Shown here piece by piece: positions 1-64,000 of a stretch of 64,000 nt of DNA. The stretch lies in the NCBI GenBank assembly GCA_004321715.1, contig SGYN01000002.1, forward strand, positions 1 to 64,000, in the 5' to 3' direction. The stretch comes from a bacterium (GTDB lineage: Bacteria; Fidelibacterota; Marinisomatia; Marinisomatales; TCS55). Both the position numbers and the translations under genes were made by a program. Numbering within the stretch: the stretch's first letter is position 1; the number at the start of each line of letters is the position of its first letter. The notes beneath the pieces were generated by a model. That model made no database searches, was not told the origin of the DNA, and saw only the letters and a program-made list of their open reading frames with translations.

Positions 1-423
1 ATTCTCTGTTTCTTCCAGAATAGTATCATAATCTTTTTGATAATATTTTATTAATAGCTTACGATAATAGGCCGCTCTATAAACACGATCATTTTCATCT
101 GTTAAGTTTATAACTTCATCATAATATCTATTTGCCAATATTTGGTTTCCAGATAAGTCGTAGCTTCTTGCAATATGATATAATATTGGAACTTCTAGAC
201 TGTCGCTTGGGAATTTATAAAGATATTGAAATAAACTCAGTAGCGCTCTTTCATAATGCTCACCCTTAATTAGAAAGTCGCAAAAAGATAATAATTCCTG
301 CTTTTGGAAGTTTGAGTGTTCTAGCCAGTCATCTTTTATTTCATCAACGCTACGGTAATTTTGACTATATATAATACAAATAGAAAATAGAAGGACTATT
401 ATAATCCGAGGTTTTACAAACAT
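1..423 (-). CDS. Exported TPR/BamD-like repeat protein, partial (C-terminus beyond window)
   Basis: Not in ORF track because truncated. Manual minus-strand translation from ATG at 423: MFVKPRIIIVLLFSICIIYSQNYRSVDEIKDDWLEHSNFQKQELLSFCDFLIKGEHYERALLSLFQYLYKFPSDSLEVPILYHIARSYDLSGNQILANRYYDEVINL. Signal peptide plus TPR-like helices. Confidence 0.7.
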   Translation of the reverse strand, partial: MFVKPRIIIVLLFSICIIYSQNYRSVDEIKDDWLEHSNFQKQELLSFCDFLIKGEHYERALLSLFQYLYKFPSDSLEVPILYHIARSYDLSGNQILANRYYDEVINLTDENDRVYRAAYYRKLLIKYYQKDYDTILEETEN

Positions 424-521
424 AATTTATATATCCTCCCCTATGAGGATGTATAAATATAGCATCCGAAAGGAATAAAAACTATATCTAGGAGAGAATC
501 AAAAAGATTCTTCTTAAAATA

Positions 522-1001
522 CTATTTTGATTCTTTAAAATCTAAGGAAACTGAATTTACACAGTAACGTAATCCAGTAGGATTAGGGCCATCAGTAAAT
601 ACATGTCCTAAGTGAGATTCGCATCTTGCGCAAAGTATTTCAACTCTGGTCATTCCCAACGTCTTGTCTTCTTTCTCAATAATTCTATCTTTATCTAATG
701 ACTGATAAAAGCTTGGCCATCCGGTTCCAGAATCAAACTTGGTTTCTGAACTAAATAATTCGTAATCGCATCCTGCGCAAGTATAAGTACCATCTTCTTT
801 ATGATTATAATATTTTCCAGTAAAGGCCATTTCTGTACCTTTTTCACGTAAGATTTTATACTCTTTAGGCGTTAAACAAGTTTCCCATTCGGCATCAGAT
901 TTCAATATTTTTTTACTCATATTAATTTTTTCCTGTTCTTGCTGTGCGTACAATGTAACAATTAAAAAAAATATTAATTTGATAAAAGATTTCATTATCA
1001 C
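522..1001 (-). CDS. msrB: Peptide-methionine (R)-S-oxide reductase, exported
   Basis: TCAGCDYELF, FDSGTGWPSFY, CARCESHLGHVFTDGPNPTGLRYCVNS are MsrB signatures; N-terminal hydrophobic signal. Confidence 0.95.
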   Translation of the reverse strand: MIMKSFIKLIFFLIVTLYAQQEQEKINMSKKILKSDAEWETCLTPKEYKILREKGTEMAFTGKYYNHKEDGTYTCAGCDYELFSSETKFDSGTGWPSFYQSLDKDRIIEKEDKTLGMTRVEILCARCESHLGHVFTDGPNPTGLRYCVNSVSLDFKESK

Positions 1002-1007
1002 TGAAAA

Positions 1008-1565
1008 CTATAATGAATCAGGCTCTGATGGTTCAAATGGTGGCAGGGGTTTAGAACCCCAGAAAGTTGGACGTGTTTGCAAATTATTTAATACATTTTC
1101 ATTTGTCATAAATACTTCGGATTCATTGACCATCCTAACATAACATCTTTGCCAATCTGAACTAGATCTACCAAATATAGCTTCTCCTAATTTTTCATTA
1201 TTATATCCATAAAAAGTGAGTTTTAAACCAAGACTGTCATCCACATTAAACCTATTCCACTTCTTGGGATTATTTGATACCATAGATTCGCGCTTCACGC
1301 TCAATATCTTATTTTCAACATCATCTATACGGTTCATTTGAATAAGCAAAGAATCATTTCCAATAATCTGCCAAGAAGTATCTTTTCTTTGAATAGAAAT
1401 AAACAACGAGTCTTGTTGAATATCAAATTTGTTGACTTCATCTATAAGTACTGAAAATACATCAGTAGTTTGAGTGAGATGCCTCTTTTGTCTAGATTGA
1501 CTAATAAAGAATAGTACAATAATTAAGGTCAGGGTCCCGAGAAGAATTTTTGTGCTCTTAGTCAT
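1008..1565 (-). CDS. DUF4340-like protein encoded with a Gld-type ABC exporter
   Basis: Single N-terminal TM, beta-rich pattern (DVFSVLIDEVNKFDIQQDSLFISIQRKDTSWQII), position after gldG-like gene. ORF track start 1577; ATG at 1565 (MTKSTKIL) preferred. Confidence 0.6.
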   Translation of the reverse strand: MTKSTKILLGTLTLIIVLFFISQSRQKRHLTQTTDVFSVLIDEVNKFDIQQDSLFISIQRKDTSWQIIGNDSLLIQMNRIDDVENKILSVKRESMVSNNPKKWNRFNVDDSLGLKLTFYGYNNEKLGEAIFGRSSSDWQRCYVRMVNESEVFMTNENVLNNLQTRPTFWGSKPLPPFEPSEPDSL

Positions 1566-3087
1566 ACATTTCCTCAATTAATTTCATAGTTCTTTTATGC
1601 ATTTGTAAACGCCAAAAACCAAATCCAATAATTAACAGAGAGGGCAATAAACCATTTATCCATTTCCACGTTGATTTGGCATCATCCGTTACTAATTCTG
1701 CATCTAATGAACGATCAGTTATTTCTCTAGAACGAAGCGCCATCAAATCTTTATCTCCCATTAAGAAATCTATTGCATTCATCATAAATATATGATTCTC
1801 AGGTACAGCGCCACCACCATCATCTGTTAAAAATCTATTATCTGCCACTAATATAAGCTGACTTACTAAACCGGTCTCATTACTAGGTAGTTCCGACCTA
1901 GCAGCAACCACTTTTCCTGACTGGTTCAAATTTCTTAATTGAGGATTTTGATTTGGATCAGGACTTAAATTATAGAAACCTGTCATTACTCCAGATTTAT
2001 TAGATGAAGAAAATAATGGAACCCTATTAATATTAGCGCCTACAGAATCAAATTGAATTTCTGTTGAGAAGAACACATGAACCTGCTCTAATCCACTCAC
2101 AAGAGGTTCTTGTTCATTAAAGCTGCGTATAATTGGTAAAAAAGGGTATTCCATAGGAACATTCATGCGCATAAATCCCATATCTTGCATAACATTGACT
2201 CTTCCACAATTCTTATCCAACACAAGGTTTTCAGATAAAGTAAAACCATAAGGTTTTAGTAAGTCAAAGATATTAGATTGAAAAACTTCGGCTCTTTGCG
2301 TTTGCAGATCAATTGATAAAGGATTTAAGGCAACGAATAAGTTTCCACCATTATTAATAAATTTATACAAATGATCATATTTTTTTACATCTAATGAGTC
2401 TTTTATTCCCGTTAAAATTAATACATCAATATTATCAGGAATCTCATTCGATAATTCCAGGGGCCTCATTTCATATCTCTGCCGTAAAATCTGAGAAAAA
2501 GTATTTGTTTGAATGTCATCATTATCTGGTTTAACCATACCTACAAATTTTTTATTTTTTTCAACAAGTTTTTTTATCCGAGTAGTGATTTCATACTCTA
2601 AGCCAGTTGTAGATAATACTACAGGTATAACTTCACGTTTATCTTCAAAATATATCGCAACACCCATAAACACTTTTTTAACAACTGCCTCATCTTTTTC
2701 TATAACCTGCAGTTGAACAGGTTGAACTCCAGATTTCTGAGCCTCTTTTTCTAACCCATCATCAGAATCAGGTACAAAAAATTCAAAACGTATTTTCCCT
2801 TTTGATATTGCTGCGTATTCCTCCAGAATATCCTGAAGATAGCGTCTGTTGTTCCCATATTCACCAGGAAGATTTTCTGAGAAATACACCTTAATATTTA
2901 ATAAATCATCAATTTTTTTAATGACTTGCTCAGTAGAGGAAGACAAAGAATACATTTTTGTATCTGTAAGATCAAATCGTGTATACCAATTACGAGCAAT
3001 TAAATTCAATAATACAAGCGTAACTAAAATAATTACTGCTGGTAACACCATTGATTTTCTATAATCAAAATTTAACATTAGCTCCAC
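1558..3087 (-). CDS. gldG: GldG-family ABC transporter accessory protein
   Basis: N-terminal TM, RFDLTDTKMYSLSSSTEQVIKKIDDLLNIKVYFSENLPGEY (GldG/ABC_transp_aux signature), C-terminal TM. Confidence 0.85.
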   Translation of the reverse strand: MELMLNFDYRKSMVLPAVIILVTLVLLNLIARNWYTRFDLTDTKMYSLSSSTEQVIKKIDDLLNIKVYFSENLPGEYGNNRRYLQDILEEYAAISKGKIRFEFFVPDSDDGLEKEAQKSGVQPVQLQVIEKDEAVVKKVFMGVAIYFEDKREVIPVVLSTTGLEYEITTRIKKLVEKNKKFVGMVKPDNDDIQTNTFSQILRQRYEMRPLELSNEIPDNIDVLILTGIKDSLDVKKYDHLYKFINNGGNLFVALNPLSIDLQTQRAEVFQSNIFDLLKPYGFTLSENLVLDKNCGRVNVMQDMGFMRMNVPMEYPFLPIIRSFNEQEPLVSGLEQVHVFFSTEIQFDSVGANINRVPLFSSSNKSGVMTGFYNLSPDPNQNPQLRNLNQSGKVVAARSELPSNETGLVSQLILVADNRFLTDDGGGAVPENHIFMMNAIDFLMGDKDLMALRSREITDRSLDAELVTDDAKSTWKWINGLLPSLLIIGFGFWRLQMHKRTMKLIEEMYD

Positions 3088-3791
3088 CTCCTTGATTCTA
3101 ACGACTGAACGGTCATAATCAAGAAAAATCCAATAACTGAAAGAAAATAAACAATATTTCTAGAATCAATTACACCACGAGAAATATTTGAATAATGATA
3201 ATCCACGCTAATATATTGGACTATACCTGCCAAATTTGTTGGAACTAATGGCAGAAAGAACCCCATAAGAAAGAATAAAAGAACAATAAATACTCCAATA
3301 ATAAATGCTACTACTTGATTATCTGTGATACTGCTTGCAAATATTCCTATTGATGCATACATAGAGCCGACTAATGCTAACCCAATATACCCTGTGAATA
3401 ATGCACCATAATCAATTTTTGTACCGAACTTTACCAATGTAATAAAGTGTATAACTGTTGCTAATAAACCGAGGAGTATCAATACAACTGCTGCAAAATA
3501 TTTTCCAAGAACAAACTCAGGAGTTTTAATTGGCAAAGTTGCAATAGTTTCCATTGTACCTATATTATTTTCTCTTGCAATCAGCCCCATAGAAATAGCA
3601 GGTATAAATATGAGATAGACCATTGGAACAATACTAAATAAAGATCTGAGGTCTGATTGATTATAAAGAAAAAATGTACTTGTAAAAAAATAACCATTAA
3701 AAATAGAGAATATTACCAAAAATATATAAGCCATTGGGCTATTAAAAAATCCCCGTATCTCTCTTTGAAAAATCGATCGCGTATTATGCAT
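3078..3791 (-). CDS. gldF: GldF-like ABC transporter permease
   Basis: Six-TM ABC-2 type permease, GLIARENNIGTMETIATLPIKTPEFVLGKYFAA; overlaps gldG. Confidence 0.85.
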   Translation of the reverse strand: MHNTRSIFQREIRGFFNSPMAYIFLVIFSIFNGYFFTSTFFLYNQSDLRSLFSIVPMVYLIFIPAISMGLIARENNIGTMETIATLPIKTPEFVLGKYFAAVVLILLGLLATVIHFITLVKFGTKIDYGALFTGYIGLALVGSMYASIGIFASSITDNQVVAFIIGVFIVLLFFLMGFFLPLVPTNLAGIVQYISVDYHYSNISRGVIDSRNIVYFLSVIGFFLIMTVQSLESRRWS

Positions 3792-4728
3792 CAGCTTTGC
3801 CTTCCATTGTTAGCTTTCGAAATATATCTTCCAAGTCAGTAGTTGTTGGTGTCATTTTAAGAATTATCCATCCTGAACTAACTGCATAATTAAATAAATC
3901 TTCCCTAGGGTCTACTTCCTGAGAATATTCAAGTTGGATTAAATGATGATCTTTCTTTTCCTCCATATTTGATATATCAATATTTGGCACTGCTACAGAT
4001 AAGTCTTTTAATGATTTTTCACTTGTATTACGTACCTCAAGATTTAATAAAGTATTTCCTCTAAAACTACTCATCAATTCATCATTTGTACCATTTGCAA
4101 CTATTTCACCTTGATGTATTATCATTATTCTATCAACTGTTGCCTGTATCTCCTGCAAAATATGGCTGGACATAAGCACCAGCTTTTCACGGCCAAGACT
4201 CTTAATTAATCCACGTATTTCTACGATTTGGTTTGGGTCTAATCCCGTAACCGGCTCATCTAATATTAAAATTTTTGGATCATGTATCATAGATCCCGCT
4301 AAGCCTATACGCTGCTTATATCCTTTGGAGCAAGATGATACCTCTTTATGAACTACGCCTTGAAGGCCACAACGATCAACTACTCTGGTTAAAGCTTCGC
4401 GAAATTTCTTTCCAGTTATGTTTCGAACTCTTGCAATAAATTCTAGATATTCATAAACAGACATTTCAGGATATAGAGGATTTAATTCAGGTAAATAACC
4501 TATTTGTTTCTGAATTTCTAATGCACTATCATTAATGTTTAAATCATTAATCTCTACATTGCCTGCTGTTGGAACCAAATAGCCTGTAAGCATTTTTAGA
4601 GTAGTAGTTTTCCCAGCGCCATTTTCTCCCAAGAAACCAACTATTTCCCCATCGTTGATCTCAAAGTTTATAGATTTGACTGCTTGAACATCTCCATAGT
4701 TCTTTGACAAATCCTGTACTTTTATCAT
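3784..4728 (-). CDS. gldA: GldA-like ABC transporter ATP-binding protein
   Basis: Walker A GENGAGKTT, signature-region CSKGYKQRIGLAGSMIHDPKILILDEPVTGLDPNQ. Confidence 0.9.
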   Translation of the reverse strand: MIKVQDLSKNYGDVQAVKSINFEINDGEIVGFLGENGAGKTTTLKMLTGYLVPTAGNVEINDLNINDSALEIQKQIGYLPELNPLYPEMSVYEYLEFIARVRNITGKKFREALTRVVDRCGLQGVVHKEVSSCSKGYKQRIGLAGSMIHDPKILILDEPVTGLDPNQIVEIRGLIKSLGREKLVLMSSHILQEIQATVDRIMIIHQGEIVANGTNDELMSSFRGNTLLNLEVRNTSEKSLKDLSVAVPNIDISNMEEKKDHHLIQLEYSQEVDPREDLFNYAVSSGWIILKMTPTTTDLEDIFRKLTMEGKADA

Positions 4729-4832
4729 GAAATAATTCCTCCTATAAATCCAATAATAGTCTAATTAATAAAAAATGTTCCTGAATCGGGCCAAAAAGAT
4801 ATAAAAAAAAATAAAAATGTCAAAAAAGAATG

Positions 4833-6323
4833 TTACATCCAATCTGGAATGCTAGCGCCGACGCCTAAAAAAGGTAATATAACAAAATACAATAAAATAA
4901 CAATTACCCCAATTGCAATTAGATTTAACCAAAAACCACATTTAGCCATTACTGGTATGGAAACATGTCCGCTTGATAATACAATTGCATTAGGACCCGT
5001 TCCAGACGGGAGCATAAATGCGCATGAAGCTGCAATAGTAGCAGGTATCATTAATAAGAACGGGTGAAAGTTCCCAGCTTGGGAGAGGCCCGCAAGCACT
5101 GGAAGAAAAATAGCAGTTGAAGCTGTATTAGAATTTATTTCGGTTAGAAAGACCATTCCTCCCACAACAAGCAAGATTACGAGAAATATTGAAATCCCAT
5201 CTAGATTAAGATTTTGACCTATCCATAATATTAGCTGTGATTCTTTAAATGCGGATGCAATAGCCAAGCCTCCTCCAATTAACATTGCAATGCCCCAGGG
5301 AACAGTTTTTGCATCCTCCCATTCCAATAATTTTAATTTAGTGCCATCTTTATTAATCTTTCCATTCGGGATCAAAAACAATAACAATGCTGCAAAAAAC
5401 GCAACGGTAGAATCTTTGACATATGATTGAACACCTAAATAATCTGACCAACCCATGATAGTTAAAAAACTTATATCCATTTTTTGTCGAAAGACAAATC
5501 CTAACGCATAAAATATGCAAATGATAAGAACACGTTTTTCAGCAGTTGACATTGTCCCTAATTCTTGATACTCTTTTTCAATTATTTCATTAGAGCCACT
5601 TAATCCACCATCAACATTAAAATAAGTAATTATAAATACCCATGCTATAGGAAGAAATAATACCACAAAAGGTAAACCTATTTTTAACCAATCAGTAAAT
5701 ACAATATCTGGTGAATCTGGAAAAATGCCCTTCAATGTACTTACAAATAATAAATTTGGAGGTGTACCAATAAGAGTTCCTGTACCTCCAATACTTGCTG
5801 CATACGCTATAGATAGAACTAATGCACTCCCAAATGTGTCTTTCTTGCTCAAGGTTTCTCTTTGTATAACTGCTAATCCAATAGGGAGCATCATTAGTGT
5901 TGTTGAATTATTTGAGGTCCACATTGATAAAAATGCAGATGCAATCATAAAACTTAATATAATTTGTCTTCTACTTGTTCCAATTAGCTGAATAGTTCCA
6001 AGAGCAATACGCTTATGAAGATTGTTTGTTTCTATAGCTTTTGCTACCAAAAATGCTCCAATGATTAATAAAACAATATGATGTCCGTAACTCGCAGCAA
6101 TATGATTAGCATTAAGGATTCCTAGTAGAGGGAAAAAAACTATAGGAATAAATGCAGTGGCAAAAATTGATATTGCCTCTGTTACCCAAAGAATAGCCAT
6201 TAATATAGAGACTCCAGCTGCTTTCATTGCTTTTGGATTCATACCATCCGGTTCAGGTAAAATCATAATCAAAACAAATACAATCACACTTAAAACAATA
6301 CCAATATTCTGACGATTATACAT
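4833..6323 (-). CDS. DASS/SLC13 family Na+/dicarboxylate (anion) symporter
   Basis: Multi-TM; SNNSTTLMMLPIGLAV, GTGTLIGTPPNLLF, SNTASTAIFLPVL and PSGTGPNAIVLSSG motifs of SLC13. Confidence 0.9.
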   Translation of the reverse strand: MYNRQNIGIVLSVIVFVLIMILPEPDGMNPKAMKAAGVSILMAILWVTEAISIFATAFIPIVFFPLLGILNANHIAASYGHHIVLLIIGAFLVAKAIETNNLHKRIALGTIQLIGTSRRQIILSFMIASAFLSMWTSNNSTTLMMLPIGLAVIQRETLSKKDTFGSALVLSIAYAASIGGTGTLIGTPPNLLFVSTLKGIFPDSPDIVFTDWLKIGLPFVVLFLPIAWVFIITYFNVDGGLSGSNEIIEKEYQELGTMSTAEKRVLIICIFYALGFVFRQKMDISFLTIMGWSDYLGVQSYVKDSTVAFFAALLLFLIPNGKINKDGTKLKLLEWEDAKTVPWGIAMLIGGGLAIASAFKESQLILWIGQNLNLDGISIFLVILLVVGGMVFLTEINSNTASTAIFLPVLAGLSQAGNFHPFLLMIPATIAASCAFMLPSGTGPNAIVLSSGHVSIPVMAKCGFWLNLIAIGVIVILLYFVILPFLGVGASIPDWM

Positions 6324-6331
6324 CTATGGTA

Positions 6332-7726
6332 CTAATTAGGATCGTTTTGAACGCGATCATAAATGGAATCGTTAGTTGGGAAATTTGGGTTTGTGCTTTT
6401 TTCTTTTTCAGGATATAATAATCTTCTAGGAGTGCCACTAGAACAAGCAGTTGGCTCTCCACCTGAATCTATAAAATCTGGATATCCGGTCCTTCTCCAA
6501 TCGCTCCAAGTCTGTATATTTAAAAACATCGCTTTATACTTTTCATTCATTATAGCTTCATAGAGATTATTACCGCCCACATTCTCATATCTGGGTAAAT
6601 TACACGTTGATTCAATACCTTGCCATTTGACTTCTAAATCATCTAAAATACTATTCAAAGTTGTTCGAGCAGAGTTTTCATCGCCCATGTTATATTGGCA
6701 TTCTGCAATAATAAATTTGTTTTCATACCATGAGATAAATTCTACACCATAGTCCCTACTTCCATAGGTATTGCTATTTAAATCTGAACCATAAAATTGT
6801 GTTTCACCAGGCTTCACCCCTACAACAGGATCTCCTGAAAAATATATATTCAAACGACCATCATTATCATTTTCTAACATATCTACTAATAAATGAGCTG
6901 CTCCCATATAATCATTATTCTTGATAGTGAATTGCCACCAAATTGATTGTTCATTATTGGTAGTAGAATGCAGTGCTCTCCAATCGCCAGTGCCATTAGA
7001 GCTACTTACCCCTTGTTCAGCATGAAATAGAGCATTTTCATATGCCTGTATTCCATCTACTTCTGCCCAATTCAAATATATTCTTGCTGCTAGCGTATGC
7101 GCTACAGCAATCCATTTATTTGCATTCCCTCCAAATGAAAAATCATAGTTTGATGAAAAAGTTTGTACTTGACCCAATGAAAAATTATTTATTGCATCAT
7201 TTATTAATCCTAAAACTGCTTCATGAACTTCGCGCTGAGAATCTAAATTAGGAGATTCATAATTAGAATTAGCTGCCTCAGAATAAGGAATATCTCCCCA
7301 AAGATCTGCAGCGGTACTGATTATCAAAGCCTCCCACATTTGAGCAATACCAAGAACAAGATACTTTTCTTGATCTCTAGCTTTTTCTTGAATAGTTCTA
7401 ATATCAATCAGCCCACCTGTACCATAAATAGCAGACCACCTTCCATTCGTATTGCGATCAATAGGAGAACAATTATAATCGGAATAATATTCTAGTTTCT
7501 GTCCAGCCATTTGTTGCATAATCATTGTTACCATTCTATTTAAATATGACTCCATTACTCCATACATAGATACTTGAGAACCAACTAATAATGCTTCAAT
7601 AGAAATGATACTTACATCATCTACTTTATTTGGATCATTATCCAATAAATCACCGGTCAAAAAATCTTCACATCCCATAAAAAAAATGACTAATAAACAA
7701 AAAATTTTACTTTTTAACTTATTCAT
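6332..7726 (-). CDS. susD: SusD/RagB-family outer-membrane lipoprotein
   Basis: Lipobox LVIFFMGC, SusD-like helical organisation, W-DWRRTGYPDF C-terminal motif. ORF track start 7795 overlaps SusC; ATG at 7726 starts cleanly after SusC stop and gives a lipoprotein signal. Confidence 0.85.
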   Translation of the reverse strand: MNKLKSKIFCLLVIFFMGCEDFLTGDLLDNDPNKVDDVSIISIEALLVGSQVSMYGVMESYLNRMVTMIMQQMAGQKLEYYSDYNCSPIDRNTNGRWSAIYGTGGLIDIRTIQEKARDQEKYLVLGIAQMWEALIISTAADLWGDIPYSEAANSNYESPNLDSQREVHEAVLGLINDAINNFSLGQVQTFSSNYDFSFGGNANKWIAVAHTLAARIYLNWAEVDGIQAYENALFHAEQGVSSSNGTGDWRALHSTTNNEQSIWWQFTIKNNDYMGAAHLLVDMLENDNDGRLNIYFSGDPVVGVKPGETQFYGSDLNSNTYGSRDYGVEFISWYENKFIIAECQYNMGDENSARTTLNSILDDLEVKWQGIESTCNLPRYENVGGNNLYEAIMNEKYKAMFLNIQTWSDWRRTGYPDFIDSGGEPTACSSGTPRRLLYPEKEKSTNPNFPTNDSIYDRVQNDPN

Positions 7727-7730
7727 AAAT

Positions 7731-10700
7731 CTACCAATTAAAATATAATGTAAAATTTGTTCCCCACGTCTGAGGTTGGTTAAAATAATCTTCACCCGAT
7801 ATTCTATTTTGATACATATTCGTTTCTGGATCCCAACCAGAATATTTTGTCCAAGTGATCAAATCTCTTGCACTTAATCGTAGACTCATACTTTTTAAAC
7901 CAAGATAATCTGTATATTTATTCGCCATCTGATAGGCAAGAGAAATTTCTCTTAGCTTTATATAGCTAGCATCTTCAATATTATTTATAATATCAAATTT
8001 TCTTCCAGCAATAGTAGTATAGAATATTTCATCAAATGCAACAATTTGATCTGTACCTGGTCCAATGGCGTTGGCATCATTATTTAACATATCTGAAATT
8101 TTACCCTTTCCCCATTCAGTAGATACACCTTCTTCGTATCCATGCCAATTTGGATTATCAAAGCTGGAGTGATATCTATTTTCTGTATCACCATGAGTTC
8201 CCCACTCATATAATGCATTTTTGGTATAATTAACTATATGTCCGCCCATACTTATATCAATTAGACAAGAAAATTTAATTTTACCAAAAAGCTCTACTTC
8301 ATTATAAAAACTTCCTGTCCAATCAGGGTTCGGATCATAACCAGTCCATACATATTCCCTATTTAACCAATCCGTATCTGGATATCCATCTCGTTGAATA
8401 TATACATCATTGCGCTTCCATTGACCAGCATATACAGAATCAATGTTAATATATACGGTATTTCCATTTTCATCAAAATCTTTGGCAGTTATTCCATAGC
8501 CAAAACGAGCCCAAGTATATCCTCTAAATTCTCCTAAAGTATGGCCAGGTGATACTTCACTAAATTTTGAAATACCAACACTTGGAACTTGAGAATAATC
8601 CATATTTTTTGCTTCATCACCTGAAACACCATTCATCTCTAATACCATATTAGTATTGCTTGCATAGATAAATCGTGAGCTCCATGAAAGATTCTTTTTT
8701 CTAATTGGATTGGTATTAATAACAAATTCTAATCCTTTATTTTCGATAATTGCTCCATTGGCAGTTTGCTCATCTGACCCTGTAGATGGGATGACATCAA
8801 TAGTAAAAATAACATCTGAGTTCAGGGCTTTATAGGAAGTAAAGTTGATTCCTATTTTATCTTCCAAAAAGCTTAAATCAACCCCAATTTCATTTTCAGT
8901 TCTTCTTTCTGGGCGAATACGCATATTACCAATACGATCATCAGAACGATAACCGGTTAATCCATTATATGTCAACGCAAGATTAACTTTATCTCCTGCT
9001 GAAAATGAAGTTGGTGACATGTATCCTGAATAAATAGTATAGACATTTGGCTGTTCACCTGCTTCACCAAACGCATATCTTAGTTTACCAAAATTAAGAT
9101 ATGGTATTTTCAAACGTTTTGAAAAATTCCAAGCAGCACTAAATTTTCTAAAATTGTGTCTTCTATCGGAAGGACCAAAAGTGGAAGACCCATCATTTCG
9201 AATAGCGCTTGTAAGATACAATTCATCAAATAAATCATACGTTCCTTGAATAAAGAATGACTCTGCATGACGTAAAGTCAATCGTTCATCTGCATAGATT
9301 GAACTATAATTTTCCATTTGAAAATAATTAGGCAATGTTTGATCCAAACCTGTAATCTCATAACTGCGAAAGTATCTACTATTTAAATTATGACCCATCA
9401 TAAGATTCATTGGTAGATTAAAAAGTTTGTTTCCATCAATATTAAAAACAAGATTTCCATCAAATTCCTGATCCACAATATCCTCACGGATTAATCGGCC
9501 AATACCTCCTTCACGGTATGTTCCGATAGGTAGAACTTCAGTTCTCTCATCTAAAGAATAATCTGTTCCCATAGTATATTTTAATGAACCCCAATCTGTA
9601 GGTCTAAAATCTAATTGAATACTACCATATAATCTGTCTACATGTTGTTTTTGCATTGCTTCATATAAAACCCAGTATGGATTATTCCAGCTATGATCTC
9701 CTTCGGGAGTTAATGAATTTGGATCTGTAGATGATCTATGATATTGTGTAACTGGATTTAAATATGGTTTTAGATCAAAATCTGGAGGAGTACTTAATAA
9801 CCCTTTCCCTAATCCATCCGTTGTATGTGCACGCATCACACTATTTACACTTACATTTACATAGGACATACTACCTGTTAGCGTAAGATTGTCTCGAATC
9901 AAATGACTTCCCTTTAACCTTACTGTATATCTTTCATAATCAGAAGGGACATCACGATTTGGAATATGCCCAAATACAGTAGAAACCATTTTTTTATAAT
10001 CTGCAAACTTTAGCCAGTGGGATTTTTCATATGATTTGCTCATTGAAAGATAGAATGTTGTTTTATCGCTCCCTCCATAGGCAGATACATTGTGATCATA
10101 ACTATTTCCATAATCTGATATTTCACCAATATGATCAAATACCTGATCAATATCTATATTATCATCAAACCAAGGAGATCCTTTAATATTTAATGGTTTT
10201 CCCCATGAAAATGCTTCTCCTTGTATGAAATTGCCTGCCTTTCCTTGCCCAAACCACTGCTGAACTGGATATCTATTATTTAACGCGCTTATACCTGCTT
10301 GGAATTTGTATGTTAATAGGGTCTTGCCTGTTCTACCAGACTTTGTAGTAATCATAATTACACCATTGGAAGCTCTTGACCCATAGATTGCTGAAGCCGC
10401 TGCACCTTTAAGAACTTCAATAGTTTCAATATCCTCTACATTGATGTCGCCTGTTCTACTTGATGATTCTGGATGCCCTCTTTCGCTGGTCTCAGAACCT
10501 CCTGAATCATATGTGCGATTGCTTACTGGGCTGCCATCTACAATTATTAATGGTTCATGGCTCCCAGAAATTGTACCAGTTCCTCTAATTCTAAAAAATG
10601 CATTTGTACCAGCATCTCCGCTTGTTTTTCTTATCTCTAATCCAGGAACATTTCCCCGCAATGAGGTAATCATGTTTACTTCTCCAGCTTTAACCACTGC

Positions 10701-11117
10701 TTCACCTTTTACTGATTCAATTGAAACTCCAAGTTTTTCTTTATATTGCTTAGCTCCCATACCTGTTACTACAATGGATTCTAAATCCAAGACATCCCTA
10801 TTCAACTGAAAGTTTTTAATAATTTTTTTTTCATTGTTATATAATAGAGTGTCAACTGTGGATCTATATCCAATATAACTAGCAAATATTAATGGCGAAG
10901 ACTGCGCAACTTCTATTGGAATTGAAAACTGATAAAAACCATCCGTATCTGTAGCCCCACCATAGGCTGTGTTTTTAATTATAATATTTGATCCTACAAG
11001 AGGATTACCAATATCATTAATAACATAACCTTTAATATTGACTAGATCAATAGCAGAAACAGTTGCAAAAAAACAACAGTAGTATAAAAAGGAATAAAGA
11101 GAAAGTTTTAGCTTCAT
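7731..11117 (-). CDS. susC: SusC/RagA-family TonB-dependent outer-membrane transporter
   Basis: Carboxypeptidase-regulatory-like N-terminus, plug GSRASNGVIMITTKSGR, C-terminal beta-barrel ending FTLYFNW. Confidence 0.95.
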   Translation of the reverse strand: MKLKLSLYSFLYYCCFFATVSAIDLVNIKGYVINDIGNPLVGSNIIIKNTAYGGATDTDGFYQFSIPIEVAQSSPLIFASYIGYRSTVDTLLYNNEKKIIKNFQLNRDVLDLESIVVTGMGAKQYKEKLGVSIESVKGEAVVKAGEVNMITSLRGNVPGLEIRKTSGDAGTNAFFRIRGTGTISGSHEPLIIVDGSPVSNRTYDSGGSETSERGHPESSSRTGDINVEDIETIEVLKGAAASAIYGSRASNGVIMITTKSGRTGKTLLTYKFQAGISALNNRYPVQQWFGQGKAGNFIQGEAFSWGKPLNIKGSPWFDDNIDIDQVFDHIGEISDYGNSYDHNVSAYGGSDKTTFYLSMSKSYEKSHWLKFADYKKMVSTVFGHIPNRDVPSDYERYTVRLKGSHLIRDNLTLTGSMSYVNVSVNSVMRAHTTDGLGKGLLSTPPDFDLKPYLNPVTQYHRSSTDPNSLTPEGDHSWNNPYWVLYEAMQKQHVDRLYGSIQLDFRPTDWGSLKYTMGTDYSLDERTEVLPIGTYREGGIGRLIREDIVDQEFDGNLVFNIDGNKLFNLPMNLMMGHNLNSRYFRSYEITGLDQTLPNYFQMENYSSIYADERLTLRHAESFFIQGTYDLFDELYLTSAIRNDGSSTFGPSDRRHNFRKFSAAWNFSKRLKIPYLNFGKLRYAFGEAGEQPNVYTIYSGYMSPTSFSAGDKVNLALTYNGLTGYRSDDRIGNMRIRPERRTENEIGVDLSFLEDKIGINFTSYKALNSDVIFTIDVIPSTGSDEQTANGAIIENKGLEFVINTNPIRKKNLSWSSRFIYASNTNMVLEMNGVSGDEAKNMDYSQVPSVGISKFSEVSPGHTLGEFRGYTWARFGYGITAKDFDENGNTVYINIDSVYAGQWKRNDVYIQRDGYPDTDWLNREYVWTGYDPNPDWTGSFYNEVELFGKIKFSCLIDISMGGHIVNYTKNALYEWGTHGDTENRYHSSFDNPNWHGYEEGVSTEWGKGKISDMLNNDANAIGPGTDQIVAFDEIFYTTIAGRKFDIINNIEDASYIKLREISLAYQMANKYTDYLGLKSMSLRLSARDLITWTKYSGWDPETNMYQNRISGEDYFNQPQTWGTNFTLYFNW

Positions 11118-11132
11118 TTAAAGATAGGTAAT

Positions 11133-12155
11133 TTATTGAAAATATTGTTCAACTAGATTAATAAATTGCATAGATAAATACATTTCTCGATTATCATGAC
11201 TAGCTGCAGGAACCATATTAAATGAATGGTTATGATCAGGGAAATAATAATTAAGATGATTAAAGTGTCTTTGACCAGTGTCTAGCCGATTTGCGCCTTG
11301 TAGTGTATATTTACACCCATATGAATAAGCAGTAGTATCTAAAACCCCATTGAAATAATTTACATTTCTTTGTATAAGTTGGGTAGATATCTCAGAAGGA
11401 GAAATATTATTAGCATACTCGTTACGATTGTCTAAGCCAAAAGGCCAATCATTATAGTTATTACAATCTGTAGGTATAGAATAATTCGAATCAATTTCTC
11501 TTACTGCATTTAAATATAGATAGCTTGAACTATTTGCTATACCATATAATAGATTAATATCATTCAAAGAATATTCAACAGTATTGGTTGCAGAGTATAA
11601 ATAAGTAAATTGAGCACCAGCAGAATGTCCTGTGACTAGAATGGTATTCAAATTAGGGTAGTTACTTTTATTATTTAAATCAGAAATTATTTTATCTATA
11701 ATGGTAAATGAACTTATTTGTTCTTTACCAGTCTGATAGACCGATAGGGATCCTTCTTTCCAACTATTTGATGTCCATAAGATTTCTTGATCATCTGGAT
11801 TATCATCTTGGGTTGAAAAGTCGGGAGCAATAACTATAATTTGATCTTCAAGATCTAATGACTGAACAACAGATATCATATTTTCAAAGTATTCATCAGC
11901 ATTTCTATTAAATCCATGAACCACAATAATAGCACCTGTTATATTCCATATAGAATCTAAAGGAAATGAAGAATAATAATTAAAAGACCACTCTGAATCA
12001 GAATCTAAAATCAACGTATTTAAACAATCAGCTGTAGAATTTAAGCATGGAAATTGATCATCATTTACAGGAATAACACTTCCAACATCTGTAACAGACT
12101 TTTCTTCCGCACATGAATAAAAAATAATCAAAAATAGGAATAATATTTTCTTCAT
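11133..12155 (-). CDS. Alpha/beta hydrolase lipoprotein (esterase-like)
   Basis: Lipobox IIFYSCAEE; AIIVVHGFNRNADEYF and nucleophile elbow VTGHSAGAQF; C-terminal DHNHSFN. Confidence 0.75.
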   Translation of the reverse strand: MKKILFLFLIIFYSCAEEKSVTDVGSVIPVNDDQFPCLNSTADCLNTLILDSDSEWSFNYYSSFPLDSIWNITGAIIVVHGFNRNADEYFENMISVVQSLDLEDQIIVIAPDFSTQDDNPDDQEILWTSNSWKEGSLSVYQTGKEQISSFTIIDKIISDLNNKSNYPNLNTILVTGHSAGAQFTYLYSATNTVEYSLNDINLLYGIANSSSYLYLNAVREIDSNYSIPTDCNNYNDWPFGLDNRNEYANNISPSEISTQLIQRNVNYFNGVLDTTAYSYGCKYTLQGANRLDTGQRHFNHLNYYFPDHNHSFNMVPAASHDNREMYLSMQFINLVEQYFQ

Positions 12156-12160
12156 AAATA

Positions 12161-12195
12161 AAAGGGATCAATTAATATATTGATCCCTTTTTCAT
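12161..12195 (-). terminator. Intrinsic terminator/attenuator-like hairpin between lamin-tail gene and hydrolase gene
   Basis: AAAGGGATCAAT (12161-12172), loop TAATAT, ATTGATCCCTTT (12179-12190): perfect 12-bp stem; T-rich run follows on both strands. Confidence 0.75.
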
Positions 12196-12219
12196 TAATT
12201 TATTTTATAATAAATAAAT

Positions 12220-13305
12220 TTATTTAATTAAAAGTAACTTACGAGATTGACTCATTTCATTCATTCTCAATCGGTAAATATAAACTCCACTTTCCAGCTT
12301 AGAACCTGACATGTTCCTTCCATTCCAAGAAACTGAATAATTACCAGCAACCAAACCTGGCATTTTTACTTCCCAAACATTTTCACCATTCATATTATAA
12401 ATAGATAAATGTGCATTTCCTCTACTAGTAATATCAAATGCAATATTTGTTACAGGATTAAAAGGATTTGGATAGTTCTGTTTCAAGTTAAATTCTTTGG
12501 GATAAAACAACTCTTCTTGTGAAGAAACTGTTTGACAATCATAATAATGCCAACCTGCAATAAGATCCATATCTGCTTGAGCGCTAGTATTTTCAGCATC
12601 TGGCTCTAAACCAGGTTCCGTACTATAGTACAATGCAGTGACATTCCACTCGCTTAACTCAGCAGTTGTACTGCTACATGTATCATCAACGCAACCTCTT
12701 GACATAGTCCAATCCCCAGCATTACCTGCGCATACGGATTCTTTTCTTGTTAAAATAGCAAAACGTGTAACTCCATAATTGCTAGTACCATCGGAATTTG
12801 GAGGACCAATCTCTCCTGCGACATGCCAACTGCTACCGGGATCGCCTAATGTATCTCCAACAGCATCCAGTAATTCCGCATTCGAAACCCAATCACTAAC
12901 TTCATTACTCGAAATACCAACACCTTTAAATAAACCAACTGCATCATCCCCACTGATCTTTAACGGTTCTTCATCAACATCAGATAAAACAATATCAGCT
13001 ATACTTGTGATGCCATCATCAGATGCAGCTCTAGCAATTATAACTGTTGATCCTGATGCAACGGTTCCATATAAACGAACAATGGTATTGTGACTTGAGT
13101 GTATACCAAAAGGTCCCCCTGCAGAACCTTTAATCAGAGCATAATCTGAAAGGTCAATATCAGAATCCGTGGGATTATATAATTCAATCATTTGGCTATA
13201 TACTGGAGCTTCTCTAATTCCTGCATACCAATCACTAATAAATAAATCTTGTCCTGTAACCGCTGAAAGAAAAAGACTAAAAATAAGAAAATAATGTTTA
13301 AACAT
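12220..13305 (-). CDS. Secreted lamin-tail-domain protein with T9SS type A C-terminal sorting domain
   Basis: DLFISDWYAGI...QMIELYNPTDSDIDLSDYALIKGSAGG (lamin tail); C-terminus NYPNPFNPVTNIAFDI...ESGVYIYRLRMNEMSQSRKLLLIK. Confidence 0.8.
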   Translation of the reverse strand: MFKHYFLIFSLFLSAVTGQDLFISDWYAGIREAPVYSQMIELYNPTDSDIDLSDYALIKGSAGGPFGIHSSHNTIVRLYGTVASGSTVIIARAASDDGITSIADIVLSDVDEEPLKISGDDAVGLFKGVGISSNEVSDWVSNAELLDAVGDTLGDPGSSWHVAGEIGPPNSDGTSNYGVTRFAILTRKESVCAGNAGDWTMSRGCVDDTCSSTTAELSEWNVTALYYSTEPGLEPDAENTSAQADMDLIAGWHYYDCQTVSSQEELFYPKEFNLKQNYPNPFNPVTNIAFDITSRGNAHLSIYNMNGENVWEVKMPGLVAGNYSVSWNGRNMSGSKLESGVYIYRLRMNEMSQSRKLLLIK

Positions 13306-13362
13306 TTAGAAACCTCAAAAGTTATTATTAAGAAGATTTTATTATGGTAAATATTAAAAAAA

Positions 13363-14697
13363 TTATTTTAACATAATCATTTTATTTTTTGCTATAGTTT
13401 CATCAATTCTAATTTGGTATACATAAACCCCAGAGCTCAAATCTTTATTGAAATGATTAGTCCCATCCCAGATAGCTGAATGATTACCAGGTGCTTGATT
13501 TTGGATTTTAAATTCTTTGACATGATCACCTAATATATTATATATATTTATATATATATCATTTGTAGTATGTGTTTCATAATAAATTTTAGTTATTGCA
13601 TTAAATGGATTAGGAAAATTGTACGTGATGGTAAATTCATTAGTAATTTGACTATAATTTGTATTTAAAAAATCTAATTCATTACAGTTACCATTACCAA
13701 AAATTGCCTTTCTACCACAAGATGAATTAAATACATAATAATTATCATGATCCATATTTGGTATAACCGCATGCTGATGATTATTTACTATTTGATTCCC
13801 AAAATAATATTGTAAATAATTATAATAAATGATTGATCTTTCATATCGATTATTTCCTTGTGTTTCAGATGCGCAATCAGTTGTTCCACCATTATCTGAT
13901 GAACCGACTAAGTACACAACATTTCTACGTTCATATCGGGATCGAATGGAGTCAACGCCTGCTAAGGACATATAACTATTTAAGTCATCTAAACCGTATT
14001 TATATTCATTATATCCACTGCATCCACTTGGAATATCAAATTGATCAGTTGAGCCAGCAACTCTACGTTCATTATTCATATATAAATATGAAGAAGGACT
14101 ACCAATTATAAATCGAATTGGTACAGAAAATTCACTAAAAAGAAATTCTGTAATATTATTGCCACCAATATATCTGTTTACAAACTGTCCACCTGCAGAA
14201 AATCCAGCAAATACAATTTGCTCTAGCATTGGATTATTTAATGCAATCTGATGCAAAAGAGAATCTATAATTGCATAAGAACTTATTCTAAATGGTCTAG
14301 TATCAGAGCTAGTATTACCCGATAAATACCCTGCAGTCCAATTTGTTGTATTTGTCCAAAAAAATACATCATCTGTCAAATTATCATTACTCAAATCTTG
14401 TGAACGTAAAAATTGCGGTGCAATAATTATGGTGGAGTCCATATTGCCAGTTGCATTTACGATTGCAAATATATTATTGTAATAATCATCGGCATTTCTA
14501 TTTGCTCCATGGAGATATATAATAGCAAGCTTTGTATGATTATTATATTCATTTAAAGAATAATTACTATAATAAGGTAAACTAAGAGAATCATTCTCTT
14601 CATAGATAAAGAAACGATTTGATCCGATATTTACTTGGGCAAGAATAATATTTGATAACACAAATATATTTAGTGCTAACAAATATTTTAAAAACAT
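13363..14697 (-). CDS. Secreted alpha/beta hydrolase with T9SS type A C-terminal sorting domain
   Basis: AIIYLHGANRNADDYY, VFAGFSAGGQFVNR; C-terminus NFPNPFNAITKIYYET...SSGVYVYQIRIDETIAKNKMIMLK. Paralog of 11133-12155. Confidence 0.8.
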   Translation of the reverse strand: MFLKYLLALNIFVLSNIILAQVNIGSNRFFIYEENDSLSLPYYSNYSLNEYNNHTKLAIIYLHGANRNADDYYNNIFAIVNATGNMDSTIIIAPQFLRSQDLSNDNLTDDVFFWTNTTNWTAGYLSGNTSSDTRPFRISSYAIIDSLLHQIALNNPMLEQIVFAGFSAGGQFVNRYIGGNNITEFLFSEFSVPIRFIIGSPSSYLYMNNERRVAGSTDQFDIPSGCSGYNEYKYGLDDLNSYMSLAGVDSIRSRYERRNVVYLVGSSDNGGTTDCASETQGNNRYERSIIYYNYLQYYFGNQIVNNHQHAVIPNMDHDNYYVFNSSCGRKAIFGNGNCNELDFLNTNYSQITNEFTITYNFPNPFNAITKIYYETHTTNDIYINIYNILGDHVKEFKIQNQAPGNHSAIWDGTNHFNKDLSSGVYVYQIRIDETIAKNKMIMLK

Positions 14698-14706
14698 TCT
14701 ACGGGA

Positions 14707-15630
14707 TTAATTTAACATGGAAGCACCAAGCGCTGGAGCCTCATCACCAAGATCATTCAAAACAATTTTGACACCGTCCAATCCATTACCAATAGAATAT
14801 TTGTCAGCATTTTCTCTTACTATTGGTAATAAATCAGATTCTAATTCATGGTAAATAGTTCCACCAATTATAATTCGTTCAACGCCGGTAATATTTATCA
14901 CGTTTGCAATTCCAATTCCTAAAGCACGTGCTTGATATGTAAGTAATTCAGAAACAACTGTATCACTTTTTCGCCAAGCATCAAAAATATCTGCAGCTCG
15001 GAAACTACTTGGATCAATTACACAACTACTACCAAAATTAATTTTTTCTTCAAGCATAGTTTTAAAACCGTGATAGCTTACAATTGCTTCCAGGCAACCA
15101 TGGCGCCCACATTTACATATAGGGCCATCTATATCAACAATCATATGCCCAACTTCTGCTGCAGTGGAGTTATATCCAGTAATTAGCTCTTCATTATATA
15201 TATATCCACCTCCTAAACCTGTCCCTGGATAAAATGTAAATAAAGAGGAAACTCCTTTCCCTGCCCCAAAATTATATTCAGCCAAGGTAGCCATATTTAC
15301 ATCATTCCCTAGCTTAACTTCTATATCAGCTCTTTCTTTCAATAGTGATCGAACAGGAAGATTATTTTGATTAAAAGCTGTGAGCTGCTTTGCTTCTCCT
15401 TTTTTATTATCAATTGGGCTGGGCAAAGCAATGCCTACAGAGATAATTTCACTATCCATTACATTGTTAGCTAACTCCCTATAAACATCAGCAATTTGAT
15501 CCATCACAGCTAGAATATCAGCTCTATTAGATAAACGGTGTTTTTTTCGATGGACTACATTAAAACTACTATCAGTTACAACTCCTAATACTTTTGTACC
15601 ACCTAGATCAAGCCCTATCCTATACTTCAT
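14707..15630 (-). CDS. ROK-family sugar kinase
   Basis: IGLDLGGTKVLGVV; zinc motif CKCGRHGCLEA. Confidence 0.9.
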   Translation of the reverse strand: MKYRIGLDLGGTKVLGVVTDSSFNVVHRKKHRLSNRADILAVMDQIADVYRELANNVMDSEIISVGIALPSPIDNKKGEAKQLTAFNQNNLPVRSLLKERADIEVKLGNDVNMATLAEYNFGAGKGVSSLFTFYPGTGLGGGYIYNEELITGYNSTAAEVGHMIVDIDGPICKCGRHGCLEAIVSYHGFKTMLEEKINFGSSCVIDPSSFRAADIFDAWRKSDTVVSELLTYQARALGIGIANVINITGVERIIIGGTIYHELESDLLPIVRENADKYSIGNGLDGVKIVLNDLGDEAPALGASMLN

Positions 15631-15648
15631 AAATATGATGTCTCATTA

Positions 15649-16035
15649 TTATACATTATCCACTGCTTTCTTCAAAAGTGTATTTACTTTCTTAGCAAGA
15701 TTATACAGTTGATTATTTTTAACAATAGTCATCATTTTATCTGCATCAATAGCTGCAATCGTTGTAGAGGAGTCTTCATTTTCCCATAAAACTACATTAC
15801 ATGGCAATAATAATCCAATGGCCTGCTCATCCTCCAACGCTTCAAATGCTAGAGGGGGGTTACAAGCTCCTAGAATAGTGTATTTTTGAAAATCCTTATC
15901 TAGCTTTTTCTTTAAGGTGCTTTTTACATCTATTTCAGTTAATACTCCAAATCCCTGCTCTTCTAAGGATGATCTAATACGATCATCTACTTCTTCAAAA
16001 GATAATTCTACCGTCCTTTTATAACCATAATTCAT
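15649..16035 (-). CDS. DUF302 domain protein
   Basis: GFGVLTEIDVKSTLKKKLDKDFQKYTILGACNPPLAFEAL...LLPCNVVLWE matches DUF302 pattern. Confidence 0.85.
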   Translation of the reverse strand: MNYGYKRTVELSFEEVDDRIRSSLEEQGFGVLTEIDVKSTLKKKLDKDFQKYTILGACNPPLAFEALEDEQAIGLLLPCNVVLWENEDSSTTIAAIDADKMMTIVKNNQLYNLAKKVNTLLKKAVDNV

Positions 16036-16045
16036 ACAGTATTCT

Positions 16046-17449
16046 CTATAAAGGGAACTGTTGAATTATTGAAGCAATTGAAGCTGTTAGCTTTTTTGCA
16101 TAAGGAATGTGAATAAATTCATTAGGACCGTGAGCATTAGATTGTGGTCCAAGAATTCCTGTTATTACAAATTGTGCATTTGGAAATTTTTCACCTAACA
16201 TCGCCATAAACGGTATCGTCCCACCTTCTCCCATGAATAAAGCAGGTTTATTAAAATAGGCATTAGAAGCTTCCTGAATTGCAGAATCCAACCATGGGTC
16301 TAATTCGGGAGCATTCCAGCCAGTAGCTGGCTCATCAAATTCTACCGTAATACTTGCATTATTGGGAGAATTTTCTGTTAATTTTCTTTTCATAACTTTC
16401 ACAGCAATTTCTTTGTCAAGCGTTGGGGGAATTCGCATAGATAGCTTTACTTCTGTATAAGGGCGTAATACATTGCCTCCATCTTTAACAGGTGGAACTC
16501 CATCCATCCCTACAACAGAAAGCGCTGGTTTCCATGTTTGTCTAAGAGTTCCTTCAATTGGATCGCTTGTAGTAGCATTCATTGACCCATGCCATGGGAA
16601 TTGATCTAATTCTCCAGCTAATGCATCCACCATTTTCTTTGCATCTTCTATTCTTCTTTCTGGAATATTAACATTTAGATCTTTAAGTATAATTTTTCCG
16701 GTTTTCTCATCTTCTAACCGTGAAAGTAGTTGTCGTAGTACTCGGAAGGAGGATGGAACAAGACCACTTGCAGATCCCGAATGAACCCCTTCCGTCAATA
16801 CATCTACACGAACTGTACAACCAATGAGACCCCGTAAAGAAGTTGTTGTCCAAAATTGTTCATAGTTACGTGCTCCAGAATCAAGGCAAACTACTAGATC
16901 AGGTTTTCCAATTATCGATGCACAGTGATCCATATAGAATGGTAAATCAGGCGACCCACTTTCTTCTGAAAATTCAATCAAAATAATAATTCTTGGATGA
17001 TTTATGTTCTGATCTTTCAATGAACGTACAGTAGCAATGGAAGCAAACATAGCATATCCATCATCAGCTCCACCTCGACCATACAGTTTATCACCATCTA
17101 AAACAGGATCCCATGGACCAAGACCTTCTCTCCATCCTTCCATTTCAGGCTGCTTATCCAAATGTCCATACATAAGAATATTCCCTTGCCTATTTCCTGG
17201 GCAATCGATCATTATCAATGGTGTTCTGTCATCTTCTTGGAAGATATGAACAGTGCTTCCCTCTGGCTTATGTTTTTCTGCCCAATCACTTGCTAGCTTT
17301 AAAACTTTAGACATATGTCCATTTTTCAACCAATCAGGATCAAAATCAGGAGATTTATTTGGTATTTTTATATAGTCTATTAATATTGGGGTAATATGTT
17401 TATCCCAAAATTCGTTTATGTAGCGATCGTTTTTTGAATGATTTATCAT
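16046..17449 (-). CDS. M20-family metallopeptidase (dipeptidase-like)
   Basis: MYGHLDKQPEMEGW, LYGRGGADDGYAMFA, EFSEESGSPDL. Confidence 0.9.
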   Translation of the reverse strand: MINHSKNDRYINEFWDKHITPILIDYIKIPNKSPDFDPDWLKNGHMSKVLKLASDWAEKHKPEGSTVHIFQEDDRTPLIMIDCPGNRQGNILMYGHLDKQPEMEGWREGLGPWDPVLDGDKLYGRGGADDGYAMFASIATVRSLKDQNINHPRIIILIEFSEESGSPDLPFYMDHCASIIGKPDLVVCLDSGARNYEQFWTTTSLRGLIGCTVRVDVLTEGVHSGSASGLVPSSFRVLRQLLSRLEDEKTGKIILKDLNVNIPERRIEDAKKMVDALAGELDQFPWHGSMNATTSDPIEGTLRQTWKPALSVVGMDGVPPVKDGGNVLRPYTEVKLSMRIPPTLDKEIAVKVMKRKLTENSPNNASITVEFDEPATGWNAPELDPWLDSAIQEASNAYFNKPALFMGEGGTIPFMAMLGEKFPNAQFVITGILGPQSNAHGPNEFIHIPYAKKLTASIASIIQQFPL

Positions 17450-17565
17450 TTTCGATAAAATTTAGAGCTGGAATTTCGTTTTTATTAATTAAGTATCAAG
17501 CAATTTTTTAAATAAAATATTTGAAAACTATTTTTTATAGAATATATAAATTCAAAATAATTATT

Positions 17566-19026
17566 ATGGCAAAACATCCGTTATACTTTTTCATAATGAA
17601 TATTCTGGTTTTTGTTTTTGCACAAGAACATCCAAGTATTCATAAAATTCAGCTTGAGTATTATAATAAGAACTATATTGAACTACCTAGGCAAGATACA
17701 AGAGAATCTATTATCAATAAACAAAACCGCTCAAGTGGCCCTAATCGAGAAGTGTTTGGTTATCACCCGTACTGGATGGGTACTGCATGGCAAAATTATA
17801 ATTACAATCTAATTTCTACTATTGCCTTTTTTAGTGCAGAAGCAACTGCACAAGGTAACCTTAGCAATCTTCATGGTTGGCCAGTGACTGGTCTAATAAA
17901 TTTGGCGCATACAAATGGGGTTAATGTGGTCCTTTGTGTAACACTCTTTGATAATGAAGATTTGATTACATTATTAAGCAATCCATCCTACAGAGAAAAT
18001 CTAATTAACAATCTTTTAACACAAGTACAAGCTGGAAATGCTGATGGCGTAAATATTGATTTTGAATCATTTCCACCATCACAAAAACAAAATATGGTTC
18101 AATTTATTACTGATCTTACCAATACGTTTCATACTGAGATACCCGGCTCTCAAGTTACATTAGCAACACCGGCTGTGGATTGGAATAATGGATGGGATTA
18201 CAATGCTCTTGCAACTATTAGTGATGGATTATTTATTATGGGTTATAATTACTATTATGGCGGAAGTTCATCCACTGGGCCAGTTGCACCACTTTACAGT
18301 AATGGCATTTCCGTTTCTTGGACAATAAATGACTATCTGGATAAAACAAATAATCAGTATGATAAATTGATTCTTGGATGTCCATATTATGGTTTTGAAT
18401 GGTCCGCTTCATCTGCATCTAGTGGTGCATCTACATTAGATTATGGTTCTGCAAAATTTTATTCTGAAATGGAAGGAAATGCATTATCATACGGAAAACT
18501 CTGGCATGAATCTTCCCAAACTCCTTGGTATCGATATCAAAATCCCAATTGGTATCAAGGGTGGTATGATGATAGCTTATCATTATCACTTAAATATGAT
18601 TTTGCCATTGAAAATGATCTATTAGGTGTGGGTGTATGGGCAATGGGCTATGATGGGAACAATCCTGAACTGTGGGATCTATTATCCTCAAAATTTATTA
18701 CTAATGGATTAAATGCATCTTCAGATTCTAGACTTTCTCTACCAGTTGCCCCTATGATTAATGCGCTTTATCCTAATCCTTCAAATTCATCAATAAAATT
18801 GGATTTTTCATCAAACTATAAAAATAATAATGCAAAAATATCTATTTTTGATATATTGGGACGTCCTGTAGACACTAAAAGTATTTTACTAAATGGAAAT
18901 AAAAATTATAGCTGGGTATGGGATGGAACAGATATGCTGGGACAAGAGACACCTGCAGGTATTTATTTTCTAATTATAACAATCGATCAATATATAGAAA
19001 GTAGAAAAATCACATTATTAAAATAA
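17566..19026 (+). CDS. Exported GH18-family hydrolase (YaaH/SleL-like) with T9SS C-terminal sorting domain
   Basis: VFGYHPYWMG, catalytic segment DGVNIDFESFP, IMGYNYYYGG, VGVWAMGYDGNNPELW; tail LYPNPSNSSIKLDF...PAGIYFLIITIDQYIESRKITLLK. Start refined from 17521 to ATG 17566 to give a signal peptide. Confidence 0.85.
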   Translation: MAKHPLYFFIMNILVFVFAQEHPSIHKIQLEYYNKNYIELPRQDTRESIINKQNRSSGPNREVFGYHPYWMGTAWQNYNYNLISTIAFFSAEATAQGNLSNLHGWPVTGLINLAHTNGVNVVLCVTLFDNEDLITLLSNPSYRENLINNLLTQVQAGNADGVNIDFESFPPSQKQNMVQFITDLTNTFHTEIPGSQVTLATPAVDWNNGWDYNALATISDGLFIMGYNYYYGGSSSTGPVAPLYSNGISVSWTINDYLDKTNNQYDKLILGCPYYGFEWSASSASSGASTLDYGSAKFYSEMEGNALSYGKLWHESSQTPWYRYQNPNWYQGWYDDSLSLSLKYDFAIENDLLGVGVWAMGYDGNNPELWDLLSSKFITNGLNASSDSRLSLPVAPMINALYPNPSNSSIKLDFSSNYKNNNAKISIFDILGRPVDTKSILLNGNKNYSWVWDGTDMLGQETPAGIYFLIITIDQYIESRKITLLK

Positions 19027-20300
19027 TGAAAAATAATTGTTTGATATTTTTTATATTTATTACAAACCTATTAGCTGCTCAAGCATATGAGTCTATCCAC
19101 CAATTACAATCAAAGTATTATAGCTCTATTTCTACTCCTCCAGTAGATAAAGTTCATGTAAAAACTGGTATAGATATTCTCTTAGATAAAAAACAAAACT
19201 TAATTGCTGATAAAAGAATTGCTCTTGTTACAAACCAAACTGGCGTTGATCAATATGGAGTCGCTAATTATAAAAGATTAATGGACTTGGAAAACACAAA
19301 ACTTGAAGTGGTTTTCTCACCTGAACATGGAATATTTGGGGAAACAGATAAAGAAGTTACTTATAATGATGGAATTAAGAATTTACCAAAAATATATAGT
19401 TTATATGGTGCGGTACGCAAACCAACTAGAGAGATGCTTGATAGCATTGATATAATTATTTATGATATTCAAGATATTGGGGCGCGTTTTTATACATATA
19501 TATCAACTTTAGGTTTGGTTATGGAAGCAGCTGCAGAACTAAATATACCAGTACTGGTTTTAGATAGACCAAATCCAATTCGTGGCGATATTGTTGAAGG
19601 GCCAATACTAGATATTGAATATCAATCATTTATTGGTAAATATCCTATACCTATTCGATATGGCTGGACCGTTGCTGAACTTGCTGAAAAAATAATTCAG
19701 GAAAATTGGATTAATCCAACTCCTCAATTGACCGTTATTCCAATGGAGGGATGGAATACATCATTATGGTATGATGAAACTACTCTACCATGGATTAAAC
19801 CATCACCAAATATTCCAAATTTAGAGACTGCATTGATTTATCCAGGAATGTGTTTATTAGAGGGGACAAATATAAGTGAAGGAAGAGGAACGAATAACCC
19901 ATTTCAATGGTTTGGAGCACCATGGATAGATAGTAGAGTTTTATCTCAGAAACTTAATAATTTAAAATTATCAGGTGTTGTTTTTGTGCCAAAATCATTT
20001 ATACCTATTTCCATCCCTGGCGTAGCGGATAAGCCAAAATATGAGAATCAACTTTGTTATGGAATTGAGATCAGAGTTGTTGATCGGAATAAATTTAACA
20101 GTGTTAAATCTGGAGTAAATATTTTAAAAACAATAAATGAAATGTATCCTGATTCTCTTATTATTAAGGAAAAACGTTTGAATAAACTTTGGGGAAGTGA
20201 TACACTTTTAACAGAATTGAAAGAAAAAAAAGTGTCAAAAAACTTCTTTGCAGCGGAAGCAATAACAATATTATTATTATTTATTTTATTAATTAATTAA
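19026..20300 (+). CDS. namZ: NamZ-type exo-beta-N-acetylmuramidase (DUF1343, GH171)
   Basis: TGIDILLDKKQNLIADKRIALVTNQTGVDQYG, EVVFSPEHGIFGETDKEV, DIQDIGARFYTYISTLGLVMEAA, VLDRPNPI, EGTNISEGRGTNNPFQWFGAPW. TAATG overlap with GH18. Confidence 0.9.
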   Translation: MKNNCLIFFIFITNLLAAQAYESIHQLQSKYYSSISTPPVDKVHVKTGIDILLDKKQNLIADKRIALVTNQTGVDQYGVANYKRLMDLENTKLEVVFSPEHGIFGETDKEVTYNDGIKNLPKIYSLYGAVRKPTREMLDSIDIIIYDIQDIGARFYTYISTLGLVMEAAAELNIPVLVLDRPNPIRGDIVEGPILDIEYQSFIGKYPIPIRYGWTVAELAEKIIQENWINPTPQLTVIPMEGWNTSLWYDETTLPWIKPSPNIPNLETALIYPGMCLLEGTNISEGRGTNNPFQWFGAPWIDSRVLSQKLNNLKLSGVVFVPKSFIPISIPGVADKPKYENQLCYGIEIRVVDRNKFNSVKSGVNILKTINEMYPDSLIIKEKRLNKLWGSDTLLTELKEKKVSKNFFAAEAITILLLFILLIN

Positions 20301-20338
20301 AGATTTTGATAATTCTTACAGCAAATAGAATATCATGG

Positions 20339-21811
20339 ATGAAAATATTCTTTCTTTTAATTTTCTTTTTACAATGTAGCAATCCGCCAACTTTATATAA
20401 TATTTCAGGATACAAAAAGGCAATTGATCCAATTACTTCGGTTATCCAATCTTCTGGTTTGCAAACAAATATTGGTATTAAAGTAATAGATTTAAAATCT
20501 AATGAAACTATATATGAATGGAACCCTAGCTCATTATTTAATCCTGGAAGCAATGCAAAATTATTTACCTGTATAGCCGCATTAGCTTTACTTGATACAA
20601 ATACCACGTTTTCTACATCAGTATATCAAGATACGAACGCTATTTATATAGTTGGTGGTGGCGATCCTCATTTTAGTATTGATAAATTAGATACAATTTC
20701 ACAGATAATAAGTGACACAATTAAACTTCACTTAGGTAGAGACTATTGGTTTTTAAATAATCGTGTTCGTATGCGGTCAATAGATTTAGCAAAAAGAATC
20801 GATTATGTAGTGGTAGACAATTCTATATATGATAATATTTATTTTGGACCCGGATGGATGTGGGATGAAGGATCATGGTGGCATGCTAGTCAAGTTAGCG
20901 CTATGTCATTAAATGAAAATTGTATTGATTTTTATGTTAAACCTGGGAAACTAGGAAAACCAATTATAATAAATACGTATCCAACAACAAATTTTATAAG
21001 TATTCAAAATGAGTCAAATACAGTTAATGATACTATCAATTTTAAAACATTAAAAATTAAACGTGATTGGGAAAGTCAAACAAACAATTTCATTGTATCA
21101 GGTAATGTGATGGATACGTCTTCTATAGATACTTTACAAAGAAACATACATGACCCAAGTTTATTTACGGGAACAGTTTTTTCAGAGATGCTTATTAATA
21201 AAGGCTTAGATATCAAACATGTTGTTAAAGGTGTTGTCCCAAATAATGCAACTAAAATTACTGAACATGAATCCAAGCCTATCTTTCATTCTCTTAATGG
21301 ATTAATGAAAAAAAGTGAAAACCTTACTGCTGAGTTATTGGTAAAACATATTGGATTAACTGTTTTTGATACTGTTGGTTCGTGGAAAAATGGTTTGCTT
21401 GCAATTAAAACTTTTTTACATGATTCAGTAGGGATAGATACAAATACATTTAGTTTAAGTGATGGTTCAGGACTATCAAGATATAATTACACAAGTCCAA
21501 ATCATTTTATATCTGCTCTTTCATGGGCATATAATAATAAAAATATTCGTAACAAATTTTTAGATACATTTCCTAGGGGTGGTCTTGATGGAACATTAGA
21601 AAATAGATTAGAAAATATTGATTCAACTACTACTGTTTTGGCAAAGACTGGTTCTCTTTCAGGGGTAAGTTGTTTATCAGGTTACATTATTTCAAAGACA
21701 AATAGTCCTCTTGCTTTTTCCATTTTAATAAATGGGTTTGTTAATTCATCTTTACCATATCGTAATCTTCAAGATGAAATAGTTTATTCACTATCAAAGA
21801 TAAAACTATGA
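20339..21811 (+). CDS. dacB: D-alanyl-D-alanine carboxypeptidase/endopeptidase, S13 (PBP4) lipoprotein
   Basis: SxxK in NPGSNAKLF, SEN in KKSENLTAELL, KTG in VLAKTGSLSG; signal MKIFFLLIFFLQC. Track start 20306 is a TTG; ATG 20339 preferred. Confidence 0.9.
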   Translation: MKIFFLLIFFLQCSNPPTLYNISGYKKAIDPITSVIQSSGLQTNIGIKVIDLKSNETIYEWNPSSLFNPGSNAKLFTCIAALALLDTNTTFSTSVYQDTNAIYIVGGGDPHFSIDKLDTISQIISDTIKLHLGRDYWFLNNRVRMRSIDLAKRIDYVVVDNSIYDNIYFGPGWMWDEGSWWHASQVSAMSLNENCIDFYVKPGKLGKPIIINTYPTTNFISIQNESNTVNDTINFKTLKIKRDWESQTNNFIVSGNVMDTSSIDTLQRNIHDPSLFTGTVFSEMLINKGLDIKHVVKGVVPNNATKITEHESKPIFHSLNGLMKKSENLTAELLVKHIGLTVFDTVGSWKNGLLAIKTFLHDSVGIDTNTFSLSDGSGLSRYNYTSPNHFISALSWAYNNKNIRNKFLDTFPRGGLDGTLENRLENIDSTTTVLAKTGSLSGVSCLSGYIISKTNSPLAFSILINGFVNSSLPYRNLQDEIVYSLSKIKL

Positions 21812-22734
21812 TAAAACCCAAGAGATTAAATCCTGGGTCTACTATAGGAATAATTAGTCCATCTTATTGGATTGACAATCATATTTTAGAACAAGCATCA
21901 AAAATTTTCTCTGATCGTAATTATAAGTTAGTTTTTGGGAAAACTATTCATTCAAAAAAAGGTCCATTCGCTGGAAGTGCCAAAATTCGAGCTGAAGATA
22001 TTCATACAATGTTTTTAGATCCGAGTATTGATGCAATTGTATGTGCTCGTGGAGGATACGGTGCAAATAAAGTCATACCTTTACTAGATTATGAACTGAT
22101 AAAAAATCATCCAAAAATATTTATCGGTTATAGTGATATCACTGCTTATTTAATATCAATTACTCAACGTACTAAATTAATAACATTCCATGGACCAATG
22201 TTAACTACATACAAATATGGCTTTGAAGAATATAGCTATAATCAAATGATAAATATATTATCTGGTAAAAAGAAGATTGATGTTCTCTCATCTAATAAAA
22301 TAAAACCTCATATTCTAAAACAGGGAACTGCTGTTGGACCTTTATGGGGAGGAAATTTAACATTAGTAATAAATCGACTTGGGACAAATGATCAAATCAA
22401 TACTAATAATTCTATACTTTTTTTAGAAGATTTAAATGAATATTACTACTCTTTTGAACGTATGCTCATTCATCTACAAAAGGCAGGTGTATTTGATAAC
22501 ATTAAAGGTCTTATCATTGGAGAATTAATTAATATGAAAGATGAAGATGTACCATTTGGAAAAACAATTGATGAGATTGTAATGGATATATGTGGGGAAA
22601 AAGATTTTCCTATAGTAACAAATTTTCCATGCGGTCATGGCACACACCAAGCCACTTTACCTATTTCATTACCTGTGAAAATGAAAGCAGAAAGTGATTT
22701 ATCAATCAAGCTTCTTGAACCAGCGGTTCAATGA
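21808..22734 (+). CDS. ldcA: LD-carboxypeptidase (S66)
   Basis: GIISPSYW, CARGGYGANKVIPLLDYELI, FIGYSDITAYL, FHGPM, FLEDLNEYYYSFERML; ATGA overlap with dacB. Confidence 0.9.
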   Translation: MIKPKRLNPGSTIGIISPSYWIDNHILEQASKIFSDRNYKLVFGKTIHSKKGPFAGSAKIRAEDIHTMFLDPSIDAIVCARGGYGANKVIPLLDYELIKNHPKIFIGYSDITAYLISITQRTKLITFHGPMLTTYKYGFEEYSYNQMINILSGKKKIDVLSSNKIKPHILKQGTAVGPLWGGNLTLVINRLGTNDQINTNNSILFLEDLNEYYYSFERMLIHLQKAGVFDNIKGLIIGELINMKDEDVPFGKTIDEIVMDICGEKDFPIVTNFPCGHGTHQATLPISLPVKMKAESDLSIKLLEPAVQ

Positions 22735-22783
22735 TTTTTTACTTACATATAAATAATTGTTTTCAGTATTCATGTTTATATAA

Positions 22784-22807
22784 AACTAAATATTTGCGTA
22801 TTTAGTT
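22784..22807 (+). promoter_or_regulatory. Small hairpin directly abutting permease start codon
   Basis: AACTAAATA (22784-22792), loop TTTGCG, TATTTAGTT (22799-22807), then ATG at 22808; function unknown. Confidence 0.35.
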
Positions 22808-24175
22808 ATGACTAGATATAAACAAGATTTAGGATTGAAAGAATCTGTTGCAATAGTAATTAGTAGGATAATAGGATCAGGAATATTTCGTGTTCCTGCA
22901 TCAATTATGGCACTTGTTGGTTGTACATCATTATTTGGTGTCGTTTGGATAATCGGAGGAGCAATCACAATTTTTGGTGCAGTTATATATGCAGAATTAT
23001 CTGCCATGATGCCAAAATCTGGAGGACCTTATGTATTCTTAAAAGCTGCCTACGGTCCTTATATTGCTTTTATAAGGGGTTGGGCAATGTTTTTTGTTTC
23101 AGAAACTGCATCAATTGTAGCGGTTGCATTAGTTTTCTCAGAATATATTAGCTCTATATGGTTTATTGTTTATGGAAATCAATTTGATTTGGTTAGTATA
23201 TTTTTTTTATCCTTAATCACAATATGGATATTAACATTTATTAATTTATTCGGCGTTATTCTTAGTGGGAGGGTTCAGGTCTTTTTCAGTATTATTAAAA
23301 TTTTTGCATTGGGTGCAATTATTGGAACAACCCTTACAGGATTTAGTACTGGAAATATATCTAATTTTAGTGATCCATTTTGGCCAGAATCTTTTGGATG
23401 GCATACAATATTATCTATAGGAGCTGCTTTACGATATGCATTTTTTGCATTTAGCGGATGGGAAGGCGCAACTTATATTGCAGAGGAAGTAAAAGAACCT
23501 CAGAAAACTCTTCCACTTTCTTTATTTATAGGTATTGCAGGGGTTATGCTTCTATACATAGGTGCTAATATTGGCTATTTATACCAATTAGACGTTGAAG
23601 CAATTAAAGAAAATAAATGGGTTGCCACCGCAGCAATGCAAGTTGTACTTGGTACCTCTGGGGGTATATTAATATCACTTGCAGTTGCAATTAATGCCTT
23701 TGGCAATATTAGTACTCAAATTTTAACGAAAAGCCGTACATGGCATGCAATGGCGCGGGATGGTCTATTTTTTAAACAGTTCAAAAATCTCCATCCAAAA
23801 TATAATACTCCTAACAATGCTCTTATTGGTCAGGGTATATGGGCAACAGTGTTGCTAATTTTTTCTGTTTTATCTACTTATAATCAATCAGGCATTACTG
23901 GAACCAATACCTATGAAACAATTATTGATTTTTTCTCAGCAACAAGTACAATATTTAATATTCTAACATTTGGATCAATTTTTATTCTAAGAAAAAAATG
24001 GGCAAATAAATATCGTCCTTATAACGCTTTATTTTATCCTTGGAGTATGGTAATCGTACTTTTACTATATACTTCCTTTCTAATTATTACATTAATTACA
24101 GCTTTTATCCCATCGCTTATTGGTTTTGCTCTAACTCTTAGTGGTACTTTTTTCTACAGAAAAATCAAAGAATAA
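22808..24175 (+). CDS. APC-superfamily amino acid permease
   Basis: LGLKESVAIVISRIIGSGIFRVPASIM, 12-TM pattern, FFAFSGWEGATYIAEEVKEPQKTLP. Confidence 0.9.
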   Translation: MTRYKQDLGLKESVAIVISRIIGSGIFRVPASIMALVGCTSLFGVVWIIGGAITIFGAVIYAELSAMMPKSGGPYVFLKAAYGPYIAFIRGWAMFFVSETASIVAVALVFSEYISSIWFIVYGNQFDLVSIFFLSLITIWILTFINLFGVILSGRVQVFFSIIKIFALGAIIGTTLTGFSTGNISNFSDPFWPESFGWHTILSIGAALRYAFFAFSGWEGATYIAEEVKEPQKTLPLSLFIGIAGVMLLYIGANIGYLYQLDVEAIKENKWVATAAMQVVLGTSGGILISLAVAINAFGNISTQILTKSRTWHAMARDGLFFKQFKNLHPKYNTPNNALIGQGIWATVLLIFSVLSTYNQSGITGTNTYETIIDFFSATSTIFNILTFGSIFILRKKWANKYRPYNALFYPWSMVIVLLLYTSFLIITLITAFIPSLIGFALTLSGTFFYRKIKE

Positions 24176-24177
24176 AT

Positions 24178-24199
24178 TAGTTATTTTTAAAAATAACTA
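24178..24199. terminator. Bidirectional terminator between convergent genes
   Basis: TAGTTATTTTTAAAAATAACTA is a perfect 22-bp palindrome at the junction of convergent permease and DUF819 genes. Confidence 0.6.
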
Positions 24200-25365
24200 G
24201 AAATCAGAGATAATAACCATGCGGTTAATAATCCAAAATAAATGCCCATAATATTTCCCAAAACGCCCATGAGCAATCCTACTGGTGCAAGTGATTTTTG
24301 ATATACACTCGCTATTATTGGAGCACTTACCACACCACCTATATTTGCTTGACTGCTTGTAGCAATTAAAAACATTGGTACTTTAAATAAACGCCCGCCA
24401 ATAAAAAGTATAGTGGCATGCACTACAATCCAACACACGCCAACAAGTAAAAATAATGGAGCATGTATAATCGCATTAAGGTTTGCCTTTGCACCAATAG
24501 TAGCTAATAATAAATAAAGAAAAAAGTTGCCAATATGTGAAGCTCCAGCATTTTCTAATCTAGATAACGGAGTAAGTGATAATATAATTCCTAAAATACT
24601 TACTAAAATAATTGTCCACCCAAAACTAGTTATAATTACCCCAATATCTGGAAGCCATTCACCAAATTTTAAGGATAAATACCCTCCTAACATTCCAATA
24701 GTTAACATGGTAATTAAATCACTAAAATCTATTGGCCTTCTTTTGGAATCAATATCACCCATTTGGATATTAATATTTTTAATAAAAGAATTATCAATTC
24801 CATTCCACCTATCAATTCGTTCTTGAAAAGAAGAGAAAAATATTACAATTCCCATCCAGCCATACCCTACCACCGTATCAACAATAATCATTATTCCAAA
24901 TAAATCATCTGATGTTCCAATTGATGCTCCTACCGCAACCATATTTGCACTTCCACCAATCCAACTTCCTGAAAGGGCTCCTAATCCTTTCCAAGAATCA
25001 TTTGGTAACCAAGTTGCAAAAATAGAAAATGATATTATCCCTCCAATGACTATACTTAATGTTGCAATTAACATGATAATAATTACCTTGGAACCAAGTT
25101 TTTTTAATGCAAGAATATTTGATGATAGGAGAAGTAAAATTAATGCAGGTGGAAGTAAATAGGTTTTTATCCAATCATATAAAATTGATGATTCTGGTAG
25201 GATTCCTAACGTTGTAGAAAACATTGGAAGGAAATATATCCAAATAACTGTAGGTAAGTACTTAAATATCCATGAAAATTTTGATTTGGAATTAAGATAG
25301 TATATAAATCCAATTAAGGTTATTAAATAAACTAAAATTCCTACTGGATCTTCTAAGTAACTCAT
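24187..25365 (-). CDS. DUF819-family membrane protein (YjcL-like putative transporter)
   Basis: Multi-TM; LSGSWIGGSANMVAVGASIG, ATSSQANIGGVVSAPIIASVYQKSLAPVGLLMGVLGNIMG. Confidence 0.85.
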   Translation of the reverse strand: MSYLEDPVGILVYLITLIGFIYYLNSKSKFSWIFKYLPTVIWIYFLPMFSTTLGILPESSILYDWIKTYLLPPALILLLLSSNILALKKLGSKVIIIMLIATLSIVIGGIISFSIFATWLPNDSWKGLGALSGSWIGGSANMVAVGASIGTSDDLFGIMIIVDTVVGYGWMGIVIFFSSFQERIDRWNGIDNSFIKNINIQMGDIDSKRRPIDFSDLITMLTIGMLGGYLSLKFGEWLPDIGVIITSFGWTIILVSILGIILSLTPLSRLENAGASHIGNFFLYLLLATIGAKANLNAIIHAPLFLLVGVCWIVVHATILFIGGRLFKVPMFLIATSSQANIGGVVSAPIIASVYQKSLAPVGLLMGVLGNIMGIYFGLLTAWLLSLISSYF

Positions 25366-26477
25366 GAAGTCATTTTCCCTAAAATTACAGATTTATTGGC
25401 ACCAGTAACTGAAGGTATATTTCCAGGAATTTCTTTGATATTAGCTACAGCAAAGAATGCAAAACCAAGAGCTTCTTTACTATCAGTTGATATATCAAAT
25501 TTATTTGAAGGGACAACTTGAATTGGATCAAAAAGATCATTTAAATATTGGATTACACATGCATGGTGTGCTCCACCCCCACTAATAATTAGTTTTTTAA
25601 CACTATGATTGCTAATAAACTTTTTACATCCCAGAAATACTGACTTTGCAGTAAAAAAAGATAATGTTGCCAATTGATCTTCAAAATTAAGTTTATCAAT
25701 ATCTTTAAAATGTTTGTCTAACCAAACTATACCAAACTGATCTCTACCAGTTGACTTTGGTGGGCTTTGGATAAAATATGATTGTTTTAACCATTTGGAT
25801 ACAATTTCTTTATCTGAAGAGCCCTTAAGAGCAATCTGACCATTATTATCAAATCCATTATCAAATTTTCTTATATAGGTTTCATCTAATAACGACATTC
25901 CAGGACCCGTATCGAAACCTATAATGTCTTCAGTAATATCTGATGGTAAAAATGTTACGTTTGCTATTCCTCCAAGATTCAATGTTATTACTGAAAAATC
26001 ATTATTTCGAAATAACCATTCATCTATTTTTGGCATTAGAGGTGCTCCAGTGCCACCAGCATCTATATCTGCAGTTCTGAAATCTGATATTACAGGAATA
26101 TTTAATTTTTTTGCTAAATAATGAGGAGAGCCAATTTGTAAAGACAATTTTCCACTAATATGATTTATTGTTTGCCCATGAGAACCTATTAGTTCAACGT
26201 TATTTATTTTATTTGATTGTAAATAATTATACAATGTATCAGCATACCATTTACCTAAATTATCATCTAGTTTGTAATGATCTTTGAGAGGATTATAAAC
26301 TGCATATCTTATTTTTTGTTTTAGATTATTTGGATATGGAATAAAAGTATCACCGATTAATTTATATTTAACATTTTCATTTAGACATATATCAGCAATA
26401 ACAATATCTAGGCCATCCATAGAAGTACCTGTCATCAAACCAGCAGCTCGAATTTTTTCTTTTGAGGATAATTTCAT
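25362..26477 (-). CDS. anmK: Anhydro-N-acetylmuramic acid kinase
   Basis: AAGLMTGTSMDGLDIVIADI, IGSHGQTINH, DFRTADIDAGGTGAPLMP, NLGGIANVT, FDTGPG, LIISGGGAHH. Confidence 0.95.
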   Translation of the reverse strand: MKLSSKEKIRAAGLMTGTSMDGLDIVIADICLNENVKYKLIGDTFIPYPNNLKQKIRYAVYNPLKDHYKLDDNLGKWYADTLYNYLQSNKINNVELIGSHGQTINHISGKLSLQIGSPHYLAKKLNIPVISDFRTADIDAGGTGAPLMPKIDEWLFRNNDFSVITLNLGGIANVTFLPSDITEDIIGFDTGPGMSLLDETYIRKFDNGFDNNGQIALKGSSDKEIVSKWLKQSYFIQSPPKSTGRDQFGIVWLDKHFKDIDKLNFEDQLATLSFFTAKSVFLGCKKFISNHSVKKLIISGGGAHHACVIQYLNDLFDPIQVVPSNKFDISTDSKEALGFAFFAVANIKEIPGNIPSVTGANKSVILGKMTS

Positions 26478-26556
26478 ATCGTAATTACTAAATTTTGACT
26501 TGAGAGATTAGGAGTCTTTTTCTAGTCTCTTAATATTTCATATTCATAAAGTGAAG

Positions 26557-29472
26557 CTAATTAAACCCAAGTATAGATTTTAATAATGTATTGTGAAATT
26601 TTCTACGGACGTGTTTAATCCTAGAGTTTTCGCGGGTTGGATAGACTCTGTTTGTTAGTAATACTATAATTAGCTCTTGCTCTGGATCTATCCAAAAAGA
26701 AGTACCCGTGTATCCTAAATGACCAAATGTCTTATCTGAAAAGTAATCTCCCGCGCTACTTGTACCATCTCTATCAGGTCGATCCCATCCATAACCTCTA
26801 TTTGCATCATCCACTGTACTCTGTCTTGAAGTAAATGAAAAAATTAAATCCTTATCAAGTATCTTTTTTTCTCCAACTATTCCATCATCTAATAACATTT
26901 GACCATATTTTCCTAAATCTTCTGCATTAGAAAATAATCCTGCATGAGCTGATATGCCTCCAAGTAAATTTGCATTTTCATCATGTACGTAACCATGTGC
27001 AGTCTGTTTAGGAAAAAGATCATAAGATAGGGTCTTCGTAGGGCCAAATATGCTAGTAGATAAATTTGCAATTTCTCTTTTAAAAGAGGTTTTTGAAGTT
27101 CCTATTGGAATCACAGTTCTTTCAGTTGGAGGAATATTTTTCCATTGGTTTGCAGGAGGATTATAAAACGTATTTTTCATTTCAAGGGGCGAATAAAACC
27201 ACTCACTTCCTAGCGCATGAAGGTTATTTCCACCTATTCTTTCTAAAATTGTTCCTAATAGTATCATACCTAAATCGCTATATTTATATTCAGAACCTGG
27301 TTGATATGTCAGTCTACGTTTGATAATATTTTCAAGAACATCTCCCCTACTTTTATATTTATTTTCTAGAAAATAGCGATGATAAGCGCTTAATCCTGAT
27401 TCATGGATTAATAAATGGCGTATTGTAATTGTATCTTTTCCAGATTTATAGAATCCTGGAAAAAATTCACTAATGGGTTGATCAAGATTAAGCTCTTTAT
27501 CATTCACTAATTTCATTACGATTGGAGTTGCAGATAATACTTTTGTTATCGATGCAAGATCAAAAATAGTCTCTGTAGAAACTTCTTTTGCTTTATAATA
27601 AGTATGATAACCAAAGCCCTTAGATAATATTGTTTTACCATGTTGTGAAATATATACTTGAGCTCCAGGGAAAATTTTAGCCTCTACTGCACTATCAATT
27701 ATAGATAGAGAATAAGATATATCTGCTTTTTCAAGAAAAGTGCTATCAGGGTGTACAAGAATTTGATCACCCCTTTTTAATTCTTTATTTAATTCAACTG
27801 GTAATCGACCAGTTATAGGAACGTCAGTTAATAATGCATTTGCCGCAGCTTCTACTAATACACTACCATATCCGTACGCAGCTAAATAAGTATCAATATA
27901 ATCGTAGGTTGGTAAATAAGGACTACCAAAGCTAGTTACGATAAAAGGGATTCCATTTTGATATAGTCTCTTTATTAGACTTGCATAACTATCATCTATA
28001 GTTGCTATGCCTTTATTCATACGTATTCGCACAAGAATTGATACTAATGTCAAATCAATATCTTTTAACTCATTTATTATTTCATTTATATTATTATCAT
28101 TTACTTTTTCAGTTACAATAATTTCTTTTAAATCTGGATAAGCACCATTTAATTTATTTTTCATAGGGAGTAAATATTTTTGAGAGTTTTTATCCTCAGT
28201 AATTGATAAGTGAGCAATGTTATTATAATTTGAAACTTTTTTTAATAAATCATATTTATCTTTTATAACTGTGATAGATAATTGAGCTATTTTATTTGCG
28301 ATGTTTATATGATTAGGATTGCCAATTATCAACTTACTTTTTTCCCAATCTCTTATTCCTTTATCTACCATTAGATTAAGTTCTTCTTTTGCTAGCCAAA
28401 TCCTTTTCACAGACTCATTAATTCTCTCCTCAGTAATACGCCCAGATAAAACGGCTTCTTTTATAGCGTTTATTGTTGAGTCTACATCAAGAGGTAATAA
28501 AATAATATCAGCACCTGCCTCCACTGCTCGCACACAAGCTTCAGAAGATTTAATATTATTTAATGCTCCCATCTCCATAGCATCAGTGACAACTAGTCCA
28601 TCAAATCTCAATTTTTTTCTTAACAACCCATTAGTAATCACTGATGATAAAGTTGCTGGTTTTTTTGAACGATCGATACCAGGAGTAATTACGTGAGCCG
28701 TCATTACCATTTTCACTCCATTTTTTACTGAGGATTTAAATGGAGGTAATTCAATTTTTGAAAAATCTTTTTTATTTCCATATATCACTGGCAACCTTGT
28801 ATGGCTATCTGTTGCAGTATTTCCATGGCCTGGAAAATGTTTGACACACGCATATACATTTTGTTCCTGGACACCACGAATAAATGAATTTCCAAATATA
28901 CTTACCAAACGCGGATCATCTCCATAAGATCTGAAATTAATAATAGGATTATCTGGGTTATTATTTACATCCATCACAGGTGCAAAAATCATATTGACTC
29001 CAAATGCTTTCGCTTCAATAGCAGTAATTTTACCCTGTTCATACGCTAGGATATTGCGGCCCGTTGCAGCTACAGCCATATTGGTTGGGAATAGTGTTGC
29101 GCCATCATACCATTGACCAAGCCCTCTTTCATAATCCGCAGCAATAAATAATGGAATATCTGACCAACTTTGAGCTATCTGAATACGTTCAAATGTCTCT
29201 TTTAAATCTCCTCCATAAACTACTGCACCTCCAATTCCTATTTCATTTATCCATCTATGAAATTTTTTGTATTCAAATGATGAATCATTTGTTAAGTCTC
29301 CTTTTAAACGGAACATAATCATTTGAGCAATCTTTTTTTCTATAGAAAGTTTTTCCCAAGGATCTTGAATAATTTCCGGTTCATCTTTACTAACAAAAAT
29401 TTGACATCCTGTTAGTAATAGGAAAAACAATAATAGAATATATTTAGGAAAAGTTATTTGGTTATCTTTCAT
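26557..29472 (-). CDS. Exported lipoprotein: GH3 beta-N-acetylglucosaminidase (NagZ-like) fused to class C beta-lactamase-like serine hydrolase
   Basis: Lipobox LLLTGC; GH3 ACVKHFPGHGNTATDSHTRLPVI and VVTDAMEMGAL; C-terminal ASITKVLSATPIV (SxxK), YKYSDLGMILLG (Y-S-D), FGHLGYTGTSFW. Confidence 0.92.
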   Translation of the reverse strand: MKDNQITFPKYILLLFFLLLTGCQIFVSKDEPEIIQDPWEKLSIEKKIAQMIMFRLKGDLTNDSSFEYKKFHRWINEIGIGGAVVYGGDLKETFERIQIAQSWSDIPLFIAADYERGLGQWYDGATLFPTNMAVAATGRNILAYEQGKITAIEAKAFGVNMIFAPVMDVNNNPDNPIINFRSYGDDPRLVSIFGNSFIRGVQEQNVYACVKHFPGHGNTATDSHTRLPVIYGNKKDFSKIELPPFKSSVKNGVKMVMTAHVITPGIDRSKKPATLSSVITNGLLRKKLRFDGLVVTDAMEMGALNNIKSSEACVRAVEAGADIILLPLDVDSTINAIKEAVLSGRITEERINESVKRIWLAKEELNLMVDKGIRDWEKSKLIIGNPNHINIANKIAQLSITVIKDKYDLLKKVSNYNNIAHLSITEDKNSQKYLLPMKNKLNGAYPDLKEIIVTEKVNDNNINEIINELKDIDLTLVSILVRIRMNKGIATIDDSYASLIKRLYQNGIPFIVTSFGSPYLPTYDYIDTYLAAYGYGSVLVEAAANALLTDVPITGRLPVELNKELKRGDQILVHPDSTFLEKADISYSLSIIDSAVEAKIFPGAQVYISQHGKTILSKGFGYHTYYKAKEVSTETIFDLASITKVLSATPIVMKLVNDKELNLDQPISEFFPGFYKSGKDTITIRHLLIHESGLSAYHRYFLENKYKSRGDVLENIIKRRLTYQPGSEYKYSDLGMILLGTILERIGGNNLHALGSEWFYSPLEMKNTFYNPPANQWKNIPPTERTVIPIGTSKTSFKREIANLSTSIFGPTKTLSYDLFPKQTAHGYVHDENANLLGGISAHAGLFSNAEDLGKYGQMLLDDGIVGEKKILDKDLIFSFTSRQSTVDDANRGYGWDRPDRDGTSSAGDYFSDKTFGHLGYTGTSFWIDPEQELIIVLLTNRVYPTRENSRIKHVRRKFHNTLLKSILGFN

Positions 29473-29601
29473 TTCATTTCAAAGTTAAATGCTCTTAATG
29501 AAGCATTCTACATTCAATTCTATTCTTGTATAACTTAATGACTAAAAATAGATTACTTAACTAAAAAATTATTATCAACATATAGACAATAAACATATTT
29601 A

Positions 29602-30786
29602 ATGAACTCTAAAGAAAAAGAATATATTATTATTGGAATTGATGGTGGAGGATCAAAAGTATCTGCAGGTATTATAGATTCAAAAGATATATCAACTTTC
29701 ACTATCAAATCATTATCACAACAATATTATAATGAAAGGTCAGAATTTAATTCTGATTTTTCTCCAGTGGCTATGGATATCCAATTAAATGAATATAATA
29801 CTGAGGAATACAATGTAACTAACGATGAGGTTCTTCAAGGAAACGCAATAATAGAATCATTTCATAACTCTATCATTAATTTAAATATTGATAAACCCGT
29901 TTTGATGGGAATTGGAATGGTAGGTTTAAAAACAAAAGATTTAAGAGGTATCGGGGCTATTGCTAATGGGCCAAGAATACCAAAGTTTTGTATACAATTA
30001 GAGAATGTATTACATAAATCTAACATTCATTTATATAAGCCAATTCAATATATTGGAAGCGATGCTGATAATTGTGGAATTGGTGAAGAATATGGAAAAG
30101 ATGGCTTATTCAAAGATATACAAAATGGCTATTATATAGGAGGGGGTACAGGTACTGCAGATGCATTAAAACTTAAAAATGAATTGATTCCCTTTGATAG
30201 CATATCTTCATGGATAGCTAAATCATGGGAAATATTAAATGAAAATAATATTTCCATGGAGCAGTATACATCTCTTAAGGGTATTCAATCTATCTATAGT
30301 AATTATTCCGAAATACCAATAAATGAACTTTGTAATGAATCAATTTATGCAAATGAGATATTTTCAAGAGCACTAAAAAATGAACAAGCGGCTATATTAA
30401 CTTGTGAGGATATAACTAAATATATGTCAATATTAATTGTAGAACGGATTGAAACAATCTTTAGTGGTTGGCAAAATAAATTTGAACTATTAAATCCTAA
30501 ACATAGTTTGTTAATAAATAATCATCCATACAAAAATAATTTGTTAGAACGTATAATTATAGGTCAAGGTCTAGGTAAATTATTTCATCTATCAAAAAAT
30601 ACACCTTTACTTTGGGATCCATTACATAATAATATTTATGATATGATACAGAAGTCTAGGGTACTACCATCAGAAGCAAAAAAATTCTTTTTTGAAAATG
30701 GTACTCTGAAAAAAGGTTTTATTATGACCTCAAACTTGGATAATTCTGCCCTTTTGGGTGCAGGTGTAACAGCAATTTATAGCTAA
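29602..30786 (+). CDS. BadF/BadG/BcrA/BcrD ATPase-family (N-acetylglucosamine/MurNAc kinase-like)
   Basis: IIIGIDGGGSKVSAGIID; YIGSDADNCGIG; YYIGGGTGTADALK; ends ALLGAGVTAIY. Confidence 0.75.
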   Translation: MNSKEKEYIIIGIDGGGSKVSAGIIDSKDISTFTIKSLSQQYYNERSEFNSDFSPVAMDIQLNEYNTEEYNVTNDEVLQGNAIIESFHNSIINLNIDKPVLMGIGMVGLKTKDLRGIGAIANGPRIPKFCIQLENVLHKSNIHLYKPIQYIGSDADNCGIGEEYGKDGLFKDIQNGYYIGGGTGTADALKLKNELIPFDSISSWIAKSWEILNENNISMEQYTSLKGIQSIYSNYSEIPINELCNESIYANEIFSRALKNEQAAILTCEDITKYMSILIVERIETIFSGWQNKFELLNPKHSLLINNHPYKNNLLERIIIGQGLGKLFHLSKNTPLLWDPLHNNIYDMIQKSRVLPSEAKKFFFENGTLKKGFIMTSNLDNSALLGAGVTAIYS

Positions 30787-30788
30787 TT

Positions 30789-31904
30789 ATGAATAACGAG
30801 TCTAACAGACTACTTGCTCTTGATTGTTTACGTGGACTAACTATTGCTTTTATGATTATTGTTAACACTCCTGGTAGCTGGTCGTATGTATATAGTCCTC
30901 TACGGCACGCAAAATGGCATGGGTGTACTCCAACAGATCTTGTTTTTCCATTCTTTTTATTTATAGTTGGTGTTGCAATAAGGTTTTCATTTAAGCATTA
31001 CAATTATGAACCTTCAGTCAGTCTATTAAAAAAAGTTTTTTGGCGTACATTAACTATTTTTGCTTTTGGTCTAATGTTAAATGCATATCCATTCATACGT
31101 CAGGATTGGGATTGGTCCAGTTTACGAATTATGGGTGTATTACAGCGCATTGGTTTAGCATATGGATTGGCATCAATTATTTCACTATATATAAAAGATA
31201 ATAAAATATGGATTCCTTCCAGTATCATCCTTATTGGTTATTGGTGGATATTATATTTATTTGGAGGTAATGACCCATACGGACTTAATACCAACGTGGT
31301 ACGCGCTATCGATATAGCGCTAATGGGTGAAAAACATCTCTGGCTTGGAAATGGAGTTCCGTTTGATCCAGAAGGATTATTAAGTACCCTGCCTTCATCG
31401 GTTACAGTTCTGATTGGGTATTATATAGGTATGCTTATTCAAGAAAATGAGAATCAAAGCTTGCTTGTAAAATCTTTAATAATATATGCTGCAAAAATTG
31501 CAGCCATTGGATGGATTTGGGGATTTTTCTTTCCGATTAATAAACCACTATGGACAAGCAGTTATGTTTTATATACTGCTGGAATAGCAACTTTCTTCTT
31601 AGCCCTATTTATATTCCTTGTTGATATAAAAAATTATAAAAAACTGTTTTGGCCATTAATGATTTTTGGAACAAACTCAATTTTTGTTTTTGTTGGCTCT
31701 GCCATATGGGTGAAAACAATTATTAATATAAAGTTTATACTTAATGGGAATTTAGTTTCAGGTTATAATTACCTATATAGCACAATCTTTCAACCCTTAG
31801 CTGGTAATTTCAATGGATCGCTTTTATTTGCATTAGGCCATGTATTAGCTTGGTGGCTAATTTTATACTGGATGTACCGAAAAAGAATATTTATTAAAAT
31901 ATAA
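30789..31904 (+). CDS. DUF5009/COG4299 NagX-like (HGSNAT-related) membrane acyltransferase or transporter
   Basis: RLLALDCLRGLTIAFMIIVNTPGSWSYVYSPLRHAKWHGCTPTDLVFPFFLFIVGVA is the family's hallmark N-terminus. Confidence 0.9.
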   Translation: MNNESNRLLALDCLRGLTIAFMIIVNTPGSWSYVYSPLRHAKWHGCTPTDLVFPFFLFIVGVAIRFSFKHYNYEPSVSLLKKVFWRTLTIFAFGLMLNAYPFIRQDWDWSSLRIMGVLQRIGLAYGLASIISLYIKDNKIWIPSSIILIGYWWILYLFGGNDPYGLNTNVVRAIDIALMGEKHLWLGNGVPFDPEGLLSTLPSSVTVLIGYYIGMLIQENENQSLLVKSLIIYAAKIAAIGWIWGFFFPINKPLWTSSYVLYTAGIATFFLALFIFLVDIKNYKKLFWPLMIFGTNSIFVFVGSAIWVKTIINIKFILNGNLVSGYNYLYSTIFQPLAGNFNGSLLFALGHVLAWWLILYWMYRKRIFIKI

Positions 31905-31910
31905 ATAATT

Positions 31911-32663
31911 ATGTCATTAAATATTTTTATTACTGGTGCAAGTAGTGGTATTGGGGAATCACTAGCATACTATTATTCCCGGAAGCAATATACAATTGGT
32001 ATAGCAGCTAGAAGAAATAATCGTTTGGAATCCGTTGCAAATGAATGCAAAAAGTTGGGGGGGAATCCGATGATGTATAATATTGATGTATCAGATAGAA
32101 AAGAATGCAAAGATGCAATAGAAAAATTTTTGTTTATTACTAAAAGTATAGACATTGTAATAGCAAATGCTGGAATTGGAGGTTATGATAATATTTTAAA
32201 TGGGGATCCATCCGAAATAAATAAAATATATAATATAAATTTACTTGGTGTAAGCAATACTGTTTTACCATTTATTCCAAAAATGAAAAAGCAACATTCA
32301 GGAAGAATTGCAATCATTAGTTCAATTGCATCCTTTCGTGGTATACCAGAACATGGAGGCTATTCATCTAGCAAGGCAGCCTTAAATAATTTAACTGATA
32401 GTTGGGGTTATACTCTTAAACCCTATGGAATATCATTAACTACAGTATTGCCAGGATATATTGATACAGAAATGACAAAGGATCATGAATTCAAAATGCC
32501 ATTTTTAATGAACTCTAATAAAGCTTCAGAAATAATTGCTAATTCAATTCAACGAAAAAGACGCAAATTAATTTTACCCTGGCAATGGAAGTTTATCATC
32601 CCAATATTTCGTATTCTCCCTCGATCTTTGATTTTTAGGTTCTCTCCTAACCAAATAAAATGA
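31911..32663 (+). CDS. Short-chain dehydrogenase/reductase
   Basis: ITGASSGIGESLA, NAGIGG, ISSIAS, YSSSKAAL. Confidence 0.9.
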   Translation: MSLNIFITGASSGIGESLAYYYSRKQYTIGIAARRNNRLESVANECKKLGGNPMMYNIDVSDRKECKDAIEKFLFITKSIDIVIANAGIGGYDNILNGDPSEINKIYNINLLGVSNTVLPFIPKMKKQHSGRIAIISSIASFRGIPEHGGYSSSKAALNNLTDSWGYTLKPYGISLTTVLPGYIDTEMTKDHEFKMPFLMNSNKASEIIANSIQRKRRKLILPWQWKFIIPIFRILPRSLIFRFSPNQIK

Positions 32664-32780
32664 AAGTAACTTGTTTTTTTATCTTACGTCACTGCAACTT
32701 CTTAGAGGTTATGTTTATAGAAATAATACTTGATTGCCAAAACTTTTAACTGTATTTGATTACAACCAATACATTATAGA

Positions 32781-34058
32781 ATGAATGAAATTTTAAAATC
32801 CCAACTGGATGAAATTAATTCTGGTGCAAACAGACCAAAGAATGTAGATCAAACCTCAGTAAAAAAACTTGGAGTTCTAGGATCTGGACTAATGGGTCAT
32901 GGTATAACATATGTATCAGCATTATCTGAAATTGAAGTAGTTATGACTGATTCTTCTCAAGAAAATGCAGATAAAGGGTTTTCAAGAATAGAAGATATTT
33001 TACATGACAGTGTTGAACTTGGTCGAATATCACAAAAAAATGCAGATAAAATTCTTAATCGCATAACAACTACAGATAATTACAATCGACTTCAGGATTG
33101 TGATTTAATAATTGAGGCAGTATTTGAAGATCGTGATTTGAAAAGAAAAGTTACAACTCAAGCTGAAAGAATCATGGATCAGAATGGAATATTTGCATCT
33201 AACACCTCTACTCTTCCTATCACAAGCCTTGCAGAAAAATCTATTCGACCAAAAAAATTTATTGGTATACACTTCTTTTCCCCTGTACACAAAATGAAAC
33301 TTGTAGAAATTATCAAAGGCAAAAGAACCGATGATGAAACAATAGCAAAAGCTTTTGATTATGTATTAACAATTGGAAAAATACCAATTGTTGTAAATGA
33401 TAGTCGCGGGTTTTATACATCACGAGTATTCAGTACGTATACAAATGAAGGATTAGCTTTACTAGCGGAAGGGAACCATCCACAAGAAATTGAATCAGCA
33501 GGAAAAAAGGCTGGAATGCCGGTGGGGCCCCTTGCCGTAATTGATGAGATAAACCTTGGTTTAGTTGCAAGAATAAGAAATCAAACTAGAGAAGATCTTG
33601 CTACTGAAGGAAAAGAACTACCATTATTACCTTCAGATCGAGTAATTGATATTATGACCAAAACTGTGAATCGCTTAGGCAGAGCAAATGGTGGAGGTTT
33701 TTATGAGTATCCAGAAAATCAAAAAAAATATCTTTGGCCTCAACTACAGACCCACTTCCCTCCTGCAAAAAATCCTCTAGGGCAAGATGAAATGATAGAA
33801 AGAATATTATTTATACAAGCTATAGAAACAATTCGTGCTTATGAAGAAAATGTTGTGACATCTGTAGCTGATGCTAATATTGGAAGTATTTTTGGTTGGG
33901 GATTTGACTCTAACAAAGGGGGAACACTACAGTTTGTAAATAACTACGGAATTCAGGAATTTGAAAAAAAATCTATACAATTAGAAAAAAAATACGGTGA
34001 ACGTTTTAAACCTCCAAAAATGTTGAAAGAAATGTCTTCCAAAAAAGAAATGTTTTAA
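32781..34058 (+). CDS. 3-hydroxyacyl-CoA dehydrogenase
   Basis: LGVLGSGLMGHGITYVSAL, ASNTSTLPITSLA, IGIHFFSPVHKMKLVEII, NDSRGFYTSRVF; duplicated C-terminal HCDH domain. Confidence 0.93.
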   Translation: MNEILKSQLDEINSGANRPKNVDQTSVKKLGVLGSGLMGHGITYVSALSEIEVVMTDSSQENADKGFSRIEDILHDSVELGRISQKNADKILNRITTTDNYNRLQDCDLIIEAVFEDRDLKRKVTTQAERIMDQNGIFASNTSTLPITSLAEKSIRPKKFIGIHFFSPVHKMKLVEIIKGKRTDDETIAKAFDYVLTIGKIPIVVNDSRGFYTSRVFSTYTNEGLALLAEGNHPQEIESAGKKAGMPVGPLAVIDEINLGLVARIRNQTREDLATEGKELPLLPSDRVIDIMTKTVNRLGRANGGGFYEYPENQKKYLWPQLQTHFPPAKNPLGQDEMIERILFIQAIETIRAYEENVVTSVADANIGSIFGWGFDSNKGGTLQFVNNYGIQEFEKKSIQLEKKYGERFKPPKMLKEMSSKKEMF

Positions 34059-34066
34059 CATAGATA

Positions 34067-35866
34067 ATGAAAAAAAATAAAACTGTTAAAATTGGTTGTG
34101 CTTCTGCTTTTTGGGGTGACACTAGTAGTGCTGCACCTCAACTAGTACACAGTAAAAGTATAGATTACCTTGTTTTTGATTATCTGGCAGAAGTTACTAT
34201 GTCTATTCTTGCAGATGCAAAAATGAAGAATCCTGATTTAGGATATGCAACTGACTTTATCAAACATATTGGTCCTCTTCTAAATGATATAACAAAACAG
34301 GGGATTAAAGTTATTAGTAATGCTGGAGGGATTAATCTTAAATCATGTCGGAATGCTGTATTGGAAGAAGCAAAAAAGGCAGGAATAAAATTAAATATCG
34401 CAATTGTTGAAGGCGATAATCTCATTAGTGGAGAAAAAACTTTAAGAAGTCTACCAGTTAAAGAATTAGAAACTGATAAAGCTATGCCAGAACAAATTAC
34501 CAGTATTAATGCATATCTAGGTGCTGCTGGTGTCAGGCGAGCACTTGAACTAGGCGCGGATATGGTTATTACAGGTCGCTGTGTTGATAGTGCAGTTGTG
34601 TTAGGTCCATTAATGTATGAATTTGACTGGAAATATAATGAATATGACAAGCTTGCTGCCGGGAGCTTAGCTGGTCACATTATTGAATGTGGGGCACAAT
34701 GTACTGGTGGAAATTTTACTGATTGGCATTTGGTCAATAATTTTGATAACATGGGGTTTCCTATTGTTGAGGTAGCATATGATGGAAGCTTCATTGTAAC
34801 CAAACCTGAAGAAACAGGCGGGATTGTTTCATTTGGCTCTGTTGCAGAACAATTTCTTTATGAAATTGGTAACCCTGGGTCCTATCTCCTTCCTGATGTG
34901 AAATGTGATTTTACCAATGTTCAAATTGAAGAAATAGATCATGAAAAAGTATTGGTTAAGGGAGCAAGGGGGTTTGCACCAACAGATACTTATAAAGTAT
35001 CAGCAACATACTGGCATGGTTATCGAATTACAATAGCTGTGATCATTTGTGGAATAAATGCTTCCAAGAAAGCGCAAGTTACTGCTGATGCACTTATTAA
35101 AAAGACCAAACATATTTTTTTGGAAAATGGTCTGGATGATTATTCGGATACAAATATATCAATAATCGGAACTGAAACAACTTATGGAAAAAATAGAAAT
35201 GAAGTAGAACCTAGGGAAGTTTTATTGAAAATTATTGCTAAACACAAACAAAAAGATGCATTAACAATACTTTCAAAAGAACTTGCACAAGCTTCTACCG
35301 GAATGACTCCTGGGTTTATCAATATGTTCGGAGGAAGGCCTTCCGTATCCTCATCCATACACTTATTTTCTTTTTTATTTCCTAAAGACCAAATAATTAC
35401 TACAGTTGATATACATGATAAGGAATATGAAGTTGAAGCCTATACAGCAAAATCAAATTATATGGACACCAATTCAAAAATATCTGGTTTATCTGATAAT
35501 ATAGATATTACTGATACAGAGGTAGCATTGATAAATTTAGCTTATGCACGAAGTGGTGATAAAGGTGATCATTCTAATATTGGAGTCATAGCAAGAAAAG
35601 CTGAATACTTTCCATATATTCGAAAAGCACTTTCAATAGAAATAGTAGCAAAATATTTTGCTCACGTTCTTAAAGGCGATGTTGAACGTTGGGATGTCCC
35701 CGGAATCAACGGATTAAATTTTTTACTTAAAAATTCATTAGGTGGTGGTGGTATGGCCAGTCTAAATATTGATCCTCAAGGAAAAACATATGCTCAACAA
35801 CTTTTAGACATAATGATACCAGTTCCCCATATAATTATTGAGCAAACAAAAAATAATCATGACTAA
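34067..35866 (+). CDS. AtuA-like (DUF1446) protein with C-terminal AtuA-like ferredoxin-fold domain
   Basis: VKIGCASAFWGDTSSAA, DYLVFDYLAEVTMSILA, GADMVITGRCVDSAVVLGPL, GHIIECGAQCTGGNFTDW; C-terminal LAYARSGDKGDHSNIGVIARK. Confidence 0.9.
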   Translation: MKKNKTVKIGCASAFWGDTSSAAPQLVHSKSIDYLVFDYLAEVTMSILADAKMKNPDLGYATDFIKHIGPLLNDITKQGIKVISNAGGINLKSCRNAVLEEAKKAGIKLNIAIVEGDNLISGEKTLRSLPVKELETDKAMPEQITSINAYLGAAGVRRALELGADMVITGRCVDSAVVLGPLMYEFDWKYNEYDKLAAGSLAGHIIECGAQCTGGNFTDWHLVNNFDNMGFPIVEVAYDGSFIVTKPEETGGIVSFGSVAEQFLYEIGNPGSYLLPDVKCDFTNVQIEEIDHEKVLVKGARGFAPTDTYKVSATYWHGYRITIAVIICGINASKKAQVTADALIKKTKHIFLENGLDDYSDTNISIIGTETTYGKNRNEVEPREVLLKIIAKHKQKDALTILSKELAQASTGMTPGFINMFGGRPSVSSSIHLFSFLFPKDQIITTVDIHDKEYEVEAYTAKSNYMDTNSKISGLSDNIDITDTEVALINLAYARSGDKGDHSNIGVIARKAEYFPYIRKALSIEIVAKYFAHVLKGDVERWDVPGINGLNFLLKNSLGGGGMASLNIDPQGKTYAQQLLDIMIPVPHIIIEQTKNNHD

Positions 35867-36662
35867 TCTACCACATACAAAAAATCTAGAATTAGATATT
35901 TCAAAAGACTGGCTTACTATCTGGCTTAATCGTCCCAATAGTCGCAATGCTCTTACCAATGAAATGATTGAGGACTTTAAAAATATTTTTAATTCTATTC
36001 GCAACGATCCTTCTATACGGGGAGTTTCTTTTCGTGGTAAAGGAGGAGTATTTTGTGCAGGTGCTGACTTAAAAGAAATTAAATCTATATTTGATGGAAA
36101 ATCAAAAAAGGAAGATGTAATTCGATTTAGCATGGCAACCGGTAATCTCTTTGAATCTATAAATACTTTACCTCAAGTAACTGTAATGGTGATTGAAGGC
36201 GCTGCGATAGCTGGAGGGCTTGGTCTAGCGTGCTGTGGTGATTTTATTATTACACACAAGGATACTCGTTTTTCTTTAACCGAAACAAGGATTGGGCTTT
36301 TACCAGCACAAATTTCACCATTCATTATACAACGACTAGGTCTTGTAAAAGGGAAACAATTAATGTTAACAGCAGCACAAATAAATGGAGAAGAAGCTCT
36401 AAATATTGGTCTTGCTGATTTTGCTGGTAATACAGCATCTGAACTTGAAAATCTTGAACATAACATTAAAAGTCAGGTATTAAAATGTGCACCGGGTGCA
36501 GTTGCAGAAATAAAAGGGTTAATTAACCTTATTACGGATTTACCGAGGAGTGAATTAGTCTCCAAAGCAGGGGATAGTTTTGCTAAACAGGTATTAAGCG
36601 ATGAAGGTCGTGAAGGTATTGCTTCCTTTCTTGAAAAACGGAAGCCAACATGGGAAGTGTAG
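35859..36662 (+). CDS. Enoyl-CoA hydratase/isomerase
   Basis: WLNRPNSRNALTNEM, FCAGADLKEI, IEGAAIAGGLGLACCGDFIITHKDTRFSLTETRIGLLPAQIS. Start refined to ATG 35859. Confidence 0.93.
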   Translation: MTNLPHTKNLELDISKDWLTIWLNRPNSRNALTNEMIEDFKNIFNSIRNDPSIRGVSFRGKGGVFCAGADLKEIKSIFDGKSKKEDVIRFSMATGNLFESINTLPQVTVMVIEGAAIAGGLGLACCGDFIITHKDTRFSLTETRIGLLPAQISPFIIQRLGLVKGKQLMLTAAQINGEEALNIGLADFAGNTASELENLEHNIKSQVLKCAPGAVAEIKGLINLITDLPRSELVSKAGDSFAKQVLSDEGREGIASFLEKRKPTWEV

Positions 36663-36779
36663 AGAAGTCATTTGATATCCTTCGAGCCAATGTACATTCT
36701 AAGGTACAATATAAGATTCATAAAATAATAGACTGGATTTATCTAATATCTTCGTGAAATTATAAGAAAAGGAAAAGTA

Positions 36780-37601
36780 ATGAGTATTTTAAAGAATAAA
36801 ACAGTATTTATCACAGGCGGTAGCCGTGGAATAGGAAAGGCAATAGGAATAAGGTTGGCTAAAGAAGGTGCTAATATAGTAATTGCAGCAAAAACTGTTG
36901 AACCACATCCAAAATTACCTGGGACAATTTATACAGCTGCGGATGAAATGGATAAAGCTGGTGGAAAGGGATTAGCAATTTGTACAGATATTCGATTTGA
37001 AGATCAAGTTAAAGCTGCTATAGAACAGACTATAGATACTTTTAATGGAATAGATATTCTAATTAATAATGCCAGTGCAATTCAACTTACAGGAACATTA
37101 GAAACTGAAATGAAAAGATTTGATCTTATGCATCAAATTAATGTTCGTGGAACATATATGACTTCAAAACAGTGTATACCTTACTTAAAGAAAGCAAATA
37201 ACCCACATATTCTAAACCTATCACCGCCATTAAATATGGAAACAAGATGGTTCGCTCCCCACGTAGCATATACAATGTCTAAATTTGGGATGAGTATGTG
37301 TGTTTTAGGAATGGCAGGAGAATTAAAAAAGGATGGTATTGGAGTAAACGCCCTTTGGCCAAAAACTGTAATTAAAACTGCAGCTGTTCAAAATCTACTA
37401 GGGGGTGATAAAGTAATGGAAAAAGCTCGTACGCCTAATATAATGGGTGATGCAGCTTTTGCCATTTTAAGTAAGAAGAGTTCTGAGTGTACAGGAAATT
37501 ATTTTATTGATGAAGAAATACTACGGTCAGAGGGAGTAACTGATTTTAGTAATTATTCTAATCTATCTGATAGTGAGTTAATGCCAGATTTCTTTATATA
37601 G
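36780..37601 (+). CDS. HSDL2-like short-chain dehydrogenase
   Basis: FITGGSRGIGKAIGIRLAKEGANIVIAAKTVEPHPKLPGTIYTAADEMDKAGG, NNASAIQL, HVAYTMSKFGMSMCVLGMAGEL. Confidence 0.9.
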   Translation: MSILKNKTVFITGGSRGIGKAIGIRLAKEGANIVIAAKTVEPHPKLPGTIYTAADEMDKAGGKGLAICTDIRFEDQVKAAIEQTIDTFNGIDILINNASAIQLTGTLETEMKRFDLMHQINVRGTYMTSKQCIPYLKKANNPHILNLSPPLNMETRWFAPHVAYTMSKFGMSMCVLGMAGELKKDGIGVNALWPKTVIKTAAVQNLLGGDKVMEKARTPNIMGDAAFAILSKKSSECTGNYFIDEEILRSEGVTDFSNYSNLSDSELMPDFFI

Positions 37602-37607
37602 CAAGAA

Positions 37608-39437
37608 TTAATACATTTCATTTATTAACTCTTGGTAGTTATTTATAACTACTTTCCTTTTCACTTTTAATGTAGGGGTTACTTCATCCTTATCTTGATC
37701 TAATTCTTCTTCAAGAATACGAAATTTTTTCACTGTTTCATAACTAGCTAAATCTCTATTTAATAGTGAGATTTCACCTTTAATTAAATCAATGACTTTT
37801 TGTTTTTTTGTTAAATCAGATAAATCCTGATACATTATTCTATTATCTTTAGCAAACTTAGCAATCTCGTCTTCATCTAAAGTTATTAAAGCAGTTAAAT
37901 ATGGTTTTTTATCTCCATAAACCATTGCAAGGCTAATATACGGGCTTGTTTTTAATAGATTCTCAATATTTTGTGGAGCAACATTTTTTCCACCAGCCGT
38001 TATAATAATATCTTTCTTCCTATCAGTAATAAACAAATATCCATCCTCATCTAAATATCCAATATCACCTGTATGTAACCAAATATCTCCATTCTCATCA
38101 GGAATTAACAATTCTTTTGTGTCCTCTTCGTTCTTATAATATCCAGAAATATTTTGTGGACACTTTGTGCAAATTTCACCATCAGCTGCAATCTTAATTT
38201 GCGTATTAGCCAAAGCTTGACCAACTGATCCAATCTTCGCTTCACCAATTTTATTTCCTGTCACAATCCCTGTTGTTTCCGTCATTCCATATCCTTCATA
38301 AATATCAAGCCCAATCCAATGAAAATATCTTATAATATTTGGAGAGATTGGCGCTGCACCAGAAAGTAAATATCGAATATTACCTCCAAACATATCTTTT
38401 ATTTTTCTGAAAACAAGAAAATGTGCTAATAATCTATTTAATCTTATCCAAAAATTTGGGTTTCTCCCTTCGTCTTTTAATTCTGAATACTTTTTCCCTA
38501 CAGATATAGCCCAATTATAAATTGTTTTTTGAAAAGCTGTCGCGCCTTTTATTGCAATAGAAATCTTGGCATAAAATTTTTCAAATATTCTGGGAGTACC
38601 AAACATAACTGTTGGCCCTGTCTGTCGAAGATTATACGGTAAATCTTCAAGACTATCCGCATAAACTGTTACATACCCTGAATACAATTTTATAAAATGA
38701 CCTAATAATCTTTCTGCGATATGTGATAGAGGTAAATAGGATATTCCTAGATCATTTCTATAGGTAGGCAATAGATCTGGTAAGCTTTTTGCAACAGAAA
38801 TAACATTATTACTGTTAAACATACCTGCTTTTGGATCCCCTGTAGTCCCAGAAGTATAGGTTAAACTGATAATGTCGTCTGGTTTTATAGAATGTAATTT
38901 TTCTTCATAATTGCCGATATTTTTTGCGCGATGAGATACTCCTACTTCTCGAAATTTTTTAATTGATACAACATTAGGTAATTCATTTGGAATATATTTA
39001 TCTATAACTACTACTTTTTTTACTTCAGATAATTCACCCCAGATTGATAACATTTTATCTAGCTGCTCCTGATCCTCTACAAATACAATCTTACTTTCAC
39101 TATGCTTCACAATATATTTAACCTGTTCTTCCGTGTTTGATGCATAAACAGGTGCAGTTATACATCCTATTCCCATTAAAGCCATATCAATTACAACCCA
39201 CTCCAGTCTTGTCTCTGATAAAATTGAAACCTTGTCTCCTTTTTTTAGTCCCTCAGCAATTAATGCATGCCCTAAATCTCTTGCCCAATCTCCATAATCA
39301 TTCCATGTATGACTTTCCCATATACCTTTATTTTTACGCCACATAGTAACATCATTTCCATAATTTTCAACATTGTACCAAAATAATTTTGGTACTGTAT
39401 TTATGATATTAGTATCTGGCTTATCCATCATCTCCAT
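37608..39437 (-). CDS. fadD: Long-chain acyl-CoA synthetase
   Basis: LTYTSGTTGDPKAGMF, YEGYGMTETTG, LHTGDIGYLDEDGYLFITDRKKDIIITAGGKNVAPQNIE. ATG 39437 overlaps livF stop (TAATG). Confidence 0.95.
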   Translation of the reverse strand: MEMMDKPDTNIINTVPKLFWYNVENYGNDVTMWRKNKGIWESHTWNDYGDWARDLGHALIAEGLKKGDKVSILSETRLEWVVIDMALMGIGCITAPVYASNTEEQVKYIVKHSESKIVFVEDQEQLDKMLSIWGELSEVKKVVVIDKYIPNELPNVVSIKKFREVGVSHRAKNIGNYEEKLHSIKPDDIISLTYTSGTTGDPKAGMFNSNNVISVAKSLPDLLPTYRNDLGISYLPLSHIAERLLGHFIKLYSGYVTVYADSLEDLPYNLRQTGPTVMFGTPRIFEKFYAKISIAIKGATAFQKTIYNWAISVGKKYSELKDEGRNPNFWIRLNRLLAHFLVFRKIKDMFGGNIRYLLSGAAPISPNIIRYFHWIGLDIYEGYGMTETTGIVTGNKIGEAKIGSVGQALANTQIKIAADGEICTKCPQNISGYYKNEEDTKELLIPDENGDIWLHTGDIGYLDEDGYLFITDRKKDIIITAGGKNVAPQNIENLLKTSPYISLAMVYGDKKPYLTALITLDEDEIAKFAKDNRIMYQDLSDLTKKQKVIDLIKGEISLLNRDLASYETVKKFRILEEELDQDKDEVTPTLKVKRKVVINNYQELINEMY

Positions 39438-40177
39438 TATCCTCCCCATAGTTTTTCTCTACGGGTATATTTGCCTTCGCCTAAATATTGTTCACGAACT
39501 TTTTCTTCTTTTATTAGCTCATCATAGGTGCCACTTAAAAATATTTTTCCTGTTGTTAAAACATAACCGTAATCTGCGATTTTTAACGCATAGTTTACAT
39601 TTTGTTCAACTAACAATATTGTAACACCTGATTTATGTAATTCTTTTATAGTAGCAAAAATATCTTTAACTAGTAATGGTGATAAGCCCATTGATGGTTC
39701 ATCTAAAAGTAATAATCTAGGCTTTATCATTAATGCGCGAGAAATCGCTAACATCTGTTGTTCCCCACCACTTAATGTGCCCGCTAACTGATCTTTGCGT
39801 TTTTTTAATATAGGGAAATGTATATAAGCTTCTTCCATTCTTTGTCTTAATAATTCTTTTTCCTTAATTAAGAATCCACCCATAAATAAGTTGTCATACA
39901 CTGTCAAATCTGGAAATATCCTTCGCCATTCAGGGACTTGGCTAATACCCATAGAAACAATTTTTTCTGGATCTTTTCTATCAATTCGAATATTATTAAA
40001 ATGAATGGTTCCATTTTCTGGCTCAACCAACCCACTAATTGTTTTTAATATTGTTGACTTACCTGCTCCATTTGCTCCTAAAATAGTTACAAGCTGACCT
40101 TCTTCAACATTAAGTGAAACTCCATGTAGTGCTTTTATTTTTCCATAGTATGTTTCAACTCCAGCTAGTTTAAGCAT
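39437..40177 (-). CDS. livF: Branched-chain amino acid-type ABC transporter ATPase
   Basis: Walker A GANGAGKST, LSGGEQQMLAISRALMIKPRLLLLDEPSMGLSP. Confidence 0.95.
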   Translation of the reverse strand: MLKLAGVETYYGKIKALHGVSLNVEEGQLVTILGANGAGKSTILKTISGLVEPENGTIHFNNIRIDRKDPEKIVSMGISQVPEWRRIFPDLTVYDNLFMGGFLIKEKELLRQRMEEAYIHFPILKKRKDQLAGTLSGGEQQMLAISRALMIKPRLLLLDEPSMGLSPLLVKDIFATIKELHKSGVTILLVEQNVNYALKIADYGYVLTTGKIFLSGTYDELIKEEKVREQYLGEGKYTRREKLWGG

Positions 40178-40931
40178 TAAGTGGTTCTCCTAAATATGAC
40201 TCAATAACTTTAGGGTCATCTTTAATAATCTGCGGCTCGCCCAAAGCAATAACTTTTCCTGATTCTAAAACACAAATTTGATCCGAAATGCTCATGACTA
40301 AATTCATATCGTGCTCTACCAATAAAACTGTTACTCCAAGTTCATCTCTTATATCTCTAATTATATTTGCTATTTCTCTAGTCTCTTGATCATTCATCCC
40401 AGCAGCGGGTTCATCCAGTAAAATTAATTTTGGTTTTGATACAAGAGCTCTAGCAATTTCGGCTAACTTTTGAATACCAAATGGTTGCCCCATCATAAAC
40501 TTTTGCTCATAATTTGCAATCCCTAAAAAATCCATAATTTCAAGGGCCATTGATTCTTCAATTTTTCTTTGATCTCTACTAACTAATCTCTTAAGTGTTC
40601 CCAACGTATCAATTCTACTATTCGCCCCTAAAAGGATGTTATCTAATACTGTCATAAATGGAATATTCTGAACATTTTGAAACGTACGTGATATACCTGA
40701 ACGAATAATACGATAAGTCTTCTTATTTAATAAATCATTGCCACAAAAATTTATTGTTCCGTTTTGGGGTTTATTAAATCCATTTATACAATTAAATAGT
40801 GTTGTTTTACCAGAGCCATTAGGTCCGATAAGAGAAAAAATTTCATTTTCTTTTACTGTAAAAGAAACCTTATCTAGCGCAACCAATCCAGAAAAACGCA
40901 TTGTTAAACTATCAATATTAAGATCTGTCAT
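40170..40931 (-). CDS. livG: Branched-chain amino acid-type ABC transporter ATPase
   Basis: Walker A GPNGSGKTT, ISRTFQNVQ, LILLDEPAAGMN, VTVLLVEHDMNLVMSISD. Confidence 0.95.
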   Translation of the reverse strand: MTDLNIDSLTMRFSGLVALDKVSFTVKENEIFSLIGPNGSGKTTLFNCINGFNKPQNGTINFCGNDLLNKKTYRIIRSGISRTFQNVQNIPFMTVLDNILLGANSRIDTLGTLKRLVSRDQRKIEESMALEIMDFLGIANYEQKFMMGQPFGIQKLAEIARALVSKPKLILLDEPAAGMNDQETREIANIIRDIRDELGVTVLLVEHDMNLVMSISDQICVLESGKVIALGEPQIIKDDPKVIESYLGEPLNA

Positions 40932-40937
40932 AAAAGA

Positions 40938-40967
40938 TTTAGGGCTCTGTAATAACAGAGCCCTAAA
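40938..40967 (-). terminator. Intercistronic stem-loop between livK and livG
   Basis: TTTAGGGCTCTG, loop TAATAA, CAGAGCCCTAAA: perfect 12-bp stem; followed on minus strand by only a weak U-rich run (ATCTTTTATG). Confidence 0.7.
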
Positions 40968-40982
40968 TATGCTAAGTATTTT

Positions 40983-42149
40983 TTATTCGAGCCAATCAGA
41001 AATGACGACTTGCTCGCCATTCTGCATTTGAACAAGTTTTACTTTGTCTACCCCGGCATGATCATTTCGACTGTATGTAATAGGTGGAAATGTATTTGAT
41101 TTCCATTCATCGAATGACTCTAAGCCCTTAACCAAGCTATTGCGTGTAGGGTTTTTACCAGCACGGCTAAGACCTTCAACTAAAAGCATAGCCGTAGCAA
41201 ATCCATAATAATGGTATAATCCAATGTAAGGTTGAGGAATATCATATTTTTCACAAAGCTCTCTATATAATTTTGGACCAGCTTCATCGGAATTCCACAT
41301 ATATGCCCAGTATGTAGCTGTAAATCCTTCTCCAGCTGATCCTGCCATTTTTCCAACTCTGGCATCAATCGTTGGACCTGTACCATAAAAGTTTGGCTTA
41401 AAATTCATTGCTTCTGCTGTTTTCATTATTACCACAGGTTCCCGAACAATTCCAGCAATAATAACATCTGTTAAACCACCTTTTAATAAATTCATAGTTT
41501 GACCTTTAAAGTCAACAGCTCCACGTTGGTATGATTCCTTTTGAACTGTTACGCCATATTTTAATTCTACTCTGGATATGCCTAAAAGAACGTTCTGACC
41601 ATAATCATCATCTTGATAAACTAATCCGATTTTAGCATCCGAATTCTTTCCAATAATATAATCGACAAGTATTTCTGCTTGTCTATCATATCCAGTGTCC
41701 GTGTGAAAAATTAAATCACCAGCCTGCTTTGTTAAATCAGACATTGTACCAGAATTAGTTGCTGGTGCAATTAAAGGGGTACCTGTTTCTGCTAAAATTG
41801 GTCGGATAGCCTCACATGGTGATGTACCAATAACTTGGAACATACAAAAGACTTGATCTTTTTCAATTAGCTTCTTTGTTGCAGCAACTGCCTTTTGTGG
41901 ATTATACTGATGATCTTCAATAAGCATTTTAATACTTCTTCCATTTACTCCACCTTGATCGTTAATGTATTTAAAATACATATTTGATCCATTCGGTATA
42001 ATCGCACCTAGCTCCTTCATTGGCCCACTAAGATCTTGAACATTTCCAATAAGAATTTCAGAATCTGTAATCCCAGGCGAAGGTGCACGCTTTACACAGC
42101 CTGGACCAAAAAGTCCAATAACTATAAGAACTCCTATTATTTTTTTCAT
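40983..42149 (-). CDS. livK: ABC transporter substrate-binding lipoprotein, LivK/HAAT family
   Basis: Lipobox LFGPGC; SEILIGNVQDLSGPMKELGAIIPNGSNMYFKYINDQGGVNGR. Confidence 0.92.
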   Translation of the reverse strand: MKKIIGVLIVIGLFGPGCVKRAPSPGITDSEILIGNVQDLSGPMKELGAIIPNGSNMYFKYINDQGGVNGRSIKMLIEDHQYNPQKAVAATKKLIEKDQVFCMFQVIGTSPCEAIRPILAETGTPLIAPATNSGTMSDLTKQAGDLIFHTDTGYDRQAEILVDYIIGKNSDAKIGLVYQDDDYGQNVLLGISRVELKYGVTVQKESYQRGAVDFKGQTMNLLKGGLTDVIIAGIVREPVVIMKTAEAMNFKPNFYGTGPTIDARVGKMAGSAGEGFTATYWAYMWNSDEAGPKLYRELCEKYDIPQPYIGLYHYYGFATAMLLVEGLSRAGKNPTRNSLVKGLESFDEWKSNTFPPITYSRNDHAGVDKVKLVQMQNGEQVVISDWLE

Positions 42150-42170
42150 AATAACTCCTCCTCTTAATTA

Positions 42171-43202
42171 TTACGTAAATCGTTGTCTTGGATTAAAGGG
42201 AAATAATTTCCAATATATGCGCATTTTAAGCCACATACCATATAAACCCATGGGTTGGAATATAATAAACAAAAACATAATAAGTCCGAAAATCAATGAT
42301 TGAATATCGCCAGCTTGAGTATTAAATATTAATTGAATTTGATCTTCAATTAATGGCACAAATAAATTATCTAATAATACAATAAATAGAGATCCTAGCA
42401 CGGCTCCATAAATAGAGCTAGCTCCGCCAACAAGCACCATAATTATAAAATATATCGATAATAATATGTCAAAATGGTCTGTAGAAATAAATGAGCTAGT
42501 ATGCGCAAATAATACACCGGCGAACCCTGCGAATAGACCTGAAATAAAAAATGCTAACATTTTATATTGAGATAAATTTATCCCAGAAGCCTCAGCGGCC
42601 TGTTCAGAGTCTCTTATTGCCATAAAAGATCTACCTATTTTTGATGTTGCAATACGACGACCAATTACTATAGCAATAATTACAAACGTATATATCAAAT
42701 AATAATTATCCCAATCTGATTTGATTGTATACCCAAAAAGTACTGGAGAAGACACTTCTAGTCCCGCTGATCCTTGAGTCCAATCACGAAAAGAAATAAT
42801 AATTCTTTTAACAATGAATCCAAAACCCATTGTGGTAAGGCCTAAGTACATACCTGAGATTCTCAAAGCAGGGAAACCAATTATAAAACCAAATATGCCT
42901 ACGATAATTGGCGAGAATATTAAGGATAATGAAAAAGGAACTCCTAACTGATCAACCATTATAGCTGAAGTATAGGCCCCAACTGCCAAGAATGCAGCAT
43001 GTCCAAGAGATACAAGTCCTGTAAACCCACTGAGGAGATCTAAACCTACATTTAATATGATATATATACCTGCCAAATTCAGAACGAATAAATAATATTT
43101 ATAACTAAATGTGACACCTTTTAAAATAACAGGTAGTAAGAAAACAAATATAATTAGGATGGGAATCCAATAAAGATTCTCGTGCTCATAACGATCTTTC
43201 AT
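42171..43202 (-). CDS. livM: Branched-chain amino acid-type ABC permease
   Basis: LDLLSGFTGLVSLGHAAFLAVGAYTSA, AIRDSEQAAEASGINLSQYKMLAFFISGLFAGFAGVL. Confidence 0.93.
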   Translation of the reverse strand: MKDRYEHENLYWIPILIIFVFLLPVILKGVTFSYKYYLFVLNLAGIYIILNVGLDLLSGFTGLVSLGHAAFLAVGAYTSAIMVDQLGVPFSLSLIFSPIIVGIFGFIIGFPALRISGMYLGLTTMGFGFIVKRIIISFRDWTQGSAGLEVSSPVLFGYTIKSDWDNYYLIYTFVIIAIVIGRRIATSKIGRSFMAIRDSEQAAEASGINLSQYKMLAFFISGLFAGFAGVLFAHTSSFISTDHFDILLSIYFIIMVLVGGASSIYGAVLGSLFIVLLDNLFVPLIEDQIQLIFNTQAGDIQSLIFGLIMFLFIIFQPMGLYGMWLKMRIYWKLFPFNPRQRFT

Positions 43203-44131
43203 TACACTTTTTTCACTTTCTCAACTCCGAATAAGCCATCTGGCTTTACCATTAAAACTGCAATAAGTACAAACCAGGCAATAATATCATTTATTTCCTT
43301 TATCCACTCAAAATGAAATGATAAAGTACCCAAACTAATAGTTTCAATTACACCAAGAATTACTCCACCTACAATTGCTCCTGGAATTGACCCAAAGCCT
43401 CCTAAAACTGCTGCTGGAAATGCTTTTAAGCCTAAAAACCCCATTGTTGTATCCAATAATGCAATTCTTGGTGCAAGTAAAACACCGCTTATTGTTGCTA
43501 CTAAGGCAGAAAAAATCCATACCAAAGCATATATTTTTTTTATAGGTATACCCATAAGTTGTGCAGCAATCGGGTCTTCAGACGTCGCCTGCATTGCTAT
43601 CCCCCATTTTGTATAATGGAAAATAAAATAAAAAATAACAACCAAAGTAATTGCACTACCAATAATAAATAAATCAAGAATAGATATAACTATAGTTCCA
43701 AATGTTATTGAACCACCACCAAAAGGAGATATGGGCATTAATGCAATAGGTCCAGCAATCATTGCAACCAATGCGCGCATAATTATGGCCAAACTTAGAG
43801 TAGCCATTATTACGGAAAAGATTGGTTGATCTTTCAACGGTCGATTAATAATGAAATCAAGAAAAAAGCCAAATAATACGGAAAAAATTATACTGCAAGT
43901 CAATGCAACGATAAAGGTCCAAGCACTTGGCTCTCCACTATTAGATAAAAAAGTAGATACAAAATAAAAGTTGACGTAAGCGCCTACCATCATTAGATCT
44001 CCTTGTGCAAAATTAACGACCTCTGTGGCTTTATATATCATGGTAAAACCCAAAGCAATAAGAGCATATATTGATCCTAACGCAATGCCACTAATTACCT
44101 CTTGGCTAATACCTGAGAAGATATCTGTCAT
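43202..44131 (-). CDS. livH: Branched-chain amino acid-type ABC permease
   Basis: GIALGSIYALIALGFTMIYKATEVVNFAQGDLMMVGAY, SEDPIAAQLMGIPIKKIYALVW. Confidence 0.93.
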   Translation of the reverse strand: MTDIFSGISQEVISGIALGSIYALIALGFTMIYKATEVVNFAQGDLMMVGAYVNFYFVSTFLSNSGEPSAWTFIVALTCSIIFSVLFGFFLDFIINRPLKDQPIFSVIMATLSLAIIMRALVAMIAGPIALMPISPFGGGSITFGTIVISILDLFIIGSAITLVVIFYFIFHYTKWGIAMQATSEDPIAAQLMGIPIKKIYALVWIFSALVATISGVLLAPRIALLDTTMGFLGLKAFPAAVLGGFGSIPGAIVGGVILGVIETISLGTLSFHFEWIKEINDIIAWFVLIAVLMVKPDGLFGVEKVKKV

Positions 44132-44472
44132 CTAGTTGTTGCCTTCCCTCTCAATACTCTATTACCATTTTGGTTGGTTACTTCAATATCAATTTCAGCA
44201 TTATTCATTTCACTTTCGAAATTGAGTTCATCACCAGGCAATACAGGATTTAAAAAACGAACTTTAAAAGTTTCCACTTTAGAAGGATGATCATTTTTAA
44301 TAATATGTTTCGCTGTTAAACCCATTGTGCACATACCTTGAAGAATAATATCGGGTAAACCATTCGCTTGCGCAAATTCGCGATCAATGTGAATAAGATT
44401 AAAATCTAAGCTTGCTCCAGCATAGAAATATGGCATGTATTTACCAATTCTAATTTTTGATTTTTCTTTAAT
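44128..44472 (-). CDS. MaoC-like hot-dog hydratase (C-terminal-type subunit), probable non-AUG start
   Basis: FYAGASLDFNLIHIDREFAQANGLPDIILQGMCTMG; track ATG at 44436 would start inside the fold; frame is open to 44472 behind AGGGGAG. Confidence 0.75.
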   Translation of the reverse strand: MKEKSKIRIGKYMPYFYAGASLDFNLIHIDREFAQANGLPDIILQGMCTMGLTAKHIIKNDHPSKVETFKVRFLNPVLPGDELNFESEMNNAEIDIEVTNQNGNRVLRGKATTR

Positions 44473-44477
44473 TTGTA

Positions 44478-44927
44478 TTACTCCCCTCTAATAATCAATC
44501 TATAAGTTGCGGTACAAACTAACTTATCGTTTTGATTTGTAGAAGTAGTCATAATCTCTATAACCTGGTTATCTTTGCCAGAACGATTCGTTTTATTAAA
44601 ATGTTTTACTACTTCAGCGGTTGTATGGATACGATCTCCCGCACGAGCAGGATCTCCAAAATTATATTCTTGTTCTCCATGTACTAATCTGGGTACGAGT
44701 TTAGAAAATTGAGAATCTAAATAAAGATTCTTTAATGCTGGCTGGCAATAAATTGCTGCAAATGTTGGAGGGGCAAATGGATGCCCACCATCAAGAGATT
44801 TTACAAAGTCACGGTCAGTATAATGGGGGTTTTTATCTCCCATTACCTCAACGAATTCTTTTATTTTTTCAAAACTGATTTCATAATCAGCTTCATATTT
44901 TTTCCCAATAATATTATTAGTTGACAT
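44478..44927 (-). CDS. MaoC-like N-terminal (FAS1-type) dehydratase subunit
   Basis: IGKKYEADYEISFEKIKEFVEVMGDKNPHYTD, FAPPTFAAI, LVHGEQEYNFGDPARAGDRIHTTAEV. Confidence 0.85.
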   Translation of the reverse strand: MSTNNIIGKKYEADYEISFEKIKEFVEVMGDKNPHYTDRDFVKSLDGGHPFAPPTFAAIYCQPALKNLYLDSQFSKLVPRLVHGEQEYNFGDPARAGDRIHTTAEVVKHFNKTNRSGKDNQVIEIMTTSTNQNDKLVCTATYRLIIRGE

Positions 44928-45002
44928 ATATATTTTTAGTAATCAAATAATTTACAAATCAATTGCCAATAAATAAATCATCGGTTACAATGAAAGAAAA
45001 AA

Positions 45003-45278
45003 CTATAATTTCTCAACAATTTTAGCCATTTCAATACAGGCAGATGTTACCCCACCTTTATCGTGAGATGTAAAACTAACTGACACTTCACACCATCCCA
45101 CAAGTAAATCTGGGTGGTGATTTAATTCTTCGGCTTTATCAGCTAAAATATTTACAAATTTTATTCCATCCATATAATTATCGAAATGATAGGATTTGGT
45201 TATCTTATTATTTTCAAAAACCCATCCATCCATATTATCTAATTCATCACTTATTTGTTTACTCTTTAATAGACTCAT
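45003..45278 (-). CDS. phhB: Pterin-4a-carbinolamine dehydratase
   Basis: WVFENNKITKSYHFDNYMDGIKFVNILADKAEELNHHPDLLVGWCEVSVSFTSHDKGGVT. Confidence 0.93.
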   Translation of the reverse strand: MSLLKSKQISDELDNMDGWVFENNKITKSYHFDNYMDGIKFVNILADKAEELNHHPDLLVGWCEVSVSFTSHDKGGVTSACIEMAKIVEKL

Positions 45279-46666
45279 GTTAATTCCATTCTTTTTAATT
45301 CACGCATTGATACAAACAACCAATAACAAGCAATTATAAATGCAACTACTGTAGAAATCATCATTGCATACCATACCCATTCTACGGTCTTTCCCATTTT
45401 AAAAATAAAAACTAAGGCCAATGGGGCTGAAACTCCTAATACTCTTATTATTGTAATCACTAATACTGGTAATCCTTTTCCTAACCCTTGAAGCACACGT
45501 CCTGTAGTAATTCCTACAGCAATTAAGGGATACACAAATGCAAATAATCTTAAAAATGTTACGGCAACATTAATAATTACAATCTCTGATGTAAAGAATC
45601 CTATAATATTTGGTGCAAATATATAAAGAAGAAAAGACATTGCTACAGTTATTGAGAATGCAGCAATAATGCCATATTTAACTGTATATCGTAGAATATC
45701 AAACCTCTTTGCCCCATAAAACATACCCACAAGAGTAGTTAATGATGCAGCTATAGAAAATATTGGTAAAAAAACTAGCATATCTATTCGGCCTGCTACT
45801 TGATAAGCTGCAACAGTATCAGATGAAAAATAAATTAATATTCTATTAAAAACTCCCTGTCCAACAGCCATTACAATCATTGAAAGAGATGCTGGTAAAC
45901 CCACTTTAATTATATCCCATATAATCAATCGAGAAAATGAAAAATCTTTAATACGAAAAGTTATATAAGCATGCTCCTTTACAAATAACATGTAAATAAA
46001 TACAAAAAAAACAATGCATTGGCTAATTACTGTTGCTATTGCGGCGCCTCTTACACCCATCCCAAATCCAATTCCACCAAAATTATCCAAATCAAAAATA
46101 AATAATGGATCCAGTATTATATTTAAAATAGTTCCTAATCCAGCAACTAACATAGGTAGTTTCATATCTCCTTCACCTGCCAAAATAGAACGGAAAAAAC
46201 CTGAGAAAACCATAAATGGAAGCCCAACGCTTAATACTTTTAGATAATCCCAAGCTAAAGAAAGTATTGTTCCAGATGCGCCAAAAATAAATAATATTTT
46301 TTTTCCAAATATTACGACAACAATAAATAATATTAAGCTAATCAAAGATGCAATTACAATTGCATGCTCAGCGCTATTATCAGCCCCTGATTTATCATTC
46401 TTGCCAATGAACCTTGCTATTGAAGCGGTTACACCTGTACCCAACCCCATGGTCAAGCCTAATGCAAGAAAAAAAAGCGGCATATTAAATGCTATACCTG
46501 CAATAGCCTCTCCTCCTAGCTTACCAATAAATATCATATCTACAATATTATAGAATGTTTGAATTCCCATACCTGCCATGATTGGAATGGCAAGAGTCCA
46601 TAAAGCTTTAGAGGGATTTGAAAGGAAATGATTTAAACGTGATTCTTCTTTTTGCCCCACTTCCAT
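45275..46666 (-). CDS. MATE-family efflux transporter
   Basis: LWTLAIPIMAGMGIQTFYNIVDMIFIGKLGGEAIAGIAFNMPLF; 12 TM. Confidence 0.93.
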   Translation of the reverse strand: MEVGQKEESRLNHFLSNPSKALWTLAIPIMAGMGIQTFYNIVDMIFIGKLGGEAIAGIAFNMPLFFLALGLTMGLGTGVTASIARFIGKNDKSGADNSAEHAIVIASLISLILFIVVVIFGKKILFIFGASGTILSLAWDYLKVLSVGLPFMVFSGFFRSILAGEGDMKLPMLVAGLGTILNIILDPLFIFDLDNFGGIGFGMGVRGAAIATVISQCIVFFVFIYMLFVKEHAYITFRIKDFSFSRLIIWDIIKVGLPASLSMIVMAVGQGVFNRILIYFSSDTVAAYQVAGRIDMLVFLPIFSIAASLTTLVGMFYGAKRFDILRYTVKYGIIAAFSITVAMSFLLYIFAPNIIGFFTSEIVIINVAVTFLRLFAFVYPLIAVGITTGRVLQGLGKGLPVLVITIIRVLGVSAPLALVFIFKMGKTVEWVWYAMMISTVVAFIIACYWLFVSMRELKRMELT

Positions 46667-46718
46667 AACCGCGAATTTATGATTAATGTCCTATGGAAAT
46701 AGGAAAAAACAAAAATAA

Positions 46719-48521
46719 TTAAATTGGATTAAATGGCCACAATTTAGGAAGTAATAAAATTGCCATGATCCACAATGTAATCGATAAAGGGAGACCAATT
46801 TTTATATAATCTGAAAATTTATAACCGCCTGGACCATATACCATTAGGTTTGTTTGATAACCAATTGGTGTAATAAAGGATGCGGAGGCAGCAAAACATA
46901 TAGCAAATATAAAAGGTCTTGGATCTAATCCAAGCTTTGTAGATGCAGATATAGCTATTGGGGTCATAATAATTGCAGTAGCTGCATTTGATGAAACCTC
47001 AGTTAAAATCATTGAGATTAAATATATCATTGCTAATAAGAATATTGCCTGTTTATCATCTGGCATATTTTTTAATAAGTTAATTAAAGTATCTCCAATT
47101 AATTGTGCAGTACCACTGGACTCAATCGCTATCCCAAGAGGAATCAGGCATCCTATTAAAACAATAATTTGCCAATTAATTGAATTATATGCCTCTAAAG
47201 GAGAAATAACTTTAAACATTAGAATAATTGCCAAACCAATAATTGCAGCTTTTAATATAGGCATAATTGATAAAGCTGCTAATAAAACTACTCCCACTAT
47301 AACTACAATACTCATCCACCAAAAACGATGTTTTCTTAATGATCGATCTAATTGAGTTAACAATATAAATCGACCTGAATCACTCATCTCTTTAATTTTA
47401 TTTTTAGGCCCATAGATTAATAATGTGTCAAAAGCTCGTAACATAACATGGGCTATTTTCTTTTTAACAATTCCTCCTTCACGTCTTATAGCTAAAACGA
47501 AACTTCCAAACCTTCTGCGAAAATTAGCATCTTTTAATGATTTACCAATTAAATCAGATTGATTGGTAACTAAACATTCTACAAGTAGGTTTTCTTCCTT
47601 TATTAATTCTTCCTGATTCAATTTTTCATCAGTCAACATGAAAACTTGCTCAACTTCTTTCATGCGAAAGAAATTTTCTACTGAACCTCTAACTAGTAAT
47701 ATATCTTCTTCTTTTAATGGTGTTTCTCTTAAATTTTTTGATAAGAGTTTTTTTCCTCTTTGAATTCCTAAAATTGTTATGTCATAATTTCTATTAATAC
47801 CTCTATCCAAGGTAGTTACACCAATCAAAGGTGAACCAGCCCCTATCTTGAACTCAGTTAAGTATCCACCCATATGATAACTCTTTGTTAAGCTAGAAGT
47901 AACTGTTCTTGAGGGAAGAAAACGGTAAGCAAAAAATATTATATATATTAATCCGATAACTAATATAAAAATACCATATTTAGAAAATTCAAACATACCT
48001 AATGGAGTAAAATCACCACTATCTGTATAGATTGAGTTAACAATTAAATTTGTTGAAGTTCCAACTAATGTTAAAGTGCCTCCCAATATAGCAGAAAAGC
48101 TTAAAGGCATTAAAACTTTTGAAGGACTTATGTGATATTTTTCAGCCATACGGATTGTTACTGGCATAAATATTGCTACTATTGCAGTATTATTTATTAA
48201 GGCAGATGAAATTGCAATAGATACTAAATATATGGATAATCCTCCAATTAATGATTTACTAACAAGCCGATTTATTCTGATTACTAAATATTCTAAAACT
48301 CCTGTTTTTTGTAAAGCATGACTCAATACAAATAGAATAGCAATAGTTATTACTGCAGGATTAGAAAAACCAGACACCCCTTCAATAGGATTAAGTTGGC
48401 CAGTTACTAATAATAAACTTAAAACAACTAAGGCAACTACATCCATTGGCAATAATTCACTAACAAACAAAATAAATGCCAACAGAATAACAAATAAAAC
48501 AATAAAAATATCAATAGTCAT
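46719..48521 (-). CDS. SLC13-family transporter with cytoplasmic RCK_C (TrkA-C) domains
   Basis: INNTAIVAIFMPVTIRMAEKYHISPSKVLMPLSFSAILGGTLTLVGTSTNLIVN; central TrkA-C-like region IGAGSPLIGVTTLDRGINRNYDITILGIQRGKKLL. Confidence 0.92.
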   Translation of the reverse strand: MTIDIFIVLFVILLAFILFVSELLPMDVVALVVLSLLLVTGQLNPIEGVSGFSNPAVITIAILFVLSHALQKTGVLEYLVIRINRLVSKSLIGGLSIYLVSIAISSALINNTAIVAIFMPVTIRMAEKYHISPSKVLMPLSFSAILGGTLTLVGTSTNLIVNSIYTDSGDFTPLGMFEFSKYGIFILVIGLIYIIFFAYRFLPSRTVTSSLTKSYHMGGYLTEFKIGAGSPLIGVTTLDRGINRNYDITILGIQRGKKLLSKNLRETPLKEEDILLVRGSVENFFRMKEVEQVFMLTDEKLNQEELIKEENLLVECLVTNQSDLIGKSLKDANFRRRFGSFVLAIRREGGIVKKKIAHVMLRAFDTLLIYGPKNKIKEMSDSGRFILLTQLDRSLRKHRFWWMSIVVIVGVVLLAALSIMPILKAAIIGLAIILMFKVISPLEAYNSINWQIIVLIGCLIPLGIAIESSGTAQLIGDTLINLLKNMPDDKQAIFLLAMIYLISMILTEVSSNAATAIIMTPIAISASTKLGLDPRPFIFAICFAASASFITPIGYQTNLMVYGPGGYKFSDYIKIGLPLSITLWIMAILLLPKLWPFNPI

Positions 48522-48558
48522 GATATGTTAAATAATAGTAATAATGATTAATTAAATA

Positions 48559-50265
48559 CTAATCTTTTACTTCATCTATTTGTTCAGGATCTAAGAAGCC
48601 TTCAGCATATTTTAGATAAATCTTTTCCTTAACAAAAACATCAAACAATTCCGCATCAATATGAGCATCATTTTTCATAAAGCCCAATATTCTCATTGCT
48701 TGACTTAAAGTTTTACCTTTTTTATAAGGTCTATCTCTAGCTGTTAAAGCTTCAAAAATATCAGCAATTGCCATAATTTTTGCTTGGACAGACATTTCTC
48801 CATGATTTAACCCTTTTGGATAGCCAGTACCATCAAGCTTTTCATGGTGTCCTCCAGCAAATTCAGGCACATTTCTTAAATGTTTAGGATAAGGAAGTTG
48901 TTCAAGCATTTCAATGGTAACTACAATATGATCATTTATAACTTTTCTTTCTTCAGGAGTTAATGTCCCTCTACTTATACAAAGATTATATACTTCATTA
49001 TCACTTAAAAATGATTTTATGCTTCCATTATTTTTATAACGATATGACGAAATTTTCTTCACTCTATCTTTTCTATCCTGGGACATAAATTCTCCACCAA
49101 AATTGGACTCTTCAATAAAGGTCTTATCTTCATCAAATTGTTTAATCTTTTTCAAATAAATAATTCTCGCTTTTTTTACAGCTTCTTTTTTATCTATTTC
49201 AGATAAAGTATCTTTTTTATGAATAGATAATTGTTTTTTTAAAAATTTTATTTCTTCATCTCTTTTTAAAACTTCAAAACGAGTTGCTACCATATGAATT
49301 CTATCATAGATGGTTTCCAATTTAGTACTCTTATCCACAACATATTCCGGAGTGGCTACTTTTCCACAATCATGCAGCCAAGCTGCAATTTTTAATTCAT
49401 ACATTTCTTTATCTGAAAAATTAATATTAGAAAATGGTCCATGATCCATACCATTTACTGATTCAGCTAGCATCATGGTTATTTCTGGTACACGAGAACA
49501 GTGCCCTCCTGTGTAGGGTGATTTTGCATCAATCGCTGAGGCAATTAGTTTAATAAATGATTCAAATAATATCTCAAGATCTTTAATTAGATTTTGATTT
49601 GTAATTGCCACTGCAGCTTGACTTGATAGAGCCTCTACATTTTTTTGTATTCTTTCAGAGAAGGTGATTACTTTATTTGATTTTATATCTTGAGCATTTA
49701 ACAACTGAAGAACGCCAATTATTTCATTTTCATGGTTTTTTAGTGGAACTGTTAAAAAAGACTTCGATCTATAACCAGTTTTTTCATCAAAAGCTTTTGT
49801 GCCAGAAAAATCAAACCCTTTTGCTTTATAAGCATCAGGAATATTGATGGTTTTACCATTAATTGCTGCATTCGCAGCAATCATGTTTTCATTAGGCTTA
49901 CCATTATCATATAATTTAACAGGATAAAATGGTATATCTTTTCCAGATGTTCCACCCATATGGACATCAAGTGAGTCAGTAATCATAATAGAAAATCTTA
50001 GTCGCTGATCATCAGTCATCATGTAGAGTGTGCCTCCATCAGCATTTGAGATTCTTTTAGCTTCAAGTAAAATCATCTCTAATAATTTTTCCATATCTCT
50101 TTCTTTCGAAAGAGCCAATCCTATATCAGACATATTTGATATTTGGCTCTGCAAACTATCAATATATCTTCGGACATTTGAAGGTATTGAATCAAGCATT
50201 TCATTAATTTCAGCTTGAGAGAACAATACCTGCTTTCTTTTATCTATTCCATTATTACTTGACAT
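48559..50265 (-). CDS. GAF-HD-GYP domain protein (putative cyclic-di-GMP phosphodiesterase)
   Basis: GAF: LLEMILLEAKRISNADGGTLYMMT; HD: AAWLHDCGKVATPEYVVDK; GYP: GGHHEKLDGTGYPKGL. Confidence 0.9.
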   Translation of the reverse strand: MSSNNGIDKRKQVLFSQAEINEMLDSIPSNVRRYIDSLQSQISNMSDIGLALSKERDMEKLLEMILLEAKRISNADGGTLYMMTDDQRLRFSIMITDSLDVHMGGTSGKDIPFYPVKLYDNGKPNENMIAANAAINGKTINIPDAYKAKGFDFSGTKAFDEKTGYRSKSFLTVPLKNHENEIIGVLQLLNAQDIKSNKVITFSERIQKNVEALSSQAAVAITNQNLIKDLEILFESFIKLIASAIDAKSPYTGGHCSRVPEITMMLAESVNGMDHGPFSNINFSDKEMYELKIAAWLHDCGKVATPEYVVDKSTKLETIYDRIHMVATRFEVLKRDEEIKFLKKQLSIHKKDTLSEIDKKEAVKKARIIYLKKIKQFDEDKTFIEESNFGGEFMSQDRKDRVKKISSYRYKNNGSIKSFLSDNEVYNLCISRGTLTPEERKVINDHIVVTIEMLEQLPYPKHLRNVPEFAGGHHEKLDGTGYPKGLNHGEMSVQAKIMAIADIFEALTARDRPYKKGKTLSQAMRILGFMKNDAHIDAELFDVFVKEKIYLKYAEGFLDPEQIDEVKD

Positions 50266-50426
50266 TTATTTCTCCTAAAAAGAAAAGTTAAATATAAATT
50301 ACATCAAGGGCGCCATATCCTCAATGTGAATATTTTATAATCAATAATTATTTATTTTAACCTCTATTTATTAAATTCATTTAAATTGTATTAAATCTAT
50401 TATTAATAGTTGGAAGGAACTAGACT

Positions 50427-53400
50427 ATGAATATAAAATTATATTATCCTTTATTCCTTTGTTTTTCTCTATTAATTGCTGGAGATACTGGTAAAATAGT
50501 TGGAAAAGTTACTGACTCTGAAACTGGTGAAGCATTATCTGGTGTTAATATTTTACTTCAAGGAACAGCTATGGGTGGAGCTTCCGATGCCAATGGCAAA
50601 TATATTATTTTAAATGTTCCTGCTGCATCATATACAATAACTGCATCATACATTGGTTATAAAATAATTAACGTCACAGATACTAGAGTGAATGCAGATT
50701 ATACTACCATTATTAATTTTGAAATGGAAGTCTCTGCGGTTGAAGGAGAAGAAGTAATAGTTGAAGCAAAAAGACCTCCCATTGTAAGAGATCAAACTGC
50801 TACCACAACTACAGTTGAAGATGAAGATATAATTAATATGCCTGTAAACTCTTTCGATGAAATTATGACAACTATGGCAGGTGTTGTTGAAAACAACAAT
50901 GCAAACGGCGGCATTCACTTACGCGGTGGTCGTACAGGAGAAATATCATATTTAGTAGATGGCTTTCTTATTGAAAATGCTCTATTTGGTGGAATGAGCA
51001 TGGATATAGCAAAAGATGCTATATCAGAATTATCTTTAATAACGGGTGCTTTCAATGCAGAATATGGTAAAGCAATGAGTGGTATTGTCAACATTGTTAC
51101 CAAGGAAGGAACACCAAAATATCATGCTGGCATAACTGCCGCTACAGATGGATTTGGTGGTAAAAAAAATAATTGGGGAACAAGTAGGAACATAATCAAT
51201 ATTAGCGGCCCACTCATTCCTGGAATGGGTAAAATTGCAAATTTTAATTTTACTGCTGATATTAACCAATCAAAAGGTAATCTATGGAAAAATCAACTCC
51301 CACGCGATGTTCTAACAGTCGATATAGATGGTGATGGTATATATGATGATGGAGAAGATACATATGCAATGGCAGATATAACTGCAAATGGTATAGAAGA
51401 CACTGTAGAATTAAAAAAAGGCGCATGGGAACAATCTGGTACTTTTAATAATTACCAACGAGTTACAGGAAAATTAGTTATAAAACCCATCAAAAATGCA
51501 AAGATTACTTTAGGATCAAATTATTACGAATCGGAAGGAAAAGGTTTCAGCATGGATTATAGGCAGCTACCCGATCGCTATTCCACATCATTTGGAACAA
51601 CTGCACAGACTAATTTTAAACTAAACTATGCAATTAGTGATAAAATGTCCTTAACAGTAAAAGCACAAAACTATTCTCGTGATCGACATAATGGTTATAA
51701 ACCACTATTAAATAAAAAGCATCAACTTTGGGGTGAAGAAATAGAAATACCATCTGATTGGGAAAACTATATTCCAGGAACTGTAGTTGCTGGAAATAAT
51801 ATGAATTGGTTTAGTTACTATGCTGAACCTTATGCTGATTGGAATGGAGATGGGCAGTATAGTCCATTTGGCGCAGCTGAATATTGGAAAGATAGTAACG
51901 GTAATGGAATATGGGATGATGGTGAATACTACAATGATTGGAATGGCGATGGAAGTTGGACAATATTAATGGATGCAGATGGTGATGGTATACCCGATGC
52001 TGAACCATACATTGATATCGATAGTGATGGATCATATAGTGTAGGTGTAGATCCTAGACTTAGAGAAGGTGATGCTTATAATGGAACATCAAACTATGAA
52101 TTTTATGGAAGCTATCCTGTAGTTAATTTTTTTGGCGATACAATTCGAGATGGGCATTCCACTTATCATGATTATCAATGGTATGGAACCAGCTATAATG
52201 AATATGGAGCAGAGCTCACTTGGCAAGTGAATGAAGTGCATCAAATTAAGACTGGTTTTGATAATAAAAAGCATAAAATAGCAAATTTTTCTGGTTCAGC
52301 AATTGGCGGAGGTCCCTTTGGAAACACTTCAGATGCAAGCTGGGTTATGTATGAGTTTGAGCCTAGAGAAGCATCCTTTTACATTCAAGATAAAATGGAG
52401 TACAAAGAATTTATAATTAATGTTGGATTACGTTATGATGCGCTTGATCCAAACTCAAAATATCCTGATCCAAGCAGGAAATTATTATATGAATATAATG
52501 GTCAAGCATATACACCATCTGATCTAAGTCAATTAACTGAACAGCAAATGCAACAGGCTGATTGGGGTTATGCTGTTCTTGATGATGAAGGAATTCCTGC
52601 AACTGATAGTGATGGAAATTATATTTTTGAACCAGCTAAATTTGCTAGTTATAAGGAAAAATGGAGTCCAAGAATTGGATTTGGCTATCCAATTACAGAT
52701 AACATAGCATTTCATGCTAGTTATGGACACTTTTTTGATTATCCAAACTTGAGTAGTGCATACGCTTATACAAATTCAAATGGAGCTAATGGTCTAGCGC
52801 CAGGGCTGACGGGGATTAATGTTGATAACTTCAATTTTGGTAATTCATATTCGCCTTTTCCAGTAAATACTGCAGATTTTTATATTCCTGCAATTGGGAG
52901 TCCAAATGTTCGCCCTGAAAGGACTGTTCAATATGAATTTGGTTTTAGGTCATTTATTGCTGAAACGTATATTATGAGTATGACAGTATATTATAAGGAT
53001 ATATATGACCTTATATCTGCAACTATTTATGATGCAGACCCAGCACAATATTCATTATATGAAAATCATGACTATGCAAATGTTAGAGGATTTGAACTAG
53101 AAGTAAGAAAAAATTTCAGTAATAATCTAGCTTGGTACGCAAACTATACTTTATCTAAAGCAGAAGGTAGCGCTCCAAATGATAATTTCCATTGGGATGT
53201 CGCATATCTTGCCTCAGTATATGGATGGAGAGACTATAATAGAACATTTAATATGTCATGGGATCAAACTCATGTAATTAATTATGGCGTTGATTACCAA
53301 CATCCAAAAGGATTTGGATTAAATCTAATTGGAAATTTTGGGAGCGGCCTACCTTATACTCCAACAGATGCTAGAGGAAGACCCATTGATGATCCCTACT

Positions 53401-53651
53401 CTGCAAGAATGCCTAGTACTTCTATTGTAAATATGAGAGCATATTATGATTTATCGCTTAAATCTGCCAACTTAAGAATTTATGCAGATATTGATAATTT
53501 ACTTGATAGATCAAATATTTATAATGTATTTACTGATACCGGGACGCCATCAGAATCAACGAATCCAAATACATCTCCAATGTGGATGCATCGACCATAC
53601 TATTGGCAAGCTCCAAGGCATATTGAAATTGGCATTACAGTGAGGCTCTAA
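50427..53651 (+). CDS. TonB-dependent receptor with Ca2+-binding-like repeats
   Basis: GKIVGKVTDSETGEALSGVNILLQGTAMGGASDANGKY, plug GGRTGEISYLVDGF, AEYGKAMSGIVNIVTKEG; barrel ending IEIGITVRL. Confidence 0.9.
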   Translation: MNIKLYYPLFLCFSLLIAGDTGKIVGKVTDSETGEALSGVNILLQGTAMGGASDANGKYIILNVPAASYTITASYIGYKIINVTDTRVNADYTTIINFEMEVSAVEGEEVIVEAKRPPIVRDQTATTTTVEDEDIINMPVNSFDEIMTTMAGVVENNNANGGIHLRGGRTGEISYLVDGFLIENALFGGMSMDIAKDAISELSLITGAFNAEYGKAMSGIVNIVTKEGTPKYHAGITAATDGFGGKKNNWGTSRNIINISGPLIPGMGKIANFNFTADINQSKGNLWKNQLPRDVLTVDIDGDGIYDDGEDTYAMADITANGIEDTVELKKGAWEQSGTFNNYQRVTGKLVIKPIKNAKITLGSNYYESEGKGFSMDYRQLPDRYSTSFGTTAQTNFKLNYAISDKMSLTVKAQNYSRDRHNGYKPLLNKKHQLWGEEIEIPSDWENYIPGTVVAGNNMNWFSYYAEPYADWNGDGQYSPFGAAEYWKDSNGNGIWDDGEYYNDWNGDGSWTILMDADGDGIPDAEPYIDIDSDGSYSVGVDPRLREGDAYNGTSNYEFYGSYPVVNFFGDTIRDGHSTYHDYQWYGTSYNEYGAELTWQVNEVHQIKTGFDNKKHKIANFSGSAIGGGPFGNTSDASWVMYEFEPREASFYIQDKMEYKEFIINVGLRYDALDPNSKYPDPSRKLLYEYNGQAYTPSDLSQLTEQQMQQADWGYAVLDDEGIPATDSDGNYIFEPAKFASYKEKWSPRIGFGYPITDNIAFHASYGHFFDYPNLSSAYAYTNSNGANGLAPGLTGINVDNFNFGNSYSPFPVNTADFYIPAIGSPNVRPERTVQYEFGFRSFIAETYIMSMTVYYKDIYDLISATIYDADPAQYSLYENHDYANVRGFELEVRKNFSNNLAWYANYTLSKAEGSAPNDNFHWDVAYLASVYGWRDYNRTFNMSWDQTHVINYGVDYQHPKGFGLNLIGNFGSGLPYTPTDARGRPIDDPYSARMPSTSIVNMRAYYDLSLKSANLRIYADIDNLLDRSNIYNVFTDTGTPSESTNPNTSPMWMHRPYYWQAPRHIEIGITVRL

Positions 53652-53653
53652 TT

Positions 53654-56600
53654 ATGAAGAAATATAAAATATTAGTTTTTACCTCTTTTTTATTATTCAG
53701 TAGTGTTTTTGCTGAGGAAATACCAAATATTTCTAAAAGAGATTATTACGATTATTACGTTGCTCCCGCTAAAGGAAGAATTCCAGATAGATTGAATAGA
53801 TCTATGGGATATGCAGATCGTAAGTTATCTGTATTAGATAAGGGAAATTTAGTTTTACGTATGTCTAATGCTGCTATTTATGGATATGATAGATGGGGAC
53901 TAAATCATGAATTTCCTGCAGGAAGTATGGCAAAAACAGGTTGTTGTACATATTATTGGACACAATCTCCCATGGTTGGTGCATTAATTAATGGAGTGCC
54001 TTCTGTAGCTGTGGGCGTGCGTGGAAGCGTTCGGGATCATGAAGAAGAATTCGAGCCATTACCAGGATATGATGCTGGTTATTCCGATACAGACAATAAT
54101 GTAGGGATAGCTTTTAGTGATGTTCCAGAATCATGGCCTGTCCTTTGGCCAAGAGAGACAGATCCAACTGGTACTTTTGAATCAGTAATTTTTAATGCTG
54201 ATGGGTCTTCGGATACATTATATTTCCCAGGTATTGAACCCGAACTTGGTCCAGATGGATTTCCTGATGCGCCATGTGGAATAGGTGTTCAGGCTGAACG
54301 TGAAGCATATTTTGTAGTTACTGATAATGATCCCCAAGAAGGCAATACATTTGAAAGTAATCAAGGTGTCGGTCCATTAAATGTTCGTTTTGATGTTTGG
54401 GTTCTAAACTATTCCAGTACGTTTGGAAATGATGGTTTCATTTTTATACAAAAAATGACAAATGTTGGTAAGGATACATTGAAAGATCTCTATATGGGAA
54501 TCGCTGGAGACCCAGATGCTCCTGAGCAAGGCGGAGCTGAATGGACAGATGATATGGCACTTTTTATTACAGAAGATGACCCTCTTATTGCAGAAAAATT
54601 AGCCGATACATCAGATGCTCATCTTTTGGAAAACTTTGCTATTGTTTATGATAGTGATGATGCAGTGCAGGGCTATCTTACATCAGGTGTGGGATGGATT
54701 GGTGCTAAGTTTCTTGATTTAACAAAATATAATAGCGATGGAAGTGACACAACCTATGGTGTAACAAATTTTTATACCTTTGAATATAGTGAAGATGCGC
54801 AAAGTGATGCACAAGCATATAATGAGCAAATGACTGGAGGAATTCAAACACCTCAAAATATCACACCTTTCGTAGGTGATGTTTTCCAAAAACCATATAG
54901 TTATGGACCTGATATTACCTGGGTAATTGCAGGAGGACCAATGGATGTTGCTCCTGGAGAGCAAGTAATTTTTACATTTGCGGATTTTGCAGGAATCAAT
55001 GAAACTGATTTAATTCGAAATGCAAAGTTATTTCAATCGCTTTATAATAATAATTGCGCTACTCCAAAACCACCTGATCAACCAATTGTAAATACTGCAG
55101 TTGATGATGGGAGAGTTGTACTTATGTGGGATGATCGTAGTGAATATTCTATAGATCCCGTCACAGGTAACAATGCATTTCAAGGATATCGAGTGTATCG
55201 TAGCACAGATAGAGGAAATACTTGGGGAACAGTTATTACAGATGTGAATGGTGACCCAACAGACTTCTATAAACCATTAGCAATATATGACTACGATGAT
55301 AATCAAAGTGGACCACATGTTATGACGGATCCTCTTATTTATTATAATCTAGGTTCTAATTCTGGGGTTAAATATTCATATGTTGATAATAATATTATTA
55401 GTGGCTATGAATACTGGTACGCTGTTTCAGCTTATGATGGTGTTGATGATTGGGCTGGTGCTCCCGTAGACCCCATGGAAAATTCTAAGGCAAAAAATGC
55501 CTTCTATAGCGATAATGACAATACTGTTGCTGTTGTAGCTCAAAAGAAATCCGCAGGATACATAAAAGGCTCTGTACCAGATATGGCAGTACATTCTTCT
55601 GGTGATTCAGATGCCATCTTACATTTAATCCCAGCCAATGCATTTTCACTAGAATTTCAAGGTGATTCTTTATCACCAGATGATTTTAATAGTAAAGGTT
55701 ATAGCTATAATATTATAATTGATGAGCAAACAATTGGTGATACGGTAACTATTAATTCTTGGAGTATGATAAATACTTCTACTGGTGATACAGTTGTTTC
55801 AAATGAAACAGATGTAGAATCAGGGCAGTTAAAGCACGTTGTTGATGGATTTATACCTATGTTTACAACTGCCTCATGGAGTTTATCTAGCTATGACTCA
55901 GTAAAACAGACAGTTAACCAGGATACTTCGACTTCCATATTATTCAGTGGAATCAATCCAAGCTCAAATGATGGAACATGGGCTGGTTTTGTAGAAAATA
56001 CACCGCTTGATCCAAAGCCATCTGGAAGACCAGGCGCTCACTTACTTCAAAAAGATATTGAACTTCGATTCACTTCTGGCGGATCAGTAGCAACATACTT
56101 TAATGCACAAGTTACAACTATAGAAACTGTTGATATCCCATTTGAAGTTTGGTCCTCAGAAGACAATAAACAGATTGATGCAGTTATCTATATGGCAGCA
56201 GGATCAAAACCAATATTTGAAGAAGATCCAGAAAATTCTGGGCATTACATGTTTACAAAGAATTTCTATATCATGCCTTTATATCGAGATTATAGCGGTA
56301 CGGGATTAACAGATTGGTATAGTGATACCAATATTGGCTGGATGTTACAATTCAATAAAAACGATTCTCGTTTTGCAGAAGGTGATGAATTCAAAGTATA
56401 TTTTCGTAATCCTTTATTAGCTGGAAGAGATTCTTATACAATTGAAACAACTGCAGATAATTATTTGGTTAGTAAAGGTGACCTCGATGAAATAGTCGTT
56501 GTTCCAAATCCATATAATGCTACATCTGCATATGAGCACATAGCATTTATTAGAGAAGTACAATTTATTGGCCTTCCTGAAAATTGTTTGATAAGAATTT

Positions 56601-56788
56601 TCAATACGGCTGGTGAATTAGTTCAGGTAATTAAACATGATGTGAATAGTCCTGGGTATAGGGGTCCTAGCATTGAAGCATGGGACTTACGAACCTATAA
56701 TAACCAGGAAGTATCTTTTGGGGTTTATGTATTTCATGTGGTCTCAAATGATCAAGAGTTCACTGGTAAACTTGCGGTGATAAAATGA
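53654..56788 (+). CDS. Large exported protein with Fn3-like segment and FlgD/T9SS-like C-terminal domain
   Basis: Signal peptide; Fn3-like VVLMWDDRSEYSIDPVTGNNAFQGYRVYRSTDRGNTWG; C-terminal VVPNPYNATSAYEHI...VSFGVYVFHVVSNDQEFTGKLAVIK. Confidence 0.75.
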   Translation: MKKYKILVFTSFLLFSSVFAEEIPNISKRDYYDYYVAPAKGRIPDRLNRSMGYADRKLSVLDKGNLVLRMSNAAIYGYDRWGLNHEFPAGSMAKTGCCTYYWTQSPMVGALINGVPSVAVGVRGSVRDHEEEFEPLPGYDAGYSDTDNNVGIAFSDVPESWPVLWPRETDPTGTFESVIFNADGSSDTLYFPGIEPELGPDGFPDAPCGIGVQAEREAYFVVTDNDPQEGNTFESNQGVGPLNVRFDVWVLNYSSTFGNDGFIFIQKMTNVGKDTLKDLYMGIAGDPDAPEQGGAEWTDDMALFITEDDPLIAEKLADTSDAHLLENFAIVYDSDDAVQGYLTSGVGWIGAKFLDLTKYNSDGSDTTYGVTNFYTFEYSEDAQSDAQAYNEQMTGGIQTPQNITPFVGDVFQKPYSYGPDITWVIAGGPMDVAPGEQVIFTFADFAGINETDLIRNAKLFQSLYNNNCATPKPPDQPIVNTAVDDGRVVLMWDDRSEYSIDPVTGNNAFQGYRVYRSTDRGNTWGTVITDVNGDPTDFYKPLAIYDYDDNQSGPHVMTDPLIYYNLGSNSGVKYSYVDNNIISGYEYWYAVSAYDGVDDWAGAPVDPMENSKAKNAFYSDNDNTVAVVAQKKSAGYIKGSVPDMAVHSSGDSDAILHLIPANAFSLEFQGDSLSPDDFNSKGYSYNIIIDEQTIGDTVTINSWSMINTSTGDTVVSNETDVESGQLKHVVDGFIPMFTTASWSLSSYDSVKQTVNQDTSTSILFSGINPSSNDGTWAGFVENTPLDPKPSGRPGAHLLQKDIELRFTSGGSVATYFNAQVTTIETVDIPFEVWSSEDNKQIDAVIYMAAGSKPIFEEDPENSGHYMFTKNFYIMPLYRDYSGTGLTDWYSDTNIGWMLQFNKNDSRFAEGDEFKVYFRNPLLAGRDSYTIETTADNYLVSKGDLDEIVVVPNPYNATSAYEHIAFIREVQFIGLPENCLIRIFNTAGELVQVIKHDVNSPGYRGPSIEAWDLRTYNNQEVSFGVYVFHVVSNDQEFTGKLAVIK

Positions 56789-57882
56789 AGAAAAATATGA
56801 TCATAACTTTTATTACTATACAATGTTGTATTTTTGCACAATTTGATAATACTGGCACATCTGCGGCCAACTTTCTAAAAATAGGAATAGGCAGTAGAGG
56901 AATGGCCCTTGGTGGAGCTTTTACAGCAAATGTACAGGATCCATCTGCCCTTCATTGGAATCCTGCTGGTATAGCTCATGCTAATGATATACAGGTTTTG
57001 CTTTCACAGTACAATTGGATTGCCGATATGAAGCACAGTTATTTTGGAATAGTTTTCCCTATTGGATTGTTAGGTAATTTGGGAATCAGCCTTAATAATC
57101 TTGATATGGGTGAAATGAAAAAAACAACAGAATTTGACCAAGATAGTAAAGTCGTTTTTCGCGCATCTGACATTGCTCTAGGCATTGGACTTGGTAAAAA
57201 AATATCTGATCGATTTTCAATCGGTTTACATGGTAAAATTGTAAGAGAAACAATTTCTTTTTCCAATGCTACCGCTTTTGGATTAGATGTTGGATCCCAA
57301 TATCAAACAGGTTTTTCTGGATTATCTATAGGAATGGCTATAACAAACTTTGGTACAAAAATGAAATTGGGAGGTACAGATCTTAAAGTAGATACAGACC
57401 CCTATGAAGATCAGAATGCAAACCCTGATGTTATCGCACAACTTCAAACAGATGAGTGGCCCTTACCTATGTCCTTTCGGTTTGGTGTAGCTTTTACTCC
57501 TATTGGCCCCACATCTTTCATTAAAAATGAGGCTATTGAGGCCTCCGTAAGCATAGATTATTATGATCCACGAGATTACAATCCATATTATGCTGGAGGT
57601 TTAGAAATTAAGGTTCTTGAAGGGTTATATCTGCGGATGGGGTTGGAAAATAAATTTATTCAGTTTGATGATTCACATGATGAAAGTATGGATTCTAATG
57701 ATTTGAAAGATGAACTCAACAAAGATAATGCTTATGGATACCAAAATAAAACTGCTTTTGGATTTGGTTTATCATCAACTATGTTTCCATTTATACCCTA
57801 TAATTTTACACTTGATTATTCCGTTTCTGATATGGGAGCATTGGGGCAGGTTACTCGATTAACATTTACAATCGGACTATAA
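56785..57882 (+). CDS. PorV/UPF0164-like outer-membrane beta-barrel protein
   Basis: GTSAANFLKIGIGSRGMALGGAFTANVQDPSALHWNPAGIAHANDIQVLLSQYNW. Confidence 0.85.
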   Translation: MKKNMIITFITIQCCIFAQFDNTGTSAANFLKIGIGSRGMALGGAFTANVQDPSALHWNPAGIAHANDIQVLLSQYNWIADMKHSYFGIVFPIGLLGNLGISLNNLDMGEMKKTTEFDQDSKVVFRASDIALGIGLGKKISDRFSIGLHGKIVRETISFSNATAFGLDVGSQYQTGFSGLSIGMAITNFGTKMKLGGTDLKVDTDPYEDQNANPDVIAQLQTDEWPLPMSFRFGVAFTPIGPTSFIKNEAIEASVSIDYYDPRDYNPYYAGGLEIKVLEGLYLRMGLENKFIQFDDSHDESMDSNDLKDELNKDNAYGYQNKTAFGFGLSSTMFPFIPYNFTLDYSVSDMGALGQVTRLTFTIGL

Positions 57883-57895
57883 TAAATATCTTGTA

Positions 57896-57930
57896 AAAAA
57901 AAGCCTTCTTAGAGAAGGCTTTTTTTTTGA
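57896..57930 (+). terminator. Rho-independent terminator
   Basis: AAGCCTTCT (57901-57909), loop TAG, AGAAGGCTT (57913-57921), preceded by A-run and followed by T-run. Confidence 0.95.
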
Positions 57931-57957
57931 TTAACATTAAATTTTAAACTCAAATAG

Positions 57958-60900
57958 ATGAATCAAACATTACCAGCATATTTAAGCTATATTAAAAAAG
58001 TATTTGGTCACCAACCAAATGCTGATGAGCTATTGGCAAAAGCATCAGAATTATTTGAATCAAATGCAAATCAAAAATCAATCCATGATTTTTTAGAATT
58101 GGGGCATCTTCCCATAATAAATAGTGAAATATGTAATTCAAATAAAGTGAATGAATGGTTTAAGATAATTCATAAACTAATAATTAAATCAAGACTAACT
58201 GTAGGTCATCTGATAAATCAGAGGGCACGATATTACGATGGAAAAGAATGCTTTAAAGTAATTAACGGGAAGACTACTGAAAGTTTTTCTTATAAAGAAA
58301 TATGGCATAGAATAATACAGATTGGTCAAGCCTTAGCAAATATAGAAATAAAATATAATAATGATATTGTTGTCGGAATATTTACCGAAAACTCACTTCG
58401 AGGTGCCTTAATTGATCTTGCCTGTTTATCATTTCATTTTCCAATTGTTCCAATACCAGTTACAACCACCGCAGAACATTTAAAGTTCATCATAAATAAT
58501 TCTGAGATCACACACCTATTTATTGGAGGTGTTTCAGTTCAAGGAATTTTTCGTGATTCTAAAATTGATTCGAATACATTAGTTATTTATCATTTGGATA
58601 ATCATTCTGATGCAATCATTGATTTTAATCAATGGGAAAATTTTATATCTCAATCTGTTGAATATGATGAAATCAATGTTTTAAAAAGAATAAATGACTG
58701 TGATATAAAAGACATATCTACTGTTATGTATACCTCTGGTACAACAGATAATCCAAAAGGTATCGTTTTCTCGCAGGAAAACATTATATCAAAAAGGTTT
58801 GCAAGAGCTTTAGCTCTTCCCTCTTTTTCAAGTGATGATGTTTTTTTATGTTTTCTTCCCTTATATCATACATTTGGAAGATACTTTGAATTATTAGGAT
58901 CTATTTTTTGGGGTGCAACCTATACTTTTGCAGAATCACCATATTTTAAATCTTTATTAAAAGACTTTCATATATCAAAACCATCAATTTTTATTAGCGT
59001 ACCAAAGAGATGGATTCAATTAATGGAACATGCTAATTCAATTAATTCAACAGATGATGATAGTACTCAATTAAAGAATCGAATTTCTTCTATAACTGGT
59101 GGAAACCTTAAATTTGGATTATCAGCTGCTGGTTATTTAGATCCAGATGTGTTTCATTATTTTCAAGATAATAGTATTAATCTAATTAGTGGATATGGCA
59201 TGACAGAGGCAACTGGTGGTATTACAATGACACCCCCAAATGATTATCAACCTGATTCTGTTGGTATACCGTTACCAGGTATTGATATAAAATTAGCCGA
59301 AGATGGTGAACTACTTATTAAAGGAGCATATGTATCATCCTTCTATTTTAGTAAAACAAATAACTCTACTCTAGTTAATGGATGGTTTCATACTGGTGAT
59401 ATATTTAAAGAAAAGAATGGTCATTTATATATTATCGATCGTAAAAAAGAAATTTATAAGAATACTAGAGGACAAACAATCTCACCTCAGAAAATAGAAA
59501 ATATGTTTCAAGATTTTGATGGAATTAGTTGTGCTTTTTTAGTTGGGGATGGTTTGGAATTTAATACTTTACTTATTTATCCTGACCATGATACACTGCC
59601 AATTGAATTCTCAAATGATAATATTTCATCTATTCGAGAATATTATAGTTCATTAGTTCAATCTGTGAATAGTTTTCTTTCTCCGTATGAACGAGTGATC
59701 AATTTTGCAATAATAAAGCGCTCATTTATTGAGGATGATGAATTAACACAAAAAGGCACATTTAAGAGAAAAGTAATAATAAAAAACTTCGATACAGTTA
59801 TATCTCCCATGTATCAAAAGAATTATGTCGCTTTATCATATAATAAATTTCAAATTTATATACCTAATTGGCTCCTCAGAGAAAAAGGTATAAGTAAAAA
59901 TGATATTCATTGGGATGGTTCTTTTCTATCAGTAAGAAAAAAAGAAGAGAAGATAAAAATTGAATGGACAGATGATAGCTTAATTATTGGAGATTTTACT
60001 TATAATTCGATTGATAATATTATTGATTTACATACTATATTAATTTGTCCACATCTATGGCTTGGAAATAATAGTTTTACAGATTTTATAGGAAAAAGTG
60101 TATTTAGAATTTCCCGGTTTGAGCATTCAAATTCTATTAAACTACAATTTCCATTATTTAATAATAACACAACCAAATCTGCAAAAAGTTTAGATGAATA
60201 TGAAAGTATGGTTGATCTATATGGACTTCATAAATCAACAGAGCAATTATATAATGGAGATCTTAATGGTCTTATAGCATATAGTAGCTTATTGCGATCT
60301 AATAGAGAAGAACTAAAAAAGATTGCATTTGATATTCTTTTATCATTTCGACAACATAAAAACTTTTCCGTTAGACTACGAGTAATGGAAACGATACTAC
60401 CTAAACTATCTGGAGAATTATTTTATGAATTATTTTATGATACATTTAAAAAATATAATAATGAAAAATTAAAGAATCAATTTTCAATAAATGTTGACTT
60501 ATTAAATAATGAACATTTTAAAACTATCTTATCCCAGTTGGGTCAATTTAGAAATGATATTAAATCGGTTGATAAGGTTCAATTTTCGTTTATTCAAATT
60601 TTATTACCGATTATAACTGATTATGGTATTAAGCATCCCACAAAATACCTTTGGGCACGATCAGAATTATATTGGTGGCAAATAGTAGAATGCCCAAAAA
60701 GGACATTATCATTAGCTCAAAAAGAACACTACAAACTAATAAATGGTTTTAGATCGTGGGTTGGTCCAAATAGAAAATTAGCAATAAATAGAAATGACCA
60801 TTCTGAATATAATTGGAAGGATGTTATTACATTCGATGAGCTTATTGAGCCTACTTTACAAGAAACTTTACTTAATGCTATAATAAATACAGCATTAATT

Positions 60901-62574
60901 AAAGAGACCATCTTTCTTTTTTACAACCATCGATTAATAGAATTGAATGATATAAATCCTGAAGGAGTTTGGATAACCTTATTAGGCAAAAATCAAGGGA
61001 AAATAGTATTAAGAATACTAGTTCAAACAAAAAATGATGATTCCTATAATTTTACAATAAATCTTAATGAAACTCATAAAAAAGAATTTATAGAAGAAGA
61101 AATTAAATGGTTGATAATTATGGGTACATCAATCCATGGTCAGAAGTTTGTTGAAGAGTTTGGAGGCTATTGGCCAGAATACAATCTTTATACAGAAGAA
61201 TATATTCCAGGTGAAACATTATCACAATATCTTGAAAGAAACAGAGATGAAATTCAAGAAAACTCTGCTCCAGATCGATGGCAGATGCGTTGGCTTCACT
61301 TTATTTGGAGCGGGACTGCAGCATATATCAATTTTTGGTGGCGTTCAGATAGAAAAGTGCAGATTGGAAATCCTTCTCCAAAGAATCTAATCATTCCTGA
61401 ACATGATTATTCGTCAGGAACTAGACTAATTTCCATAACAGATAGAGAAGAAACATCGGAAGTTTCCAATCTTTTGTTCAGCATATATAAAAATTTTATA
61501 GATGATACTGAAAATAAATATATTGGTTTAAAACGAATGGCAGATTGGGAATTAATATTCTCAGTCATTATGCAAGAAACAAAAGTGCAATATGGCATTC
61601 CATTAATTAAACAATTCAAGTATGAGATAAATAATAATACAGACAAAAAAAGTATGGCTAAAAAGTATGGGCTTACAAATGATAGAATAGACCATTTTCT
61701 TACTGAAGTTGAAAATGAAGGGGTTTTAACAAAGAGGATGGTTTTTGCAGCTTTAAGATATGAAAGATGGCTTGAACTAAATCAAAATGCTACACTAAAA
61801 GCAAGAACAACTATCTTACAAGAATTATATCAAGATTATAAACTTGGAGAACTATTAACAGAATATCCCGAAACTAGAGTCCGCTTTTTTTTGATGACTT
61901 GTTTAAAAGATTCAAATGAAAATCTAAAGAAATTATTGGGTGATCTAATTAAAGAATTACGATCTCAAAAAGTTACGGAAGATGATCTTCAAAATAGACT
62001 ACATCATATACATGAAAATATTGAAGTAACAGATGACGAAAAATTTTTCCTTACACATCTAGTTTTTAAGCATTTAGCAGCTGCAGACTACATAGAGTTA
62101 GTAACAATGAATGAAGGAGATAATAGTCGTATTGATCTTGTAATGCTTTGCGAGGATAAAGATGGTAATGGTTATAGAATAAGACCCCCATTTCACCCTA
62201 AAGAAATTGCACGTTTCCATTCAATACTTATTAAATCAAATCTTGAACCTATTTTTCAGGGTGATCATGAGTTTCTATTAATTTTCGATATGAAAGATAG
62301 ACTTGTTGGTGGAGTGTATTGGAAACAATCTATAAAAGATACAATTGCACATTTTGAATGGATTGTAATTAGATCAAAGTACAGAAAAAAAGATTTGAGC
62401 AACCGTTTAATGAATGAATTATTTAGCCGTTTAAGAAATAAAGGAATTCAATATGTTATAGCTGGGTTTTTTCAAGAAGATTTTTTCTATAAATATGGTT
62501 TTAAAATTGATCGCAATTTTGGAGGATTAGTAAAAAATATAATAGATGTTAAAAAGGTGGATTTACCAGTATAA
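57958..62574 (+). CDS. 1538-aa multidomain protein: AMP-dependent acyl synthetase, uncharacterised helical/HEAT-like and kinase-fold-like central region, C-terminal GNAT-like domain
   Basis: VMYTSGTTDNPKGIVFS, LISGYGMTEATGGITM, WFHTGDIFKEKNGHLYIIDRKKEIYKNTRGQTISPQKIENMF, QKGTFKRKVIIKNF; C-terminal GNAT-like LLIFDMKDRLVGGVYWKQ...HFEWIVIRSKYRKKDLSNRLMNELFSRLRNKGIQYVIAGF. Confidence 0.8.
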   Translation: MNQTLPAYLSYIKKVFGHQPNADELLAKASELFESNANQKSIHDFLELGHLPIINSEICNSNKVNEWFKIIHKLIIKSRLTVGHLINQRARYYDGKECFKVINGKTTESFSYKEIWHRIIQIGQALANIEIKYNNDIVVGIFTENSLRGALIDLACLSFHFPIVPIPVTTTAEHLKFIINNSEITHLFIGGVSVQGIFRDSKIDSNTLVIYHLDNHSDAIIDFNQWENFISQSVEYDEINVLKRINDCDIKDISTVMYTSGTTDNPKGIVFSQENIISKRFARALALPSFSSDDVFLCFLPLYHTFGRYFELLGSIFWGATYTFAESPYFKSLLKDFHISKPSIFISVPKRWIQLMEHANSINSTDDDSTQLKNRISSITGGNLKFGLSAAGYLDPDVFHYFQDNSINLISGYGMTEATGGITMTPPNDYQPDSVGIPLPGIDIKLAEDGELLIKGAYVSSFYFSKTNNSTLVNGWFHTGDIFKEKNGHLYIIDRKKEIYKNTRGQTISPQKIENMFQDFDGISCAFLVGDGLEFNTLLIYPDHDTLPIEFSNDNISSIREYYSSLVQSVNSFLSPYERVINFAIIKRSFIEDDELTQKGTFKRKVIIKNFDTVISPMYQKNYVALSYNKFQIYIPNWLLREKGISKNDIHWDGSFLSVRKKEEKIKIEWTDDSLIIGDFTYNSIDNIIDLHTILICPHLWLGNNSFTDFIGKSVFRISRFEHSNSIKLQFPLFNNNTTKSAKSLDEYESMVDLYGLHKSTEQLYNGDLNGLIAYSSLLRSNREELKKIAFDILLSFRQHKNFSVRLRVMETILPKLSGELFYELFYDTFKKYNNEKLKNQFSINVDLLNNEHFKTILSQLGQFRNDIKSVDKVQFSFIQILLPIITDYGIKHPTKYLWARSELYWWQIVECPKRTLSLAQKEHYKLINGFRSWVGPNRKLAINRNDHSEYNWKDVITFDELIEPTLQETLLNAIINTALIKETIFLFYNHRLIELNDINPEGVWITLLGKNQGKIVLRILVQTKNDDSYNFTINLNETHKKEFIEEEIKWLIIMGTSIHGQKFVEEFGGYWPEYNLYTEEYIPGETLSQYLERNRDEIQENSAPDRWQMRWLHFIWSGTAAYINFWWRSDRKVQIGNPSPKNLIIPEHDYSSGTRLISITDREETSEVSNLLFSIYKNFIDDTENKYIGLKRMADWELIFSVIMQETKVQYGIPLIKQFKYEINNNTDKKSMAKKYGLTNDRIDHFLTEVENEGVLTKRMVFAALRYERWLELNQNATLKARTTILQELYQDYKLGELLTEYPETRVRFFLMTCLKDSNENLKKLLGDLIKELRSQKVTEDDLQNRLHHIHENIEVTDDEKFFLTHLVFKHLAAADYIELVTMNEGDNSRIDLVMLCEDKDGNGYRIRPPFHPKEIARFHSILIKSNLEPIFQGDHEFLLIFDMKDRLVGGVYWKQSIKDTIAHFEWIVIRSKYRKKDLSNRLMNELFSRLRNKGIQYVIAGFFQEDFFYKYGFKIDRNFGGLVKNIIDVKKVDLPV

Positions 62575-63090
62575 CATATAATATATAATTACGCCTGTGA
62601 TAGATACATATAACCATACTGGTAAAGTTATTTTTGCAATCTTCCTATGCTTTCCAATATGATCATTCCATCCACGATATAATGTTATTAAAGCAAGAGG
62701 AATAATAATTGCTGCAAGTATAATATGTGATATCAGAATGAAATAATAGAATGCAGGTAAGCTTCCAACGTATTCTTTTGGTCCACTCTTAAACCAGTGA
62801 TAAATAATATAACTAATTAAAAACGCAGTTGAAGTAGCAAAAGAAAGTAACATAACATTTTTATGCGCTCTTCTTTTTTTATTAATAATTAATATATATC
62901 CGTATAATAAGAATATTCCTGTTAAACCATTTAATGTTGCATTGACCTTAGGAAGACTTGTTACATCTAATGCTCCTTCTATCCCATCTGGTCTAGGTCC
63001 AAGAATTAAAAAAGCAACTGCTGCAGATACAAGAACCGATACAATATAGATTATACGGAGCCAGAAATTATCAGTTCTAGCAGATAACAA
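62563..63090 (-). CDS. DUF420 domain membrane protein (cytochrome oxidase assembly-associated)
   Basis: VNATLNGLTGIFLLYGYILIINKKRRAHKNVMLLSFATSTAFLISYIIYHWFKSG...FYYFILISHIILAAIIIPLALITLYRGW. Confidence 0.9.
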   Translation of the reverse strand: MLSARTDNFWLRIIYIVSVLVSAAVAFLILGPRPDGIEGALDVTSLPKVNATLNGLTGIFLLYGYILIINKKRRAHKNVMLLSFATSTAFLISYIIYHWFKSGPKEYVGSLPAFYYFILISHIILAAIIIPLALITLYRGWNDHIGKHRKIAKITLPVWLYVSITGVIIYYMLYW

Positions 63091-63091
63091 A

Positions 63092-63679
63092 TTATTCTAT
63101 TCCTTTTATTAAAGAATGAATATCCCTTGTAAGCGTTTCATGATCTTTTGGTTCTGTACCAGAATAATATCCTCTTAAATTTCCTTTATGATCAACTAAA
63201 GCAAAACGTGTACTATGAAAGACAATTTCCTCTTCATCTCCCATTTTAAACCCGTTTGCAATTAACTCCTGAATTTGCTCATATTTTCCTGTAACAAAAG
63301 ACCAAGTATTAATATCAGCATCATATCGTTGTGCATATTTTTTTAATACTTCAGGTGTATCATAATCAGGATTTACAGTAAATGATACAAATTGCAATTT
63401 ATCTATTCCAACTAAATCATGTTGCACTGTACTCATCCGCTCTGTCATAATAGGGCATGGACCTGCACATGTTGTAAATATAAAATCTGCTAACCAAACA
63501 TTTCCTCTTAAATCATCAAGAGTAAATTGTTCTCCATCCTGATCAATTAAATCAAATGAAGGTATTTGACCAATAATAGGAAGCTCTTCTTCAATTTCAT
63601 TTGGCTGTAAAATTATAATTAACATAATTATAATTAATAAACTGGATAGGTATACCCATGGTTTAAAAGTCATTATCAT
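63092..63679 (-). CDS. SCO1/SenC family copper chaperone
   Basis: FDLIDQDGEQFTLDDLRGNVWLADFIFTTCAGPCPIMTERMSTVQ (CxxxC). Confidence 0.93.
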   Translation of the reverse strand: MIMTFKPWVYLSSLLIIIMLIIILQPNEIEEELPIIGQIPSFDLIDQDGEQFTLDDLRGNVWLADFIFTTCAGPCPIMTERMSTVQHDLVGIDKLQFVSFTVNPDYDTPEVLKKYAQRYDADINTWSFVTGKYEQIQELIANGFKMGDEEEIVFHSTRFALVDHKGNLRGYYSGTEPKDHETLTRDIHSLIKGIE

Positions 63680-64000
63680 ATTCCTTTATCAATTATAATA
63701 ATTATCATTAAGGCTGGTAAGTACAGAACAGATGCTTTCAATATTCTAGATGCATTTTTAGAAGACTTATTATATAACATTGGAAATGCAGATAAATAAT
63801 AATATAAGGTAATAATCAATGCTCCGTATAGATATATATATCCATTCATTCCAATTAGTACTGGAAGCAATGAAATAGGAAATAATAAACTTAAATGCCA
63901 TAATATTTGTCTTGTTGTTCTTTTACCATCAGGTTCAATTACAGGTAACATCTTGAATCCTGCTTTTTCATAATCATCTTTACACATCCAAGCAATTGCA
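63676..64000 (-). CDS. ctaB: Protoheme IX farnesyltransferase, partial (N-terminus beyond window)
   Basis: Reading through the window edge gives AIAWMCKDDYEKAGFKMLPVIEPDGKRTTRQILWH, the CtaB/CyoE signature; so track ATG at 63987 is internal. Confidence 0.9.
   Translation of the reverse strand, partial: AIAWMCKDDYEKAGFKMLPVIEPDGKRTTRQILWHLSLLFPISLLPVLIGMNGYIYLYGALIITLYYYLSAFPMLYNKSSKNASRILKASVLYLPALMIIIIIDKGI

Follow-up and report, generated by a model that had tools for sequence, protein, structure and literature searches.

Bacterial KATs that pair an acyl-CoA-synthetase-type domain with a GNAT domain have been described (PMC6456759, PMC8556138). In the type I and type II enzymes (Pat/PatZ/YfiQ; class I-alpha) the large domain is joined to one GNAT, which is C-terminal in type I, and the synthetase domain of Pat is an inactive, NDP-forming one; in the type III Pat of M. 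tuberculosis, Rv0998 (a cAMP-GNAT), a ligand-binding domain lies N-terminal to the GNAT. Pat GNATs are also known to take AMP-forming ligases as substrates (PMC4053389), and acetylation of the A10 lysine of such ligases by Pat-family GNATs blocks adenylation (PMC4053389, PMC8388817). Here, a 1538-aa protein encoded in the window (positions 1 to 64,000, i.e., 64,000 nucleotides, of contig SGYN01000002.1) was compared with these systems. Similar to type I and type II KATs, it joins a synthetase-type domain to a single GNAT that matches the lysine acetyltransferase fold; however, its ligase is AMP-forming (ANL, PF00501), no NDP-forming domain is found among its Pfam matches, and its ligase and GNAT are separated by HEAT/ARM, pseudokinase and additional helical domains. 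Dissimilar from Rv0998, it is far larger, carries other regulatory modules and has no cAMP-binding domain. None of the published KAT types I-V has this architecture, and no description of it was found in the open-licence literature. The fusion is tentatively read, at somewhat below an even chance, as an N-acyltransferase in one chain that resembles bacterial Pat in kind but is differently built, with an acyl donor made or sensed by the fused AMP-forming ligase.

The fusion is a single conserved open reading frame

57958..62574, plus strand: fusion ORF of 1538 aa, with an ATG start, zero internal stops and homologue support
57958..58197, plus strand: N-terminal extension, residues 1-80, weakly conserved in the alignment

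An earlier note on this DNA had proposed a fusion in one polypeptide, consisting of a ligase, a beta-rich part, HEAT-like helices, a degenerate kinase, further helices and a GNAT. Homologues of the ORF are present as full-length single ORFs in many independent assemblies; they are spread across the Marinimicrobia order, and a distant clade of this phylum has them as well, at 24-28% identity in the C-terminal part. Therefore, the fusion is neither a chance event nor a misassembly. The earlier note had named frameshift-split homologues as a sign of an artefact; the one split copy observed (L008, genome G004) has N bases at its break point. The proposed layout was also borne out by profiles and predicted structure: AlphaFold and Foldseek give the order AMP-forming ligase, beta domain, HEAT/ARM helices, protein-kinase-like fold, helical block and GCN5-like GNAT. 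Residues 622-1400 have zero Pfam matches above threshold, and the core was rejected as one known enzyme, since Pfam, NCBIfam and PDB sequence searches match nothing in this region except ARM-like helices.

All domains of the protein are under purifying selection (dN/dS), with the GNAT the most constrained (lowest dN/dS, 0.02-0.06) and the beta-rich domain the least. Mean identity in the family is highest for the ligase (52%), and mean pairwise identity is 26% in the N-terminal extension. Furthermore, the ligase and GNAT parts have co-diverged, with a distance correlation of 0.94. A mobile, phage or plasmid origin was rejected, because relatives of the C-terminal part are missing from the plasmids, phages and viral contigs searched; likewise, a defence system was rejected after PADLOC gave zero matches. 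Outside the phylum, no relative came up when 84,980 genomes were scanned for exact peptides, a method unable to reach even the distant clade.

The ligase region keeps its nucleotide-binding motifs and has a displaced lysine

58225..59349, plus strand: AMP-binding (ANL) N-domain, residues 90-464, acyl-CoA-synthetase-like (Pfam PF00501, E 2.9e-54)
58729..58761, plus strand: A3 motif YTSGTTDNPKG, essentially invariant in 63 homologues
59467..59820, plus strand: ANL C-domain, AMP-binding_C_3, residues 504-621 (Pfam PF23562, 5.1e-8)
59752..59760, plus strand: K599, an invariant Lys, and T601, in the canonical A10 Lys column

By fold and motifs the ligase region is an ANL protein, and its catalysis is putative. 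Similar to FadD/ACSL, it combines AMP-binding with AMP-binding_C_3 and has motifs A3, A5 and A8, and its top NCBIfam models are fatty-acid CoA ligases; dissimilar from them, it is continued by about 917 extra residues. For two ACSL-like paralogues of the same genome, identity is 26-27% across alignments of about 570-610 residues. The motifs A3 (YTSGTT..PKG), A5 (GYGMT) and A8 (DRKK...G) are near-invariant in the 63 homologues; for A3, the Y, T, S, G, T, P and K positions were checked, and one T varies between T and S. The earlier description of an apparently intact ligase stands for both AMP-binding domains and these motifs, but not for the active-site lysine: the catalytic-lysine region it named, QKGTFKRK, is present, yet in the column of the canonical A10 Lys the residue is Thr here and Thr or Ser in 63/63 homologues. 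Two residues upstream, K599 is an invariant Lys. The ACSLs of the same genome and of a plasmid have Lys at the canonical position, and comparison of the ACSL pattern LTPTxKxxR with LTxKxTxxR of the fusion shows the lysine shifted by two residues.

The middle region contains a helical repeat block and a pseudokinase

59821..60147, plus strand: beta-rich domain, residues ~622-730 (AlphaFold secondary structure)
60217..60762, plus strand: HEAT/ARM-like helical repeat block, residues ~754-935 (AlphaFold, profile matches)
60934..61527, plus strand: kinase-like fold (pseudokinase), residues ~993-1190 (AlphaFold, Foldseek)
61060..61062, plus strand: N1035, at the VAIK-lysine position (N in 59/63; position from predicted secondary structure)
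61363..61386, plus strand: IGNPSPKN, catalytic-loop equivalent that replaces HRDLKPEN (alignment)
61438..61440, plus strand: T1161, DFG-Asp equivalent (S/T/F/A/L, D in none)
61546..62064, plus strand: conserved all-helical block, residues ~1197-1369 (AlphaFold models)

The HEAT/ARM-like block has profile matches to armadillo and designed helical repeat chains. For the kinase-like region the AF2 model reaches a pLDDT of 90.6 and a pTM of 0.88, and when it is searched in isolation, each of the top 50 Foldseek PDB matches is either a kinase or a kinase-like phosphotransferase (PsiK), with an E-value of 1.4e-5 at probability 1.0 and a target TM of 0.27-0.47 among these top 50. The predicted structure has the N-lobe, hinge and alpha-E topology of protein kinases and pseudokinases (beta-1 to beta-5 and alpha-C included); however, the C-lobe past alpha-E is helical and divergent. 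At positions inferred from that structure, the VAIK Lys is replaced by N, H, Y or S among the 63 homologues, and the HRD Asp position holds mostly N, P, D or V. Because the VAIK Lys and the DFG Asp are missing family-wide and the HRD Asp is inconsistent, the predicted fold is that of a conserved pseudokinase and lacks the residues of an active protein kinase, in agreement with the degenerate kinase that had been suggested.

The C-terminal domain is a GCN5-like GNAT

62092..62541, plus strand: GCN5-like GNAT, residues ~1379-1528 (Pfam, phmmer, profile)
62356..62358, plus strand: E1467, E/D in 63/63, on predicted strand beta-4
62383..62400, plus strand: motif A P-loop RKKDLS (alignment)

Pfam Acetyltransf_10 matches residues 1411-1516 (2.2e-7) and is found in 47 of 49 family members. 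The domain is similar to the GCN5 histone acetyltransferase both in sequence (phmmer, single sequence, Tetrahymena GCN5, 1.3e-5; profile, 7.3e-9) and in fold, has the GNAT superfamily fold with motifs A and B, and its Foldseek matches include GCN5 and the M. tuberculosis lysine acetyltransferase Rv0998 (4ava/4avb). The general base of GCN5 is a Glu. Dissimilar from GCN5, the fusion has H1465 at this position in a pairwise alignment, so that E1467 was rejected as a strict equivalent of the GCN5 base; as a conserved acid on a predicted strand, E1467 is nevertheless a candidate general base. It had been noted that motif A reads RKKDLS rather than R/QxxGxG/A. This is true in the window but not family-wide, as the P-loop is RGRGLS, SGRGIS or RGGGVS in the distant clade and RGKGLS or QGGGLG in some members of the order, and the degeneracy, judged from the alignment, appears to be lineage-specific.

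Possible functions of the fusion

With a ligase and a GNAT in one build, the protein probably produces an activated acid, or detects one, and tags an amine with it, most likely on a protein; acyl activation with transfer to an amine or protein, as proposed before, remains a plausible hypothesis. In the Pat-like reading, the N-terminal ligase would bind ATP together with a carboxylic acid that is probably an acyl chain, and form acyl-AMP or acyl-CoA; the GNAT would transfer the acyl group from acyl-CoA to an amine, for which a protein lysine is the likeliest candidate; and the HEAT/ARM block with the pseudokinase may be a scaffold that recruits the acceptor, or may relay the ligand state between both ends. 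The near-invariant A3, A5 and A8 motifs, the invariant K599, the co-divergence of ligase and GNAT, and the RGxG-type P-loop of the distant clade favour this reading, as do the GCN5-like character of the GNAT, its match to the Rv0998 fold, the acidic residue at 1467 and the lowest dN/dS. Against it stand the Thr/Ser in place of the A10 Lys needed for adenylation, the degenerate P-loop in the window's own lineage, and neighbouring genes that hint at none of an acyl acceptor, a carrier protein or a deacylase; moreover, protein and small-molecule acceptors are indistinguishable from sequence, and the domain of the cited Pat proteins is not AMP-forming.

The lost A10 Lys, combined with retained nucleotide-binding motifs, would also fit a ligase-type domain that acts as a sensor for the GNAT, as in E. 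coli and Salmonella Pat, for which the inactive synthetase domain offers a precedent (PMC8556138), and the pseudokinase would be a second dead enzyme in the same chain. K599 could substitute for the missing lysine, however, and the near-identity of the other motifs and the 52% identity of the ligase exceed what a mere sensor would lead one to expect; this explanation is rather doubtful. Small amines are common targets of GNAT acylation, and it is conceivable, but unlikely, that the ligase makes acyl-CoA from which the GNAT forms an N-acyl metabolite with a small amine, be it an amino acid, a polyamine or a lipid head group. The fatty-acid CoA ligase models fit such an enzyme, and a possible analogous pairing occurs in an Alteromonas plasmid operon, where an AMP-binding ligase gene overlaps a thermostable-hemolysin gene whose product is putatively GNAT-like; in contrast, the fusion gene has no consistent operon link to a biosynthetic gene cluster or an exporter, protein lysine acetyltransferases are among the nearest relatives of its GNAT by sequence and by fold, and a long helical scaffold with a pseudokinase would be unusual. 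Very unlikely is an acyl-CoA synthetase that carries its own off switch of the Pat type, in which the GNAT mainly targets K599 of the same chain: both partners are fused, K599 is invariant and acetylation of ligase lysines by Pat-type GNATs has precedent (PMC4053389, PMC8388817), but K599 lies two residues off the known target lysine, and the large middle region is left unexplained.

A self-feeding protein acyltransferase of a class not described before is a further, improbable reading: the ligase would pass acyl-CoA or acyl-AMP to the GNAT of the same chain while the pseudokinase/HEAT scaffold picks the acceptor, and a single polypeptide would thereby acylate proteins at the expense of ATP and a free carboxylic acid. 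If the Pat-like reading is true, a major uncultured marine phylum has its own acyltransferase architecture, with acid activation and amine acylation in one chain, and a pseudokinase conserved across two deep clades despite lost catalytic residues. The fusion would then be a clean case in which to ask if an ANL ligase could function with its A10 lysine displaced, and if acyltransferase substrates could be recruited by a bacterial pseudokinase; it also offers a testable function for a large protein that is retained in small genomes and mostly lacks known-family matches along its length.

Genomic context

48559..50265, minus strand: GAF-HD-GYP gene, 568 aa, the usual divergent neighbour
50427..57882, plus strand: outer-membrane cassette of three genes, for proteins of 1074, 1044 and 365 aa (the 365-aa one PorV-like), separating this neighbour from the fusion gene
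57895..57927, plus strand: stem of the intrinsic terminator of the cassette (-16.7 kcal/mol, z -4.4)

The fusion gene had been described as monocistronic and isolated. No operon partner was found, and neighbours are divergent or convergent, but the isolation is secondary: most relatives carry the gene in a head-to-head arrangement with the GAF-HD-GYP gene, and in the window the 7.5-kb outer-membrane-protein cassette stands between the two. GAF-HD-GYP was rejected as an obligate partner, as several genomes have one gene without the other, in both directions. The strong upstream terminator of the earlier note is real and belongs to the cassette.

The fusion is one polypeptide across the phylum

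The fusion ORF has exactly the coordinates, strand and length that an earlier note, made from the sequence alone, had given it. Fatty-acid CoA ligases are its best NCBIfam models, and no credible Pfam match was obtained between AMP-binding_C_3 and GNAT. The features are as follows.

Window 57958-62574, + strand: fusion ORF, ATG start, 1538 aa
Residues 90-464: AMP-binding (Pfam)
Residues 504-621: AMP-binding_C_3 (Pfam)
Residues 622-730: beta domain
Residues 754-935: HEAT/ARM-like
Residues 1197-1369: helical block
Residues 1411-1516: GNAT (Pfam)
Window 50427-57882: outer-membrane cassette, three genes, between GAF-HD-GYP and the fusion gene
Window 48559-50265: GAF-HD-GYP gene, still present with the cassette between it and the fusion gene

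The fusion is real. Its C-terminal 904 aa were matched in 36 of 61 genomes (the window's own, 1.63 Mb and 67% complete, plus 60 relatives), mostly by full-length ORFs of 1490-1550 aa, and N bases occupy the break in the sole apparent split copy (locus L008). A profile built from 42 sequences matched 95 of 245 phylum genomes at E<=0.001, a handful of them weakly and in the GNAT stretch alone; among the others are members of a distant clade (families f30/f31), whose ORFs span 1543-1629 aa and show 24-28% identity across the C-terminal part. Matching public records carry a Candidatus Marinimicrobia/Neomarinimicrobiota title in nearly all cases. Searches of plasmids, phages and viral contigs gave no comparable protein. 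The C-terminal domains have pairwise distances that correlate with those of the ligase at 0.83-0.96 (GNAT, 0.94), as expected had both evolved as one unit. When the window was compared with L006 and L005, its nearest relatives, dN/dS was 0.11-0.12 for the ligase, 0.28-0.37 for the beta domain, 0.14-0.15 for HEAT, 0.06-0.07 for the pseudokinase, 0.04-0.07 for the helical block and 0.02-0.06 for GNAT.

A predicted pseudokinase precedes the GNAT domain

An AlphaFold2 model of residues 622-1538, made with 49 homologues (mean pLDDT 86.9, pTM 0.73), gave two groups of Foldseek matches in the PDB (E 3-10e-4, probability ~1.0), one of protein kinases (Vps34 and Bud32 among them), the other of GNATs (GCN5 and M. 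tuberculosis Pat Rv0998). When residues 972-1372 were modelled alone (pLDDT 90.6, pTM 0.88), every one of the top 50 PDB matches was a kinase structure or kinase-like PsiK, with a best E of 1.4e-5 and 552 matches at E<=0.001. The target TM of 0.27-0.47 indicates a match of general fold, only part of which is covered by the tightest alignments (4-5 Å, ~170-180 columns). Predicted secondary structure follows kinase order, from beta-1 to beta-3, alpha-C, beta-4/5, the hinge (YTEEYIPGETL) and alpha-D to a long alpha-E, after which IGNPSPKN takes the place of HRDLKPEN. With motif positions placed by this order, N1035 occupies the site of the VAIK Lys (N in 59/63 homologues); the site of the HRD Asp holds N/P/D/V or others, and that of the DFG Asp S/T/F/A/L. 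The degenerate kinase fold proposed earlier is supported by the structural matches and the replaced VAIK Lys and DFG Asp, and we read the region as a conserved pseudokinase; the HEAT-like helical segment was likewise recovered.

The GNAT domain has significant sequence similarity to GCN5. Its unusual P-loop, RKKDLS, is present as noted and is a lineage trait: the corresponding loop reads RGRGLS, SGRGIS or RGGGVS in distant homologues and RGKGLS or QGGGLG in some order members. At position 1467, all 45 order members carry Glu and all 18 distant ones Asp/Glu, and Tyr is kept in 46/63 homologues at Y1511, a candidate general acid. The economical reading is that the GNAT is catalytically competent.

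Genomic neighbours of the fusion gene

In most order relatives, a GAF-HD-GYP gene lies head-to-head with the fusion gene, possibly with a common regulatory region, and a DUF420/SCO1/UbiA/CtaA heme-copper oxidase assembly cluster is convergent to it. The GAF-HD-GYP protein (motif HHEKLDGTGYP) keeps ~60-75% identity over most of the order; it occurs in 49/61 genomes versus 36/61 for the fusion, which rules it out as an obligate partner. In the window's genus the outer-membrane cassette adjoins the fusion gene instead, as in a single relative from another genus (L071), whose congeners lack the cassette there. By eye, its products resemble a carboxypeptidase-regulatory/TonB-like receptor (1074 aa) and a C-terminal-sorting protein (1044 aa); the third is PorV-like (365 aa). 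The strong upstream terminator reported earlier exists, and its place is after this cassette. Distant-clade neighbours are glutamate dehydrogenase, citrate synthase and a single-domain response regulator; beyond glutamate dehydrogenase, L122-L133 (distant-clade loci) share a conserved, same-orientation run encoding three proteins: one of 748 aa with a PPDK_N domain, one of 164 aa, and one of 607 aa that has no Pfam match. No operon partner was seen in either clade.

The ligase and a proposed mechanism

The ligase motifs YTSGTT..PKG, GYGMT and DRKK with its following G are near-invariant among 63 homologues; however, the catalytic-lysine column is Thr/Ser in 63/63. The A10 motif is LTxKxT(F/Y)xR in the fusion homologues and LTPTxK(L/I/V)(K/R)R in two same-genome ACSL paralogues and several plasmid ACSLs. 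Since the A10 lysine touches the alpha-phosphate in adenylation and is said to be highly conserved across acyl-CoA ligases (PMC8388817), the earlier description of the ligase as apparently intact is too strong. K599, two residues upstream of the catalytic-lysine column, is an invariant Lys through which ligase activity could plausibly proceed.

The nearest working analogue is Pat/PatZ, in which an acyl-CoA-synthetase-type domain is joined to GNAT. The five published KAT types (PMC6456759, PMC8556138) comprise an NDP-forming synthetase with GNAT in either order, a ligand-binding domain with GNAT, a lone GNAT, and more than one GNAT; they do not include an AMP-forming ligase paired with a pseudokinase. 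The data show the domain anatomy of the fusion, its conservation and its residue states. We infer every catalytic step, substrate and partner, and tentatively favour, at somewhat under an even chance, an acyltransferase whose acyl donor would come from its own ligase. Among three rivals, a purely sensory ligase is unlikely though worth weighing, a small-molecule acyltransferase is slightly less probable again, and a cis-regulated ligase is improbable. On the Alteromonas macleodii plasmid pBGP9 (L141, 2265-4512), genes for a thermostable hemolysin and an AMP-binding ligase overlap, and redox and SDR genes lie downstream of them; the overlapping genes are possibly a separate ligase and GNAT-like pair.
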